Shown here: piece by piece, positions 1-64,000 of the stretch
How positions within the stretch are numbered: the first letter of the stretch is position 1
Layout of the letters: the number at the start of each line of letters is the position of its first letter
Source: Stachybotrys elegans
Lineage: Eukaryota > Ascomycota > Sordariomycetes > Hypocreales > Stachybotryaceae
Reading direction: 5' to 3'
DNA length: 64,000 bases
NCBI GenBank assembly: GCA_020746835.1
Contig: JAGPNK010000013.1
Span: 1,302,001-1,366,000 of the forward strand
Translations under genes and position numbers: made by a program
Notes under the pieces: model-generated
What the model saw: only the letters and a program-made list of their open reading frames with translations
The model's database searches: none
Told to the model about the DNA's origin: nothing

Positions 1-520
1 TGGAAACGTAGTCGTTTAGCGGCCCTACCGGTAACCCAATGTTAAATACCGTAATAGTCGATGGATCCTTAGCCGGCGCGTGACAGGAGAGGACTGGATC
101 GACCTCGCAGTTCCGAGGGAAACCCCGAACATTTCCCCTCACGGCTAGACCCAGTCCTCACCATATCAAGGACTCGGCGGAGGGGCAACGTGGGGCGTTG
201 ACATGACGAAAGCCCTGTGGAATTACCTACCCTAAACATCTTATGACACACATAGAGGCGTGCCATCATTGGAAGGCGTTCTAGTCTTGTACATGTATTG
301 GTGTCTTTATCTACGACTTCTCTACTATGGCAGCCAAACTTGTTACCTCCACAGCGTTCTCACCACTACAACTATTCACTAGTAACCAAACCAGCTAGAT
401 TACAAGAGGCAAGGCCCGTACCCAGTGCCAGCTGTGGGCAAGTCTTGGTAATGGTACGTTACACTCAAAATATATTCGCTTTTACAAGCCCTCCGTATTG
501 AAACCATTTATTGGGTGTTG
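1..520. other. Non-coding flank, nothing recognised
   Basis: No open reading frame here has family motifs. The stretch lies downstream of the 3' end of the CorA-like gene on the minus strand, so it probably holds that gene's 3' untranslated region and spacer. I see no RNA gene and no repeat shared with the rest of the window. Confidence 0.4.
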
Positions 521-3500
521 CTAGACTGGCGGCGGTAACTGATCCTCAGCACAGTACCCACGGGTCCGAAACGCGCGCCTGTGTCGCGTTCCATATGATA
601 CAGATTGCTCTTCTTCATCGCTTGCTTGCCCGGCTTTGTCGCTATCTTGCCCATCTCCATTGTCACCCTGCTTGGACGCCCCTTTCCTTTTGCTCTTCTT
701 CTCGGCCCATTTCTCATCGTTTTCTTTTCTCTTCTTGTAGAGCTCATCCAGCAGCTTGTCTTTGCGTTTTAGCAGGCTCGCTTGGTCTATAGTGTACTTT
801 TTCCACAACCGGCGTAGACCCGTGTACTCAGTGACCAGTGACAACGGGATGCGGAACAGAAGCGTCAGGAGAACCCTGACCCACTCGCTGAAGGCGATGG
901 AAATAGATATGAAGATGACAACGGCGGAGACCAAGACTGGTTGAACTTTGTTAGCACATCCACTCCCGGTGAAGCTGTCAGCGTGGTGTCTTACACATAT
1001 ATTGAATTTGTTGCGGGAGTGACATCCAACTGTCGCCCGTGCTGGTCTGATTGTTCATCCCGAAGAAACCGGCGAAAAACCCGAGCGGTAGCTGCAGCGC
1101 AATGTTAGTCGAATCATCATCGTGAGGGGCCCAACGGCAGGAAGAATTACAAAGAAGATAGTAACCAGGGTAAAGGCCATGATGGCCCTCCCTTGCTTCA
1201 CGCTTTCGGTAGCTCTTTCCAGCGCCGACCTGGCCTCCACAATGCTGGCCTGTTGCTGCTTCAACGACAGCAGTCTCTCCAACTTTGAATGAGCGTTAGC
1301 TGAGACTCTACTCGTGGGGAACGTCTAGGGAAATACCTGTTGGCACGTGCGGAGCGCGGAATCCTTGAGATCATGAATCTCATCCAGTCGACTCCTGATA
1401 AGCTCCAGCAACATCTCTGCTTCCTGTACATCATTATCTGCGGGCTTGTGTATTGACTGAGACTTTGTGCTTATCAGAGTAGCTCGGTCGAAGTCATTAT
1501 CTCGAGGGAGCACGTCGCCTGTGAAGCTACCAGGCACAACGAAGAATCTCTCGCCCTCATCTTGCCCGTGGTTTCTATGCTGCCGGATGTATCTGCTGAA
1601 TTCTTTGACTACCTGGAGCTGCTGACTGAATACTTGCTGCATAATCATGAGCTCTTCGACCAGGTCGTGGGCTTCTTTGAGCAGTGTTCCTTCGGGGTTG
1701 ATGTCCATGTATCTCTGGTTGAATGCATAGGGTCCAGTATGGGACTTCATCAAGTGGAGAGCAGTGTTTCTCCAGAAACTATGGAAGGCGATGGTGGTGT
1801 GCTCAGTCTGTCCATGAGTCAATTGGACCAACTCTTGATGCGGATTCGGATGCTACGAACCACACGCCCAATAGCTGAGCCAAACAAGTCAATCACCTCT
1901 GGTCTCTGGTCTAGGGGCTTGGTTCGGTCGAAGAAGACTCTTGAACACTGGTCCACAATGATCAAAGCTGCATTCATTCATCAGCGGGACACGAAAGCCT
2001 TATCCGCTAGGAGTTCTTACCAAGATGGTAGATGGACTTGATTTCACCGTCATTCTCAAGATAGTCTCTCAAACACCTGTGCACGCCGGATGAGTCGGGC
2101 TTGTTTCGTCCCCAGCGACGCGGGAACGAGGTTATGATGGTGTCTAAAACGTAAGCAGTTGCAGCATAACTTGGGTGACCTCACGTACTGTCATCCAAGA
2201 TCCAGAGCCATAGCTGGTCCACCATCACTACTCTCGCGGTTCGGCTATGGAGGCTTCGACTCCCCCGCGTTTCTCGATATACTACCTGGTCTCGGTCTCG
2301 CTCTGAGGTGTCGTCCAATGTCGAGAAGTAATACTGGTCCAAAGTTCGCCGGACATGGAGAGGGGGGTCCTTGTAGAGGTTGTCTTTTAGAAGCTTCTCG
2401 TCAATGACGTAGTCCATGGCATCTGCGACCTTGGCAAGGTTCATAAGATATGTACCAAGGCGTGTGGGACTAGTTTGCAGGTAAGCTATGGTGCCTGGAT
2501 GTGCGTGATAGAGATATTCTCAAAGCGGCTTCACTCTGTGTCTTACCACCTACTTACATCTTTGGTTGACCTCGTGCTGCATGGACCACACTCCTCAAAT
2601 GTTTGTGGCTTTTGGTCCTCTTCTTTGACTTTATCTCGGCTTCCTTGATCGCCTCGAGCATCTTGGAACGTCTGCTATCCGTCTCCCAGTGTAGATATGG
2701 CAACTGATGGGTCAGCCGAGTTCATCAGGAGGGGACAGTAGCATACAAAAAGTGCAACATTCTTCCCAGACCTTGAGAATCGTTCTGCACTGGAAGGGTC
2801 CGGAGTGTTTAGTCGACTAGGTCCTGCGTTGCTATCTGCCGCGGCGGTAAGCTTGGTCTCTGTTCATCTGAGAACATCCCAGGGGAACTTACTTCCGGGA
2901 ATCACAGAACACCGAGCTCTCATGTGCCTTGCGTGCACAGGGGAACTGACTCCTACTCTTTGCGCTTGTCCGTGCATTTGCCCTCGCCAGAACTCCCGGC
3001 ATAGGATCTTCTCGGAGTTGTTCATCTTTGAGCGGCGTTTCAGTTCATCAGGGATGATATCATCCTCGCCGTAGTATCGGGCCACGGCTTTCTGGAATAA
3101 TTTACTTGTCAGCTAGCATCTTTGCGCTGGGATCCATGTTCCTTACCTCTATCCAGCCCATATCGTTTGTTGGGAAGTGAAAATATCGCAGATGGTCTTC
3201 AGCCCTCATGGTTAAGGGATTCTTGGCATTGTTCTTCCTCAGGAGGCGATGAGCCGACACTTTTTGACTTGGGAAGTGACCGCTAAGCCAGTCGTGCTGA
3301 TAATCAGTACCGATGTATCCGCCATCCTCTGTAGACTTGAAGTAAATGGCATAGGCATTCACATCAAACGTAGGTTCTCCGGCAAGCATCGGCTGAGTTG
3401 GCTCGGGTTCAGCGTCGCGTTGCTGTTCCCTTTCCTCATGGACATCCCATCCCTCTATTCGGCGAAGCAGCGCTAGATCTCGGATTCTGTGTCGATCTTT

Positions 3501-4034
3501 TCTGAACCTCATCGTCTTGCGCTCGGCCTTCTTGAGCTCCCCCAGCCTGCGCTGGAACTCTTCCCTGTGGCGCAGATAACCCGACTCTACTTCCTTCTTG
3601 GAGGTAGGCAGCCTTGTCTGAACATCTACCCTCCATGCTTGATGAGACTCCCGCAACTGTCGGAGTAATTTTGCCTTCTCCCCGAGCGTATTGAACTTGA
3701 GCCTGGCCTTTCTGATGCGCTCTATCTCCTGGCGGACCTGACGGGCTGTCGCAGGGTCTGATTGGTCGAGATGTTTCAAGAATCTCTCGCGCATATCAAA
3801 TCGAAGGCCGAGGTAGGTGCTCTTCGCGTCCTTGAAGAATGACCATGGCTGCGTGGCAAATTTCTCTTGGAGGATCCGTTCTGCTTCTTCAGTGGCCAAG
3901 TGGTCGAAGGAATTGGTGAATTGGAGATCGACAAAAATGTCACCCAAGGGTTTGTCGGGCTGTTCGTGCTGCTGCTGGGGCTGTTGGGCCGATCCGTTGG
4001 CCATGTTAACCATTGGTATCATGAGTCCTGCCAT
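521..4034 (-). CDS. CorA-like Mg2+ transporter-domain protein, multi-intron
   Basis: Large split gene. The N-terminal exon (4034 down to about 3150) encodes a hydrophilic, Arg/Lys/Glu-rich helical region that probably forms a coiled coil. Later exons carry blocks typical of fungal CorA-like proteins: RYFHFPTNDMGWIE joined to KAVARYYGEDD, RTLDQYYFSTLDD, DQLWLWILDDNTIITSFPRR, and ALIIVDQCSRVFFDRTKPLD. The C-terminus has two membrane segments separated by the CorA signature loop. Splicing at 1092-1150 gives VTIFFLPLGFFAGFFGMN, ending in the GMN motif that forms the selectivity filter of CorA channels. A second intron at 937-994 leads into the last helix (VLVSAVVIFISISIAF) and a charged cytosolic tail. 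Other introns fall near 2130-2180, 1985-2035 and 3095-3147. An intron is also needed near 1800-1870, where the frame breaks. The N-terminal start and the region 2450-3080 are the least certain. The family assignment is firm; transport of Mg2+ is inferred. Confidence 0.8.
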
Positions 4035-5883
4035 TTTCCAATGAATATGAAAGTACCATTTCTAATGAGCAAAGAGAAATGGCGAGACGCGAGGGTACGC
4101 TGGGGATTTAAGGCGGAGGACAAGCACCTCAATATCCTAGTCAATGAAATCAGGCTGTGAAGAGACAAGGATGTTTTCTGATTGTGGTGGGTTCAGCTCT
4201 GCTGATGCTTACTAGAAGCCACCCTCCCTTTGATGATGGACGAATAGAAAGTTATGAAATCATCAGATCCTACCACACCAACAGGCGTGGGCTGCATGCA
4301 TGTCCTCTATCTCCCCGAACCAATCCGAACTATTTATATGCACTGACCTAGGACCTTTCCAGGATTCCCTCACAAGGCTGCGCTATCATCCTCTTTCAGG
4401 TAATTTGTCAAAATGTAGTATATGAAGAGCCAACGTGTGATGTCGTCTGACGATGTCTTGATTGTTGAACTCTGTTCTTTGGTCCTGCGGGCAGCAGGGC
4501 ACCCATCATTATTCGCATATACTATTGTTCTTTTCCCCTCACTGCACGCGCCTACTATATCATAGTATATATATTAGGGTTCCATGGCAAGCTAAAAGCC
4601 CTCAGACAATTGATGAGGAACGCAACATGGAGGAATATTCAAGCTCATGCCTTGTCACCAAATGCGAACAAGCTTTCCTGAACCGCTTGAATTCAAGATC
4701 AACCCCTGCGGCTTTGTCCGTCGAACTGTTGAAATAGGTCACATAGCAAGCTCTACAGTCTTTGGATAAAATTTGCAGTCCAGAAAAGTCCCACGATGCG
4801 GTAGTCTTCATCTTACACTACTGAAGCACACAGGAGGGACTTGGTATGTTTGATAGAGTCCTTGCAAACCTCAATAGCCACTAATATTTAGCTGCAAATC
4901 TAGAAATCTTGACGCTGGAGAAGGATTTCAACCTGCTTCCAGAACTGAGTTGCATGCTTGAAGCATTATCCCTCACAACCTCCGCAATAGCTATGAAGAT
5001 TCTACTATTAGTTTATGGCTGATTGGCAGGGATTATTATCTCGATTTGCAGCACAAAGCATTACTTGGGTAACAAAAGTCAGCTCAGAGCGATCACACAG
5101 GAAAGCGCCCAGTCGTGGAGTGAAGCATGGGTGTGTTGGCCTCTTATAATCCTAGCGAAATGATAGCTAGGGTTTGTTATTGAACAACCATTACACAAGG
5201 GGCGCCTGCACAAAAAGAGTAATTTGACATTGGCAATAGCGACGTGTGACAGCCAGTGTAAGACCAAATCCCAATAGTCATTGCCGACGGATCGAGTCGA
5301 CTGGTGCTGGGATTCTGCGACTTGGGCGCCTGGTTGTTCTTTACGGCGCTCTTGTGGCTGTGGAAACAGGTGATGTTGGACTAGAACCGAAGTTCCGTCA
5401 AGAAGTGGTGATGTCCAACTTAAACTTGACATATTGCATGTTCTAGGCCTTTGCCGCCGTATATGGACAAATGGGAACAAGAAGGCGGTACGATTGGTAA
5501 TCCTCGCACAGGAGCTGCGCCGTTCGCCTGCGTGGAAAAATATATTGCTGAAGACACACGATTGGTGGAGCCTGCTCATCCAGCCCACGAGCTGAGACTA
5601 CTCTGACTTGCAGATAAGATCTTTCGCGTGGCCTTGATTACATCGCATCATGGGACACCCACCGCAGGCTTAAAGTAGGATACACCTCCGTTTACTCCGT
5701 GACTGATTAAGGTTATAAACGCAGTGGTCTCACTATCGTCATACTACTCCAACATGGATTGGGTAGCAATGAAAATATTTATATGCCGCGCTGTTGATGG
5801 CAAACCCCTACTTATCATCCTGGGACACTGAACTCAGCCAAACGAGAATAAGATAATTTACGAGCCTTTTTTGTTCATTCATC
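4035..5883. other. Intergenic, 1.85 kb between divergent genes
   Basis: This is the divergent spacer between the CorA-like gene (minus) and the pectate lyase gene (plus). It is moderately AT-rich. Short reading frames occur, the longest being minus 5079-5588, but none has family motifs or intron borders. A TATA-like stretch (AATATTTATATG, about 5773-5784) lies about 100 bases before the pectate lyase start and may be its promoter element. Confidence 0.4.
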
Positions 5884-7118
5884 ATGCTGACCTCGAACGT
5901 GATGGTCGCTCTTCTCACCCTTGCTGGCTCTGTCACTGCCCAAGCTCCTAATTGGGGACAGTGTGGTGGTGCCACTTTCACTGGTCCGAGAACATGCTTC
6001 CCTGGTGAGTACTGAATGATCTCCGGCGAGATTGATCCATAGAACTGAACCAAGTATTGCTAGGGTGGAACTGTATCCGACACAATGACTTCTATTCTCA
6101 GTGTCTACCTGAACCCCAAGTGAGCACAACGTGCAGCAACCCCGTCGACCAACTCCAGGGCTATGCGGCTTACACTTCTGGGGGCGGTGGAGTGGAACCG
6201 ACGATTGTTACCTCCTGTGAGGCTCTGAGGACTGCTGCTGCGTCGGAGGATGTTGGGGTTATTCGAGTGGTTGGCATGCTGGCTGACTGTGGCATCGTTG
6301 ACATTGGCACTTACAAAACTATCTTTGGGAATGGCACCGATTCAGGTAAGAAACATCCCCACTCCCAAGTCACACCGTCTTTCTAAGGAACCCTAGGCTT
6401 CGTTGGAGGTGGTTTACGTGCCAGGAATGTTCGTGAGGTCATCATTCGCAATTTGCGATTCAACAACCCGCCAACAGGGGAGAGCTCTGTGTCTGTGGAG
6501 AGTGCTGCCTTTGTTTGGATCGACCATAACGAGTTCCAAAACACAGCTCCTAACGAGGAGTATGGCAGTCAGCTGGATATCACGAATCGTGCCGGCGCTG
6601 TGACAGTGTCATGGAACAAATTTTCGGACAGTGTAAGTATAGCCTTCTTTTATGTGCTCGGTGGCTATTGCATATTCAGGACAGAGGAGTCAAACATCCA
6701 TTTGAATAATGAGCTGACAGGTAGGCTACAGTCAAAAGGATCTAGCAATCCTCAGCAGGCCTCTATCGCCTATACCGTGACATCCCACCATAACTGGTGG
6801 TTCAACCTCGATTCCGTTCCATCAATTCGCTCCCTCACAGGTCATATTTACTCAAACTGTTTTGAGAACATCTCAATTGCTGGAATCGATGTTCGCCAAG
6901 GAGCAAAAGCCCTTGTCGAGCAGAACCATTTCATCACCACCAAGAACGCTATTGTGACCAACCTCGACACACAGGCTCCGGGATTTGCAACTGAACGCAA
7001 TAACATTTTCTTCGAGAGCCCAATCAGCATCACCCAGACCGGCCATGAGAATCCCACATATCCCTATAAGTACGGCCTACTCTTTACTCATACCACCCAC
7101 AATGTGCTTCGTGGCTAA
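5884..7118 (+). CDS. Secreted pectate lyase (PL1-like) with N-terminal CBM1
   Basis: Predicted secreted enzyme cleaving pectate by beta-elimination. The start at 5884 gives a signal peptide (MLTSNVMVALLTLAGSVTA). A fungal CBM1 cellulose-binding module follows (WGQCGGATFTGPRTCFPGWNC...YSQCLP), split by an intron at 6005-6063. A second intron at 6346-6396 joins GNGTDSG to FVGGGLRARN. The catalytic part shows parallel beta-helix hallmarks of PL1: NVREVIIRNLRF, FVWIDHNEFQN, QLDITNRAGAVTVSWNKFSD, TSHHNWW, SVPSIRSLTGHIYSN (equivalent to the catalytic proline/arginine region) and ALVEQNHF. A 99-base stretch, 6633-6731, has a GTAAGT donor, a CTGAC branch point and a CAG acceptor. It is in frame, so the protein is 374 residues if it is retained and 341 if it is spliced. 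The spliced form looks more like the family. The binding module places it among plant-wall degraders, like the AA9 enzyme at 21.2 kb. Confidence 0.9.
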
Positions 7119-7500
7119 TGGGGCTTTAGTCTTGACGCAGCAGGATGTATTTGTGATCATCTCCATACTTGGGCTGGCGTAGGAAAGATTAACATATGAG
7201 GTGTTAAAGTTCTAGTTGATTTTAGTGCCTCTCAAAACATCGCATCCAAGCCGGCAATGGGGGCTTCATCCACAATCGCATACTAAAGTCGCACACGGTG
7301 TGACCAGCTTGGTGATTGATAGTTTACAGATCTTGAGTTATCTCAGATGACTTGTTTATACAAAACAATAATACAAGGCTAGCCAGCTTCATTGTTATAC
7401 TTTGCTTCATACCCAAGTTATGTAGCTTATGGAATGGAATAGGCCAAACCGCCCTCTTAAGCTGTTACTTGAAACCGAATTATGGCTACTACTGGCGTGT
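7119..7500. terminator. Convergent 3' spacer
   Basis: This is 382 bases between the 3' ends of the plus-strand pectate lyase and the minus-strand monooxygenase. It presumably contains both 3' untranslated regions and polyadenylation sites. I see no hairpin or gene in it. Confidence 0.35.
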
Positions 7501-9431
7501 TCAATTCTTCCCTGCTTCATCTCCTTGTACCCTTAACCACTCATCTTCGACTCCCTTGTAATCCCCTGGCCCATATGGCCTCACCAACTCCCCCCACCAA
7601 CTCCCTTTCCTATATGGGCTCAACCCCAAGTCCCTCTGCAACATATCGAAATACGGAACCGCATCAAATGCGAAATTCGGCTTTCTCATGCCCCAATCGA
7701 TAGGGTATCGCCACTTGCCCCAACGATTGTGTAGCATCGTCTCCTCCCTGATTTTCTTCTCTTGTCCTGCGTCCTCTATGCGAGCCACTTTACCAGCGAA
7801 AAAGGCACTGATCCACAACCCGCACATGTGCGCCGTGATGGCGTTGCTGAAATTCGACATTGCACCAGCGAATGCTATGTCTCGCGTACGCAGGAACCTT
7901 GGCGAGGAAGGAACTAAGAATCGATAGAGCATGTAAGGCGTGGCTTCTCGCCCGTTTTTCCCTGATGCCATATCACTCTGCGGCTTGTAGTTCGGGTTCC
8001 AAACGGACTGGCGCTTTAGTCGTGGAAACTGTTCCAGGATGTACTGGTCCGCGGCTTCGACCTCGGTGTGCTGATTGGCGAGATCGTACCGCGGGGCGGA
8101 GTCTGAAGATTCGTGTGGGATGCCCAATTCAGACGCGATGCCCCCGGGAAGGAACTTGATACCTGGTCCGTGTTTCCAACCTGTGCTCGCAAGGAGTACA
8201 TCTGATTGAAAAGATGTGCCATCTTCAAGATGAACCATGCCTGGGCCAAGGTGATCGAGCTCGCCGATATGTACGTGTACTAGGTCGCTTTTGATAAGGG
8301 AGTATATGTCCCTGTCATAATTCAGTGCACTGATGCTGGTGGCGGTAAACATGAATTCTGTCCAAGGCTTAAGCTTGGCGGTGTTGGGATGAACGTCGTA
8401 GTTATTTTGCTTCCAAGTATCGTCGGCCATGAGTTTAAAGATTTTGTCCGCGATCCAACGCCCAAGGCGGGTGCCGTGGATGAGTCGGCGGATAAGCCCG
8501 TAGCCGTCTGAGTCGCCCCAGATGCAAGGGCTAAAGAAAGTGAGCAGACGTGTATCTGAGCCACATGTTAGGAACAGCGCCCGCGGGATGTATGGGAGGC
8601 TTACTTACTTGCAAGCGGTTCTCTCCAGATTTTGAACGGCGTGGCGTATATGCTCGCCATCCAGCATGGGCCATGCCCACTCGCTGCCAGCCATTAGCCA
8701 CGCACAAATTGATAATGCTCGAAATAGAGCAGCTCATACCTCTGATGATCCAGTTAACCTTCACCCCAGCCGAAGCATACGCATATACCGCATCCCAGGC
8801 AAATTTGGTCGCCCCAAAGACTGTCACACTCTTGGCCGTCTTGATGGTATCGCTGTTCTCAGAGAAATGTTTGGCATGGAAAATCCTGCCTCCAAAGTTC
8901 TCCTGACCCTTGAAAGTCGGCATATACGGGATGGATACCTGGCCCGTAGACACGATGAGCCGCCTGGCAAACACCTTGGGCTTGTCTCCCTCAATGGTCA
9001 GTATCCAACCCCCGCCATCCTGATGCTCGGCGCTCAACACGTCTTGGTTTAGCCGTATGCACTCGGCAATCCCATTATCACGAGCGTAGGCCGCCAGATA
9101 GGCGTGCACTATCACACCTTTGATATGCTCGCCTTTCTTGATGCCAAAGCGCGTCGGGTCGAGCGGGAATCCGGGGATCTCATAACCGCCAAGGATATTA
9201 TTGGTCTTAAGACCAGGGTAAAGGCGCTCTTGGGCCCATGTTCCACCTAGGGACGACTGAGAATCCAGAATTAGAAGTGATTGGGAGGGCTGAGTATAAT
9301 GAAATTGACGGGCGGCAGTGAGGCCATAGAGTCCTAGGACGAAAAGGTTATCAGTGGGAGGGAGATTGGGAGAATTGTTGGGGATGGAACTACCCACCTG
9401 CACCAACGACAACGCAATCGAAACATTCCAT
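7501..9431 (-). CDS. FAD-dependent monooxygenase (FMO-like)
   Basis: Flavoprotein of 585 residues from four exons; the introns are 9334-9397, 8684-8739 and 8556-8608, and all junctions keep frame. The start at 9431 gives MECFDCVVVGAGLYGLTAAR, whose GAGLYG is the Rossmann FAD-binding loop. LGGTWAQERLYPGLKTNN is the fungal FMO motif after the first strand. FGATKFAWDAVY fits the second nucleotide-binding region. SGHGPCWMAS, FFSPCIWGDSDGYG and LLASTGWKHGP are typical of fungal FMOs found in natural-product clusters. No signal peptide is present. It lies 1.1 kb from, and on the same strand as, the tryptophanase-prenyltransferase gene. In bacterial prenylindole clusters an FMO accompanies a tryptophanase and an indole prenyltransferase, so oxidation of a prenylated indole is a reasonable inferred role. 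The substrate cannot be read from the sequence. Confidence 0.88.
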
Positions 9432-10528
9432 GATGGCTATTACAATTTGGATTATGAGCAGTGCAAACTGTCGTAACTTGCCCTCTTCAATAAGTATAAG
9501 ATGTGACGAAGGTAGGGTACCCAGGGAGTCCTAAATACTAAGTCAACTTCCCCGTCTTACTCGCACAAGACAGGGGGAGACAAGCCTTTGATCACGAAAG
9601 AAAAAAGTAACTTGGATGTTACATTTTATGCCACTATCTTTAGATGCAATTTTCGGCTAACCTAGTTTCATGTAATGCGATTACTGAGGAAAGCTCTCAT
9701 GACGAGGAAACTAGGATTCTACCTTGGTTACGAGTGGTTGTTTCCCGGTCAATGGCCCCCATTGTTGATTAGTTTAGACCCTCAAGTGGATTAACCAGCG
9801 GAATCAGTGGATGTCGTCAGGCGTTCGTTCCGGGATGTGTTACCAATAGTCTGCCTTGAATCTATTCATATGACTGTAGTATCGTACCTTCTGGGGGTTG
9901 GCCACTTTGCCTCGCTCCAAGTGCCAAGAATGAGTCTTGTGACCTACTGGAGGAAGTCACGCGTCCTTGGATGATACGGAGCACCCCGGACATTGCCATG
10001 AATGTGATACTGCGCCTTCTTGGTTATTATTGTTCCATTTTTAAATCTCACAACCGAAGGTAGCCTTTGTTAACCACTGCTTCGTTCTCACAGGTGACAG
10101 CGTCACGCGTGTCCCTTCATGGCTCCGAGATTGGACTTTCGCCGCAGATGACATCCCTTACAGTTAGTGTACAGAGAAAAGCATTCCGCGCTATTGAAGC
10201 GCTCTACCGACTCAAAGGCCATGAGCCGAGTGACTTTAGCTGTTTATGTGTGGGATTTCCCGTTCGTGTGCCCCAATGGGATACAGACCAGTGACTTCGA
10301 GGAGGCCCCCTTTGACGATAAAGACGATATCAGATCAATAGATAACTATTGGGTAGACTTTCGCTGTGTATTTTCTACCATGTAAAATATGTGCAATCGT
10401 GCTTCCCATCCATACTCCGTATGATTACCATCCTACATTATCCGTGCAGGCCACAGTAATGAGCATACACTTGGATACTACATAGCCCTCCCACATTGCC
10501 TCGATATTTAGTAATGACTGCCACTGGA
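9432..10528. promoter_or_regulatory. Intergenic, 1.1 kb, with one short retroposon copy
   Basis: Spacer between two minus-strand genes of the putative prenylindole pair. It holds the monooxygenase promoter and one copy of the dispersed repeat (annotated separately at 10248-10355). I see no other gene. Confidence 0.4.
10248..10355 (-). repeat. Retroposon-like repeat, short copy A
   Basis: This 108-base insert begins (plus strand) with GTGTGGGATTTCCCGTTCG and is nearly identical to the copy at 27569. It is bordered by an imperfect 16 bp direct repeat, 10232-10247 (GACTTTAGCTGTTTAT) and 10356-10371 (two mismatches), abutting the insert. The invariant end is the left one, so reading on the minus strand the element ends in GGGAAATCCCACAC and the opposite end is truncated. 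Strand is assigned on that reasoning. Confidence 0.75.
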
Positions 10529-13389
10529 CTAGGCAAGGGGTCCATACAGTTCTGGCGAGAAATAAAATGTGTTGATCACTCCTCCTCCAGGCTTCTGCTT
10601 AAAGCTCACCCAGCTGTGAATGCCACGCCCCGAAGCCAGCGGTCTACGCTGCATCGTGGCAAGAGTCTTCCTATACTTTTCCCGATACACTGCTGGTGCA
10701 GAGATGTTTTCCATATACCGCTCAATGCGTTCCTTGGCCTCGGCATCGTTGGCAACGTTGGCATCAATGGGGAAATGGATGGCCGTCGTCAGGTTCTTGG
10801 GATCCTTCTTCTTGAAATAAAGGGTGGTCACGACCGGCTTGTTGCTATACGGCCCATGCGAATTCCCGGACATGGTCACCAGGAAATTCTGTATTTCATA
10901 CGCCGATGCTTCTGGACACAGCCTGAGTTGTTTCTCAGCTAGTGTTGATGATGTGGCATCGCGATGCGCAATGTAGACCTTGATTTCTCCGTCATTTACA
11001 CTCGAAGAACATCCGAGGCAGATGTAAACGATGAAATCATCGGGAGACATGATACTTTCTGTGACCTTCCATGCGTCATCATAGCCGAGGAGTTTGAGGG
11101 CATCCCGCGTCATCGCCGACGACTGGTGCTTGTCCGCAGGCATAGGCCCGAGATATAGCCTCCACTTCTGCGCGGACTTGGAGGATGCAAAGCTATGCCA
11201 CATAGACACTTCAAGCGGCATAAAGATGTCGCGGATGAGTTCGAACTGTTCAAACGACATCGTGTCGCCATACTTCTTCAATAAGGCCTCGTTCAATTGG
11301 ATAGCACTCTCCTGGTACTTCGCCCTGCTATTTTCGCGTGCTTGAGCTTCCACCAGGAATCTTAACTCATGGTCTCCCGTGTGCGGATCTATAGCGAGGG
11401 AGAGTTCGTATGGCGAGTGATCATTGCTGACATTGGAGTGCCAGCTGAACTCATCTAGCTTCTCTGGGATGAGTTCATCCCCCCATGCTGACATGGCCAG
11501 TTCAAGCGCATCGGTCTGCTTTTGCTTCAAGCCTGCTTCCTCTCCCACTGCGTGGAAAAGAAGTTCAAGCTGTCGATTTGCCTCCTCATGGTAGGTTCTC
11601 CTAGGCTGACTTGGAAGTACAGGTTTCATCCCCGCCCCAAAATGGCGGAGTTGCATATCCCTTCCTCTCGTGATCACGACGTTTGGAATTTCATGTCGTC
11701 GCTTGTGTAGTTCCTTGATGCATGCAACCGTATAGTCGATATGCGCATCAGAGAAGACATGGCGTGGTATAGCGAATCGCACGAGATTTGGAATTTTGGC
11801 CTGTTCCTCAGGGGTCTTCTTGTCCGCATTCCATGCAAATGGACCGGACTCGATAGATCGGATGCCAAACGCCTTGAGCAACTCAATCGCAAAGCCAACC
11901 GAGGCAAAGTCATCAGGCTTCCTGTTACAGCCATGATAAAAATCGTCCATATCTAGGTAGACTGCGTGTCCACCTGGAGGCGAGAGGACAGCGATGCCAT
12001 TAGCCTGTAGTTTTTGAGCAAAGGACTGAACCTGCCCAATCCTCTGCTCTAGAAAGGATAGCTTGGTGTTTTCGTAAAGGCCAACAGTAGCCGCCATCAG
12101 ATCACGACCACTCACTATACAGATCAGTTTGGTTGATAGACAACGCCACGTGCAGCGGGGTGACTCACTACCACCATAAGCATCATTGCCGTAGTTTACT
12201 ATCTGCCGGGCTTTGATGTCGAGACCAATACCCTCGTAGCGCTTGGCAAACAAGCTCCCATCCTTGAAGCATAGTACGCCTCCCATATTAGCAAGTGCGT
12301 CCTTTTTCAGGCTAATGGTGAAACCATCAACGCATGAGAACATCTCATGGATAATCTCAAGAATTGTCTTATCTGAATATCCGTCTTCGTATTTGTGGAT
12401 AAAGAATGCATTCTCCGCAAAGCGGCAAGCATCAAAGAACAGCGGAATGTTATTCTTTTTCGCGATTGCTGCGGTCTCCCGGATATTTGCCATGGATACT
12501 GGTTGCCCAGCAGCCCAATTGTTGGTCACTGTAATTAGAATCATGGTGACCTCGTGCTTGTTGACAAAGTCCGAAGTTGCCGCAATATCGAGATTGCCCT
12601 TGAATGGGTTTTTCTTGCCGATCAACTCGGCAGGGAATGGATCGCTGAGGCCGGGCTGGGTGAAAGCCTGGAGCTCGAACCCAGACAAGGAGGCATTGGC
12701 GGCGGTGGTATCAAAGAAGCCATTGCTAATGATGATCGGCTTTTGAGAACCTTGGACTGGGTGTGCTGCGACCGACGAGAAGAGAAGGGATTCGGCACAA
12801 CGACCTTGCGGGACAATGAAGAAGTTGGGCCGTTCCAGCTGGTTGACACCACCATTGGCAAAACCGCCTTCATGTTGTTCAAGAACCTTGTCGCGGTAGA
12901 ACTTGACGCTGACATTTCCCATAACTATGTTTTCGTACAGTCGATTTTGACTGTCCTTGGGATCAAAAATGTCTCGAAAAGCATCAAGAAGGCAGTAGTA
13001 GCCCCAGTTACGGCCGTAGCTCTCATCGCCTCTCATCACTATCGTAGATAATAGAGATTAGTTCGCGATAAAGAATGAACCAAAGGAAAATGAACCAAAC
13101 AGTCTCATTTAATCTTGATAGAGTCTAGGATTAAAGCGGCGATAGCTGAAAAGTGCAAGAAAAAAACAGTGACCTTACAAGCAGCCCATTGAACATCCGT
13201 CATGGCAGAGGTGCCCGAGTCTGTCAGGAAATCCACTGTAAGGAGTCCCGCGGGGAAATTAAAGATGTTATATTCTACATCTTGCAGAATTGCCTCACGG
13301 TCCTCGGCTGTTACGCTCTGGAGTGACCGGACTACCATGCTCTGGTGAGTCGGAGGATGTAGCAGAGGGTTTTCGTGGAAGGGCGACAT
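10529..13389 (-). CDS. Bifunctional tryptophanase - indole/tryptophan prenyltransferase fusion
   Basis: One 888-residue protein from three exons (13389-13179, 13038-12169, 12114-10529). Residues 1 to about 510 are a PLP-dependent beta-eliminating lyase of the tryptophanase/tyrosine phenol-lyase family. The motifs are DFLTDSGTSAMTDVQWAA, QGRCAES, GQPVSMANIRE, FFDACRFAENA (PLP-nitrogen Asp near residue 273), SLKKDALANMGG (PLP Lys near 316) and, after splicing 12115-12168, YGGMSGRDLMAA. Residues about 527-888 are an ABBA-fold aromatic prenyltransferase of the DMATS type: WHSNVSNDHSPYELSLAID near the start, KWRLYLGP in the middle, and SWVSFKQKPGG...TFYFSPELYGP at the end. At about 362 residues this half is shorter than usual fungal DMATS (400-470) and close to bacterial indole prenyltransferases. 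The 12115-12168 intron is 54 bases and in frame, but its GTGAGT donor and the restored motif show that it is spliced. Inferred products are a prenylated tryptophan or indole plus pyruvate and ammonia. Confidence 0.92.
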
Positions 13390-14638
13390 CTTATGATAGG
13401 TAATTTTTGATATGCTGAAGTAGATGCGTGCAGTGTGGAATAAAGAAGAATAGTATATGCGAACAATAGTGGCCTTGCTACCCGTAGGACGAAAGAACGG
13501 TGATTTTAGATAGAATCCGGTTGAGTCGGTTTCCCGTAGTCGCGATTGGGATGACTTGGTCTCTGCTCTTCTTATGCTCATTTACTCTGGTACATTTATC
13601 TCTCTAAAAAGTATAAGCAATGGCTCATCTCCGGTTTTCTTAGCTCGTAAACCAAGATCATGTGTTCTGTTCTGTGCCACTATGGCATACAGTCTAACGA
13701 CTTCGACAACCAACCAACGTCATATTTGCTATTACATACCAGACAGAGCATGTCATATTTGATGTTACCTACCAGACAGAGCATGTCCATCGTGAGATGT
13801 GCACTTTATTACCATACAAGGCACTAGCATGCTCACGTCACTTCATTATTTCCCACGTTCATTAGACTCGAGTCCTCATCCTTGTTTATGCCTTTGTGTT
13901 ACACAAGCGATGCATCCTACAGGACGTGGTATCGTCATTTGGCTTGCCGCATAGAGCATGGTTCACTTGCTCTAATCATCATCATGCAGTGAGACTGTGT
14001 CTGAGGAGCCATCAGCTTCATGATTCGAATGAGAACAAGGCTGCTCGGTGGGTAGTATCAACCAAAGTCCTTCTTACGGGGATTTAATACTGCCTTATCA
14101 ACTCGGGTAGTGATTGCCCCTCAAGCCCGAAGTTCCCCAAACTCCGCATTGAGTAATACACTATGTAGGAATTCAGGACAGTAATGCCGATTGACTTCCT
14201 AATTAGGGTCTAGGGATAGCTGCACGTGGCTCACTTTTGTTGTAGTTTCTTGGCCGCCCAGCATCTTACCTGTATGAGAGCGGCTGAGCTGCTTACTCCT
14301 TACCCACACCTACCTCGCACCCATTCGGCCCCCATCTTGCACTCTTCACATTTGGCCTTCTTCCCAAGCCTTCTTCTCACTCCCATTTAGCCCCTCGTCT
14401 CGCATTCATTTGGCCCCCATCTGGCTTCCATTACGCGTCTATCTCGGTCTTACCTCGCAGCCAAGTCTGAGGCGGCAAGACCTTACCCCTGCTGACAACC
14501 AACTGCCGAACTGGGGGTATGACAAGTGACCTTTTGTATCCCGCATCCGCGCACTGAGAAATATCGAACGATTTCCGCAGGTCTGAATCAGCCTCCCTAC
14601 GCATGTGCGATACTATACGTCATTGAAACACTGACAAT
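13390..14638. promoter_or_regulatory. Intergenic, 1.25 kb, with a degenerate CATTYRGCC repeat
   Basis: Divergent promoter region between the fusion-enzyme gene (minus) and a receptor-like gene (plus). A pyrimidine-rich tract at about 14290-14440 contains four copies of a CATTYRGCCYY element, near 14322, 14348, 14384 and 14407. No gene is seen. Confidence 0.4.
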
Positions 14639-15998
14639 ATGGCGGTCAACGTGAACCCAGCAGAAATGACACCCGAACAGGTCGAAGAGGCTACCTACAT
14701 GGCCATATCTCAAGTTTACCAGCCGACAACCCTGCAACCCTCCGAATTCCTGGGGATTACCATCAGCATCCTCCTTATTGTCATTGGTGTCGTTTCACTG
14801 CGATTTTGGACGAACTACAAGCATATTGGGAAGATCTTTGTTGAAGACTGTGCGTGCGGAAACATCATATGAAAACACAATCCATGTGCTAATGAACGTC
14901 TGACAGATTGGTGTTTCCCATCCATCATTTGTTTGGCGTGGTGTATTGGCAGTTTCTACGTATTTCTTTGGGGTAAGGTGCCACATGAAACTTGGTATAC
15001 CACTGGCCATTGCATAGTGCTGATCACGAAGATAGCAATGAATAGGGACACAAGAAATTACACGGTCAGCCAGGTTACGCCGGTATGCAGTTCACTTCCT
15101 GGTTGGCATCGCAAGGATGCTTGGCGCTGACATATGATGCCAGTACTCTGCCAATGGTATCTTCGCCGGAAACATGGCGCTCTACACCGCAAAACTGCCC
15201 TTGCTGTTCTTGTACATGCGAACTTTTGGCCTTGTCAAGTGGCTTCGGCATACAGCAATGGCCCTAGTGGTCGTCGGCGGCATCAGTTTCATTGCGACGG
15301 CAGTCTATGCGAGCGTAACGTGCAGTCCTGCCCTTCACCGCGACGAATTTCCGCCGGCGGCATTCTTCACATGCATCGTCGGCATAACCAACGCATGCAT
15401 GGCGCGTGGCTCAATTTCCTTGATCATGGACGTGATCATGTTTATCCTGCCACTTCCCGTCATTAAGGGCCTCAACATGCCTTTCCGCAGGAAGGCGGGT
15501 TTGGCATTTGTATTTATGGCAGGTTTGCTGTAAGTCGCCTCCTTCCATAAGCTTATTTCCAGGCGATCTAATAGCTCCACAGTGCCATCGTCGCCAGTGC
15601 CGTCAGCTTGTATTTTCAGGACGCGCAGCAGAGAGGAGGAAGCTCCGATAACTTTGCTAATGCCCTTGTCTTGACGTGAGTACGAACCGCTGTCTTGTAC
15701 TCTATATATTGCTGATGATAAGTGCAGCGTCATTGAAAGCGCCATTGTTATCCTTGTTAGTTGTGCACCAGCCCTGCATTTGTTCTGGAGCAGGCAATCA
15801 TCTGGTCTTTTCTCGCGGCTAGGTCTCACTCACCTGAGTGGAAAGTCTTCTGACGTTGGATCGGCTAGGTCTAATAACAGGCTATCAAGATATACAACGA
15901 CCAGTATCATGATGAAAAGAGGTAAACACTCTGAGGCGGAGGCAGTAGACAGCAAATACACCGTAGGAGCGGTCCCTAGTGCCGAACGGCTGGTATAA
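14639..15998 (+). CDS. Rhodopsin-like (SAT4/Pth11-type) integral membrane protein
   Basis: Membrane protein of 378 residues from five exons (14639-14849, 14907-15082, 15144-15529, 15583-15675, 15728-15998); all phases agree. Hydrophobic helices include ITISILLIVIGVVSLRFW, WCFPSIICLAWCIGSFYVF, MALVVVGGISFIATAVYA, FFTCIVGITNACMA, SLIMDVIMFILPLPVI and AGLAFVFMAGLLAIVASAVSLYF. This arrangement, with YTAKLPLLFLYMRTFG and MDVIMFILPLPVIKGLNMPFRRK, matches the fungal rhodopsin-domain (SAT4) family of seven-helix proteins. The Ser/Arg-rich C-terminal tail would be cytosolic. No N-terminal CFEM domain is present, unlike the receptor at 35.4-37.2 kb. The ligand and pathway are unknown. It is divergent from the prenylindole gene, but nothing links the two functionally. 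Confidence 0.85.
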
Positions 15999-16086
15999 GA
16001 GAGTAACAGGTATTATTTATGTATAGCTTTACTATGATCACCTCTCACCGAAGTCCTCACGACCCTATAAAACCTCCCTCAGGCCA

Positions 16087-18288
16087 TCAAGCCCAGATAT
16101 TTCTGCTATACTCGCTCGGCCATGCAAGCACATAACGCTCCTCCTTGATCTTGTCAATATGAAACAACACATGGCTCATCTCTAGCGCCTCAACAACGGC
16201 ACCCTTGTTTGCCTCTGCTGGGACGCATGGTTGCTGCTCCTGGGCTGCCCAGCAAAATGGTGCATCTAAGTGGGTATCTCGTTCTCGAAGCCAAACATCA
16301 AAGGGGTGTGGGTTGAACATGAGCTTCTCGTGAAGTTGACCGTCCCTGCATATCCGAACATTCCTATGCTGAGCGAAAATGTGTGATCTGATGTCCGCGG
16401 CGCGGGGTGAGATAGCAATGTTATCTTCGTCGTTGCCCCGTTCCCCAGTCGGGCTTTCATATCGCACGACGCTGAGTCCCCCATCCTTGAGAACCGCCTC
16501 CTGGATCCATAACAGTCCAGAGAGCTGCTCGGTATTTCCCAGAATATACGGCCACAGTTCGGGGCTCGTGGGGTCACTTCCGTAATGGATTTCATCGATG
16601 CAAGAATCCTTTTCCCAAGCGTCCTTGTCTTTAAACCCAAAGGTGCTGTAGTCGGCGATCCATTTGGCCGTTTTGCTGTCAATGATTTGGGTCAGGGGGA
16701 TGTCGGGCATTGAGAAAACGCTGCGGCCATAGAATCCGCCCCGGTTCCGGCGTTTGGCGGCTTTCCAGACCAGTTCCCCCAACGCCAGCTCTCCCTTTGA
16801 TACCAGCGTAGTCAACAGATGTTCAAAGAATACGCTTTCTGACGTGGAAACCCTATCCTCATCCACACTACTCGTGTCGTCTGCGTTGCACGTGTCGTCT
16901 GCATCAACCGCGTACTTTGCTTGTAGCTCGGCGAGTTCGAGGAATCTATCAATGCGGAACAGCCAGCCAGTAGTTGATAGACCAGCCTCCGTGATTTCCA
17001 TACGCGTTTCTTTTATGCAGCCCGTGCATCGAATATCGGATAAGACTGTGGCTCCTGAAGGAGCCCACATCATTCTCTTGGCCTTTTCGGGGTTGTGGCA
17101 TTCCGGGTCTTGACAAAAGAAGGTTGCCTCTCCGGTGGAAATGGCAAGAGCCCAGATACAAGCGCTGTAGCTTAACCCGAGACGCTCGATCTCGCGAGTG
17201 TTGATGGTGAGACTTCCACTGCAGCAATTCGTTACCAATGCTACCTTGTCAGCAACAAAGGTGCACTTTTGACCCCGAAGTATGCGCATTGCTTGGCCGC
17301 AGTTATAAAGACTTTTTGTGTAGAAGCTTCTGGTTCGTACTACCACAGCCTCCGAAGGTATCTCGCACGATACTTCGAAGACATTGTGTGATGTTTGAAG
17401 TCGGTTCAATATGTCTTCGGGTCTATTGCTCTGCAATCTCTCGCAGAGGCGTCGCTTAAACGTTTGAATGCGGGAAGGAAAGATTGGAATTTCGCGGTAT
17501 GGGTTCTCATCAGTCCAGGGCGTACGCATGATCCAAAGCTCCTCGTCATCATAGCCCCATGGGGAACAGAGCCGTTCTTGCGTAATCCACGCCCTCTGGA
17601 AGAAGGCGTTGCTTGATAAGATGTCGAGGAAATCGGACAGCTGGATAGCCAGCTGAGCAACCTCATCGAGTGACCAATCATCAAAATCTGCTGATTCAAT
17701 ATGGGGCTCAATACACCTCGCAAACCTATCCTCGATATCCAGGTCAACCAAGAAGAGCGCCCTTCCCATCTTGTATATGCTGTTCATGTTCTGCACAGCC
17801 AGCTCTTTTTCCACGTCGTCATATTGGTTGATGCATTCTTGATCGATCCAGAGCAAATGCAAGTATGTGTACGTTGCGGCATGGTGCACAGCCCTGCGAA
17901 GAATCTTGCTTGGGGCTCTTGATGGCCGCACTGTACCATCAACATCTCTAATGAGAACTGGGGCGAAGTTTGAGTCGGAAGTCTGCTGCCAAGTGTATGA
18001 TACCGGCAGGCATCCAATTCGGTCCGAGTCACCTCGGAAGTCGAAGAGTTCGCCCTGAACCAAAGTGAGGATCAAGCTTGGGTCTGTCGCATCTTGGTCC
18101 TCGAAATGACGAAGCTCATCTGGATGGACAGGCGTTTGCGGATGTTGTTGACGAGTGACGGCTAGGAAACGTGGCGTGGGTCTCTTTGGTTTCGACTGGA
18201 TCAAGCTGGAGATATCGATTAACTGTTGCTTGAGGTCTCGAGGGCTCGCAAACGAGTCACGAAAGCATCGTTGGTCGTCCTCGTTCAT
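16087..18288 (-). CDS. HET-domain (heterokaryon incompatibility) protein
   Basis: Single-exon gene for 733 residues. The HET domain lies at about residues 90-240: LPVSYTWQQ near its start, LLWIDQECINQYDDVEKELAVQ, MNSIYKMGRALFLVDLD, and AFFQRAWITQERL. These are the conserved blocks of the domain that triggers cell death when incompatible fungal strains fuse. The C-terminal 450 residues are not recognisable. They include a Cys-containing stretch (CQDPECHNPEK ... RCTGC) that could bind zinc. No signal peptide or membrane helix is seen. Its 3' end lies 88 bases from that of the receptor gene, with convergent orientation. Many HET genes exist per genome and most have no proven role in incompatibility. 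Confidence 0.87.
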   Translation of the reverse strand: MNEDDQRCFRDSFASPRDLKQQLIDISSLIQSKPKRPTPRFLAVTRQQHPQTPVHPDELRHFEDQDATDPSLILTLVQGELFDFRGDSDRIGCLPVSYTWQQTSDSNFAPVLIRDVDGTVRPSRAPSKILRRAVHHAATYTYLHLLWIDQECINQYDDVEKELAVQNMNSIYKMGRALFLVDLDIEDRFARCIEPHIESADFDDWSLDEVAQLAIQLSDFLDILSSNAFFQRAWITQERLCSPWGYDDEELWIMRTPWTDENPYREIPIFPSRIQTFKRRLCERLQSNRPEDILNRLQTSHNVFEVSCEIPSEAVVVRTRSFYTKSLYNCGQAMRILRGQKCTFVADKVALVTNCCSGSLTINTREIERLGLSYSACIWALAISTGEATFFCQDPECHNPEKAKRMMWAPSGATVLSDIRCTGCIKETRMEITEAGLSTTGWLFRIDRFLELAELQAKYAVDADDTCNADDTSSVDEDRVSTSESVFFEHLLTTLVSKGELALGELVWKAAKRRNRGGFYGRSVFSMPDIPLTQIIDSKTAKWIADYSTFGFKDKDAWEKDSCIDEIHYGSDPTSPELWPYILGNTEQLSGLLWIQEAVLKDGGLSVVRYESPTGERGNDEDNIAISPRAADIRSHIFAQHRNVRICRDGQLHEKLMFNPHPFDVWLRERDTHLDAPFCWAAQEQQPCVPAEANKGAVVEALEMSHVLFHIDKIKEERYVLAWPSEYSRNIWA

Positions 18289-21241
18289 GCTGACAGATTG
18301 CCTGCGCCTACTGCAGCTGAATCAGAAAGCTTGTGTTATGGGCTGGTATCAAATGCAGAGTCTGTATGAGTACCAGACTAGTCAGGCAACCGGTAGCTAG
18401 TAGGAGAGGTTATTATGAGGGTTTGGCTATATTTTTCTTGGCAGCAATGGCAGTGTGGGAATCTCGTTGCTCAAAGTCAGAAGACAGGGCTCCAACGCAG
18501 GTGGACGTGAGCCCCCTATTTGTACATTTGTGCGGCCCCACATTCTACTGGTTCTCTGGCTCCTTGCGGCTCAAGGAATGGAGCTGCCCAGCTTACGACT
18601 ACAGACTGTGCCGATAAGCCTTAGAACCCCCACCTAACCACCACAGCCCCCTCACGTAGAAGACTTGGTTTCCCTTGTTATGTTAGAGAACGTACGAGAG
18701 TACCTACTTCGACCATGTGCAAGCAGTTACGAAGGCCTATATACCCTTTGGGTTGACGGGGCCTTGAGCTTCGAACGTAGTTTCCCTTTCTGTATCCAGA
18801 CCAAAGAACGAGTGGAGCTGATCAGATGGCTGACTAGCGGATTGATATATGCTATTGTCGACAAATGCCAGCAATAGAAACCGGCCTACCATGTTGCATA
18901 GATCCCGAGGTGGTGAGTATAGCCTCGTCAATCTGCCCGCTTACATCTGGAAACTGCTCTACCGACGCATTGGTGCCCTCTACAATTCGCCTTGATACCC
19001 TAATTCTATGGGTATCTTCATCGAATGCGCTATTTTCTTGTGTCTTGCTCTCATTTTGTTACCTAGATATGAAAAGACTTTTTTCTTCTATTCCAAGGCA
19101 CATATAATCTGACTCCTGCGTTATTTGTACAGTTTCTCAGCACCCCTGGAGTAGCCATGCCATCCCTGGTAGCCCCCTACCTCTCCGCGGACATCTATAC
19201 TCAACATTCTCTATCTGGGGTGCCCATCGAGCTCCTTGACTAAATAAAATATCTATGGGCTTGTATGGCCAATCAGTGGACGGAGAAGAGACCGAACGGG
19301 GCTGAGTTTAACAGGTTGAGGAGAACTTCAAGGTTGGCGGAATACATGATGACTCTACTTGTGCTGAGAGCTGCATCCTATGTAACCACGAAGACAATTG
19401 CAAGCTTTCTTCCCCCATCTTTGAATAACGCTCACACTGTTTCACAAATCTTTCAACTTAGTTATACAATTTCTTGCTTTGCTTCCTCTCTGGGCTCTTC
19501 GATCATCACCAGTTGTATATGAGAGACATATTTGATCATTACCTCCTCTCGTGTGCTAGTGTATGGGTCATGTTCCTTGCAGAGATGGATTAATGAAGGC
19601 GTATGACACATCTTTCAACAAGGTGGTCCAGTCGGGAACAGATTTTCAACAATTCCACTATTCATTTGATGAAACATTGAGCTTGGGTCAATGCCATCTG
19701 TTCAAGCTCATATCTCCAATCTTGAAGTAATGATTCAAGAACATGATTGATGTCGAACTCAGGCACACGGAAGGCGGCATGACTTTTCGAATGTTATATT
19801 TCGCAGTGAAATCACCAATCCTGTAAAGGTGAACTTGCTGTCAGCGCACGCGACTCAGGAACGTGCTAGCACTTGATAGATGTGGCGGCAGCCACTCCTT
19901 AGTCCGCAGGCGTACTCTCTCTCAAAGATGCTCCACGCACTGGCAGACTTCGGAAATCGACCCTCCGCATAAACTCTAATGAGAAGAGACAAGTGGAAGG
20001 AGATTCGGTATCTGCTTTTGCTACAACAAGAAGAGGAGGACGCAATAAGTCCTTATGTGGGATTTGGCAGATATCAATCTCATTTGCCATACGAGTATGC
20101 TTCTATCCCCTCAGCTATGTGACCACCAGCTCGTATCTCGGCGCGGTCTTCCACCTTTTTCCTCTGATCCCCACCGAGCTAGAGAATCCACTGCCTTTAC
20201 CACAGCCACCAGTCCTCGTGCACCAGGTGCGTCTACACGGACATGCCCTGAATCATTAGCAGGCCCGTTTTGGAACTCCATATATTCAGCTACTCGATGG
20301 AGAATCTCTCAAATGTGCAGTGCAATGATAGGCGATTTGCATACTCTTCGTCCTCGCCAGCCCACCAGACCCTTAGCCGCCGAGATGCAAATTTCCTGTC
20401 TGGAGTGTGATATGACCTCCCTAGAAAGATACGACGATCACTGCTGATGATTTGTTTTTGCTTTAATGCTGAGGTGGCACAATTTGCTGGTTATCTTGTT
20501 GTTGGTTCCCTGGGCTGACACTTCGGGCGTTCTAGTTGACATGTGTTGCAAGGACCTGATCACCAATGCCCCCAGCAACTTCTGCCGCAACATGATCCCC
20601 TACCAGGCCCTCATTCAACAACCAGACAGTGCACGTATACAATGGAATTGAATCTACACACTTATTCTGGTAAGCCTCCACCATGATGTATGGTGCTGCC
20701 ATGAGAACCTGTGCTCCACTCCCTCTTCTCTCTTTGACTCGGTCTGACTGCATCCGGCTCAACTGACCATGCTGGAATCAATAGCGCCATGCCTTCATCT
20801 TGAAGATAAGCTTAAGCGACTCTGGTCATTGTTTTTGTAGGCCTAGACAAGTAGTGGATGCGTACCAAAAATCTGATTTGCGGATTCTTACCTTCCGAAG
20901 GCCCGATGGAACCAGCCGGATCATCATGTCCCTTTCAAACCTGCAGGTAGCCCCGCCACATATCCGACTATCTGAAATACTAACCGGAAGAGAAGCAGTT
21001 GGACTCGGTTGGTGGTTGCTGAAATCCCTGCTTCGGGGCCGAAAAGGATATCATCGAGTCACACGGGCTCGCCGCCAAGGCGTGCGAAACCAGTTTAGTC
21101 CATCCCAACCGGGTCTTCATGACTTGTGGTTAGTCTGAGCATGAGTGAACAAATCTATAAAAGGGGATGCTCCATCACCTCCGAGCTGGAAACTTGAAAG
21201 GCAGCCCAGTTGCCCTTGACCCATTTCCACCCGACAATAAC
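18289..21241. other. Intergenic, 2.95 kb
   Basis: Between the HET gene and the AA9 gene only short reading frames occur, without motifs or convincing splice sites. A TATA-like element (CTATAAAAGGGG, about 21155-21166) lies some 80 bases before the AA9 start and is the likely core promoter of that gene. The rest holds nothing I can name. Confidence 0.45.
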
Positions 21242-22287
21242 ATGAAGTTGCTCTATCCTTTGCTCACGGCTTCTGCCGCCAACGCGCACACTATTTTCAC
21301 CCACGTTGTGGCTGGTGGTACAACCTACGCCCAAGGTGATGGCGTCCGTATCCCATCCTATAACGGACCTATCGAAGATGTAACCTCTAACTCCCTGGCC
21401 TGTAACGGCTCCCCCAACCCGACCTCCCCGACCTCCACCATCATCAACGTCCGTGCCGGAGAGGATATCACTGCTGTCTGGAGATACATGCTCAGCACAA
21501 CAGGTACTGCACCTAACGATATCATGGACATCACACATAAAGGCCCCACCATGGCATATTTGAAGAAGGTCTCCAACGCAGCTAGCGACTCGGGTGTCGG
21601 TGGCGGTTGGTTTAAGATCCAGGAGGATGGCTTTTCGAATGGCGTCTGGGGCACAGAGAAGGTTATAAATGGCAGGGGGGTTCATACCATTCGCATCCCA
21701 GAGTGCATTGAATCCGGTCAATACCTGCTCCGCGCCGAGATGATTGCCCTTCACGGTGCGGGCAAGTATCCCGGAGCTCAGTTCTACGTGAGGAAATTTG
21801 ACGTGTTCCACCGACATCTATATACTGACCCGACGCGTAGATGGAATGCGCACAGATAAATGTTATTGGAGGCACTGGCACGGCTAGGCCTTCCACCGTC
21901 AGCTTTCCTGGTGCCTACAGCGTAAGTCAATGTCAACTAATATTGCTATTTGGTGCTTGATCTACTAAACACATATAATAGGGATCTGACCCCGGTATTA
22001 AACTGAGCATCTACTATCCTCCAATCACCAACTATGTCATCCCTGGTCCCCGTCCCCTCACTTGCTCGGGCGGAAGCAACCCTCCTCCGGCCAGCTCCAG
22101 TGCGGTCGTTCCTCCTCCACAGACCTCCACCAGATCTTCCGCGGCACCACCTGCCACCTCCGCACCTTCGGGCCCTGCGGCTGGACAGTGGCAACAATGC
22201 GGTGGTCTTTCGTGGACTGGTCCCACGACTTGCGTTGCGCCGTACAGATGCAATGTTATCAACGAGCATTACTCGCAGTGCTACTAA
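21242..22287 (+). CDS. AA9 lytic polysaccharide monooxygenase with C-terminal CBM1
   Basis: Secreted copper enzyme that oxidatively cleaves cellulose or related glucans. It has 310 residues from three exons (21242-21787, 21841-21921, 21982-22287). The signal peptide is [15 protein letters not shown], so His16 becomes the mature N-terminal residue ([11 protein letters not shown]), as the copper histidine brace needs. The second brace histidine is in [15 protein letters not shown], and the axial tyrosine region is [20 protein letters not shown], completed only by splicing. A Ser/Pro/Thr-rich linker leads to a CBM1 ([18 protein letters not shown]...HYSQCY) that ends the protein. The length and order are standard for CBM1-bearing AA9 enzymes. 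The GH11 xylanase and CBM1 pectate lyase in the window fit the same plant-wall lifestyle. Confidence 0.95.
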
Positions 22288-23602
22288 GGGGCCTTTAATA
22301 ACCAACGAATACGTGTAAGTTTAAGCACTGTCATGCGCCATACGGATCATGCATCGGGATTAAACATAGCAGTAATGCTAGATGGCACACAATACAGACC
22401 ACTAGGTCCGATTATTTTCTACGTGAGGGCCTTGTTCCAGCGGTATTGCCTGGTTTTTACCTGACCTCTCTCACATTATATCCGATACTTCAGATAAGTC
22501 CGGAATTGATGAAAAGGCCTGCTCTTTCTAAAAATGAGCTGGATATGCTTTATCTATCCATGTAAATATGTGTCTACAACAATGGTCGTTGATGCACCCA
22601 AACTGGATGGAAAAACTCTGGTGTTGATGTATTGCCAAGGTTACTGTAGCGGGAATAGACATGGCAGATATAAAAGCCTTTTTCTTCCCCCCTCCACCTT
22701 TTTTTGTGCGTTTTCAGACTCTTTATCCTGTGTTCTAACGTCAGGAAATATCAGATTTACATTCCGTTCACGACTGTTACTTTCGTAGATTGTAGGATTC
22801 TAAACTTGTCCCTCGCTCGGGCTACTCCAGTCGCTCTCTTTTGCCGTTGTTAGCCTACCAATCCTCAATCCATTCGAAGCCAACCATAGATTTGAGTCGC
22901 TTTATCGCTCTGGGTTCACCTGGGAGGGCAACCAAGACACGCACCCTTCCGAACCTACCAGATGGCCAGACTGGGAATCATCGTAAGACCCCGAGCCGTC
23001 TTCGTACACATCAACAAGAGCATTTATGGAGGACACCATCAACAGCAACTTCTCATGAGGCGCATCTAGTGTCAAAGCGTATCGCTACGTGAGTTTGGAG
23101 GCAGATAGAAAACATTTTCAAGTCCAGCAATGGTGGGGGTGGGTGAGAGCTTGCGAAATGTAGCATTGCTTACCTGAGTAGAGACCTGACACCAGACTAA
23201 GTAATAGGTATGTCCCCCGATGTGTGAGTGCAGCTATGCAGGTAATAATCGGCCAAGTGATTGGAAATCAAACCCAAAGAAACTCGGTACACCACTCATT
23301 TTCGTCCACCCCACCCCCATCCCCTCTGTCCTGCCCTGGTCCATCTTCTATCGGCATCCTTGAACCCTTACCAGGGCGAATCATCGACATCTGTGCCCCG
23401 TGGGCTGAGTCAGAAGTCTTGGCCCCCAGTTGATGTTCGTCATCAGCTCCAGCTTGGCTTATAACCAACAACTCTGGCGCGGGGACCGAGGTCTCGCTTC
23501 ACCCCCAGTGCCTTTGCTCTTCATCGTTGTCCCCTTTCACCCCACGATCTCGACTGCCATATATTGACTGTCATACACTGATTTAGTCTTTCCGGCCTAG
23601 TT
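22288..23602. promoter_or_regulatory. Intergenic, 1.3 kb upstream of the P450
   Basis: The spacer between the AA9 gene and the cytochrome P450 gene holds only short frames without motifs. The last 100 bases are pyrimidine-rich, as is common before start codons in filamentous fungi. No RNA gene or repeat is seen. Confidence 0.4.
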
Positions 23603-25417
23603 ATGGAAGCCATTATCAGCTCCTTGTCAGCCAAGGGCTTTGCGGTAACGGCTGCAGTTTATTTGTCTGCCGTTGCCGTTTACCGACTCTTCCTACACCC
23701 TCTCGCAGGATTCCCTGGTCCTAAGTTGGCCGCTGTTACTCGCTATTATGAAGCCTATCATGACGTCGTGCGGAACGGGCAGTACGAGGCTCATATCGCG
23801 CTGATGCACGAGAAATACGGCAAGTTTCTCCGTTCCAAACGGTCGAGGCAACGATGCACAGACTGACTGTATCGTCAAGGTCCGATTGTCCGCATCAGCC
23901 CTCATGAGCTTCATATCAACGACCCAGTCTATTATGAGAAGCTGTTCCGACATGACGGACGATGGGATAAGTACCAATGGAATGTCAGTGCACAAAATGC
24001 GGAAGGTGCCATTGTCTTCACCGTGGACCACGATCTACACAAGGCGCGTCGGATGCCATTGAACAGCTTCTTTTCTAAAGCTAGGGTGGCCAAGCACCAG
24101 GACATGATCCGAGCTAAGCTACACAAGATGTGCGATCGCATTGCAGACAATGCTCAGCAACCCATTGACCTCGGTGCCGTGGTGAGCGCCTTTCAGCGCG
24201 ACGTTTCCACTGACTTCATCCTTGGAAAAGACTATAATAACCTAGGTATGGAGGACTTCGGCGTAGGCATGACACTGTTCACGCAAGGTGGCGGCAAAAT
24301 ATGGCGTCTCACCAAGCACATTCGCTGGTATGGACCACTGATGCTGGCTATGCCGAGAGAATTCCTCATCAAATATGGCGGAGATGAGAATCTGGCCAAT
24401 TGGCTTCGCTATGGAATTGCAAGTTTTCAACATTCCCTTACTTCTTCAGGCCAGGAAGATGCTATTCCGTCGTCATTCAAAAGACGGATCTCAAGATGAT
24501 CATTGCTAATGCTGATAGCTTTATCCAGAGCTCCGAGACCGAGACAAGGCGACTTTTAAAAGCTGCTGCGGACCCCGTCATGGATGACAAGACACCGCGT
24601 ACCATCGTACACCAAATTGCAGAATCAAGCCTCCCACCTGAAGAAAAGGTCTTTAAGCGTGTATTTGCCGACGTCGCTACCGTGACGGGCGCCAGCTTCG
24701 AAACAACGGCCAGCGTGCTGCGACTCATTGTCTATCACGTCTGGAGCAACCCTCTGATCCTGGGTCAGCTACGGGCTGAGCTGGCGCAAGCAGCTTCTGA
24801 GTCCAACTCAGAGCAATCCTTGGAGCTGCGTACCCTTGAACAACTACCCTATCTAACCGCGGTGCTAACCGAGGGGATGCGGATGAGTCCCGGCCTAGGC
24901 ACTCGATTGCAGCGCATCGCTCCTGGCCGGGAACTCGTATACGGTAAATGGCGCATCCCTCGGGGTACTCCCATTGGAATGACTGCGCTGCAAATGCACA
25001 TGGACGAAAATGTGTATCCAGAGCCGAGACGGTTTGTCCCAGAACGGTGGCTGAAGCCGAATGCTCGGAAGAACTTGGACAAGGTGTACGCACCCTTTTC
25101 TCGAGGGTCCAGAAACTGCCTTGGTATGCAGTAAGTTCTTCGCCCACTTACTGGATATAGCGTTCTTCCTGTCACGCATCTCGTCTTCCGGGGGCATGGC
25201 ATGTTCTCAAGTGTGGTACTTGTGCTGACTTCACTCAAGCCTTGCCTGGGCGGAGCTATACCTGGTCGTCGCAGAATTCGCCCAGAGGTTCGATTTTGAT
25301 TTCCAGGGCTTGACGGACGACCACTTCGAAGTTGAGAGTGACCAGTTCATTATATCCACCAAGGGTAAGGCAGTTCTAGAGGCATCCGTTTCCCTGTACA
25401 AAGGAGGAAGCAGTTAG
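23603..25417 (+). CDS. Cytochrome P450 monooxygenase
   Basis: Microsomal P450 of 526 residues from four exons (23603-23819, 23880-24418, 24484-25130, 25240-25417). An N-terminal membrane anchor (FAVTAAVYLSAVAVYRLFLHPLAGFPGP) is followed by the proline-rich hinge. The family motifs are an I-helix ATVTGASFETTAS, ExxR as TEGMR, PERW (FVPERW), and the haem loop FSRGSRNCLG with the thiolate cysteine. The sequence resembles the trichodiene-oxygenase-like group common in fungal clusters, a weak guide to substrate. Introns 1 and 2 appear to use GC rather than GT donors (GCAAGT in both). Intron 1 is certain because it restores EKYGPIVRISPHEL; intron 2 is likely. It is followed on the same strand by an SDR and an acyltransferase, suggesting a tailoring cluster. 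Confidence 0.9.
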
Positions 25418-26230
25418 GACCGCCGACAGGTTGACTGCTTTTGTCACGTATACTTTATAGTTCAGCAAAAGGCAGGATGCTTCGAACATCTGCCTTGGCC
25501 TACTCTTTCTCAATCGATAGCTGAGTTTATAGAGTATTTAATTATGCGGCCTACTGTAAGGAACAAACGAAGCGTATTTCTGTCTTTATCTGATTCAAGA
25601 ATTCAGGCAATCAACCTACCCCCATGCCACACCGCACAGTCCAAAGCGCATCTCGTTGGAATGGAAATGCCTCATCGTACCCCGGGTACTGAACGCATGG
25701 ACTTACTGAGATCAACCCCGGCCATGATCATCCGTACATGGACCTCATAAACCAACATAACCCAGCACCAACAACCAACAATCTCACCTTGCGCCCCTGC
25801 CTGTATGCACAGTAATACCAGCAGATTGCCAAGGCTCAGCATGACAGGGTAAAGGAGCAACAGTATGCAGGGTAAGATTTGCCCCATGACTGCGCCCGCC
25901 AACAGCATACTGTTGGGAGGATGATGCAGCCTTTCCACGGCTCGATTGGCCCCAACATTGCAGTGAGGGGGAATACTGCAGCATGCTACCTCATGTTGGT
26001 TTGCGTGCGCATTCACTGCCTCCTAAAGCAATACGACCCATGTGAGGAACAAACCAACACACAATTTGGGAGGGGTAATGTAGATAAGATGTTACTGAGA
26101 GCCATTTTCCAAAGGGAAGAGGGTAGCTATTCTGTCTGCGTGGCAAATCTTCTCGCAAGAACTGTCTTTAGTACCTTGTCCTTCGTCTGACCTCGAGTTT
26201 TCAGCCTATAGCTTGGATACTTGCTGCACC
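25418..26230. other. Intergenic, 0.8 kb
   Basis: Spacer between the P450 and SDR genes on the same strand. No coding motif, repeat or RNA gene is recognised. Confidence 0.4.
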
Positions 26231-27242
26231 ATGGCTAGCCCAACCGTCGTCTTCATCACTGGTGTCAGCAGGGGTAAGACGCCCCTCGTCAAGAATGCAT
26301 CTTTATCTCCTGCCGAACCGAAATAGGAGCTCATACATCACCTGGCAGGTATCGGTCATCAACTGGTCAAGTCGTACATCTCCCGACCAAATTACACCGT
26401 CATCGGAAGCGCCCGCAATTTAGCGAGCCCGGGGATCGAGGCACTGCGTGCTGTACCCAGGGCTGACGGCACCAACCTTGTCATCGTCAAGATTGACAGC
26501 GGTTCGACCACTGATGCTGCAACCGCTGTTGGAGAGTTGAAACAAGCAGGCGTCAATCACGTTGACGTCGTTATTGCCAATGCCGCGCACAATCCTCCTT
26601 GGGTTCCGGCTGACATAGCCGAGGCCGAAGATGTGATCATTTCGTTCCAAGCCAATGCGCTCGGGCCTTTGCTCCTATTCAAAGCTCTCAAAGACCTGAT
26701 GCAAAAATCTACCAAAGGCCCAAAGTGGTTATCCATATCCTCGGCCGTCGCCTCCATCGGCTTGCTGGATGGTGGTGGGACTCATAATCTAGCGGCTTAC
26801 GGGATATCAAAGGCTGCCCTAAACTGGTTCACAGTGTAAGTCTCTGCCTCTACCTCCGCCTAGAAATGCCTTTAAAGTATGTTTCTTCCTCAAGCTGATT
26901 GTCAAAGCGCAACACATGCTGGTAATAAATGGCTTATAGCGTTCGCTGCACATCCAGGGTAAGTACTGGGTAACTGTCAACAGGTTAAAACCACTAACAT
27001 TATAATGTTTGTAAACAGCCAAGTTCAGACGGAGCCAGGCAATGCAGCTGCTCGGATGATGGGACTCGAGAAGGCACCCGATACGCCAGAGCTAGCTGCT
27101 GAACGAATCATGGCTACGGTGATTATGCAAATCCCGATATCAATGTCTTGGTGACTAACTCAGCTAGCTCGATAACGCTTCGCGAGAGAAGACTTCAGGA
27201 AAGTTTTTTCATCTTGGCAGAGGGACAGAGATCCCTTGGTAA
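26231..27242 (+). CDS. Short-chain dehydrogenase/reductase (SDR)
   Basis: NAD(P)-dependent oxidoreductase of 251 residues from five exons (26231-26273, 26349-26835, 26908-26958, 27019-27118, 27168-27242); every junction keeps frame. The cofactor loop TGVSRGIGHQL is completed by the first intron. Other motifs are VIANAAHNPPW (NNAG-like strand), WLSISSAVASIG with the catalytic serine, and the active-site pair Y-x3-K in AAYGISKAALN. HPGQVQTEPG follows the core, as in the sniffer/CsgA-like SDR subgroup. The length is normal for a classical SDR. A retroposon copy sits about 330 bases downstream. It could act with the flanking P450 and acyltransferase; the substrate is unknown. Confidence 0.9.
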
Positions 27243-28816
27243 GTCGACATCATGGCAATAGGGATCTATGGTAGCTAGGGATTATTTACGGTGCTTTATA
27301 TTATCGCGAGTAGTAAGCAGACAATTTTAAAAGAGAATTAAGCATTGTTTGCAAACCACAATGCACCTTGTGTCATCGAAGTAGGTCCTCTCGAGAAGGG
27401 GTCGAAACTTCATGCGTCGTCTCTGCGAACTGTATGCGACATGAGTGGCGCTACCCTATTCTGAGTGGTCTTTGTCCTTATGTCCTTCACATTCCTATCA
27501 CCATCTTCATAGGTCCAGCCAATCTCGCCATGCAAAGTGAAAATGAGCATCATAGTAACTAAATATTTGTGTGGGATTTCCCGTTCGTGTGCCCCAATGG
27601 GATAGAGACCAGCGAATTCGAGGAGGCTCCCTCTGACGATAAAGCCGGTATCAAATCAATGTAACTAAATATTTATTTCAGTTTAAAGTGATTCTGCAGT
27701 CAGAACCGGAGCAAGGAAACCTCGCAATTAAGCTCCATCTGCCTTGCCCTTCACGTAGTGAGCAACGCATACCTCTGCAACACGCTGTTCCGCCACGGTT
27801 ACATACGTTTTAAAGCTGCGCGTCGGCACCCTGTTCATGAATAGTTCGCCAACTCTTCATGACATTTGCTTAGTCTCGGGGGGCCACAACAAAGATGAGC
27901 ATATTGGCTCCAAAATGAACTAAATCTTGGCCTGTTGATTACCATATCCCGGGTTAAAAATGCATAGTGATGCAAAAGACCAGAATATGTTGAGCGCATT
28001 TGACAATGATATCGAGATGGCAACCGTCCTGGATCTCAGGCTAGACATGTTATTGGAATGGTCTATGTCCGTTGAAAACAGTACGCCTAGGAATCTATTG
28101 CCCCTAACTCAGTTTCTGAAAGTGATTCCCAAGAACAATGCAGAGGGGATCCATAGAATCGTTCCTCGTGAAGGCAAATTGTTTCGTATATCATCGCTAA
28201 GGCAAAGATGCTAGCCTCTAAAAAGAAGGAAGAACAGCTGTTTCGAGAAGATAAAAGAAAGAAGGGGAGGTGAAGTAAGAAAGGGAAGTGAAAAGGGGGA
28301 GTGGAGGATGTTATGGCGAGCTGCTTAATTGAATATTTCTCCAGATGACCACTCCGGAGACAAGCACGAGAGACATTTATGTGCAGCGTGAGTAATGCAG
28401 ACTTCATTGTGTTGAATATCAGTTGGCGGCTATAGCTGCCCAAGCCAACATGAGAAATGCGGACTTTATATGTCTTGGCTATGACACGAGGGCGAATGGA
28501 GCGTGTCTCACACGGACACCATTGTCCGTCCCCCCGACAGCGTAAACTGCACAATGCGAGCCTTTATCCTAGAGTGATAAGACACCTCCCTGACCCTCAT
28601 AAGACTGAATTACAATTGCCCTTAGACATATCTCTGCGGCATTTCCAGGATATGTCATGTCCACCAATTGTTTCGCTTGGTCGTCATATTTCCCCCCAGG
28701 AATGATGAACGCGTACGCGTCAGCTCCTCAGCTACTTAATAGGCGCAATTTCCTAGAACAGCTCTGCCTTGTAAAGTCACCTAAGACCAGTAACAATCTC
28801 CTCCTACATCGTCGCC
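27243..28816. other. Intergenic, 1.6 kb, with one retroposon copy
   Basis: Spacer between the SDR and acyltransferase genes. It contains the short repeat copy at 27569-27660 with perfect 14 bp flanking repeats (annotated separately). The remainder has no motif-bearing frame. Confidence 0.4.
27569..27660 (-). repeat. Retroposon-like repeat, short copy B, perfect flanking repeats
   Basis: This 92-base insert is flanked exactly by two identical 14 bp direct repeats (GTAACTAAATATTT at 27555-27568 and 27661-27674), which looks like a target-site duplication. Its left end (GTGTGGGATTTCCCG) matches that of copy A base for base, while its right end is shorter than in copy A. A fixed end plus a variable end is what target-primed reverse transcription leaves. 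Minus strand is assigned so that the fixed end is the element 3' end. Confidence 0.8.
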
Positions 28817-30375
28817 ATGGCTTTCAGCATCTTCCGTAACAAGCGCAAGGATGAATCACCAGATGGGCCCTACGATGTCTATCCACTCCATTTCTTGGAT
28901 CGAACCGGGCTGCTAAGTTTACCTATAATGGGGTATAACTTTCTTTACGACGAGATCCTCGACCCTCATGCGCTGTATCAGTCCCTCGCCCGGCTGATGG
29001 ACATTGGAGATTGGCGGAAATGTGGCGGCCGACTGAGGAAAAACGTTGGTATCTCCCCTAAATTCCATGGATACACTTCTGACCTCTTTGATAGGCTAGT
29101 GGACACCTTGAGCTTCATGTTCCAAAGACTTTCACTCCATCGTACCCACCTATCAACTACTCGCATGTGTCGCTCAATCAGACGGTTCGAGAGCATCCTC
29201 TAGCAAGTCGCTTGCCCAAAAACCAAGGAGCCGAGCCGTGTATCGTCCAAGGCATAGAAGAGTTTACCGCACTGGGCCTTGGGTCTAACTCGAGAGGAAT
29301 TCCTCTGCTCAAGAATCATCTGAAGAGCAATCTACCGTTGCTCAGCCTCATTGTCACCAGCTTCAAAGATGCCACACTGGTATCTCTTCACGTCCCACAC
29401 TGCCTCCTTGATGGCATGGGTGTTTCAGGCTTACTGACAGCTTGGTCCAACACTCTGGCGCAGCGAGAAGATCTTGTCAAGCCTGTAGCAGGCGCCAAGC
29501 AGGATGTTATGGAAGCTGTGTCGACTTGCGATGAGTCAAAGGGCCCGTACATCCTTGAGAAACTCGAATTGGGGGGGCTAAGCTTTTTCGTCTTTCTCTG
29601 TCGTTTCCTATGGGATAGGTTGGTCGGTCCACCCGCTGAGCCTGTCGAGGTCTACCTCTCCTCGCAATATCTTGCCCACCTACGCCAAATCGCCGAAAGC
29701 GAGATCAAAAAGAGGCTGGGTGACCAAACCGCCTTCTTCATCAGCGATGGCGATATCATCACCGCATGGGGCAGCCAAATGGTACTCTTGGGTGAGGGCG
29801 GAGAACCGAAGGGCACTATGAGCATCAACAATGCCTTCGACTCTCGGAGTCGACTCCCATCCCGATTTTTGGCGCCGGACTCTGTATTTCTGCAAAACAT
29901 GATCCTGCCTACCACTTCGGTACTTTCGAGAGAGGAGACAAGAGAAGCCTCCCTGGGGATCATGGCCCTCCGTGTTCGCGAGTCCATCTTGGAACAGACA
30001 AGCACAAGCCAAGTGGCTCGTATTGTACGCATTACAAACCGCTGGGTTTCTAGTGTTGGTGCCTGGCCTATGTTCGGGTTCTGGAACACGCGCCTGGTTA
30101 CATGGACCAACTGGACAAAGGGAAAGTTTGTCGACGCTGCCAACTTTGGCGCTGCTGTGACACGAGAGGAGAAGGGGGTGGCCGTCGCAAAAGCCTCCAC
30201 ATTTTGGGCTTCCCCCTTTGTGCCTTTCGACCTCCCAAAGAATAACCACATCATCTACGGTAAAGATGCTCAGGGGAATTACCGCCTTCAGGCCAACTGG
30301 TGCAGAAAAACAATATATCATGTCGAGCAGGTCTTTATGGACTTCAAGAAGCAGACGGCTTCGAGGAAGGAATAG
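28817..30375 (+). CDS. HxxxD-type acyltransferase
   Basis: Likely acyl-CoA-dependent O- or N-acyltransferase of 502 residues, two exons (28817-29044 and 29095-30375). Splicing joins GGRLRKN to ASGHLELHVPKTFTP, a block typical of fungal transferase-family proteins. The catalytic motif is HCLLDGMG (HxxxDG). The second family landmark, usually DFGWG in plant BAHD enzymes, is not clear; the corresponding region may be ANFGAAV. The intron donor GTTGGT is weak but is the only choice that keeps frame. The enzyme belongs to the fungal group used in natural-product tailoring. Its position after a P450 and an SDR on the same strand suggests a shared pathway. No signal peptide is present. The acyl donor and acceptor are unknown. 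Confidence 0.83.
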
Positions 30376-30742
30376 AAAGACCACTATCCCTGCATCGCTC
30401 TATGGTTCTATTTGGGCGGTCCATACTCTTAGCAATGGGTTGTCGTCTATAGGGAAAGGGTTCCTCTGTCGCGTGGAAGGACATCTTGGAGATTGGGCCG
30501 GGAGTTTGGCATAGAATGATGCCTTGCTATCGGTATGCAGGCACCCCATACGGAAGTAAAAGAGATGAAAATTGTGTTTCGATAATAAGCAGTCCTTTAT
30601 CAAGAGAATCTCCTTTGTTACCCAGGTCGTTTACTAGTTTAGTTATCTGCAAGTCCCCATTCGGAATTAACACCATTGATACCTCATCTCTAGATTCCTC
30701 GAGTCATCCACTAGCCTCTGGGGTGCAGCTGGCCCTCAATGT
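30376..30742. terminator. Convergent 3' spacer
   Basis: 367 bases between the convergent acyltransferase and peptidase genes, presumably their 3' untranslated regions. Nothing else is recognised. Confidence 0.35.
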
Positions 30743-33146
30743 CTAAAATGGGGAAGGGGCGTTGTTGATGCCGGTATAATAGTTGATCCAGTTGAAAATC
30801 TCGGTGTGCCAGACCAAGCTGTTCTCCGGACGAACGACCCAGTGATTCTCATCGGGAAAACTGAGGAACTTGCTGGGAACCCCCTTGACCTGGAGCATGT
30901 TGAATAGCAGGATCCCCTCGCTGATGGCCAGGCGGTAGTCAAGATCGTTGTGAACGACGAAATGGGGGGTCGTCCACTCGTCGGTGTACAGGAGTGGATT
31001 CCAATCATAGTATGGCGAGCCCGGGGCCATGCCCGTGGCATTGTAGGGGCCTCGGTAGTCGTGATCCATGAACCAGAGCTCGTCGCTGGCATAGCTGTTC
31101 AAGGTCTGAGTTACACCGTCGTGCGTGACGAGTGCCTTGAACCACTTGCCCATTGGCCGCCCGGCGATCCTGGCTATGTGTCAGAGCTATGCCGGGGGTT
31201 GAAAGGAGACACAGTCTCTACTCACCAATTGGTCATGTAACCTCCAAAGGAAGCACCTGCTACAATTCCGTTGCTAGTGTCGACGTAGTCAAGTGTCTCA
31301 TTGACGTATTGCCAGGCGTGAACCAGATCCCAGTATGGGTACGAACCCCATCTTCCAGAGACTATTGCTTGTCAGTTTTGGTCGAACCGAATGATTCGGG
31401 GCGGCCCAACTCACCAGCATCTGTCAAGTTTTGTCCCCATCCGATAGATGCCGTCGGGTTGGGTGCAATTACCACATAACCCTGATCCGCCCAAGTCTTC
31501 AGGTTCCACCTAGTAGACCAGCTGTTTGCCCAACTTCCTTGCGGACCTCCGTGGATCAGGAAAGCAAGCGGGTACTTTTTCGTCGCGTCAAAGTTCTTGG
31601 GATAAACGATCCAGGCCTGCTGCTGTATCTCCGAGGTGTTTGTAGAATAGTAGAACTCAGATACGGCCTCGGGACCTAGGCCTGAGAGCTCAGCATCTGC
31701 CTCGTTGGCCTGGAAGTAGACCTTGAGCGTCTCTCCCGTGGTGGAGACGGTGTAGATGTCGCGGCTAGACCAGATCTTGGAGTCTGAAACGATCAAGCCG
31801 TCAGGAATAACCCAGAAGCCGGCCGGCAAACCTTCATTGGTGATGTTCTGTGGTACGTAATCATCATCAGCGGTGGTGGGTATGGAGAAGATACGATCGC
31901 GGCCCAAGTCAGAGGCTTGGGCAAAGATAGTTTCTCCATCCAAGGACCAGGCAAGGGAACCGGGCGATCTGTCCCAGTTACCAGCGAGACGTGTAATCTC
32001 GGCATTCTCTGCGTCGGCATTGGCGACATACAAAATCCTTCGGTCAGACTCGTAGTTGATGCCGTTCTGCTGGAAATAGGCAATCTTGTCTCCGTCGGGC
32101 GAAAAGACGGGATTCGTGGTGTAGCCTTCAGCTTCGACATAAGGGGCGGCGCCACGGGGATTGAGCAGGACGGCATCGTCAGCAGTTCCGTCAAACGGCA
32201 CCAAGTAAAGGGGGCTGCTCGTGTAATTGGCCAAGGGAAGGTCGATATCCTTGGATCGGAAGACGATCTTACTTCCGTCGGGGGACAGGGCATAGTCGCT
32301 GTCGTCACCCTCGGTATCGACCGGGCTCTCTGCACAGGTGACGTTACAGATGCCAGAAACATAGTTGGTCAATTGGCCATCAAATGAGTAGCTCGAAGTA
32401 GATGTCCTATTGGAAGAGCAGCTCTTTTTGAGAACGCCGCCAAACACTGCGTTTCGCTGGGGAGTGGTCCAGTGATCCTACAAGTGGTTGTCAGCGATCA
32501 AGCATGGGCGTTGGGCCAGTAAACATACCCAAATACGTGGATATAGTGACGTATAGATGCGGCCTGTGCTCGGCGATGTGGGAGCCAGCTCTGCGTTGTA
32601 AGCAGTCCCGTTGGAGTAGGCTTGGCCCGATAGCAAGAAGTTGATGTTGCCCGACGGTGTGAGTGAGGCCTTGAGCCCAGAGAGCGGCGCCGGGATTGAC
32701 GCTACGAGCTTGGCGTTATGGATCGCCAAGGCATCGCCAAGATACAGGCTGATACCCCCATCTCCCTCCTCGTTGGTGCCATTGACGTACAAGATGGTGG
32801 AGGGCGAGGGGCCAACAAAGACGAATTCCGATATCGAAGAGTCACCATCCCAATCGGTTATGTCGCCAGTCTTGAGGTCGAGCTTGGCCCATTTTCTCGC
32901 CGTCGCCTTCTCCTCAAAGGAGTATTTGGAGACAGTGTACAGAGCAAAGTCCTGGGGTTGTGCGGGTTGTGTCAGCCCTGGTGCGCCAAGCTGGGGACAA
33001 GCTCAATTGCCCAGACTTACGCCTGCAGGGTTCGGCTTGGCGGCGCCATAGCGATTTGCGGAGAGAAGCTGTTGGGGGGTGATGGCAGAGACGCTGGGCA
33101 AAGCAGCGGCGGCAAAGATTGCCAGCAAGAGCTTTCCAGTCGTCAT
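30743..33146 (-). CDS. Secreted dipeptidyl-peptidase 5-like serine peptidase (S9)
   Basis: Extracellular prolyl-oligopeptidase-family enzyme releasing dipeptides from protein N-termini. The start at 33146 gives the signal peptide MTTGKLLLAIFAAAALPSVSA. A beta-propeller follows, with WD-like blocks such as DSDYALSPDGSKIVFRSKD and NPVFSPDGDKIAYFQQ. The C-terminal alpha/beta-hydrolase domain has LAFLIHGGPQGSWANSWSTRW, the nucleophile in GASFGGYM (exon ending near 31227), the catalytic Asp in NDLDYRLAISEG and the His in PDENHWV. Several NxS/T sites fit secretion. Introns lie near 32960-33020, 32478-32526, 31365-31415 and 31170-31226. The length, about 720 residues, is right for fungal DPP5. A TATA-like stretch lies about 80 bases upstream, at 33220-33230. 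Confidence 0.92.
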
Positions 33147-34462
33147 CCTGATAATTGCTACGGCTTCCGCGGGAGTCGAAGGTGAAGAAGGAGGGGGGAA
33201 ACGTGGTTGGAGGTGCGATGGCCATATATTATACCTGCTCATTCGCACACTCGCTGAGATTACGTCGACGACGATTCTGCCCCCGCATGCCACGCAGTGA
33301 AATGAATCAACCCAGCAAGGGAAATGCGTGCGGGCGGGGTTCTTGCGTGGGCTTACGGAACACGATGCGGGGGCAGAGAGAAACAAACATGGTCGCTGCT
33401 TGCTCACCTGCCTAAACCAGCATGATGTCGGCGAGCGGAATCCAGGCTCACAAACGGCCCTTCAGGGGTGGAGGTCCTGGAGTGAAGAAAAAGACCCTAA
33501 ATGGGATGATGATGATGACACAGATGGTGGTATGCTATTAGCCTTCCATGGTGTGCTTTCAAGGGATTGGTTCGCTTATGTCGCCTTCCACGTACGGCAG
33601 CTTGACGACCAGGTTCGTGCCGATATTTCCTCGATCCTCGCTACCTACTAATCTCCGCAAGCCGGCTCTTTTTCTTACTCGTCTTGAAGAGCGCCAGAAG
33701 GGTATATGCAGCGGATGCGACGGGTTGCTGCCGGAAGGCCACTAATAAGCTGGATTGACAGGTCGGCAAGCGAGGGGCGCAGATATCCTTGTGCAGGTCT
33801 GGAACGTTCCTATCGTCGGCGGCGATAACCACTCGCTCGGCGGCCTCCTGCGACGCATGTCCGAGATTGAGACGTACCCTGGAGCGGCAATGACGCGGCC
33901 GACACCATCAAGCACGCGACTGAACTGCAGCACAACCTTGGCCAGAATAGCATCTTACTCCTCCAACAATTCCCAAAGAGCCATCGCTCCCTCACTGCCA
34001 CGATTCATTACGGAACTGATAATGGGGTCCCCGGAGCAGGGCCGCAGCCACCGGGCCAAGCGTTGGCTTTTTACCCTATCCCGGTCCGGTAGCAGTGACG
34101 GCCGGCGGACCTTGGGGATCGGACCTGTCCAGCATATCGCGTATCTCGTCCCAGCCCGGAGCAGGCAACCACCGAGAAGTGCGGGGTTGCTGGCATTGCT
34201 GTGCCGCAATGATTGGCTATAGAGCTGAGGCATTCCACTCATATTCGAGTATAAATGCGAGCTCTTCTCCCGCCCTCGTGCTTTTGTACCGCGTGTCTTT
34301 CATTCTCGGTCCCACATCTTCCCATTTCCACTGCCTCATCTCATGTCAACCAGGGCAGTGTCAACGATATCCTAGCGGAGCCAAGGAGAGTGTTGGTTTA
34401 ATCTTCGTCCCCCCACGCATCCAACTGCGCAACATCTCCAGTGCCTTCTAGAATTTCCGACT
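33147..34462. promoter_or_regulatory. Divergent spacer, 1.3 kb, with a possible TATA box
   Basis: This separates the secreted peptidase (minus) from the H3-tail protein gene (plus). GAGTATAAATGCGAG at about 34245-34259 resembles a TATA box, followed by a C/T-rich leader and the plus-strand start at 34463. The part from 33750 to 34240 has long open stretches on both strands but no recognisable protein. Confidence 0.4.
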
Positions 34463-35323
34463 ATGGCTCGAGCGAAGCAAACCGCGCGGAAAAGTACGGG
34501 TGGGCGAGCACCTAGGACTCAGCTTGCCGGCGACACTAGCCACAGGAGACCACCGATACCCATACCAGAACGCAATTGCCTAGGAGACATACCAGAGCAC
34601 AATTACCTAGAAGAGGCTCGACAGCTTGCAGGCTGGCGGCAACGCGCAACGGAGCTCAATGATCAGAATTCGCCTCCCAACCCGGACAATTGCCTTTTTC
34701 ACATCTACATTGAAGCTATGAGGTCCTCAAACGTCGTTGTATTATTCTGTAAACCTGATATATGCGTCCATTTTAGTGGCCACATATACAGATTAAACCA
34801 ACAAGACTTTGATGGCTTTGTCACTCTCGCCCATGCTGCTTTATCAGATCGCAAGATACGAAGGCCCTCCAGAATCCTTGCATTTACCTGTCGATCCAAT
34901 GTTGTCCTGAAAGTAATCACGGGCGCGTGGACCAGCTTCACGGGTCGCACATATCCAGAATTCTCCGAGGCGCGGTGTACGAACTTTGGACCGTACCCAC
35001 CCGAGACCTTTGCGTCTCCCTCTACCGATCCAGAGTCTTCAGAAAATGGGCCGGGGCCAAAGATGCACGCCCTGACTGCGCTTCTGTCCTTGGCCTACGT
35101 TGGCGTCGAGGGCGACCCCGAGGAGGTAGAGTTTAGCTCGGACATACAAAGCGGGCCAATTTCTCAGATCGCGACAATGTATGAGAATGCCGTCTTTGCT
35201 CGTCTTGCGGAAGACTTTGCGGAAATGGAAGACGCACGCACACAACAGGAAGTTAGTGCACAAGTACGGTCAGAGCTCCAGGCATCTTTACAACGTCAAC
35301 CAGGAGCAAGTGTGAAGAGGTAA
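34463..35323 (+). CDS. Unknown protein with a histone H3 tail-like N-terminus
   Basis: Intronless frame for 286 residues. After the initiator Met the protein reads ARAKQTARKSTGG then RAPRTQLA. This equals the histone H3 tail over residues 1-21 except T3A, K14R and K18T. K4, R8, K9, S10, T11 and R17, the main modification sites, are kept. The similarity ends at residue 21: there is no histone fold, so this is not an H3 variant. Next come two 9-residue tandem units (IPERNCLGD, IPEHNYLEE). A folded-looking domain of unknown family follows at about residues 85-165 (VVVLFCKPDICVHFSGHIYRLNQQDFDGF..., so one strand-rich block). An acidic helix-forming C-terminus (MYENAVFARLAEDFAEMEDARTQQEV) closes it. 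Codons of the tail (CGA, GCG, CAA, AAA, AGT, GGG) are not those of a highly expressed histone gene, arguing against recent copying. A role in engaging H3 writers or readers is only inference. Confidence 0.75.
   Translation: MARAKQTARKSTGGRAPRTQLAGDTSHRRPPIPIPERNCLGDIPEHNYLEEARQLAGWRQRATELNDQNSPPNPDNCLFHIYIEAMRSSNVVVLFCKPDICVHFSGHIYRLNQQDFDGFVTLAHAALSDRKIRRPSRILAFTCRSNVVLKVITGAWTSFTGRTYPEFSEARCTNFGPYPPETFASPSTDPESSENGPGPKMHALTALLSLAYVGVEGDPEEVEFSSDIQSGPISQIATMYENAVFARLAEDFAEMEDARTQQEVSAQVRSELQASLQRQPGASVKR
34549..34614 (+). repeat. 27 bp tandem duplication inside the H3-tail gene
   Basis: Two adjacent 27-base units, each beginning ATACCAGA and continuing with CAATT.CCTAG, encode IPERNCLGD and IPEHNYLEE. 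They sit just after the H3-like tail and form a short spacer. They differ at a few bases, so the duplication is not very recent. Confidence 0.7.
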
Positions 35324-35439
35324 GATAACGATGGGCCGTCTATTCTATGTGAGTTTGTTTCGGAGGTCTATGTGCAAGTCATGAAATGCCGTGTAATTTG
35401 TCTTCTACACTATTATACTTTCTAATGGTAAACCGAACT

Positions 35440-37239
35440 TTATAAATATTCATGGGCGACCGTCTGGTCTTTCCTCTCCCTGCTCTGTGATCTCCTTGAT
35501 TCTTCTGGACCATTCGTCACAATCAGGCTGAGCTCGGTATCTTCACTCCGTGAATGATTGTCCTTGTCGTGCAGCGGCTCGTCTGCATCAGGTTGACGCT
35601 GGGTGGCAATGACATCCGTGAAACCCTGCCAGGTGCCGTGCCTCTTTTTACCCGATCCCTCTGAAGACTTGCTTTGTTGGGAATCTTTGTGGACGTAATG
35701 CTTGGGAACGTCGCTTGAATTGGAACCTCGGAGTCTCGACCGAAAACGCCGAAACATGAGCGAGAGAGCTGGCATGCAAGAGCAGATGATTGCGAGATTG
35801 AGCTCTAGCTGTGTCCAGAATATGAAGTAAGAAAATTCCCCTATCACTATGTGTTAGAATGGCTCTTCATTTCGTGTTATATGCATGCAAATAAATATCG
35901 GTAAACTTACTTGTGGAGTTGTAGGCAGAGTAGGTTTGGATGAATAATACAGTTCTGATGATGCTGCAGGCGGTGACGAAGAGACCTGTTGCAAAGATGC
36001 AGCAGATGGCTATCCTTTTCTTAAGGGTCATCTGTAATTTGAGCCTGTGGATGGATAAATATTAGCAGTAGCTCTGTACACGGTTGAGGAGGGATACTGA
36101 CACCTGAGGTATAGGCATGAGAAAGATGGCCAAGTCCAGAATAGCCGATGCGATGAAAGAAAACATGATATGTAAATAAATGTTACCACATTTTCCAACG
36201 GTTTCCAGTTCTGGGTTCCAATTCGTCCAGAAATAACTTGCAGGGCGGCAAAGAGTGGCTGTCGAGATGGTGAAGGCAACATAGTAGATGGCGACTAGTA
36301 TCAAAACCGCATAACATTGCCGTCTGAACTGATCAACGGGAAATATTCGAAGATACAGACACAGCACCATGACTTTCGAAGACGCGGCGCCTCCTGTGAA
36401 GAAGAATTCTGAAATATAGAAGAGCTGTGATGGATGCGATTAGCCATTGTCGAACACGGCAAACCACGAACAATATTCGATGACTTACTCTCCATCCCTC
36501 GGTTAATTGAGCTATTGGCAGACTCCACACGTCCTTGCCCAACATTTGATGAATTGCCAACTCAAGGAGGACCTGCTGACCGAGATCGACGCCAAGGGTG
36601 AGCAGCATGGTAAGGTCATCCCAGCCTGTACCAGTTGTCACAAAGTACGACCGCATACGACTTATGATGCGGAGAAGTCCCGCCAGGCAGGCCAAAGCAA
36701 ACAGAGTCCAAGTGCTTCTTGCAAGCCACGGACCTTCGTCAGGGTTGTGGATGCCACAATTCGCCATGGATGCATTGAGGGCTTGCAATTGCTCGGGTAC
36801 CGAACAGTTTTCGACAATACACGGCTGTATGTTGGGCCGCAATTCATCTTGATGGGCGCAGAGGCAGGGAACATCGACGACACTGCAACCGACTGCCGCA
36901 GCACCTTGAACAAAGCACAGCGTCTGACATGCAGTTAGCCATGAACTCGCCCCTCATTAGAAAGTAAATAGCAACAGAGGATGATGGAAGACAGGCGAGC
37001 AGTCGTGGTATGAAGAGGATAATGGTTCTTACCGCGCATAGTGGCACTGGTGCTGGAATCAGAGACGGGCCATTATTGGGAGGAGTAGATGGACTGTCAT
37101 GATGGGGAGAGGTGGATGAATTGCCAGGACTGGGAGCAGTGGAGTTGCTAGGAGGAGTGGAGATCAAGTGAGGAACGGCAGCAGCCATGCATGTGGAACT
37201 CCAAGCCACGAGGGCGAGAAGTTTGGGCCACCGTACCAT
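35440..37239 (-). CDS. Pth11-type G-protein-coupled receptor with CFEM domain
   Basis: Cell-surface receptor-like protein. The start at 37239 gives a signal peptide (MVRWPKLLALVAWSSTCMAAA), then a Ser/Pro/Thr-rich stalk. The CFEM domain has all eight cysteines after splicing near 36935-37033: LCATLCFVQGAAAVGC, then DVPCLC, QPCIVENC and ANC. An Asp precedes the PCLC pair, as in haem-binding CFEM domains. Seven hydrophobic helices of the rhodopsin-like (Pth11) family follow: WTLFALACLAGLLRII, GWDDLTMLLTLGVDLG, SSKVMVLCLYLRIF, AVLILVAIYYVAFTIS, and IMFSFIASAILDLAIFLMPIP. A long charged cytosolic tail (SRSEDTELS..., RRSQSRERKD) ends at 35440. Several introns lie at about 35830-35910, 36050-36105 and 36420-36490. 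The family senses host surfaces in some plant pathogens; the ligand here is unknown. Confidence 0.87.
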
Positions 37240-37559
37240 GGTTGAGTCTTCCGTGGTAAGAATCTGGCAGTGAACCGAATCGTTCATGCCATCTGGACGT
37301 CAGTTAGTTATATCGTACGAATCGACGAGCACCGTAGGTCCTGGCCCACGCAACAAACCCCCGCCACACAGACCTCGCGCAGATGCACCCTTGACAGATC
37401 TGGAACCAAGATATCGCGCAGTATGGATCCGATTCGCGAATCCCATACCAACTCTGGAATGGCTGTAAAAAAAAATCTGGGGGGACCAGAGCGTTACGCT
37501 GATGATTCATTCCGGACTTATACCAAGATTGAGCAAGATGAGTAGACACGTCGTCGACG

Positions 37560-38290
37560 ATGTACTTGGCGGACTCTACAGACTTTACAGCGATACAATC
37601 AGTATCTCTACGCCATCAGAAACACGAACGTCAGACTGTCTTGCCCTGCCGTACCGAACCGTACTTTGGATCCTCTCAATGGGGAGTTCGTGCTGACATC
37701 GGGAAGGTCCAAGTGTTTGGGTCCCGGAGGAAAACCCAGACCATACACACCATTTGTCATTTCGCAGGAGGCTCGAGCGCTCGCACGTGCCGCTATGGCA
37801 CCCACTGTCCAAGGTCTTGGAGCGTATGGGCTCGTTACGGGCTTGGGCAAATTGTCAGTGCGTAACGTCACCACGAACCTGTGGATACTAGATAGACCTT
37901 TGGCAGCCATTGTGCAGGTTTATCTGGCCAGATTCAACCATCTGCCCTCATGATTTGGCTCCACTTGTACGCAACGGCCTCGAGCCCCTCGGGTGGACCT
38001 GGTTCATGGCGAAGAGCTGGTCATGGGACGGTGGGCAGAGGGCCCCGTCACTCATTTCTGCATACATAATATTCACGTATGCTCGCTTGTGCGTCTCTTA
38101 GCATATCATGTTATCAGGAGAAGCCTCCGCCGCTCAATGGGAAGCAATGACAGTTCGCAACGCTATGACAGCTGCTCGGATCGCTTTCTACAAAAGAATC
38201 ACATTTCTTGCCGAGGAGAAACAGAAAGGAACCACATTCACCAACAACAGGACTCGACTGCATTTCATTTCGCACGAGGCAGGCATGTGA
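37560..38290 (+). pseudogene. Possible decayed gene, family unknown
   Basis: Successive open stretches on the plus strand read like protein but are interrupted by stops and frame changes. One contains ARALARAAMAPTVQGLGAYG and NVTTNLWILDRPLAAIVQVY. Another (38108-38290) contains AAQWEAMTVRNAMTAARIAF followed by ITFLAEEKQKG. I do not recognise the family. The composition suggests an eroded coding sequence rather than random frames, but this is a weak call. Confidence 0.25.
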
Positions 38291-38329
38291 TGGATTACGC
38301 GACTCAAAGAGCAGAATGGAGGTAGGCCA

Positions 38330-38587
38330 TTTGTTAACCTCCGCCGAAGCCTTCTCCAGGCGCCCGACGCCACGGCGGCATCGTGATGGAAGTGCCCGAC
38401 CAATTTCAATATGCAGGTGGCTGGAAAACTGACATCGGAATCCATACAGGTACAACCATCAAGCGTTTCTCAATCGAGTTTTCTAACCAATTGTCATTGG
38501 CTTGATCTTGTCTTTGTTAGCAGAGGGGGCCTTCTTGAAATTGCTGGTCTGTATCCCATTGAGGCATACAAACGGGAAATCTCATAT
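38330..38587 (+). repeat. Retroposon-like repeat, copy C, mutated by RIP
   Basis: This longer copy is in the opposite orientation to copies A and B. Its right end is the fixed element end and abuts a 10 bp near-perfect direct repeat: AGGTAGGCCA at 38320-38329 and AGGTAGGTCA at 38588-38597. Over the first 59 bases from the fixed end it differs from the A/B consensus at about ten positions, and every difference is C-to-T or G-to-A, the signature of repeat-induced point mutation. It shares GTTTTCCAGCCACC and GTGGCGTCGGGCGCC (in reverse complement) with copy D. Confidence 0.7.
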
Positions 38588-39160
38588 AGGTAGGTCAATA
38601 AAACTCATTCCCTAACCATTGTTACCTGAGCAACCATTCGTCCACCCACCTCCAGCTTTGACAGCCTTATTTCTGTGAAATATCTAGGCCTTGCAAAGAT
38701 AGATGTACAGACTGATCTCAAGGAGCCATGTGTTGAGAAGCCGCCATCCTCAGTCTCGTATTTGGCATAGGGCACCTTCCACCACCCCTCACACCGGCCC
38801 CCAGCCTTCGAGGGTGGCGGCCCAATTCATCCTGCTTTTAGGGTCATAGCCCTGAACTAGGCTCTCGTAGACCACTGACCTTACATGTTGTGCTCGTACG
38901 CGCCGGCGCGCCTCTTTGTCACATTCTCCCAACCCTGCACTCTCGTCGCCCCTCCAATGTCTGGTCGTCCAAAGTCTGCACATCTCGGCAACACAGCTCG
39001 TCCACAACGTCGTCACCCCCTCCAAGGGTGGTGAGCTTCTGGGCCCGCTCCTCGGCATCCTTGCTGTCACCGAGGGCGCGGCAGTCGAACTGGCTTGGTG
39101 AAACAGAGACACATTGCCGTAAAACGAGGGCCATGGTGGGTCGCAGTTTCTCGGAGACCA

Positions 39161-39715
39161 TTAGTCTCCGACGTTTGTGAGCCAGAAGTGCGGGTTCTGA
39201 TGCTCGGGGTAAGGACCCCGGGCATTACCAAGTTCATGAACAATAGCCATGGGTTCGAGCATCCCGATTCCATCCTTTGTGGACAGAACCATCGTTGGGC
39301 CATGATCGTTATCATTGACAGCTGGCTTGCGAATCGTCATGCGTAGCTTGCCTTTGTCGTTGCACTGGACTATGAGATGGTTGCCCCGCTTCCTTTGACA
39401 TCTGCTGATACTGATCTTCTCCTGACAGGAGAAGCCGTAGTCGTTTGGGGCGCCTTCCCGGTGGGGTTGGCACAGCAGAACTTGTTTCTCTTGTTCTGCC
39501 ACAAATAGTGGGTATCCCCCCCCCCCCCCCCCCTTCCCTCCCGGACGGTTGGAATGATATAGCACCCTCGGAGATTTCCATCATGTCGTTGCAGACGTAA
39601 GCGCCCAGCGAGGAGCTCCTTTCCCAGAGGCGGCTGTCGGCCTCAGCGGTTCCGGAAGTAAGCCAAGGACCACCGCAATGACGATTATTGCAAGCATTTG
39701 GAGAGCCTTTAGCAT
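39161..39715 (-). pseudogene. Small secreted protein gene, interrupted
   Basis: The frame opening at 39715 starts with a strong signal-peptide-like sequence (MLKALQMLAIIVIAVVLGLL). It stops at a TGA (39583-39581) in the context ACA-TGA-TGG, and the same frame then stays open to 39161 and contains four cysteines. The single stop could be a RIP-type C-to-T change. An 18-base C/G homopolymer (39516-39533) sits inside the downstream part, encoding a glycine run and open to slippage. The family is not recognised. An alternative is an unspliced intron that removes the stop, but no good donor is evident. Confidence 0.35.
39516..39533. repeat. 18-base C homopolymer
   Basis: An uninterrupted run of 18 C on the plus strand. 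Its length in the assembly may be unreliable, and it lies within a disrupted reading frame. Confidence 0.85.
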
Positions 39716-40673
39716 TGCCGTGCCTACGAGACGATGAGAAATAAGAGGCCAGGCGGACAGGTGGCAGCGGTGTTTTGCCCTTACGGAGACTTGAGTCGGG
39801 TGGATAGACACACAAACCACATCCTAGCATCTCGGGTTGTATAGGTTAACCTGACTATCGCAAGCTCAAAACATAAATATTCCAAGAGTATCACAGAACG
39901 ACCAGCAGTAATGACAGGGAACGCAGAGGCCACCTCAACGAGGGGAGTTGGCCAATGTTCAGAGGATGGCCATCCCCCAATTGACTGAGTCTGTCGGACT
40001 CTGCAACGCAATCCGGGAGAGGACCATTCGCTCCATCTGAGCGGCCCATTGTAGATGCATCTTTGGGCAAATTTACCCACGCCCTGCAGACCGTTAGTTT
40101 CGTTTCTCCATTTTGAGTGCAAGAGCATGAAAATGAAGGCTGCTGCGTTTTGAGACGTTTAAACCCACCGCATCGGGTGTCTGAGGTATGTAATGTGAAG
40201 AGCTAGGTATCACTCCAAGCAGGACATTAGATGAACGTCAAACGTATCATTACTGGGTCTTGTCTTTGCTCGGCCCGAAACTCTGCGCCAGGTTTAAACC
40301 GTCTCTTTTCATGGTAAGATGATCTGCTTCAGCAATCCCGGTTGGCATTGGCAAACACCGCCTTCTTGCAGGGTGTCTACAAACAGAATGATCTATTTCG
40401 AGGAGGCGGAGGCACCTGCATACTATCTTGTCTCCGCTGTCTCTGCTTGTGCTTGTGCTTGGGCTCGCCAGGAGACAGATCAGACAGACACTCCAGAGCA
40501 TTCTTGCCCACCGGTTACTCTCTCCACCTTCGTGGACAAGACAATATCCTGTAACTGAATCGACAGCATGAGAACTTTCACTTCGCTATCCTTGACGTAT
40601 GTTAGGGGCATTGGGCTTGCGCATACTAGGAGTCCGATGGGGCCAGTAGATGCTGAACAGCGAGAGAAGTACG

Positions 40674-41086
40674 ATGGTTAGCATAGAATCATCAAGGACG
40701 AAGATTGCAATTCAGCGCCGGAGAGGTAGGCCATCACCTTTGAGGAATTTCTGGAATGGAATCCGGCTTTGCCACGCGACCCCTGGACCACCCCCCCGCT
40801 CGCTCAGGCGTATTAAGCAAGAGTCTGAACACCGCTGAGCAGCACAATTATTCCACCGACTACCCTAGACACGATGATGAAGTTTACAGCACGCTGCTCT
40901 ATGGCATCTATGACTTTCCATAGGTACTACTCGATATGACATCCCGTAACACTATCGACATGGCGTGGCCGCCTGAGGATGTGAAGGAGGGGCAGCCAGA
41001 CGACTGCGTCAGCTTGCATCAAGTCACGGCGGGAAATTCGTATGACAACCTCTTTATTCGACAAGAGGTTGACGTGAACGAACTAT
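40674..41086 (+). pseudogene. Decayed LysM-domain protein gene
   Basis: One plus-strand frame reads HRIIKDEDCNS then ITFEEFLEWNPAL. This matches the fungal LysM consensus (YxIVxGDxCxxI ... ITxxxFLxWNPAL), but the motif is broken by TAG codons at about 40679-40681 and 40726-40728 and by a TAA soon after. A second LysM-like block, DDCVSLHQVTAGNSYDNL, follows near 41000-41060. Intact LysM proteins bind chitin and often act as secreted effectors that hide or protect hyphal walls. No complete signal peptide or coding frame remains. The identification rests on two short motifs. Confidence 0.45.
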
Positions 41087-41234
41087 AACTCAATATGCTT
41101 TCTTAGTATATTGGAGTTTGTACCACTCACACTCTCATTCTCTATCACAAATCGAGTGCAAGGTACGCTTGAATAATGACTGCAGCGGCCTTCTTGTCTA
41201 GTGACGGTATGCGTCGCTCTCTGACCGCAGGGAG

Positions 41235-41500
41235 ATGTGGGATTTCCTGCCCCAATGGGATACAGACCAGCGACTTCGAGGAGGCCCGATAAAGACGATA
41301 TTAATAGATGCCATTGGTTAGGGAACACGCCCGATTACGAAAAGCTTGACGCTTGTGGCTGTGGGTGCGGCGCTGCCGACGTCAAAGTTTTCCAGCCACC
41401 GCAATTGGTGAGGAGCTTCCCTCGCAATGCCTCCGTGGCGTCGGGCGCCCAACATACTGCCTGGAAACACAAAGCACAGAGATGGCTTCCGCCCCAGGAT
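41235..41500 (-). repeat. Retroposon-like repeat, copy D
   Basis: The plus-strand sequence begins ATGTGGGATTTCCTG, the same fixed end as copies A-C with a 10-base internal deletion. It continues through CCAATGGGATACAGACCAGC, GTTTTCCAGCCACCG and GTGGCGTCGGGCGCC to GATGGCTTCCGCCCC. The far end is uncertain; I find no clear flanking duplication. Confidence 0.6.
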
Positions 41501-43349
41501 ACGTACGAGGAGGCTTCGGCAAGCGACTCAGTCTGGGTAGTCTTGGTTGCCGCGACGAGGTTGGCCATAGAAAGATAGCACCGCTCGAGTGGTTGACTGA
41601 GCCGCCAGGCTTTATGCCACCCCCTCATCTGACCAACCACTCGCACGACGTAGCCGACTGCCGACTCAAGCTTTGTGCGATAGCCATCGCAGGGGCCGAT
41701 GCTCACGTTGTGCCAGGCCTACCACCTTGTCGAGAGCGGTCGGACGTCTCACGACTTGCCGCCTAGCACGGCTTCTTCTCGGAGCAGCAATTTCCCGACT
41801 GGAATCATATGCTCAACGGCAACTGCAACGGCCTGTGACTGAGCAGCTACTAGTTCGTGGCCACCTTTCCAACAATATACACAAAGGGGGTGGGAGTGAT
41901 AATCTTTCCATCTCGGCATTTGGTATTAGTCTCCTCCTAGTGACGATCGACTAGGGAAGTAGGATTCACCTTCAGCGTATACGCCATCTTTCTGCACAAG
42001 ACCTAGCCAGGTTGAGCATTCCGCATCGCGTTGACACCAAATGAGAGCAGCAAGGCCTCTGGCGGCGCTGCGGCTAATAAATCTCGGCATGTGTCTGAAC
42101 AATTTGCTCCTGGCCCCATAGCGAGATTAACTGAGAGGAGATAGAGCAGTGAGCGTATGTAATGCTGCTTCCTCTGAATCGTTCACCGTATATGATCATC
42201 TAGTTTTTCTAGAAGAGCGCGTTATGCCATGGTCCACTGGAATGATACTGTCTTTCAGGCCTTTGTCAGTTTTTGAGCCACACTGTCCTGGATAGGTTTG
42301 GTGCCAACTGCACGTGAAGAATGACTCGCAACGGACATTTTCTTTCTAGATTTTCCAACACGAGTCGCGCGCCAATCCTGCTTTCGTCCGCTGTCTGCAA
42401 GAAATGCCATGCACGGTACCAGCCCGTTGGCTGTTCTAGCCAATCTACTTGAAAGAAGGGGCTTAGGGGCGAGGGTAGGACAAGTCAGGGGCTAGAAGCT
42501 GCAAGGGACACACACGGGAAGAAGCCAAAATTCGATCTTGCCACGGAAGGCTTGCTCTAGTAGCCGTGGGAGGCTCGCCGCGTCAGCCCCAGGCTTATGT
42601 TGGTGCCCAAGATTGTCCGGTAGGCAGCCGTTTTGTTCACGGAACCTGGAGATCACGGCAAGCTCTGACAGGGACCCTGGTATTTACTCCGGCAAACTCC
42701 TCAGCAGGCCTCCATAATTTTGACCCTGGAACAGCCATTCCAGCAACATGTAAATTTCAAATGGGAAGACTCTCATTCGTCCTTTATTTTGTTTATGGAG
42801 CCTGAAGCATGGAGCAACCTTGCAGCGCGACAGCCGGCCCGTAATCCGTCTCCAGGATTTCGAAGATGCCGCACATCAGCTGGGATGGAAACCATCAGCT
42901 GGACTTGGCATATGGCGGAGATGTGCACCCCTTTACCTAATTAGGCTTTTCTTTCCCTTCGTGATCAACAACTCGGAATGTGCCAAGCGCCAAGAAGACG
43001 CCTTGCCCGCGCAAGGATTAACCGGCTACCACTACTGCACGGGGATTGGCCGAACCAAGGATCCAGAGACCATGTATCTGTATTGTTGGGAACTTGCACC
43101 CGGTCGGTAAAGACTTCCCGGATGAGCTTGAGCCTCCCCGGCTGGGGCCAACAAAAGTACCTAATCGGATTTCACACGCATAACTACTTTTGACGGCCCA
43201 CTGCCGACGGTTCTAGCGTCATGGCTGCATGTCCGCCTCCCCGTGGTGCGCCCAGTCCAACCACTGGCTTCTTATGCCTGTCCCTGCTTGGTTACCTGTC
43301 TCCTGTAGGGCCGCCAATAGGTCTCTTGGGGGGCAGATCTGGGGGTCCG

Positions 43350-43640
43350 GACTGTGTGCTCAAGGGTTTGAGACCAGTGGCTTCGAGGAGACGCCCTCTG
43401 ACGGTTTAGATGGTACTCAGGGGGTCTTCACACAAGACGGGGGGGTCGACGAATTTAGACCCCCTTAGTAGCGAATCAATAGATAGCAGCAGGAAGAAAC
43501 AATAGATCGATAAAGCAAGAGGCTTGTGGCGCTGGCTGTTGGGGCGAGGGTTTGCCCAACTATCGCAGATTGGTCGGAAGCTACCCCATGGTGGCGTCAG
43601 GCGTCCCTGTAAGGAGAGGATGGCTTCCGCCCCTGGGGGC
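43350..43640 (-). repeat. Retroposon-like repeat, diverged copy E
   Basis: Weaker similarity to copy D in the same order: GAGACCAGTGGCTTCGAGGAG near 43370, then GTGGCGTCAGGCGTCC near 43590 and GAGGATGGCTTCCGCCCC near 43617. Both ends are blurred by mutation. Confidence 0.45.
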
Positions 43641-43704
43641 GGATTGGTCCATGCGCTCTACTGCTTCCTCCCACTTCTACCAACGGTTGATAGTCCTTCA
43701 GCAA

Positions 43705-43720
43705 ACACACACACACACAC
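43705..43720. repeat. (AC)8 microsatellite
   Basis: Perfect dinucleotide run beside diverged repeat copy E. It is of no evident function. Confidence 0.85.
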
Positions 43721-46425
43721 CCTGTAATTGTAGCCACGTCGACGAGACCGAGACCTTGTCGAGTCCGTGGCGTCTCAAGAATCTATTCGTTCACATCTCC
43801 CCATTATCTGCCCCGTCGCATTCACCTTGCTAGCTTCAAAGCCTGGTCATTTCCCTCTCTCTTGGCTAATCCGCCTGTGTGTCCCGGGGTTCTCTATGCT
43901 ATATGCCACTTCCACGGTGCTATTCTCTCGGAGCCTCGGGGCGATGCGGGCAATACTATCCCTAGGGCCTGTTTGAGGACTATCTTTCTCGTCTCGCCCA
44001 CGGTCCCATAGTCGACGATATCGTGTGCGGCTACGGCACCGTAACCATGGCCAAGGCCCCTACAAGCACCATAGAAATTGGGTCTATGTTAGCTGCTACA
44101 CTACACTAGACCAGCATCCCTCATGCCTGTAATCTTACATTCCATACTTTACCAATTTCCCTATACCACGTGTCATCGCCGGTCGTCAAGATAACATTAT
44201 AGAAGCAACTCATATCTTGTCAAACATGAAGTCCGGCGGTGTACCTCTTCTCATAGCAAGGAGATACGCCTGTATGTTACGCTTGACAATGCGTACCGCG
44301 CGACGCGCGGGGCGCGGCGCCGAGCCGATGGCGTTGTTCCTTACTCGTTTAGGGCTCGTATTACTTTATTAGCCCCCCACCCAAGATGCTATGTACATTT
44401 TGGATCTCCTAGCAAATAGGCGGTAAAGGTACATTGACGGTACGAATCAGTACTTAGATTCTTTATTATTCCTTATGGGAAGTTTGAGTCTCTACTAACA
44501 TCATCCTGGTTGTTGGCTGATATTACTGTTAGTGGGCGACTCGCTGCTTTATCACCTTCAAGGAGAGAGGAAGAAGAACCTGCCCAGTCAACCAATAACG
44601 GCGGATGGAAAGACACCAGGGGCGTCGAGAGGGTAGCGTGCGTGGCTCATTCTAGGCGCCGGTTGAAAACGTTGGATCACGGCTGTCAATACATTCCGTG
44701 TCATACTCAAGGGGGGTTGGCAGCAACGGGAGGAGGGCGAGTTGGATGAGACCAGAGAGTTTACTATGAATAAAGTGCAGACGAGGTTTCCTACAAGATT
44801 TGGGTGATGATATTCATAAGATCTCCATGATTGCCGATGCTGCAGATTGCCTGCGTCCTATGTCGCGGGAGTGCGTCACGTACACTATGAGGGAAATGAG
44901 GCTTTTTGCATTCAATTAGGACATACTACTGGGCTACGAATGACTGTAGAGAATCAGAAATCCCGGTGCCGCCACTTTCCTGAGCATATTGCGATCCTTG
45001 GCACCACCTACAAGCGTTGGCGTCAGCATCCGCCGTCAAGGGCACCGACGATCGCCGCCGGCTGTCGGATCGTCGACCATGGACAAGTGCGGCATTACGA
45101 GATGAAATCGCATACCACTGTCGCTAGTTAGGCGTGGTGGTAAGAGATGGAAACGTCTCACGTAGTGGTTACTGGATACGTGAAGGTGCATGGTGGGATG
45201 GCTGATGCCGGGGTGGTACTAGACATCTTTGGGATCGCCGGCATAGGCCAATACAGACTAGACCCAAGTTGAGGCACAAGTCCCGTGCAGATTGTGTTCT
45301 GACCGACCTCGAGACTCGATCAGCGCGCCAACCAAGAACACCTGCCACGAATAATGATGAAGACCCACCGCATGGAAGAAGACCTGGGGACCCCTCTAAC
45401 GTTCCATCAGGGGTAAACCTGGCAAGGCTGGAGCGGGGGCCCGTTGGCAACTTACTACTGTAGATACTCCGTACTCTAAGTTGAATGCCGGGCAGCGCTA
45501 GCATTACTCGGCTGCTCTGGAGCCCGACCAAGATCCACTTCGCGTCTCGTCAATGCCGATCCGCCCATTCTATTCACTTTCCGTTGTAGGCAGAACAGTC
45601 TCGACCCCAACAGAGGCCGGATTTGGTGTGCAGCGTAACAAGGTGAGCGTACAGTCGTGAATAAATACTTTTCATTTATGCATAATGTTCGTCCTTATCC
45701 GACGGCTCGTCAATCCACAGCACACCCGTAGAAGACGCCTACTGTAGGAACAAAAAAACGCGAATGCATCCGCTATTTGGCAGAGCACTCATTTATTTGG
45801 GCTGATATCCTTTCCCACACCTACTATTACAGTTGCCGGGCCTTCTGCGCAAGGTGAGACCGCCACACCCACGGGATGGCGCAAGAAAAGCCTACGACGT
45901 CAGAAGCCTGTCATCCGATCAAACGATGCTAAGCTAGCAATGTCATGCCGTCTTGTACATACCTAAGTCTGGTGCCGATCAACAGGGGTCTTCGGAAGAG
46001 GACTCGAAGAATGCCCCAACTTTACTCTAACTATCCGTGCTGAGACTAGTCTTTCTACATGGCTCCGACCTTGATGTAGTGCATCTACTCGAGTCATTCC
46101 ACATTATACTAGCCAATCGCTCTGTGTCCGTGTCTCCTCCTCCTACCCTTGCCCCTGTTCCTAGCTTTGCAGATCCTTTCTCTTCCCCTCTCCTTTATTA
46201 AAGGTCGTCGCACCTTGTCCGTCACCACAGAGCATATGTAGACCCATAATCCCACTGCGGATTGCCCCCAATCGTTGTGCATAATCCCCGGTTTTGGCAG
46301 CGACCGGTAACAGACAAGGCCAGACTCTGTTTCCAAGCTTCATCTATTATCTCAATTCCTTACCTATCTTTGTCATTCTTTCATCCTGCGGAATTCGGCC
46401 TTGAGAGCCGACCACAATAGCCACC

Positions 46426-47878
46426 ATGGCTTTCACACCGGATGCCGGTGTGATGAGTTCACAGATCATCACATTTTCTGTCGCTTCGATTCTTCTAGTC
46501 TGCCGCCTGATATCTCGACGGATTACAGGTGTGGGACTATGGTGGGATGATTATTTTGCCATAATTGCTTGGGTAAGTTGCTTATCACTCCAACTTGATG
46601 AACTCTTTGTCTCTCTAGTGATCCCTTCTCGGCTTTCATTGCTTGGATTGCTAATCGCGCTGTAGCTCGCTGCTGCTCTATACTTCGGTTTCACGATTTA
46701 CTGTAAGTCTGCATAACATCCCACGAGGCTAACTAATCATCGGCATACTAACTCTTCATCTTCAGGGGCTGTTGTAATGGGCCTTGGACATGCAAAAGAA
46801 GAGATTCCTCAACCACCCGAGACGGTCGAAGAGTATGCCCGGTTCGGACTTTTTATCGCCGAGTTCACGTACGCGATGTCGCTCGGTTTCTCCAAACTGG
46901 CTATTCTCGGATTCTACTGGCGCCTTTTCAGTGTCTCCAACATCCGACTGGGAATCCGCATCCTTCAGGGTTCCACTGTGATTTGGCTTACCATCCGAAC
47001 CTTTATGACTATCTTCCATTGCGTACCAGTCGAGGCGTACTGGAATCATAGGATCGAGGGCGCGGTGTGCAATATTGACCCCTCCAAATTCATGTTTGGT
47101 ACAACCCTGGTCCACCTGTTCCTTGAGATTGCTGTCCTATCTCTGCCTGTATTTCAGGTCAAAAGTCTCAAGCTGCGAATTGGTCAAAAGATTGCCGTTG
47201 TTGCCATGTTCATGTTTGGTATATTGTAGGTTTTTGCCTCCCTCGACTCTTGGATATTCCCTTCATCACTTATTAGCAGCTCACTGACCGGATTTACTTT
47301 CAAGTGTTTGTATAGCATCGATCATCGTGCTTTATGAAGCAATCACATTGAACCCCGCGACGACCGAGATGGCGAGGGATATCAGAGGAGTCATCATTTG
47401 GGCAGGCTCGGAAGCTTACCTGGCTATTATCTCATGTAAGTGATCCATAAGCCTGGTCTGAGTTGCACTCCCACCTTTGATACTGACATATCGTGAAACA
47501 GCTTGTCTGCCCATGTTGCGACCTATCTTACGCAACTTCTTGTCAACCACGATGTTCGATTCGGATACCAACCCGACCGGTCCCACCAACCCAATCAGCG
47601 GCCTCACCAGCAGCAAGGGTATCAAGCTCACCAATATGACTCGGACGAAAGACGCCGACAACAGTTCCCAGCAACAGTTGGCTGACCTCGAGGATGGGTC
47701 ATCCGGCGACATGGACTTCCACTACCATGCTGATCGCGCCGGCAATAATAATACGATTATTACTAGCACTGGAGGTGACGGGCAAGACAATTCCAGTGCC
47801 GTAATGTCAGGTGGCATTCAGGTCAAGAATGAGACGAGGGTATACTATGAAACGACTGATAGGAAGGATAGCAGGTAA
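46426..47878 (+). CDS. SAT4/Pth11-type rhodopsin-like membrane protein
   Basis: Membrane protein of 383 residues from five exons (46426-46572, 46666-46702, 46766-47225, 47305-47435, 47502-47878), all in phase. Helices include IITFSVASILLVCRLIS, WWDDYFAIIAWLAAALYFGFTIYWAVVMGLGHA, YAMSLGFSKLAILGFYWRLF, GSTVIWLTIRTFMTIFHCVPV, LVHLFLEIAVLSLPVFQV and IAVVAMFMFGIFVCIASIIVLY. The WWDD motif after helix 1, the FSKLAILGFYWRLF block and the HCVPV exit are typical of the family. A Thr/Ser/Asn-rich cytosolic tail follows. There is no CFEM domain and no obvious signal peptide. It is the third rhodopsin-like gene in the window, and the ligand is unknown. Confidence 0.88.
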
Positions 47879-48442
47879 AGAGAGTGGGTGCTTAATCGGA
47901 GGCATGTCTGGGGTCCAGAGTAATATATGATGTATTGATACCTACCAAGATACCTACTTTCACTTTAAAACTGCATTTGCACTCCAGATTTTCACCTTGG
48001 GCATTGACTGGGCTGAGGGGGAAGTCAGGGCGGCGAAGATTACTTAGCGATGGCAATTGTGATCGCGCTCGCCGCCATGATGAACTTGTCCCAAAAGGCA
48101 TAAGGCCATGATGATAAAATGAGGTACTTAACCCCAAGCGGGGGAAGCAGGAGGAACAATAAAGTAGAGGTGGTCCCTAGTAGCTAGCAACCGATGCAGT
48201 CTGTAACAGTAGGGAAGACAACAAGGCCTTCGTCAGCTGAAGTATAGGGTAGGCGACGTAGTTGAGGAACAATTGGCTGCGGCAAACATAACATTATACA
48301 GTATATAAGGTCTGCAGAGGTTGGCCAGCACTGGAAGGTTTTGACCAGCCCTCTCTACATGGTATCAATCCAGCCTGCTGTTGGTACCTCTGCCCACAAG
48401 ACAAGTGTGCCACCCCGTCAAATAATTGCCAGTCATCTTGAA
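47879..48442. terminator. Convergent 3' spacer, 0.56 kb
   Basis: Between the 3' ends of the SAT4-type gene (plus) and the xylanase gene (minus). No gene or repeat is recognised. Confidence 0.35.
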
Positions 48443-49193
48443 TCAACTGACAGTTATCGTGCTTGTTCCACTAGGAAGTTGGTTTCCATTGGCAAATGCC
48501 TCAGTGACCATGAACATGTTCTGTTCGAATGTTCCCAGGCCGTAACCCATCCTTGCCCAGGCGTCGAAATGGTTACCTGTGGTAATTGTGCCGCTGACGC
48601 TGCCAACTTTCTTCTCTGCCTCGCTCCTCACTGAGAAGTATTGGGTAAAGGTCCTAGTGCCTTCGATTGAGGGCTTGTTCACCCGCTGGGCAGTATAGAG
48701 GGCATAATTGGCACCATCCGAGGTGAAGTTACCACGCAAAGTCCAAGGCTCTCCCGGCGCAAGCACATCCCACGACTCGACAATGTAGTACTCAATGAGC
48801 GGAAAACGAGTCCACCCGTACAAGGAGAGATAGCCAGGGCCCTTTGGGTTATACTGCCCCTGATATCTGACAGTCCTAGCGAGTATCATTAGCAGTTGCA
48901 TAGAGCACATTGCACTCTCATTTATGCGAAACTTACTTCCGGCCTGCTCCCCAGCCAGTGCCAGCTACCATTCCACCACCTGACTGCCCATTCCATGAGC
49001 AAGAATACCTTCCGCCACCTTGCTGTTGACAGTTGAACTGCCCCTGACCTTCAGTCCACCACTGCCATGGATAATTTTGGCGTACAGCGAGGCTGGTAGA
49101 CTCGCGGGACCCCAGGCTGCTAGCACTTGGAGCGCTAGTGGCATTGGGAACGAGGGCCAAAGCGGCGAAGACAATGGATTTCAAAGATCCCAT
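48443..49193 (-). CDS. Secreted GH11 endo-1,4-beta-xylanase
   Basis: Enzyme of 229 residues from two exons (49193-48937 and 48875-48443), the usual GH11 length. The start at 49193 gives a signal peptide and propeptide (MGSLKSIVFAALALVPNATS). The jelly-roll core follows: FNCQQQGGGRYSCSWN, then YLSLYGWTRFPLIEYYIVESW with the nucleophile Glu in LIEYY, APSI-like region VNKPSIEGTRTFTQYFSVR, TTGNHFDAWARMG, and the acid/base Glu in MFMVTEAFANG. The intron restores AGRKTVRYQGQYN. Upstream, on the minus strand, a TATA-like sequence (GCATATAAAAC, around 49300-49310) lies about 110 bases before the start. It hydrolyses xylan outside the cell, in line with the AA9 and pectate lyase genes. Confidence 0.96.
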
Positions 49194-50358
49194 GATTTCT
49201 TTCAAGAGTGTCGCTGAGATTGGGCTCTTCACAGTTGTACGCAAATGTGGTCAATTCTGCGCCGAGTAAAAGGCGAAAAGGAAGCCTGATCATGGCAAAG
49301 TTTTATATGCTTTCTACAACAACCAAGACTCGGGCCATAGGGATCAGAATGGGGTGCATGGGCATTGGAATCTACGGATCGTCGTTCCCCGCTTCTGTAC
49401 TTTGGCTAAATGTTCATGCAAGGGCGCGTGAGCCACGCACAAATTATCCTTTAATGAAGGATGGATCGAACGTTTGCTGGGACGTGTCAGTTAAAATACC
49501 CGGGCCAATTATACCAACGTTCGCAAGTGCCGAACCTCTTTATTCCAACAACATGAAGCTTCTGGTTTCGATAGAGATCGACAGACACGTCGCTAGTAAC
49601 AGGTGACTCAAAAGCCTGCTAGCAAGGGAAAACCGGCTCATGACCTACGGCTAATTGTGTAGATTGTCGGCCGGAGTAAACGTTGGTCTACTTTTATGGG
49701 TTGATATTTGTTGTATATTGAGCCCGCAGACCGAAAAGGCTAGTTGCCTGTTATCAAGCCGATGCAGCCATGCGTTCCACCAATCCAAGATGTCGTTGGG
49801 GTGGTTTTCACTTTTCACTTACTGACACGTCCCATGGTTAGAACACAGCCGGCGGTTATGGCGACGTTGATAGTGGTATTTCCCACCATTCAACAATGCT
49901 CCCGTAACATCACAACTAGCATTAGGCTGAAATGCCCATGTGTGATCAATGCAATATACTGCGAGGATTCACAATCCCGTGCCAGATGGGCTAGGTCTTA
50001 CTGCCGATTTACCACGGGTTGGGAGTCCATCCATCAGCCTAGGTTGAAACAGGGGTTTCGCTTACTCTCTTTGTTCGGACGGGGGAGACGTAGGACCATC
50101 TTGACGAAGGTGCCAGAGGGTATGTACAGGGTCCTCGTCTTGGGCAACGGGAGCACTGCCGGTGGCGATATCAAAAGCTAGACATATCACTTCTATAATA
50201 ACAGTAGCCAGGTAAAAAAGCTTTCTCAGAGTTTGAGTCCTCAAACGGTCATCGTTGCAATGTGGAAATAATTTGCTTTATTATTCGCTAACAAGAACCA
50301 CAGTCAATCTCCCAATGAATGATCGACAATTGCCTCTTGCAAATGCTGGCCTTGTAGG
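49194..50358. promoter_or_regulatory. Intergenic, 1.2 kb upstream of the xylanase
   Basis: Contains the likely xylanase core promoter (TATA-like element near 49300-49310). The rest of the region has no recognised gene or repeat. Confidence 0.4.
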
Positions 50359-51009
50359 TTATTTAACAGGAATCAAAATAGCTTCACCGCTGGCCCCATT
50401 ATTGAGCGTAAAGGTCTTCCAGCCTGCTTTTGGAAGATCAATTGTCATATCCTCACAAAGGTACTTCATGAACACACCATGTGTGATAACCACAATGTGT
50501 TTCCGTCCATGCATCGAATCGTCGCTTGCTTCAATGTCTTGAATTGCCTTTCGCAGCCTCTCTCGGAATATTTTAGCTCTTGCTGCAACAACAGAATCGT
50601 CAGCCGTATAAAGGCTGTCCTTCGTGAACCAATCCTCATCCAAGGAGCCAAAGTCGAGGAGTGGAAATGCTTTCTCCAAAATAGAGCGTTTGGATCCTGT
50701 ATCACAGGGAAGATCGCTTCGCTCCTGAAGGTCCTTGTCTATGATGAGGCGGGCACCTTCACTGCTACCTTGGCTCTTGAGGTATTGCTCGCTTATGATA
50801 TGAGAGAAGCCAGCCAGTGTTGTTTGCAGAGTGCGCGTGAGGGGAGACGTGAATACGGTGGCAATTGACCCTGGGTCAGGGAAAGTATCGGCTAGGGCTG
50901 ATGCTTGAGAAAGACCTAGAGATGTGAGAGGCGGATCTCTTTGTGAAAAGTCTTTTGAGACATTGTGCTCTGACTCTGCATGCCGAACGAGGTAAATGAG
51001 GTGGGACAT
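50359..51009 (-). CDS. Histidine phosphatase / phosphoglycerate-mutase-like protein
   Basis: Intronless, 216 residues. It starts MSHLIYLVRHAESEHNV, where RHAES is the phosphohistidine motif of the branch-1 histidine phosphatases. PLTSLGLSQASAL, FTSPLTRTLQTTL with the second catalytic Arg, and IVVITHGVFMKYL with the second His complete the active site. Fungal proteins of this size are usually annotated as phosphoglycerate mutase-like or phosphatase of unknown substrate; glycolytic activity is unlikely without further motifs. It is cytosolic by sequence. A TATA-like run (CTATATATATAG, 51063-51076 on the complement) lies about 55 bases upstream. Confidence 0.9.
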   Translation of the reverse strand: MSHLIYLVRHAESEHNVSKDFSQRDPPLTSLGLSQASALADTFPDPGSIATVFTSPLTRTLQTTLAGFSHIISEQYLKSQGSSEGARLIIDKDLQERSDLPCDTGSKRSILEKAFPLLDFGSLDEDWFTKDSLYTADDSVVAARAKIFRERLRKAIQDIEASDDSMHGRKHIVVITHGVFMKYLCEDMTIDLPKAGWKTFTLNNGASGEAILIPVK

Positions 51010-51632
51010 GGTGGCGGTTGCAACTTATAGAATATGCCGCGAAGTGTTTTGCAACACGATCAGCTCTATATATATAGGGCTAATGAAGGGAAAGACGTGA
51101 TTCAAACCCCGCATCACGACATATCTTACTCTGGATATATTGGGCCAATGTAGCAAGAAATCAGTATAATAAGCATTGTAGGGCGAAATAGCATAGTGCA
51201 AATTGAAGTTTGTGTCACGATGCTAGAATCTAGAGTCTGTCGTAGTAATAGAGGTATATGGTTTGTTTGATTCGCCTCTGCCAGACTTCTCAGGAGCTGA
51301 GAATGCTAGCATGTAGCTCAGAACAAATAGAAGATGCAGCCAGGGGATATTAGAGGATCATGTCTTGACGATATTAAATAGTTGTAACATCGATTCTTGT
51401 AGCTCTTATTTCTTAGGTCTCATGTCCAGAAGAGACTGGATAAGTTCTGTTGGTGTCTAACAGTTGCTATGTAGTCTCTAAACCACTAGCTTTCAGCTCC
51501 CTAGTCTCAGACCACTATGAAAGAGCAAAATCCATCGAGAGTGTGGGAACATCCATGATTTAGGTCCGAATGTAAGAGCGGGGAAACCATATTCCGCCAT
51601 GCGGGGATATTTCGGGGTACAGCCTATATATT
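51010..51632. promoter_or_regulatory. Divergent spacer, 0.6 kb
   Basis: Between the phosphatase (minus) and the Zn2Cys6 regulator (plus). It is AT-rich, with TATA-like sequence near each gene. No other feature is recognised. Confidence 0.4.
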
Positions 51633-53570
51633 ATGTGCACGCCTCCGTCCGTCGGCATCCCCAACAAGCATGCTGACCATTCATTGGTCAGTACATATAC
51701 CTGCAGTGTAGCCGCACACGACAACGCCGATAACAATATGGTCCAGCGACCCGGCCAAGCATGTGTTCAGTGTCGTGAAAGTAAGCGACGCTGCGCATCC
51801 CCTGCCTCTGGGACCTCGTTGGAATGTCTCCCTTGCCGCCAGCGAGCACTAGTTTGCTCACACGACCGGAGTGGCAGGGCCACGAGCCCTGGGAAGCGGG
51901 AGCTGCCACCTCCGGTGAGTGGGCGAGTACTCCATCTGGTGAATCTATACTTCAAATATATCCATGATAAGGCGCATAGTCTTTTTCATGAGGCATCTTT
52001 CCGAGATAACGTGGCCCGGGGGACAGCCCCTGAATCAGTGCTCATGGCCATGGCCGGCCTCTGTGCCAGGTATGTGACGCGGGATAGGCCCATGGCAGCT
52101 TCCCGTAGGATTATGCCAACATGCTTGCGCTAATACGTTGTGTCACAGATTCTCGCCGCAACCCGAAGTGCGCAGCTCTGGGCCAGAATTTGTACTGGCT
52201 GCGAAAAGGGCATTTGGCCATGACATGGGGCGTGTTTCATTAGCAAACACGCAGACGGCCATGTTGCTTGTCTTCATATCCATGGGCGAATGTGACTCTG
52301 ACGCAGCTTCCGTCTACTTCGGTAAAGCCTCATTATTGGCATTCTATACAGAGCGTCACGATGCTGACTGGTCTCGCTTCATAAGCTGTAGCGAGCAGGA
52401 TGGCCCAGATTCTGAATTCAACGGATGGCCAGAGTGGCGGCGATGCGCTCACCAGGGAGACAAAGCTCCGAGTTTGGTGGAGCTGCTTCATTCTCGACGC
52501 GTGGATGAGCCGTGGCGCCAACCTGAGCCGCCAGCTTAACCCAGAAAGAACTGCTAGTGCACAGCTGCAACTTCCCATGGAGGAGATAGCCTTTAGCCGC
52601 CTTCGACCAGGCGATGCGGAGCCCCTCAACCGAGGCCGAGGATTCTGGGCTTGTATGGTTGAGCTGGTCGAGATTTATACGCAGATCCAAGACTTGCAGC
52701 TGGCACTCGCTATGAGTGACGACTGGAATAACGAGAGGATTTTTGGAGATGTCGAGCTATTGGCAGGCCGGATGCACGCTCTTGAGGCCAGCCTCGAGCC
52801 TGATATGAGCTATACACCAGCAAATTTGGAGCGGCACATTTCCCAAGGACTTGGGCGTGTCTTCTTTGCTTTTCATTTAGGCTATCACCACTACTGCACA
52901 CTACTGTTTTATTTGTACCTCGACCACCGGCGAGTCGCAGCCGCAACTCCAAGTAGGGCTGATGGGCGACCGAGTGGTCGTGCTTATGCTGACCAGTGTA
53001 CATACCATGCCTGTAAGGTAAGCGACATGCTCAAGACATCGCGGGAGCGTGAGGGCTGCGAGGTCGTCTACAATATCATCAGCCACGTCACTGTTGTGTC
53101 GTCCTCTGTCTTACTGCACACTTACCTTTTTGGCGAGGTCGATGACTTGCCAGCGGCAAAGGAGCGCCTGCAGTCTAACTTTGAGACCCTCGTCCTCTTA
53201 AGACAGTATTGGCCCAGTGTCGAGCTTATGGTAAGTTGCATATATGTGGAACCCTGATGATTTAATCTTGCTTTCCGCCGTCTCTGTTTTGTATTTCCAG
53301 TACAGCTAACTTTGACCCCGGCAGACAAAACGTCTTGTAATCTTTCAAAACAACTGTCTACGGTCTCTTAGGCAAGAGGAAACGTATCAGTTTGACCGAT
53401 GGATGATCCGGTTCTTGCTAGAGCACTTGCTCACGCTAGAAGACAAGCTACACGAGAGCCAGGAGATGTGGCCAGTGGAACCCGAGACGCTGGTTTCCGT
53501 AAACAGTGTTCATATTCAACGGAGCAGAGTTACGAAAGATATCATCAGCGATATGCAGGGCAGATGGTAG
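51633..53570 (+). CDS. Zn2Cys6 transcription factor with fungal-specific domain
   Basis: Nuclear regulator of about 550 residues. The binuclear cluster is CVQCRESKRRC followed by CLPCRQRALVC, with the standard CX2CX6C spacings. Four exons are supported: start to 52069, 52149-52321, 52392-53230, and 53325-53570. The junctions restore LCARFSPQPEV, VYFASRMAQIL and SVELMTKRLVIFQ. The middle-homology (fungal_trans) region is recognisable by ASRMAQIL and ETKLRVWWSCFILDAWMS. The upstream Met at 51633 opens the frame, but the Met at 51738 (MVQRPGQACVQC), close to the zinc cluster, is the more typical start. A truncated methyltransferase gene follows 0.2 kb downstream. The target genes are unknown. 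Confidence 0.88.
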
Positions 53571-53765
53571 TCAAGAGTAGGAAGGCAAGACTGATGCAAT
53601 ACCATAAGCCAATTACTTGGTATCCCATTACATGGACCTTTAGGATCGTTCAAACTACCTTCGAGTTTCAACATATTACTATGTCTCGGTATTACTGAAT
53701 GCGGGCATTCCCGATACTGTGCCGTATGGGATAAATCACGGTGACTTTCAGGACGGGCTCCCACG

Positions 53766-54542
53766 GCATATTTCCTAGTGCTGATTGCCAAACAGCCGGC
53801 AGCCAATGGAAGGACGTTCAAGCCAGTTGGCTCCCTCTATGGCTTCGACGTCATGTTCAGCTTCTTCCCCGACAAGATACCGAGTCACACAACACTTACC
53901 ACTCCTGACATTACCGATCCATGGCCTGAAGAGCTTCATGGCAAGTTCGACCTTGTCCACCAACGGGCCACACTAGGAAGTGGGATGAAGGGCAGCCCCC
54001 GTGAGGCTATCCGGCTTCTCTCCAAGGTCGTGAAGCCCGGCGGATGGATCCAGCTCGGTGAAATGGATGTTTTCAAGCCAGTACGCGGTGGTCCGGCCAC
54101 AGACGACATATGGAGCGTCCTCGCCATGTTTTTCAACACAGTTTCCCGTGGGAACGGTAACTTTGCCAATGAAATGGCTGACTGGCTCCGGGACGAGGGG
54201 TTTGAAAACGTCAGTGAGCAGTACTTCAACGTAGACATTGGTGCGCGTTGCAATGATGTGGAATGGGAATCACGAAGCACAAAGGTGATGCTAGAGACAG
54301 CAGTGGCAATGTCCGGCGCCGTTTCAAGTAGTTTCCAACCACCTCTCCCTATGCCTCAGCTTTAGGCCCAGTCTAACCTTCTTCCCACTGCAGAGATGAA
54401 GATTGAGATTCCCGAGTCGGTGGTACAGAAGCTGCCAGAGCGTGCGGCTGAAGAGTGGGAAACCGATGGTGGTACCTACAAGGTCATGTATGTTATTGGC
54501 CAGAAGCCCCTTAACTGGCGTTTCAATCCACCTTTGCTTTGA
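53766..54542 (+). pseudogene. 5'-truncated SAM-dependent methyltransferase
   Basis: The frame begins without a credible start and immediately enters the second half of a Rossmann methyltransferase fold: SLYGFDVMFSFFPDKIPSH, then ELHGKFDLVHQRATLGSG, LLSKVVKPGGWIQLGEMDVF and EMADWLRDEGFENV. A final exon is reached through an intron at 54329-54393 (TSA..AVSKMKIEIPES to GQKPLNWRFNPP). These match fungal LaeA/UMTA-like methyltransferases. The N-terminal part with the glycine-rich SAM-binding motif I (D/E-x-G-x-G-x-G) is absent from all three plus-strand frames back to the preceding regulator gene. The remainder is well preserved, so truncation or rearrangement seems recent. Confidence 0.7.
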
Positions 54543-55247
54543 GAAGGCTGGGCGTTGCGGAAATGTTGATTGGTTGAGGGGTTCGGAGGAACAAGCTGGC
54601 TGTTTGCTGGGCCAGTATTTGCAAAACGTGGCCTAAACTCGGAATCCTCTAGACAAATGCCAAGTTTTACCGAAATTTACGTCAACCAGATTTGTACGGA
54701 ATACTACACTTGCGCATCACTGCATACACACCCCTCCCGTCTAATCGCCTGCATGGTCCCCGTAGCTTGGATGCGATCTGGGGTGAGTCCCCATAATACC
54801 GTCGGTGCTTTTAAGCGTGACCAATAACAGAGCTTGGACGCCGGACCATTGGACGAATCAGATTCAGCAGACGCCGAAGGCTCTGGCTTACTCGGACGAG
54901 GTGGGACCGGCCTGGCACAAATTGCCTCACCCAATGCTCAGGACTTGGAAACCAGCCGGGGTGAACTGAGTGTCCTGGGGCGCTGCCACATGCACACACT
55001 TTGCGTGGGCTTCAGGCATACCACCCTGAGCGTTATGTTGGGAGAGCGCAGAACCTGGTAGCTCCAACCTCAGTGCTAAGACACTATCACGAAAGAAACT
55101 CGCTACTAATAGTGATAACGTATGAGTGGCACCAAGAATAAATGTATGAACAATTGGAGTTTATTTGGGATCTCGTTATGGACACGTTTTTGCCTTGAGC
55201 ACTACAGCACTATTCCCGTCTTACTACATTGTAGTGAGTTCCTATCC
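54543..55247. other. Intergenic, 0.7 kb
   Basis: Convergent spacer between the methyltransferase remnant and the sugar transporter. No motif or repeat is recognised. Confidence 0.4.
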
Positions 55248-57079
55248 CTAAGAGCGTCTCTCGTCCATAGATTTCTCGACAGGTACGGCAATTTCATGCT
55301 GTTCAACATGGGCCTCGCCATTGGCCACTTGCTTGATTGGTACATCGCCTAGATGCTCAGTCGCAATGGCATCCCCAAAGAGCTCGGCAATCTCTTCGAG
55401 GGATTTTCCTGTCTATGACACAAGGTATCGTTAGCAGATAGGCGACAGTGTCCGAGTCGGATGGTCAGACGTACCGTTTCGGGCAGAAAGAAGAAATAAA
55501 ACACGGCGCCTAAAAGATTCGTCGCGATAAAGACAGCATAGAAACGCCAGCTGATGTTGGCTAGCGCGACTGGCGTGATCTGCGACAGCACAATCGAGAC
55601 GACGGCTTTGCATACCATGGCAAACGCCAGGCCCTTGGACCGAAGGAAGAAGGGCAGGATCTCGGTAGGGACAACCCAGATCATGGCGTTGAAGAATATG
55701 GCAAAGCACGTTGAGTAGATGAAGATGGCGGCTATGGCACCCCGTGCACCAGCCTCCGACCCTCCAGCCGTGCCAAACGTCGCACTCAGGCCCATACAGA
55801 TGGCAAGCATGGTGCAGAGGACGAGAGAGCCCGACCAGAGAGTGCGGGTACGCGGCCACTTGTCGGCGACGATGACGAGATAGATGATCTGCCCGATGAT
55901 GCCCATCATACCGTAAGCACCGCTGATAAGCAGGGCCTGGCGACCCGTGAAGCCAACAGTGGCGTAGAAGATGTTCTGGAAGTTCTGGATGACGCCTGAG
56001 CCGCTGAGTTGGCCCATGGCGACTATGAAGGCGGCCGTAAGCGTGCGGCGGGCATACTGCCGCGAGAACATGAACTTGAGTGCCGATGTCCAATTCATGT
56101 CACCCATCATGGATTGCTCCAGCGCAATCTGATCGCGGACCTGCACAATCTCTTGTTCGACAAAGTTGCCGCTGGCACTGCTGTCGTTCTTATCGTGGTG
56201 GAGTTTATGTAGGACAGCCTTGGCCTCCTCGTGGCGGCCCTGCATGACCAGCCAACGAGGAGAAAAGGGAATCCAAAAGATGAGGGCAGACAGCACAAGG
56301 GGCAAAGGAAGCTGCATGGCCAGCGGGATGCGCCACTGGGCGTCGCCCTGTGCAAAGGCGCCCGCATAGCCTATCCAGTTGGCCGTGCCAAACCCAATCG
56401 CAATCATCATGCCTTGGAGCCCGACAAGGAAACCGCGGCGAGATGGGGGTGCCGTCTCGGCGAGGTAGGTTGGCACGACCGGGAGCAGCTGACCACAGCC
56501 AATGCCACCAACAAGACGGCCTGAGATCATCATGCCGACGTTGACTGCCGCGCATTGCAGGACAGCACCAATGATGGCTGTAACAGAGCGAGGTTGTTAG
56601 CTGGCTTGATTATGGCGCAGGAAAGGTCTTATTCTCTTGCTGAGTCGACAAGGGGCGATCGAAGGGCACATACTGAGGATGCAGGCAATGAGGATCGTAT
56701 ATTTGCGACTGAACTTGTCGGCGAGATATCCGCTCGTCATGCCACCGATGGCCTGGCCGGCGTTGTAGCACGATACTATGGCACCTGAGAGAAGCATATC
56801 ATGCGTTAGTAGTGTCTTTGACGATCCTGACAAGCTGATGACATGGCAATGAACCTTACCGGCATACGCGGTGTTGACAGCGTTGGAGCCGTACATTTTG
56901 AGCCGGAAAGACTCATGGCCGAATGTAGTCGCGATAATTCCTAAAGGTTGGGAAGAATAGGGTTAGTCAATGTCCATGGGCAGGCAGCCGACAGAGGGCG
57001 TCATCGTACCTGAATCCAAACCAAAGATAAAGCCGCCCTGTGCGCTGACGAGCGCAATGGTGATGATGAGCCAATTCAT
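55248..57079 (-). CDS. MFS sugar transporter
   Basis: Twelve-helix permease of the sugar-porter family in the plasma membrane. The start at 57079 gives MNWLIITIALVSAQGGFIFGLDSG. Family motifs are YNAGQAIGGMTSGYLADKFSRKYT (helix 2-3 loop), GRLVGGIGCGQLLPVVPTYLAETAPPSRRG (loop 4-5), IPFSPRWLVMQGRHEEA (PESPRWL equivalent), and the PET-TGKSLEEI end of helix 12, joined by an intron at about 55416-55478. The cytosolic C-terminus ends at 55248. Other introns lie near 56580-56670, 56785-56858 and 56941-57010. It diverges from a GH78 alpha-L-rhamnosidase gene over a 627-base shared promoter, which suggests uptake of a sugar released by that enzyme. L-rhamnose specificity is inference. Confidence 0.9.
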
Positions 57080-57706
57080 GGTGGTGAGAGAGGCGTTGGG
57101 ATAGATGGGGTAGAGGCGTCCTTCTGGGATGGAAATGAGCGACCGTTATATCGAGAGCTCGATGACACAGTCTCGGAAGCCCAGACCTTGACCAGCTCGG
57201 AACAGCTGAGAGGCAACGCGAGGGTTCCGAGCATGGACAATCCGGGGCCCCACGTTATGGCTCTTCTGACCCCTCAGCGGCACTGTTGAGGCGAGGGACA
57301 GAAGCGTAAACGGTGATGCCGGAAAGATCATTTCTGTGAACTTGAATGGGTCTCGACGCGCGGAGAAGAAGACTAGGCACTGGAGGTGGGCCAGAAAGGG
57401 GGTGAAGGGGGTGAGGTGATTCTAATTAGCCTCCTCCGCAAGGGGTCCCCATGGGGCAGTTTGGAGGCCCTCTGGGGTGGTTCTCAGGTATCCACAGAGT
57501 TGACGAGGAAACCCGAGGCTCGGATGTGAAGTCGAGCAATATTCCCCGCAGCAAGTCGACTGCTGAACCGACTCGGATGGCTGATCCGAAGAAATTGTTA
57601 CCCCGGATCTCTACTCCTTCTCGTCAGTGCTAGTCACGACGTTCTCCTCTCTCTGCTGCACCACAACCTCGCGTGGCCGACCATTGTAGTATCGGAGCTG
57701 GCCAAC
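57080..57706. promoter_or_regulatory. Shared divergent promoter with an 8 bp inverted repeat
   Basis: 627 bases between the transporter (minus) and rhamnosidase (plus) starts. It contains CTCGGAAC at 57196-57203 and its exact reverse complement GTTCCGAG at 57224-57231, separated by 20 bases. A CGG-N9-CCG pair lies near 57577-57591. CGG-based dyads are the usual binding sites of Zn2Cys6 regulators, two of which are in this window. Function is not shown. Confidence 0.45.
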
Positions 57707-60517
57707 ATGCACTCACCCACCATCTCAAGACCTGTCTTTGAGCACCATCATAGCGGGCTCGGAATTGGCTCATCGCGGCCCAGGATTTCCTGGCAGTTCG
57801 GCGCCCTTCCCGAGACAATATACGACTGGAGGCAAACCAGTTACGAAGTCGAGGTCACCTTCAGTTCAGCTCCCGACAACGTCTTACTTTTCCATGTCAC
57901 AAGCGACAGGTCAGTGCTCGTCCCGTGGCCATCTCGGCCATTGACATCCGGAGAGGGCGCATTTGTTCGAGTCCGTGTTACTGGCACATACAAGCTGTCC
58001 ATTAATGGCGACTCGACGACTGTGGTGGGAACTGGAGAGTTCTCACCATGGTCTCCATCCGCTATGGTAGAAGCCGGGCTTCTTCAGTCATCGGACTTAC
58101 AGGCACGCTTCATCACCTCTGCAGACAACATTGGCCCGCGAGGTCCGCTTCGACCGATCCGATTTCGTAAAGACTTCTCCTTACCACCACAATTCGGTGG
58201 TCAAGGATCCTACCGTGCTCGACTTTACATCACTGCCCTCGGTGTATACGAGGCCTTCATCAACGGCCAGAGAGTAGGCGATGAGTATATGGCTCCTGGA
58301 TGGACCAGTTACAAGCATCGCCTTGCCTACCGAGCGCACGACGCGACGCATCTGCTTGATCCTCGGAGGCCAAACGTGCTGGCTATTGAGGCCGCCGAAG
58401 GCTGGTGGGCTGGCCGTCTTGGCTTCAATGGCGGACAGCGATTCAGATACGGAGACCGCATCGGCGTCTGGGCACAACTCGAAATCACCGACAACTCGTC
58501 CCAGCGGTGGTGCCTTGGCACGGATGAGTCGTGGGTGTGTGGCCCAAGCCCGATATTGACCAGCGAGATCTACGATGGCGAAGTCTACGACGCAAGAGAG
58601 GAAGACAAGGGATGGAATACAATAGGGGAATTGCCCAGACTCAATGCCCCTGTAAAAATTCATCCATGGCCGTCTGCCAATTTGTTCTCTCCAGATATGG
58701 CGCCCGTGCGTGTCACCGAGGTGCTGCCTTGTATCAAAGTCTTCCAAAGCGCCAGTGGTAAAGTCATTCTTGACTTTGGTCAGAATCTGGTCGGCGTGCT
58801 TCGCGTCAAGTCCATGACAGTCATGCACGGCGAAGAAGTGGTCTTCACCCACGCCGAGGTCATGGAGCACGGCGAGCTTGGCACACGGCCGCTCAAGTTG
58901 GCCAAAGCGCGGGACATTGTCATCGGTAGTGGGAAAACTCTGACGTCCTGGACACCGAAGTTCACATTCCACGGCTTCCGATATGTACAGATAGATGGGT
59001 GGCCCGGGCAAGGCCTGCCTGCCCCTGAGGAGTTTGAAGCACTGGTGATGCACACAGACATGGCGAGGCGGGGGTTCTTTGAGTGCTCAAATCAGAGCGT
59101 CAACCAGCTGCACCGCAACATCGTCTGGTCTATGCGTGGCAACTTCTTATCGCTGCCCACCGACTGCCCTCAGCGGGACGAGCGCCTTGGCTGGACCGGA
59201 GACGCTCAGGTCTTTGCACCCACAGCAACCTTTCTCTATGACACGATGGGGATTCTCGGTAGCTGGCTCGAAGATCTAGCAGCCGAGCAGCTTGCGGAAG
59301 GCCAGGGCGGGATTCCACCTGTGGTTGTTCCTTTTGCACTAGGCCCTAACTTTCGTTCCAATATGCCCCAGGCCGCCTGGGCCGACGCGGCTGTGCTCAT
59401 GCCAGATGTTCTGCACCGGTACAGCGATGACGAAGCCCTGCTCGAGCGACAGTTTGAGAGCATGCAGGTCTGGCTCGAGCAGGGCGTGGCCAGGGCCCCT
59501 GATGGACTCTGGGACCCAAATCAGTGGCAGTTTGGCGACTGGCTTGATCCCAGCGCACCTCCGGAAGATCCTGTCAACGGCCGGACAGACCCCGTGTATG
59601 TGGCAAATGCCTACCTGGTGCACTCGACAAACGTCTTTGCGCGGATATGTCGTTCTCTTGGCAAGCATAAGCTAGCTGAGCATCACGAGGCGCGTGCGAC
59701 CAAGCTCCTCGAGCTCTTCCAAAACCGTTACGTGACCCCTGACGGCAACCTCATGTCATCGACTCAGACAGCACTGGCTCTTGCAATCGCCTTTGATCTG
59801 TATCCTCGCCAACACTCCCAGCGCCAGACCGCTGCTGCCGCGCTGGACCGCCTCGTGCGCACCGCCAGATTCAACATTGCCACCGGCTTCGCAGGGACGC
59901 CCGTCATTACTGCAGCGCTGACAGCTGCGGGGATGTCGCAGCTCGCATACCGCATGCTGCTCGAGACGCGATGCCCGAGCTGGCTGTACCCCATCACAAT
60001 GGGCGCAACGACCGTCTGGGAACGCTGGGACAGCATGAGGGCCGACGGCTCCATCAACCCGGGCCACATGACGAGCTTCAACCACTACGCGCTGGGTGCT
60101 GTGGCGGACTGGCTGCATTCGACCGTGGGTGGGCTCGCGCCTGCGGAGCCGGGATGGCGGGTGATTCGGGTCCGACCGGTGCCAGGCGGAAACATTACGA
60201 GTGCGAGCGTGCGGTTTCATGGACCGTATGGTGCTGTGGCGTGTCGTTGGGAGTTGGAGGGGAATGTCTTCTCAATGAAGATCACTGTCCCGCCGAACTG
60301 CACCGCTCTAGTCACATTACCCTGCGATATTAGCTCACCATTCCTGGCTGTGACGGACAATAGTGCAATCACGAATGGGAATCATGGAAGAGAGAGAATA
60401 CGTGAAGTGGGCTCTGGCTTACACAGCTTCACCTGTGAGTTTGACGCTGGGGAATGGCCGCCCAAGCCATTTACGCCCCCTTTTCTGCCAGCACCACCAG
60501 TGACGATTGCTGAATGA
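57707..60517 (+). CDS. GH78 alpha-L-rhamnosidase
   Basis: Intronless frame of 936 residues. N-terminal beta-sandwich domains include RISWQFGALPETIYDWRQTS and YITALGVYEAFINGQRVGD (the rhamnosidase N domain). The (alpha/alpha)6 catalytic domain carries the family hallmark DCPQRDERLGWTGDAQVFAPT, whose Asp/Glu residues include the acid. It is followed by WLEDLAAEQLAEGQGGIPPVV and TTVWERWDSM...SFNHYALGAVADWL near the C-terminal beta domain. There is no signal peptide, so the protein may be intracellular and act on imported rhamnosides, consistent with the divergent transporter. Alpha-L-rhamnosyl bonds occur in pectin, flavonoids and saponins. The length is normal for the family. Confidence 0.93.
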   Translation: MHSPTISRPVFEHHHSGLGIGSSRPRISWQFGALPETIYDWRQTSYEVEVTFSSAPDNVLLFHVTSDRSVLVPWPSRPLTSGEGAFVRVRVTGTYKLSINGDSTTVVGTGEFSPWSPSAMVEAGLLQSSDLQARFITSADNIGPRGPLRPIRFRKDFSLPPQFGGQGSYRARLYITALGVYEAFINGQRVGDEYMAPGWTSYKHRLAYRAHDATHLLDPRRPNVLAIEAAEGWWAGRLGFNGGQRFRYGDRIGVWAQLEITDNSSQRWCLGTDESWVCGPSPILTSEIYDGEVYDAREEDKGWNTIGELPRLNAPVKIHPWPSANLFSPDMAPVRVTEVLPCIKVFQSASGKVILDFGQNLVGVLRVKSMTVMHGEEVVFTHAEVMEHGELGTRPLKLAKARDIVIGSGKTLTSWTPKFTFHGFRYVQIDGWPGQGLPAPEEFEALVMHTDMARRGFFECSNQSVNQLHRNIVWSMRGNFLSLPTDCPQRDERLGWTGDAQVFAPTATFLYDTMGILGSWLEDLAAEQLAEGQGGIPPVVVPFALGPNFRSNMPQAAWADAAVLMPDVLHRYSDDEALLERQFESMQVWLEQGVARAPDGLWDPNQWQFGDWLDPSAPPEDPVNGRTDPVYVANAYLVHSTNVFARICRSLGKHKLAEHHEARATKLLELFQNRYVTPDGNLMSSTQTALALAIAFDLYPRQHSQRQTAAAALDRLVRTARFNIATGFAGTPVITAALTAAGMSQLAYRMLLETRCPSWLYPITMGATTVWERWDSMRADGSINPGHMTSFNHYALGAVADWLHSTVGGLAPAEPGWRVIRVRPVPGGNITSASVRFHGPYGAVACRWELEGNVFSMKITVPPNCTALVTLPCDISSPFLAVTDNSAITNGNHGRERIREVGSGLHSFTCEFDAGEWPPKPFTPPFLPAPPVTIAE

Positions 60518-60744
60518 GAGTCATCAAATAGAAAAATCCAAGGACACCAGTATCTTGTATTCGAGACTCAGACCATAATGCGCCTCAACGTAACAGCTGT
60601 CAAAATTATGTATAGGGTAGCTGTATCCAAGCTTCATTGCTGCCTAGCGACTCAGCCAAAGGCACTTGTAACCCTTTCCTTCAGTGCAGCTGGCAGATAA
60701 CCAGTCAGTACATGGCGACTTCATACACTGCGTGAAAGGGAAAA

Positions 60745-61386
60745 ATGGAGACGCCCAAAGTAATTCAAGACAAGCACGCCATCTCTGTCGTGCTCTGGGG
60801 TGGCAATAACCCTCAAGATCCTCTTGCAGACCCGGCGGGTCACATGGCGCTCGCTGTGCACGCCGACATCTCGCAGCCAGTCACTTGTCACCTACACCAT
60901 GCGCGATGCCCAGACCAGGTGCGCTTCATATACGAATCGCGGCCCTCACAGCGCTTCGCCGCAGACCCAGCGCCGCGCGGTCGTTGCGAATTACGTGGAG
61001 GCCTGAGTGCGGATGATGCCCGCGCCGCCAACGAAGTCTTGGCCCGCTTCGGTGCCGACGAGGCCTGGCTGCCCTTCTATGGCGAGGGGAACTGCCACAA
61101 TTGGACTGCCGCGGCGGTCCGCGCGCTGGAGTCCGCTGGCCTTGCTGAGTCGGGCGATGGGGCGGCATGGGAGGCTCTCATAGGAAGGGGACCAAGGGCT
61201 ATGCAGCGCAGCTGGGTCGAGGAGAGGGGGGGAGGTGGGTGGACTGTTCTGAGTTTACTGGAGCTCGTGTCGTGTCAGCGGACGCGAGGTGGGCTGATGC
61301 AGGAGAGGATCCAGGAATCTTGTCATCAGGAACAGGGAATGCTACCAGCATCAAGGATCGTGTCAACGTGTTACAAAAGTTACTAG
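60745..61386 (+). CDS. Unknown protein with GHMAL and NCxNW motifs
   Basis: Intronless frame of 213 residues, GC-rich. It contains HAISVVLWGGNNPQDP, then GHMALAVHADISQP, and FYGEGNCHNWTAAAVRALESAGL. A conserved His block followed by an NCxNW/NCQDW-like Cys block is seen in many fungal proteins of unknown function and recalls the arrangement in papain-like or LRAT-like folds, where His and Cys form the active site. I do not recognise a named family. No signal peptide is present. It lies between the rhamnosidase and a convergent Zn2Cys6 regulator. The last 40 residues are low in conservation features, and the true end could differ. Confidence 0.6.
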   Translation: METPKVIQDKHAISVVLWGGNNPQDPLADPAGHMALAVHADISQPVTCHLHHARCPDQVRFIYESRPSQRFAADPAPRGRCELRGGLSADDARAANEVLARFGADEAWLPFYGEGNCHNWTAAAVRALESAGLAESGDGAAWEALIGRGPRAMQRSWVEERGGGGWTVLSLLELVSCQRTRGGLMQERIQESCHQEQGMLPASRIVSTCYKSY

Positions 61387-61470
61387 GCGGCGAGAGCAGA
61401 TAAGGGTGCACGCCGACTTTAACATCACTACAACAAATATGTTCTTTCGAGTCAAGCCTTAGAAGCGGAG

Positions 61471-62632
61471 TTAGAGATTCCTCTTTGTAACCTGACGTAA
61501 GAGCTCCCCTAGTTGAGTTCTGAGATCATGATAGCAGTCTACGCGAGCCTGTATAGCGACTGCGCTGCTGGTCGCGTCATGCCCCCCTGCCAGCGCACTC
61601 ACTTGATTGACAAGCTCAAGGCCGTGTTGCAGTTCCCGCGCAAATGCTTGTGTCCTCAAGGCCAGTCGATCCTCTATATCAGCAGCACACCCCACAAGGC
61701 CCAGCCCGCCCCCAAGGCCGCGAAGACTAGAGGGTTGGTCCTTGTGTTTGCTGGCAATGAGGTCACCATAGCCCACCTGGAGGAGACCTAAAACCTGATA
61801 CATGATTGTGGCGAAGAGCATCAGGCACCTGGGGTTTCTTGAAGTCTGCTGCATGCCGATCAAGCCATGTAGCTTCTTCAGGGCATGCCGGATGACATTC
61901 AGGATAATCTTGAAGGCACTGACGCCGGCGATTAGGTAGTCTTCAAGGTCAGTGACCATATGACAGCATTCTTGCACGCACTGGCCGTCTACCGTATCCT
62001 TGGCTTGTGCCGAACAAGACGGGATGGCCACAGGAGAAGCCCCGCACCCTCGTCGCGCAGACTTATCCCCGCCTTGTGGCTGTTGCTGCTGGTGGTCGCT
62101 TTGATGCTGCTGCCCAGGCTGGTGTTGTTGCTGGTGCTGTTCATGCCCCTCTCGGGCTTCACTGGAAAATTCCCCGGAAATTGTATCGGCTTGAGTAGAC
62201 TGAAGCTGCCAAGAGTCCGGCCCAGCCATGATCTCGTCGTAGTCGTGCTCGGTGACCTGTATATCGAGTTCGGCAGAGGTCATGGCCGGGGCAGCAGTGG
62301 CGTCGAATGACTCCTGACTGCTCCGGGAGCGCTGCCTAATTGAATCGGGGGTAGGCATGCTAGTCTTCTTCTTGGCTCGGACGCCTGGGACCTTGCCAAC
62401 GCGGGACTCGACATAAACACAGGCATCCCCGGTGACTCGACATCGCTGGCAGCCCGACTTTTCGCCCGAACACTTGACCTGTTTGCGGGGGTGAGTCAAG
62501 GGCGGGCGAGAATGGACATTGGCGGGCCGCCCTCACCTTGGCAGCACAGCAGCGGTTGCAGGCGCTGCGCAACCTGACTTGGCCTCGCGAGCGACGCGAC
62601 GTTGACGCCAGGGCCGCCGCCGCTTGTTCCAT
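61471..62632 (-). CDS. Short Zn2Cys6 regulator (AflR-like architecture)
   Basis: Regulator of 367 residues from two exons (62632-62537 and 62478-61471). The zinc cluster spans the intron: RSACNRCCAAK joined to VKCSGEKSGCQRCRVTGDACVY gives six cysteines with CX2CX6C...CX2CX6C-type spacing. A basic linker, a Gln/His-rich stretch (about residues 130-165) and a C-terminal helical region (DLEDYLIAGVSAFKIILNVI, LMLFATIMYQVLGLLQVGYG) follow. A short regulator with the cluster at the N-terminus and this C-terminal block resembles the AflR-type regulators of secondary-metabolite clusters. No such cluster is adjacent, so the target is unknown. The 3' end is 84 bases from that of the NCxNW gene. Confidence 0.85.
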
Positions 62633-63220
62633 GTCGCGTCACACTGCGGTTGTCTTAAGGTTCAGCGGCAGTGGGGTGAAGGTCGGCGGAGGATAGACCA
62701 GAGGGATCAATCCATTGCCACACAAGGCCAGGAGGTTTGATGATAGAGAGTGCTCTGATGTGGTGGCGAGGAGTACATCCCTGCGACAAGGGCGGCAGTG
62801 GGTGGGTGCGCATTGACTCTTTGCTTCGTCCGGCTCAATAGGGAACCTCGGTCAAGTCTTGATTTGCACAATGTTGGCTGCGCAACTTGGACCGACCTTC
62901 TGTTGGCCGTTACAGGCATCTTGGCTTACTCCTGCTTGGAAAGGAGCTTACAGTAAGCGAAGTGCTGTTGTCTCTGAGTGCCTGTCTAAAAGTACACAAG
63001 GAACCACACACAACCAAAGTTCCTCACCAGCCAACTCAGGGGCTAAACGAACATATCTCGAGTTATTGGGAATCTCTCTCCCCAAGCCCCTAAAAACCTC
63101 ACAGCAAAATTTTCACCTTCTGTCATTGACCAAGTATGTCCCGGCCGGGTCCACCCAACCGTCTGGCCGTGAACCACGTCGGTGTAGTTAGTGAAGAGCC
63201 AGGGGTCTTGAGGTATCCCG
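62633..63220. other. Intergenic, 0.6 kb
   Basis: Upstream of the short regulator gene and downstream of the ankyrin-repeat gene, both on the minus strand. Nothing else is recognised. Confidence 0.4.
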
Positions 63221-64000
63221 TTAGTATAGCCGATATAACTGATCTAAAGCGTCTGGATTAATTTTGACGATAGAAGCGTAGCACTTACGAGTTTTTGTAT
63301 TCACCGTGTTTCCGAACTCGCGGAGTTGGGCTGAGCGCCAGGAAAGCCAGTGCTCGGCACCGGACTGCGGCACCTGACCACCGATGAGAACAAAGTGATC
63401 GACTCGCCATGCAAGGTTCACCACAAAGGAGGCGGCTTCCGTACCCTCAAGTCCATCTGGCAGAGTGGCTTTAAGTTCAAATCAGTTAGATAAAAGTGTC
63501 AGGTACGAATCTCGCTCAAACACAATCGAAGCCTCCATGCGAACCGGGATCACATACAATCAATATACTCCCAAGAGATTCCCAACTCATCAGCTGTCTT
63601 CCATAAGCACTGCATAAAGTCGCTCTTTGTTGATTCAGTCTGTCTCAGGGCCACAGAACTTGGGAGTCTGTCAGTATCCAGATACCGCAATTCGTGGCTT
63701 GCTTCCTTACCAATAGGGGATGGTTGTATTCTCTTTGGCCAACCGAGCGCCAATATCCCTCAGGTACCTGTATGTCTTAATTGTTCTCTTCTTGAAGGCA
63801 CGTATCCAGGCTTCAGGATAGTAATCTTTGTCCAGAAACCCGAGATAGTATCCCGTACAATCTAGAGGTGTCAAACCATGATTGTCTTCTTGGTTTAGAT
63901 CAATGGACTGTTGCTTTCCCATCATATGACGATAGATTATCTCAATTGCTGCGAGATTAGAGTGGGCTGCTGCTAAATGAAGGATTGTCTTTCCTTGGCG
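63221..64000 (-). CDS. Ankyrin-repeat protein, 3' part (runs off the window)
   Basis: The frame is already open at 64000 with RQGKTILHLAAAHSNLAAIE, an ankyrin repeat, followed by a second (DNHGLTPLDCTGYYL). Introns near 63654-63708 and 63483-63540 join IPYC to SVALRQTESTKSDF and WEYIDS to TLPDGLEGTEAASFV. The C-terminus includes VVNLAWRVDHFVLIGGQ and ends at 63221. The N-terminal part lies outside the window, so the full domain order is unknown. Fungal ankyrin proteins often carry NACHT, patatin or CorA-like partners. The exact splice sites are less certain than the repeats. Confidence 0.6.

Follow-up and report, generated by a model that had tools for sequence, protein, structure and literature searches.

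Is the H3-like N-terminus of a protein with no histone fold a chance or recent resemblance, or is it an old histone tail kept by selection, and what could it be kept for? This question is raised by an open reading frame of Stachybotrys elegans, located in a stretch of 64,000 nucleotides (hereafter the window; positions 1302001-1366000 of contig C5, JAGPNK010000013.1) of a 43.4-Mb genome assembled in 61 contigs. A sequence-only reading had described the product as a mimic of the H3 tail, acting as a decoy or substrate for chromatin enzymes in the same cell or after export. As a whole, the comparisons below establish, at the level of sequence, an old H3 tail that has been selectively maintained on an otherwise unrelated protein, and the signs of selection make a real, conserved H3-tail mimic very probable.

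The open reading frame and its H3-like N-terminus

The gene (34463..35323, + strand) is a single-exon, uninterrupted open reading frame of 286 aa, which starts with ATG and whose product aligns almost end to end with eight relatives. Its stop-to-stop frame runs from 34376 and has no in-frame ATG, GTG or TTG before 34463; a TATAAA sequence, by its motif a possible TATA box, lies 213 bases upstream of the ATG (34250..34255, +). The protein begins with MARAKQTARKSTGGRAPRTQLAG. By codon and alignment comparison, its residues 2-22 (34466..34528, +) correspond to H3 1-21 with 18 of 21 residues identical, the only differences being T3A, K14R and K18T. Within this segment, the TARKSTGG core round K9 (H3 T6-G13; 34481..34504, +) is invariant in the alignment of all nine family members, the window protein included. 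The match ends after A21 and is followed by a variable linker (residues 23-43; 34529..34591, +), predicted to be disordered. As for the rest of the protein, the conserved body (residues 46-212; 34598..35098, +) is predicted to form a small alpha/beta domain, one loop of which is of low confidence, and a long C-terminal helix, partly of low confidence, is predicted for residues 233-278 (35159..35296, +). A 27-bp imperfect tandem duplication (34561..34614, +; 23 of 27 positions matching) accounts for a nine-residue insert relative to all eight relatives; through it the conserved PEHNYLEE segment is repeated, in the window protein only among the nine members.

No Pfam match was obtained for the window protein at E<=10, hence no PF00125 histone fold after the tail, and no NCBIfam match at E<=1; PF00125 was also absent among the weak Pfam matches of the nine members. 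The PDB matches listed, 60 out of 130, are chains and peptides of histone H3 or resembling it, and all align inside residues 1-31. The sequence-only reading, which had given the same three substitutions and an abrupt end without a histone fold, is thus borne out on both points. A genome search found no second copy of the body in S. elegans. Concerning its fold, a likeness to Mago nashi, of the exon junction complex, is proposed as a weak lead; at the level of sequence profiles, hhalign gave a probability of 0.2% against a small three-row Mago alignment, and PF02792 was absent among the nine members at E<=10.

A CFEM/fungal-rhodopsin gene (35443-36953, -) adjoins the mimic gene, and the window also holds a HET-domain frame (16090-18321, -) and an alpha-L-rhamnosidase gene (57530-60514, +). 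No link was found between the mimic and these three neighbours, whose HET, CFEM and fungal-rhodopsin domains are those of a filamentous ascomycete.

A chance match was rejected, since about 1e-11 such matches are expected in 43.4 Mb under a simple model with a 6% match probability per residue. A degenerate DNA pattern of the N-terminus has two sites in the genome, H3 itself and the mimic frame, and a genome search with the H3 sequence gave eight matches: two pieces each of the canonical H3 on C3 and of the divergent H3-like loci on C8 and C7, the mimic gene and one segment on C12. A recent copy of H3 was also rejected. Only 7 of the 18 shared residues have the same codon as in the canonical H3 gene of the species, where 5 would be expected from independent choice by the frame's own usage, and synonymous sites are saturated (pS 0.79 per site, dN 0.17), so that the amino acids were retained, or arrived at, during a thorough change of the DNA. 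GC3 is 0.51 in the mimic frame vs. 0.70 in H3 exon 1. The earlier remarks on codon use unlike that of histones, and on an old fusion or selection in place of a recent copy, agree with these figures.

Conservation of the tail among Sordariomycetes

Two protein searches of 5.8 billion proteins provided eight full-length relatives among the matches listed: P0002 of Trichoderma asperelloides, P0004 of T. chlorosporum, P0007 of a Nemania sp., P0010 of Sarocladium strictum, and P0003, P0005, P0006 and P0008. Trichoderma and Sarocladium belong to the Hypocreales and Nemania to the Xylariales, all being Sordariomycetes. One search scored 7972 candidates with 2645 matches, of which 120 are listed: nine rows of the family, one of them that of the window protein itself, and 111 proteins with histone domains. 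When non-histone proteins carrying the tail were sought, the 120 matches listed out of 4673 comprised six family members and 114 proteins with histone Pfam domains. Relatives of the body lacking the tail, which the sequence-only reading had named as a sign of a chance or local artefact, were not seen among the matches listed: the tail is present in all eight full-length relatives, and seven of the eight gene models begin at the same Met. P0004 is annotated with five residues ahead of the tail, a point against the reading favoured below. As for viral contigs, a scan by two patterns, both derived from the tail alone, gave no confirmed relative.

Identity of the relatives to the window protein ranges from 37 to 56% over the body (79/216 to 125/224 positions), while 16 to 18 of the 21 tail residues are identical; compared with H3 1-21, the nine tails keep 18 to 21 residues, that of P0010 having zero changes. 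Among the nine proteins, invariant columns number 16/21 in the tail, 3/21 in the linker and 42/243 in the body (tail vs. body, Fisher p = 4e-8, in a test treating columns as independent, which alignment columns are not), and no 21-column stretch beginning at residue 31 or later has more than 11. Tests on four relatives each show a tail identity above that predicted from the body rate, with binomial p values of 0.002 (P0002), 0.002 (P0007), 1e-5 (P0008) and 5e-6 (P0010). Five of the nine members are close relatives, at 79-90% identity to P0002, so the independent evidence is smaller than nine.

Two origins of the tail that involve no present role in the cell can be weighed directly against these figures. 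An H3-derived segment fused to another gene would look the same at birth, and could persist as a relic of an H3 exon without function; this is difficult to reconcile with 16 of 21 invariant tail columns on bodies that have diverged to the identities given above, and with saturated synonymous sites relative to the species' own H3. Similarly, the protein could act as an exported imitation of another organism's H3, as the sequence-only reading had envisaged, but a strongly hydrophobic stretch is absent from the first 40 residues of all nine proteins, the best 10-residue mean hydropathy being 0.82 (a test of hydropathy only). Export of the mimic thus appears unlikely from the sequences, unconventional secretion being a possible route, and relic and export taken together are very improbable. 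The mimic is a non-histone fungal protein, conserved and probably not secreted.

Constrained residues and the candidate role of the tail

Sixteen tail residues are invariant in all nine members, namely A1, R2, Q5, T6, A7, R8, K9, S10, T11, G12, G13, A15, P16, R17, L20 and A21. The variable positions agree with H3 in 8/9 members for T3, 8/9 for K4, 7/9 for K14, 5/9 for K18 and 3/9 for Q19; T3A is found in the window protein, K4R in P0005, and K14 is replaced by R or M in two members. Both K4 and K9 had been put forward earlier as the key residues. The emphasis on K9 holds, since the constraint centres on Q5-G13, the longest invariant run, together with A1, R2, A15-R17, L20 and A21; that on K4 does not hold equally, this residue being R in one of the nine.

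These positions were compared with the needs of DIM-5, the H3K9 methyltransferase of Neurospora. According to PMC3248561, DIM-5 requires R8-G12 in vitro, whereas K4, K14 and K18 are dispensable, and a K14R tail is still a substrate; in Neurospora itself, K14R impairs DNA methylation semi-dominantly. Table 2 of that paper gives R2, A7-G13, K14, P16 and R17 as the residues within 1-21 that affect DNA methylation in vivo, and gives A15 as dispensable, while A1, Q5, T6, L20 and A21 do not figure in that table. The source is not uniform: A7 and G13 are added by Table 2, but in vitro A7M was without significant effect and the effect of G13M was slight. In the family, R8-G12 as well as A7 and G13 are invariant in 9/9 members, and so are all the Table 2 residues within 1-21 except K14; the K14R change of the window protein is covered by the in vitro tolerance of DIM-5, but the R or M at position 14 of two members counts against a role in the H3K9 pathway in view of the in vivo effect of K14R. 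A1, Q5, T6, A15, L20 and A21 are invariant too, and the K9 pathway by itself therefore accounts for only part of the constraint. The fit to the residue needs of DIM-5 is good but not complete, and the invariance of A1-R2 could point to a reader of the N-terminus.

The favoured reading, to which we assign a probability of roughly 0.45, is that of an endogenous H3-tail mimic serving as substrate or ligand of the H3K9 pathway. Once Met is removed, a near-authentic H3 tail would be presented on a disordered linker, followed by the predicted small alpha/beta domain and long helix, and the tail would be kept through its engagement by H3-tail enzymes and readers, most probably those of the H3K9 branch. 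A DIM-5-type methyltransferase may methylate K9 of the mimic, which HP1 would then read, with phosphorylation of S10 or T11 as a possible switch. The body would in this way serve the heterochromatin machinery of the same cell as a regulated client or adaptor outside chromatin. Concerning the partners, the S. elegans genome holds one Pre-SET match that adjoins a SET domain, one chromo-shadow match and two DNA-methylase loci, so that the partners needed are probably encoded, as candidates by domain content; a chromodomain was not found in the open frame next to the chromo-shadow match (a single frame was searched, with introns unresolved).

The constraint on 16 of 21 residues also fits a decoy or inhibitor, in which the free tail would compete with chromatin for H3K9 or H3K4 enzymes and readers and lower heterochromatin or other marks at particular times. 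Altered H3 tails are semi-dominant in Neurospora, as if poisoning the DNA methylation machinery, and K14R, the change of the window protein itself, is among them (PMC3248561). Such a change at position 14 is, however, confined to two of nine members, and titrating abundant enzymes or readers needs high expression, of which codon use (GC3) gives no sign. The latter point also tips the balance slightly towards an adaptor and away from bulk titration, and the decoy is considered unlikely. Less likely still, the tail could owe its conservation to a PHD-type reader, an H3K4 enzyme, a deacetylase or some other tail-binder, and not to DIM-5 and HP1. A1 and R2 are invariant in 9/9 members and T3 and K4 are kept in 8/9, and PAF15 offers a precedent for an H3-like N-terminus readable by a PHD finger (PMC12704277); against this, the window protein has T3A and P0005 has K4R, and the longest invariant run is Q5-G13.

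The H3 tail is also an importin cargo signal, and could simply bring the body into the nucleus. According to PMC5677370, H3 1-28 is a nuclear localisation signal for Kap123 that depends chiefly on K14 and K23 and tolerates K14R. Eight of the nine members have K or R at position 14, and a classical monopartite basic motif, sought by a simple pattern, is absent from all nine proteins. But position 23 is never K among the nine, and the strictest constraint falls on R8-G13, residues not singled out by the Kap123 signal; from the sequences, nuclear import fits poorly as the reason for the tail and is regarded as improbable.

The favoured reading, of a client or adaptor of the H3K9 pathway, can be extended to a bolder proposal, on which we would place rather low odds: that Sordariomycetes have a protein family dedicated to providing soluble 'free H3 tails', which are genuine clients of DIM-5 and HP1 and tune the cell's own heterochromatin or DNA methylation, and that this family is one of several independent H3-tail mimics. 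Heterochromatin, DNA methylation and silent genes might then have a new regulator in a group to which Trichoderma belongs. A family that keeps the H3 N-terminus of 21 residues but has no histone fold would also be a natural probe of the tail residues that fungal chromatin enzymes read outside nucleosomes, and whether a natural non-nucleosomal H3 tail regulates DIM-5 and HP1 is now a testable question.

Known mimics and other H3-like sequences

Histone mimicry is already known. The 21-residue N-terminal architecture and its conservation in a family were not encountered in searches of open-licence PMC papers, whose listed titles and opening lines of abstracts name no fungal protein built in this way. 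The non-histone H3 mimics compared (PMC9768651, PMC10611923 and PMC12704277) are short motifs or brief N-terminal resemblances. PAF15, the vertebrate PCNA-associated factor, is a non-histone whose own N-terminus is H3-like (VRTK vs. ARTK) and is read by the PHD finger of UHRF1 (PMC12704277). Its Pfam profile PF15715 weakly matches five of the nine members (best E 0.0095) and does not match the window protein. The family differs from PAF15 in being fungal, in a tail matching H3 at 18-21 of 21 residues with the K9 core included, and in lacking the PIP box Q..[ILMV]..[FYWH][FYWH] in 9/9 members. G9a and GLP bear an H3K9-like automethylation site that is methylated, then read by HP1 and switched by phosphorylation of the next residue (PMC9768651), by analogy the same logic as that proposed for the mimic. 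There, however, the sites lie inside the methyltransferases themselves, whereas the mimic would present its putative site in an N-terminal tail of 21 residues, on a protein without any recognised domain. As for the partners of EHMT and CBX, an H3K9-like linear motif has been proposed to make non-histones clients of the writers and readers of H3K9 (PMC10611923); these are motif-level candidates in human cells, while the fungal match is much longer, N-terminal and conserved in a family.

The single segment found on C12, KAPRRQLASKAARKSVPST, agrees with H3 14-32, the K27 region, at 17 of 19 residues, and occupies residues 480-498 of a 1020-aa open frame (L023:979-4038, +, in C12:263500-270500). 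Compared with the species' own H3 gene, 5 of 19 codons are the same and the synonymous difference is 0.83 (saturated). Its profile scores are modest, with E 0.012 in the H3 search and 0.027 at best in another. The frame itself weakly matches an RNA-dependent DNA polymerase (E 0.098), has no significant Pfam match and may be a fungal cellular reverse transcriptase. From its sequence, the segment is possibly a second, independent H3-tail mimic. Another protein, P0009 (223 aa), carries TARK[ST]TGG four times (residues 7, 64, 121 and 205), three of them after RTKQ or RAKQ; it is similar to the mimic family in the tail only and has no Pfam match at E<=1. Such repeated H3K9-like sites on one unrelated chain speak in favour of the H3K9 reading. 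Imitation of the H3 tail may, on these sequences, be a wider fungal habit, and if the bolder proposal holds, the reverse transcriptase-like frame with its internal copy of H3 14-32 and P0009 would stand beside the 'free H3 tail' family as independent mimics.

The remaining H3-like matches of the genome fall on two loci. The divergent locus on C7 (L024, C7:389300-390500) has the sequence MNRTKQTARGSAGGKAPRKKL, in which G stands in place of K9, and is followed by a histone-like piece in a different frame. On C8, an H3-family locus (L025, C8:807800-808900) combines a basic N-terminus, unlike the H3 tail, with a histone fold split into two pieces, and from its sequence is perhaps the centromeric H3.
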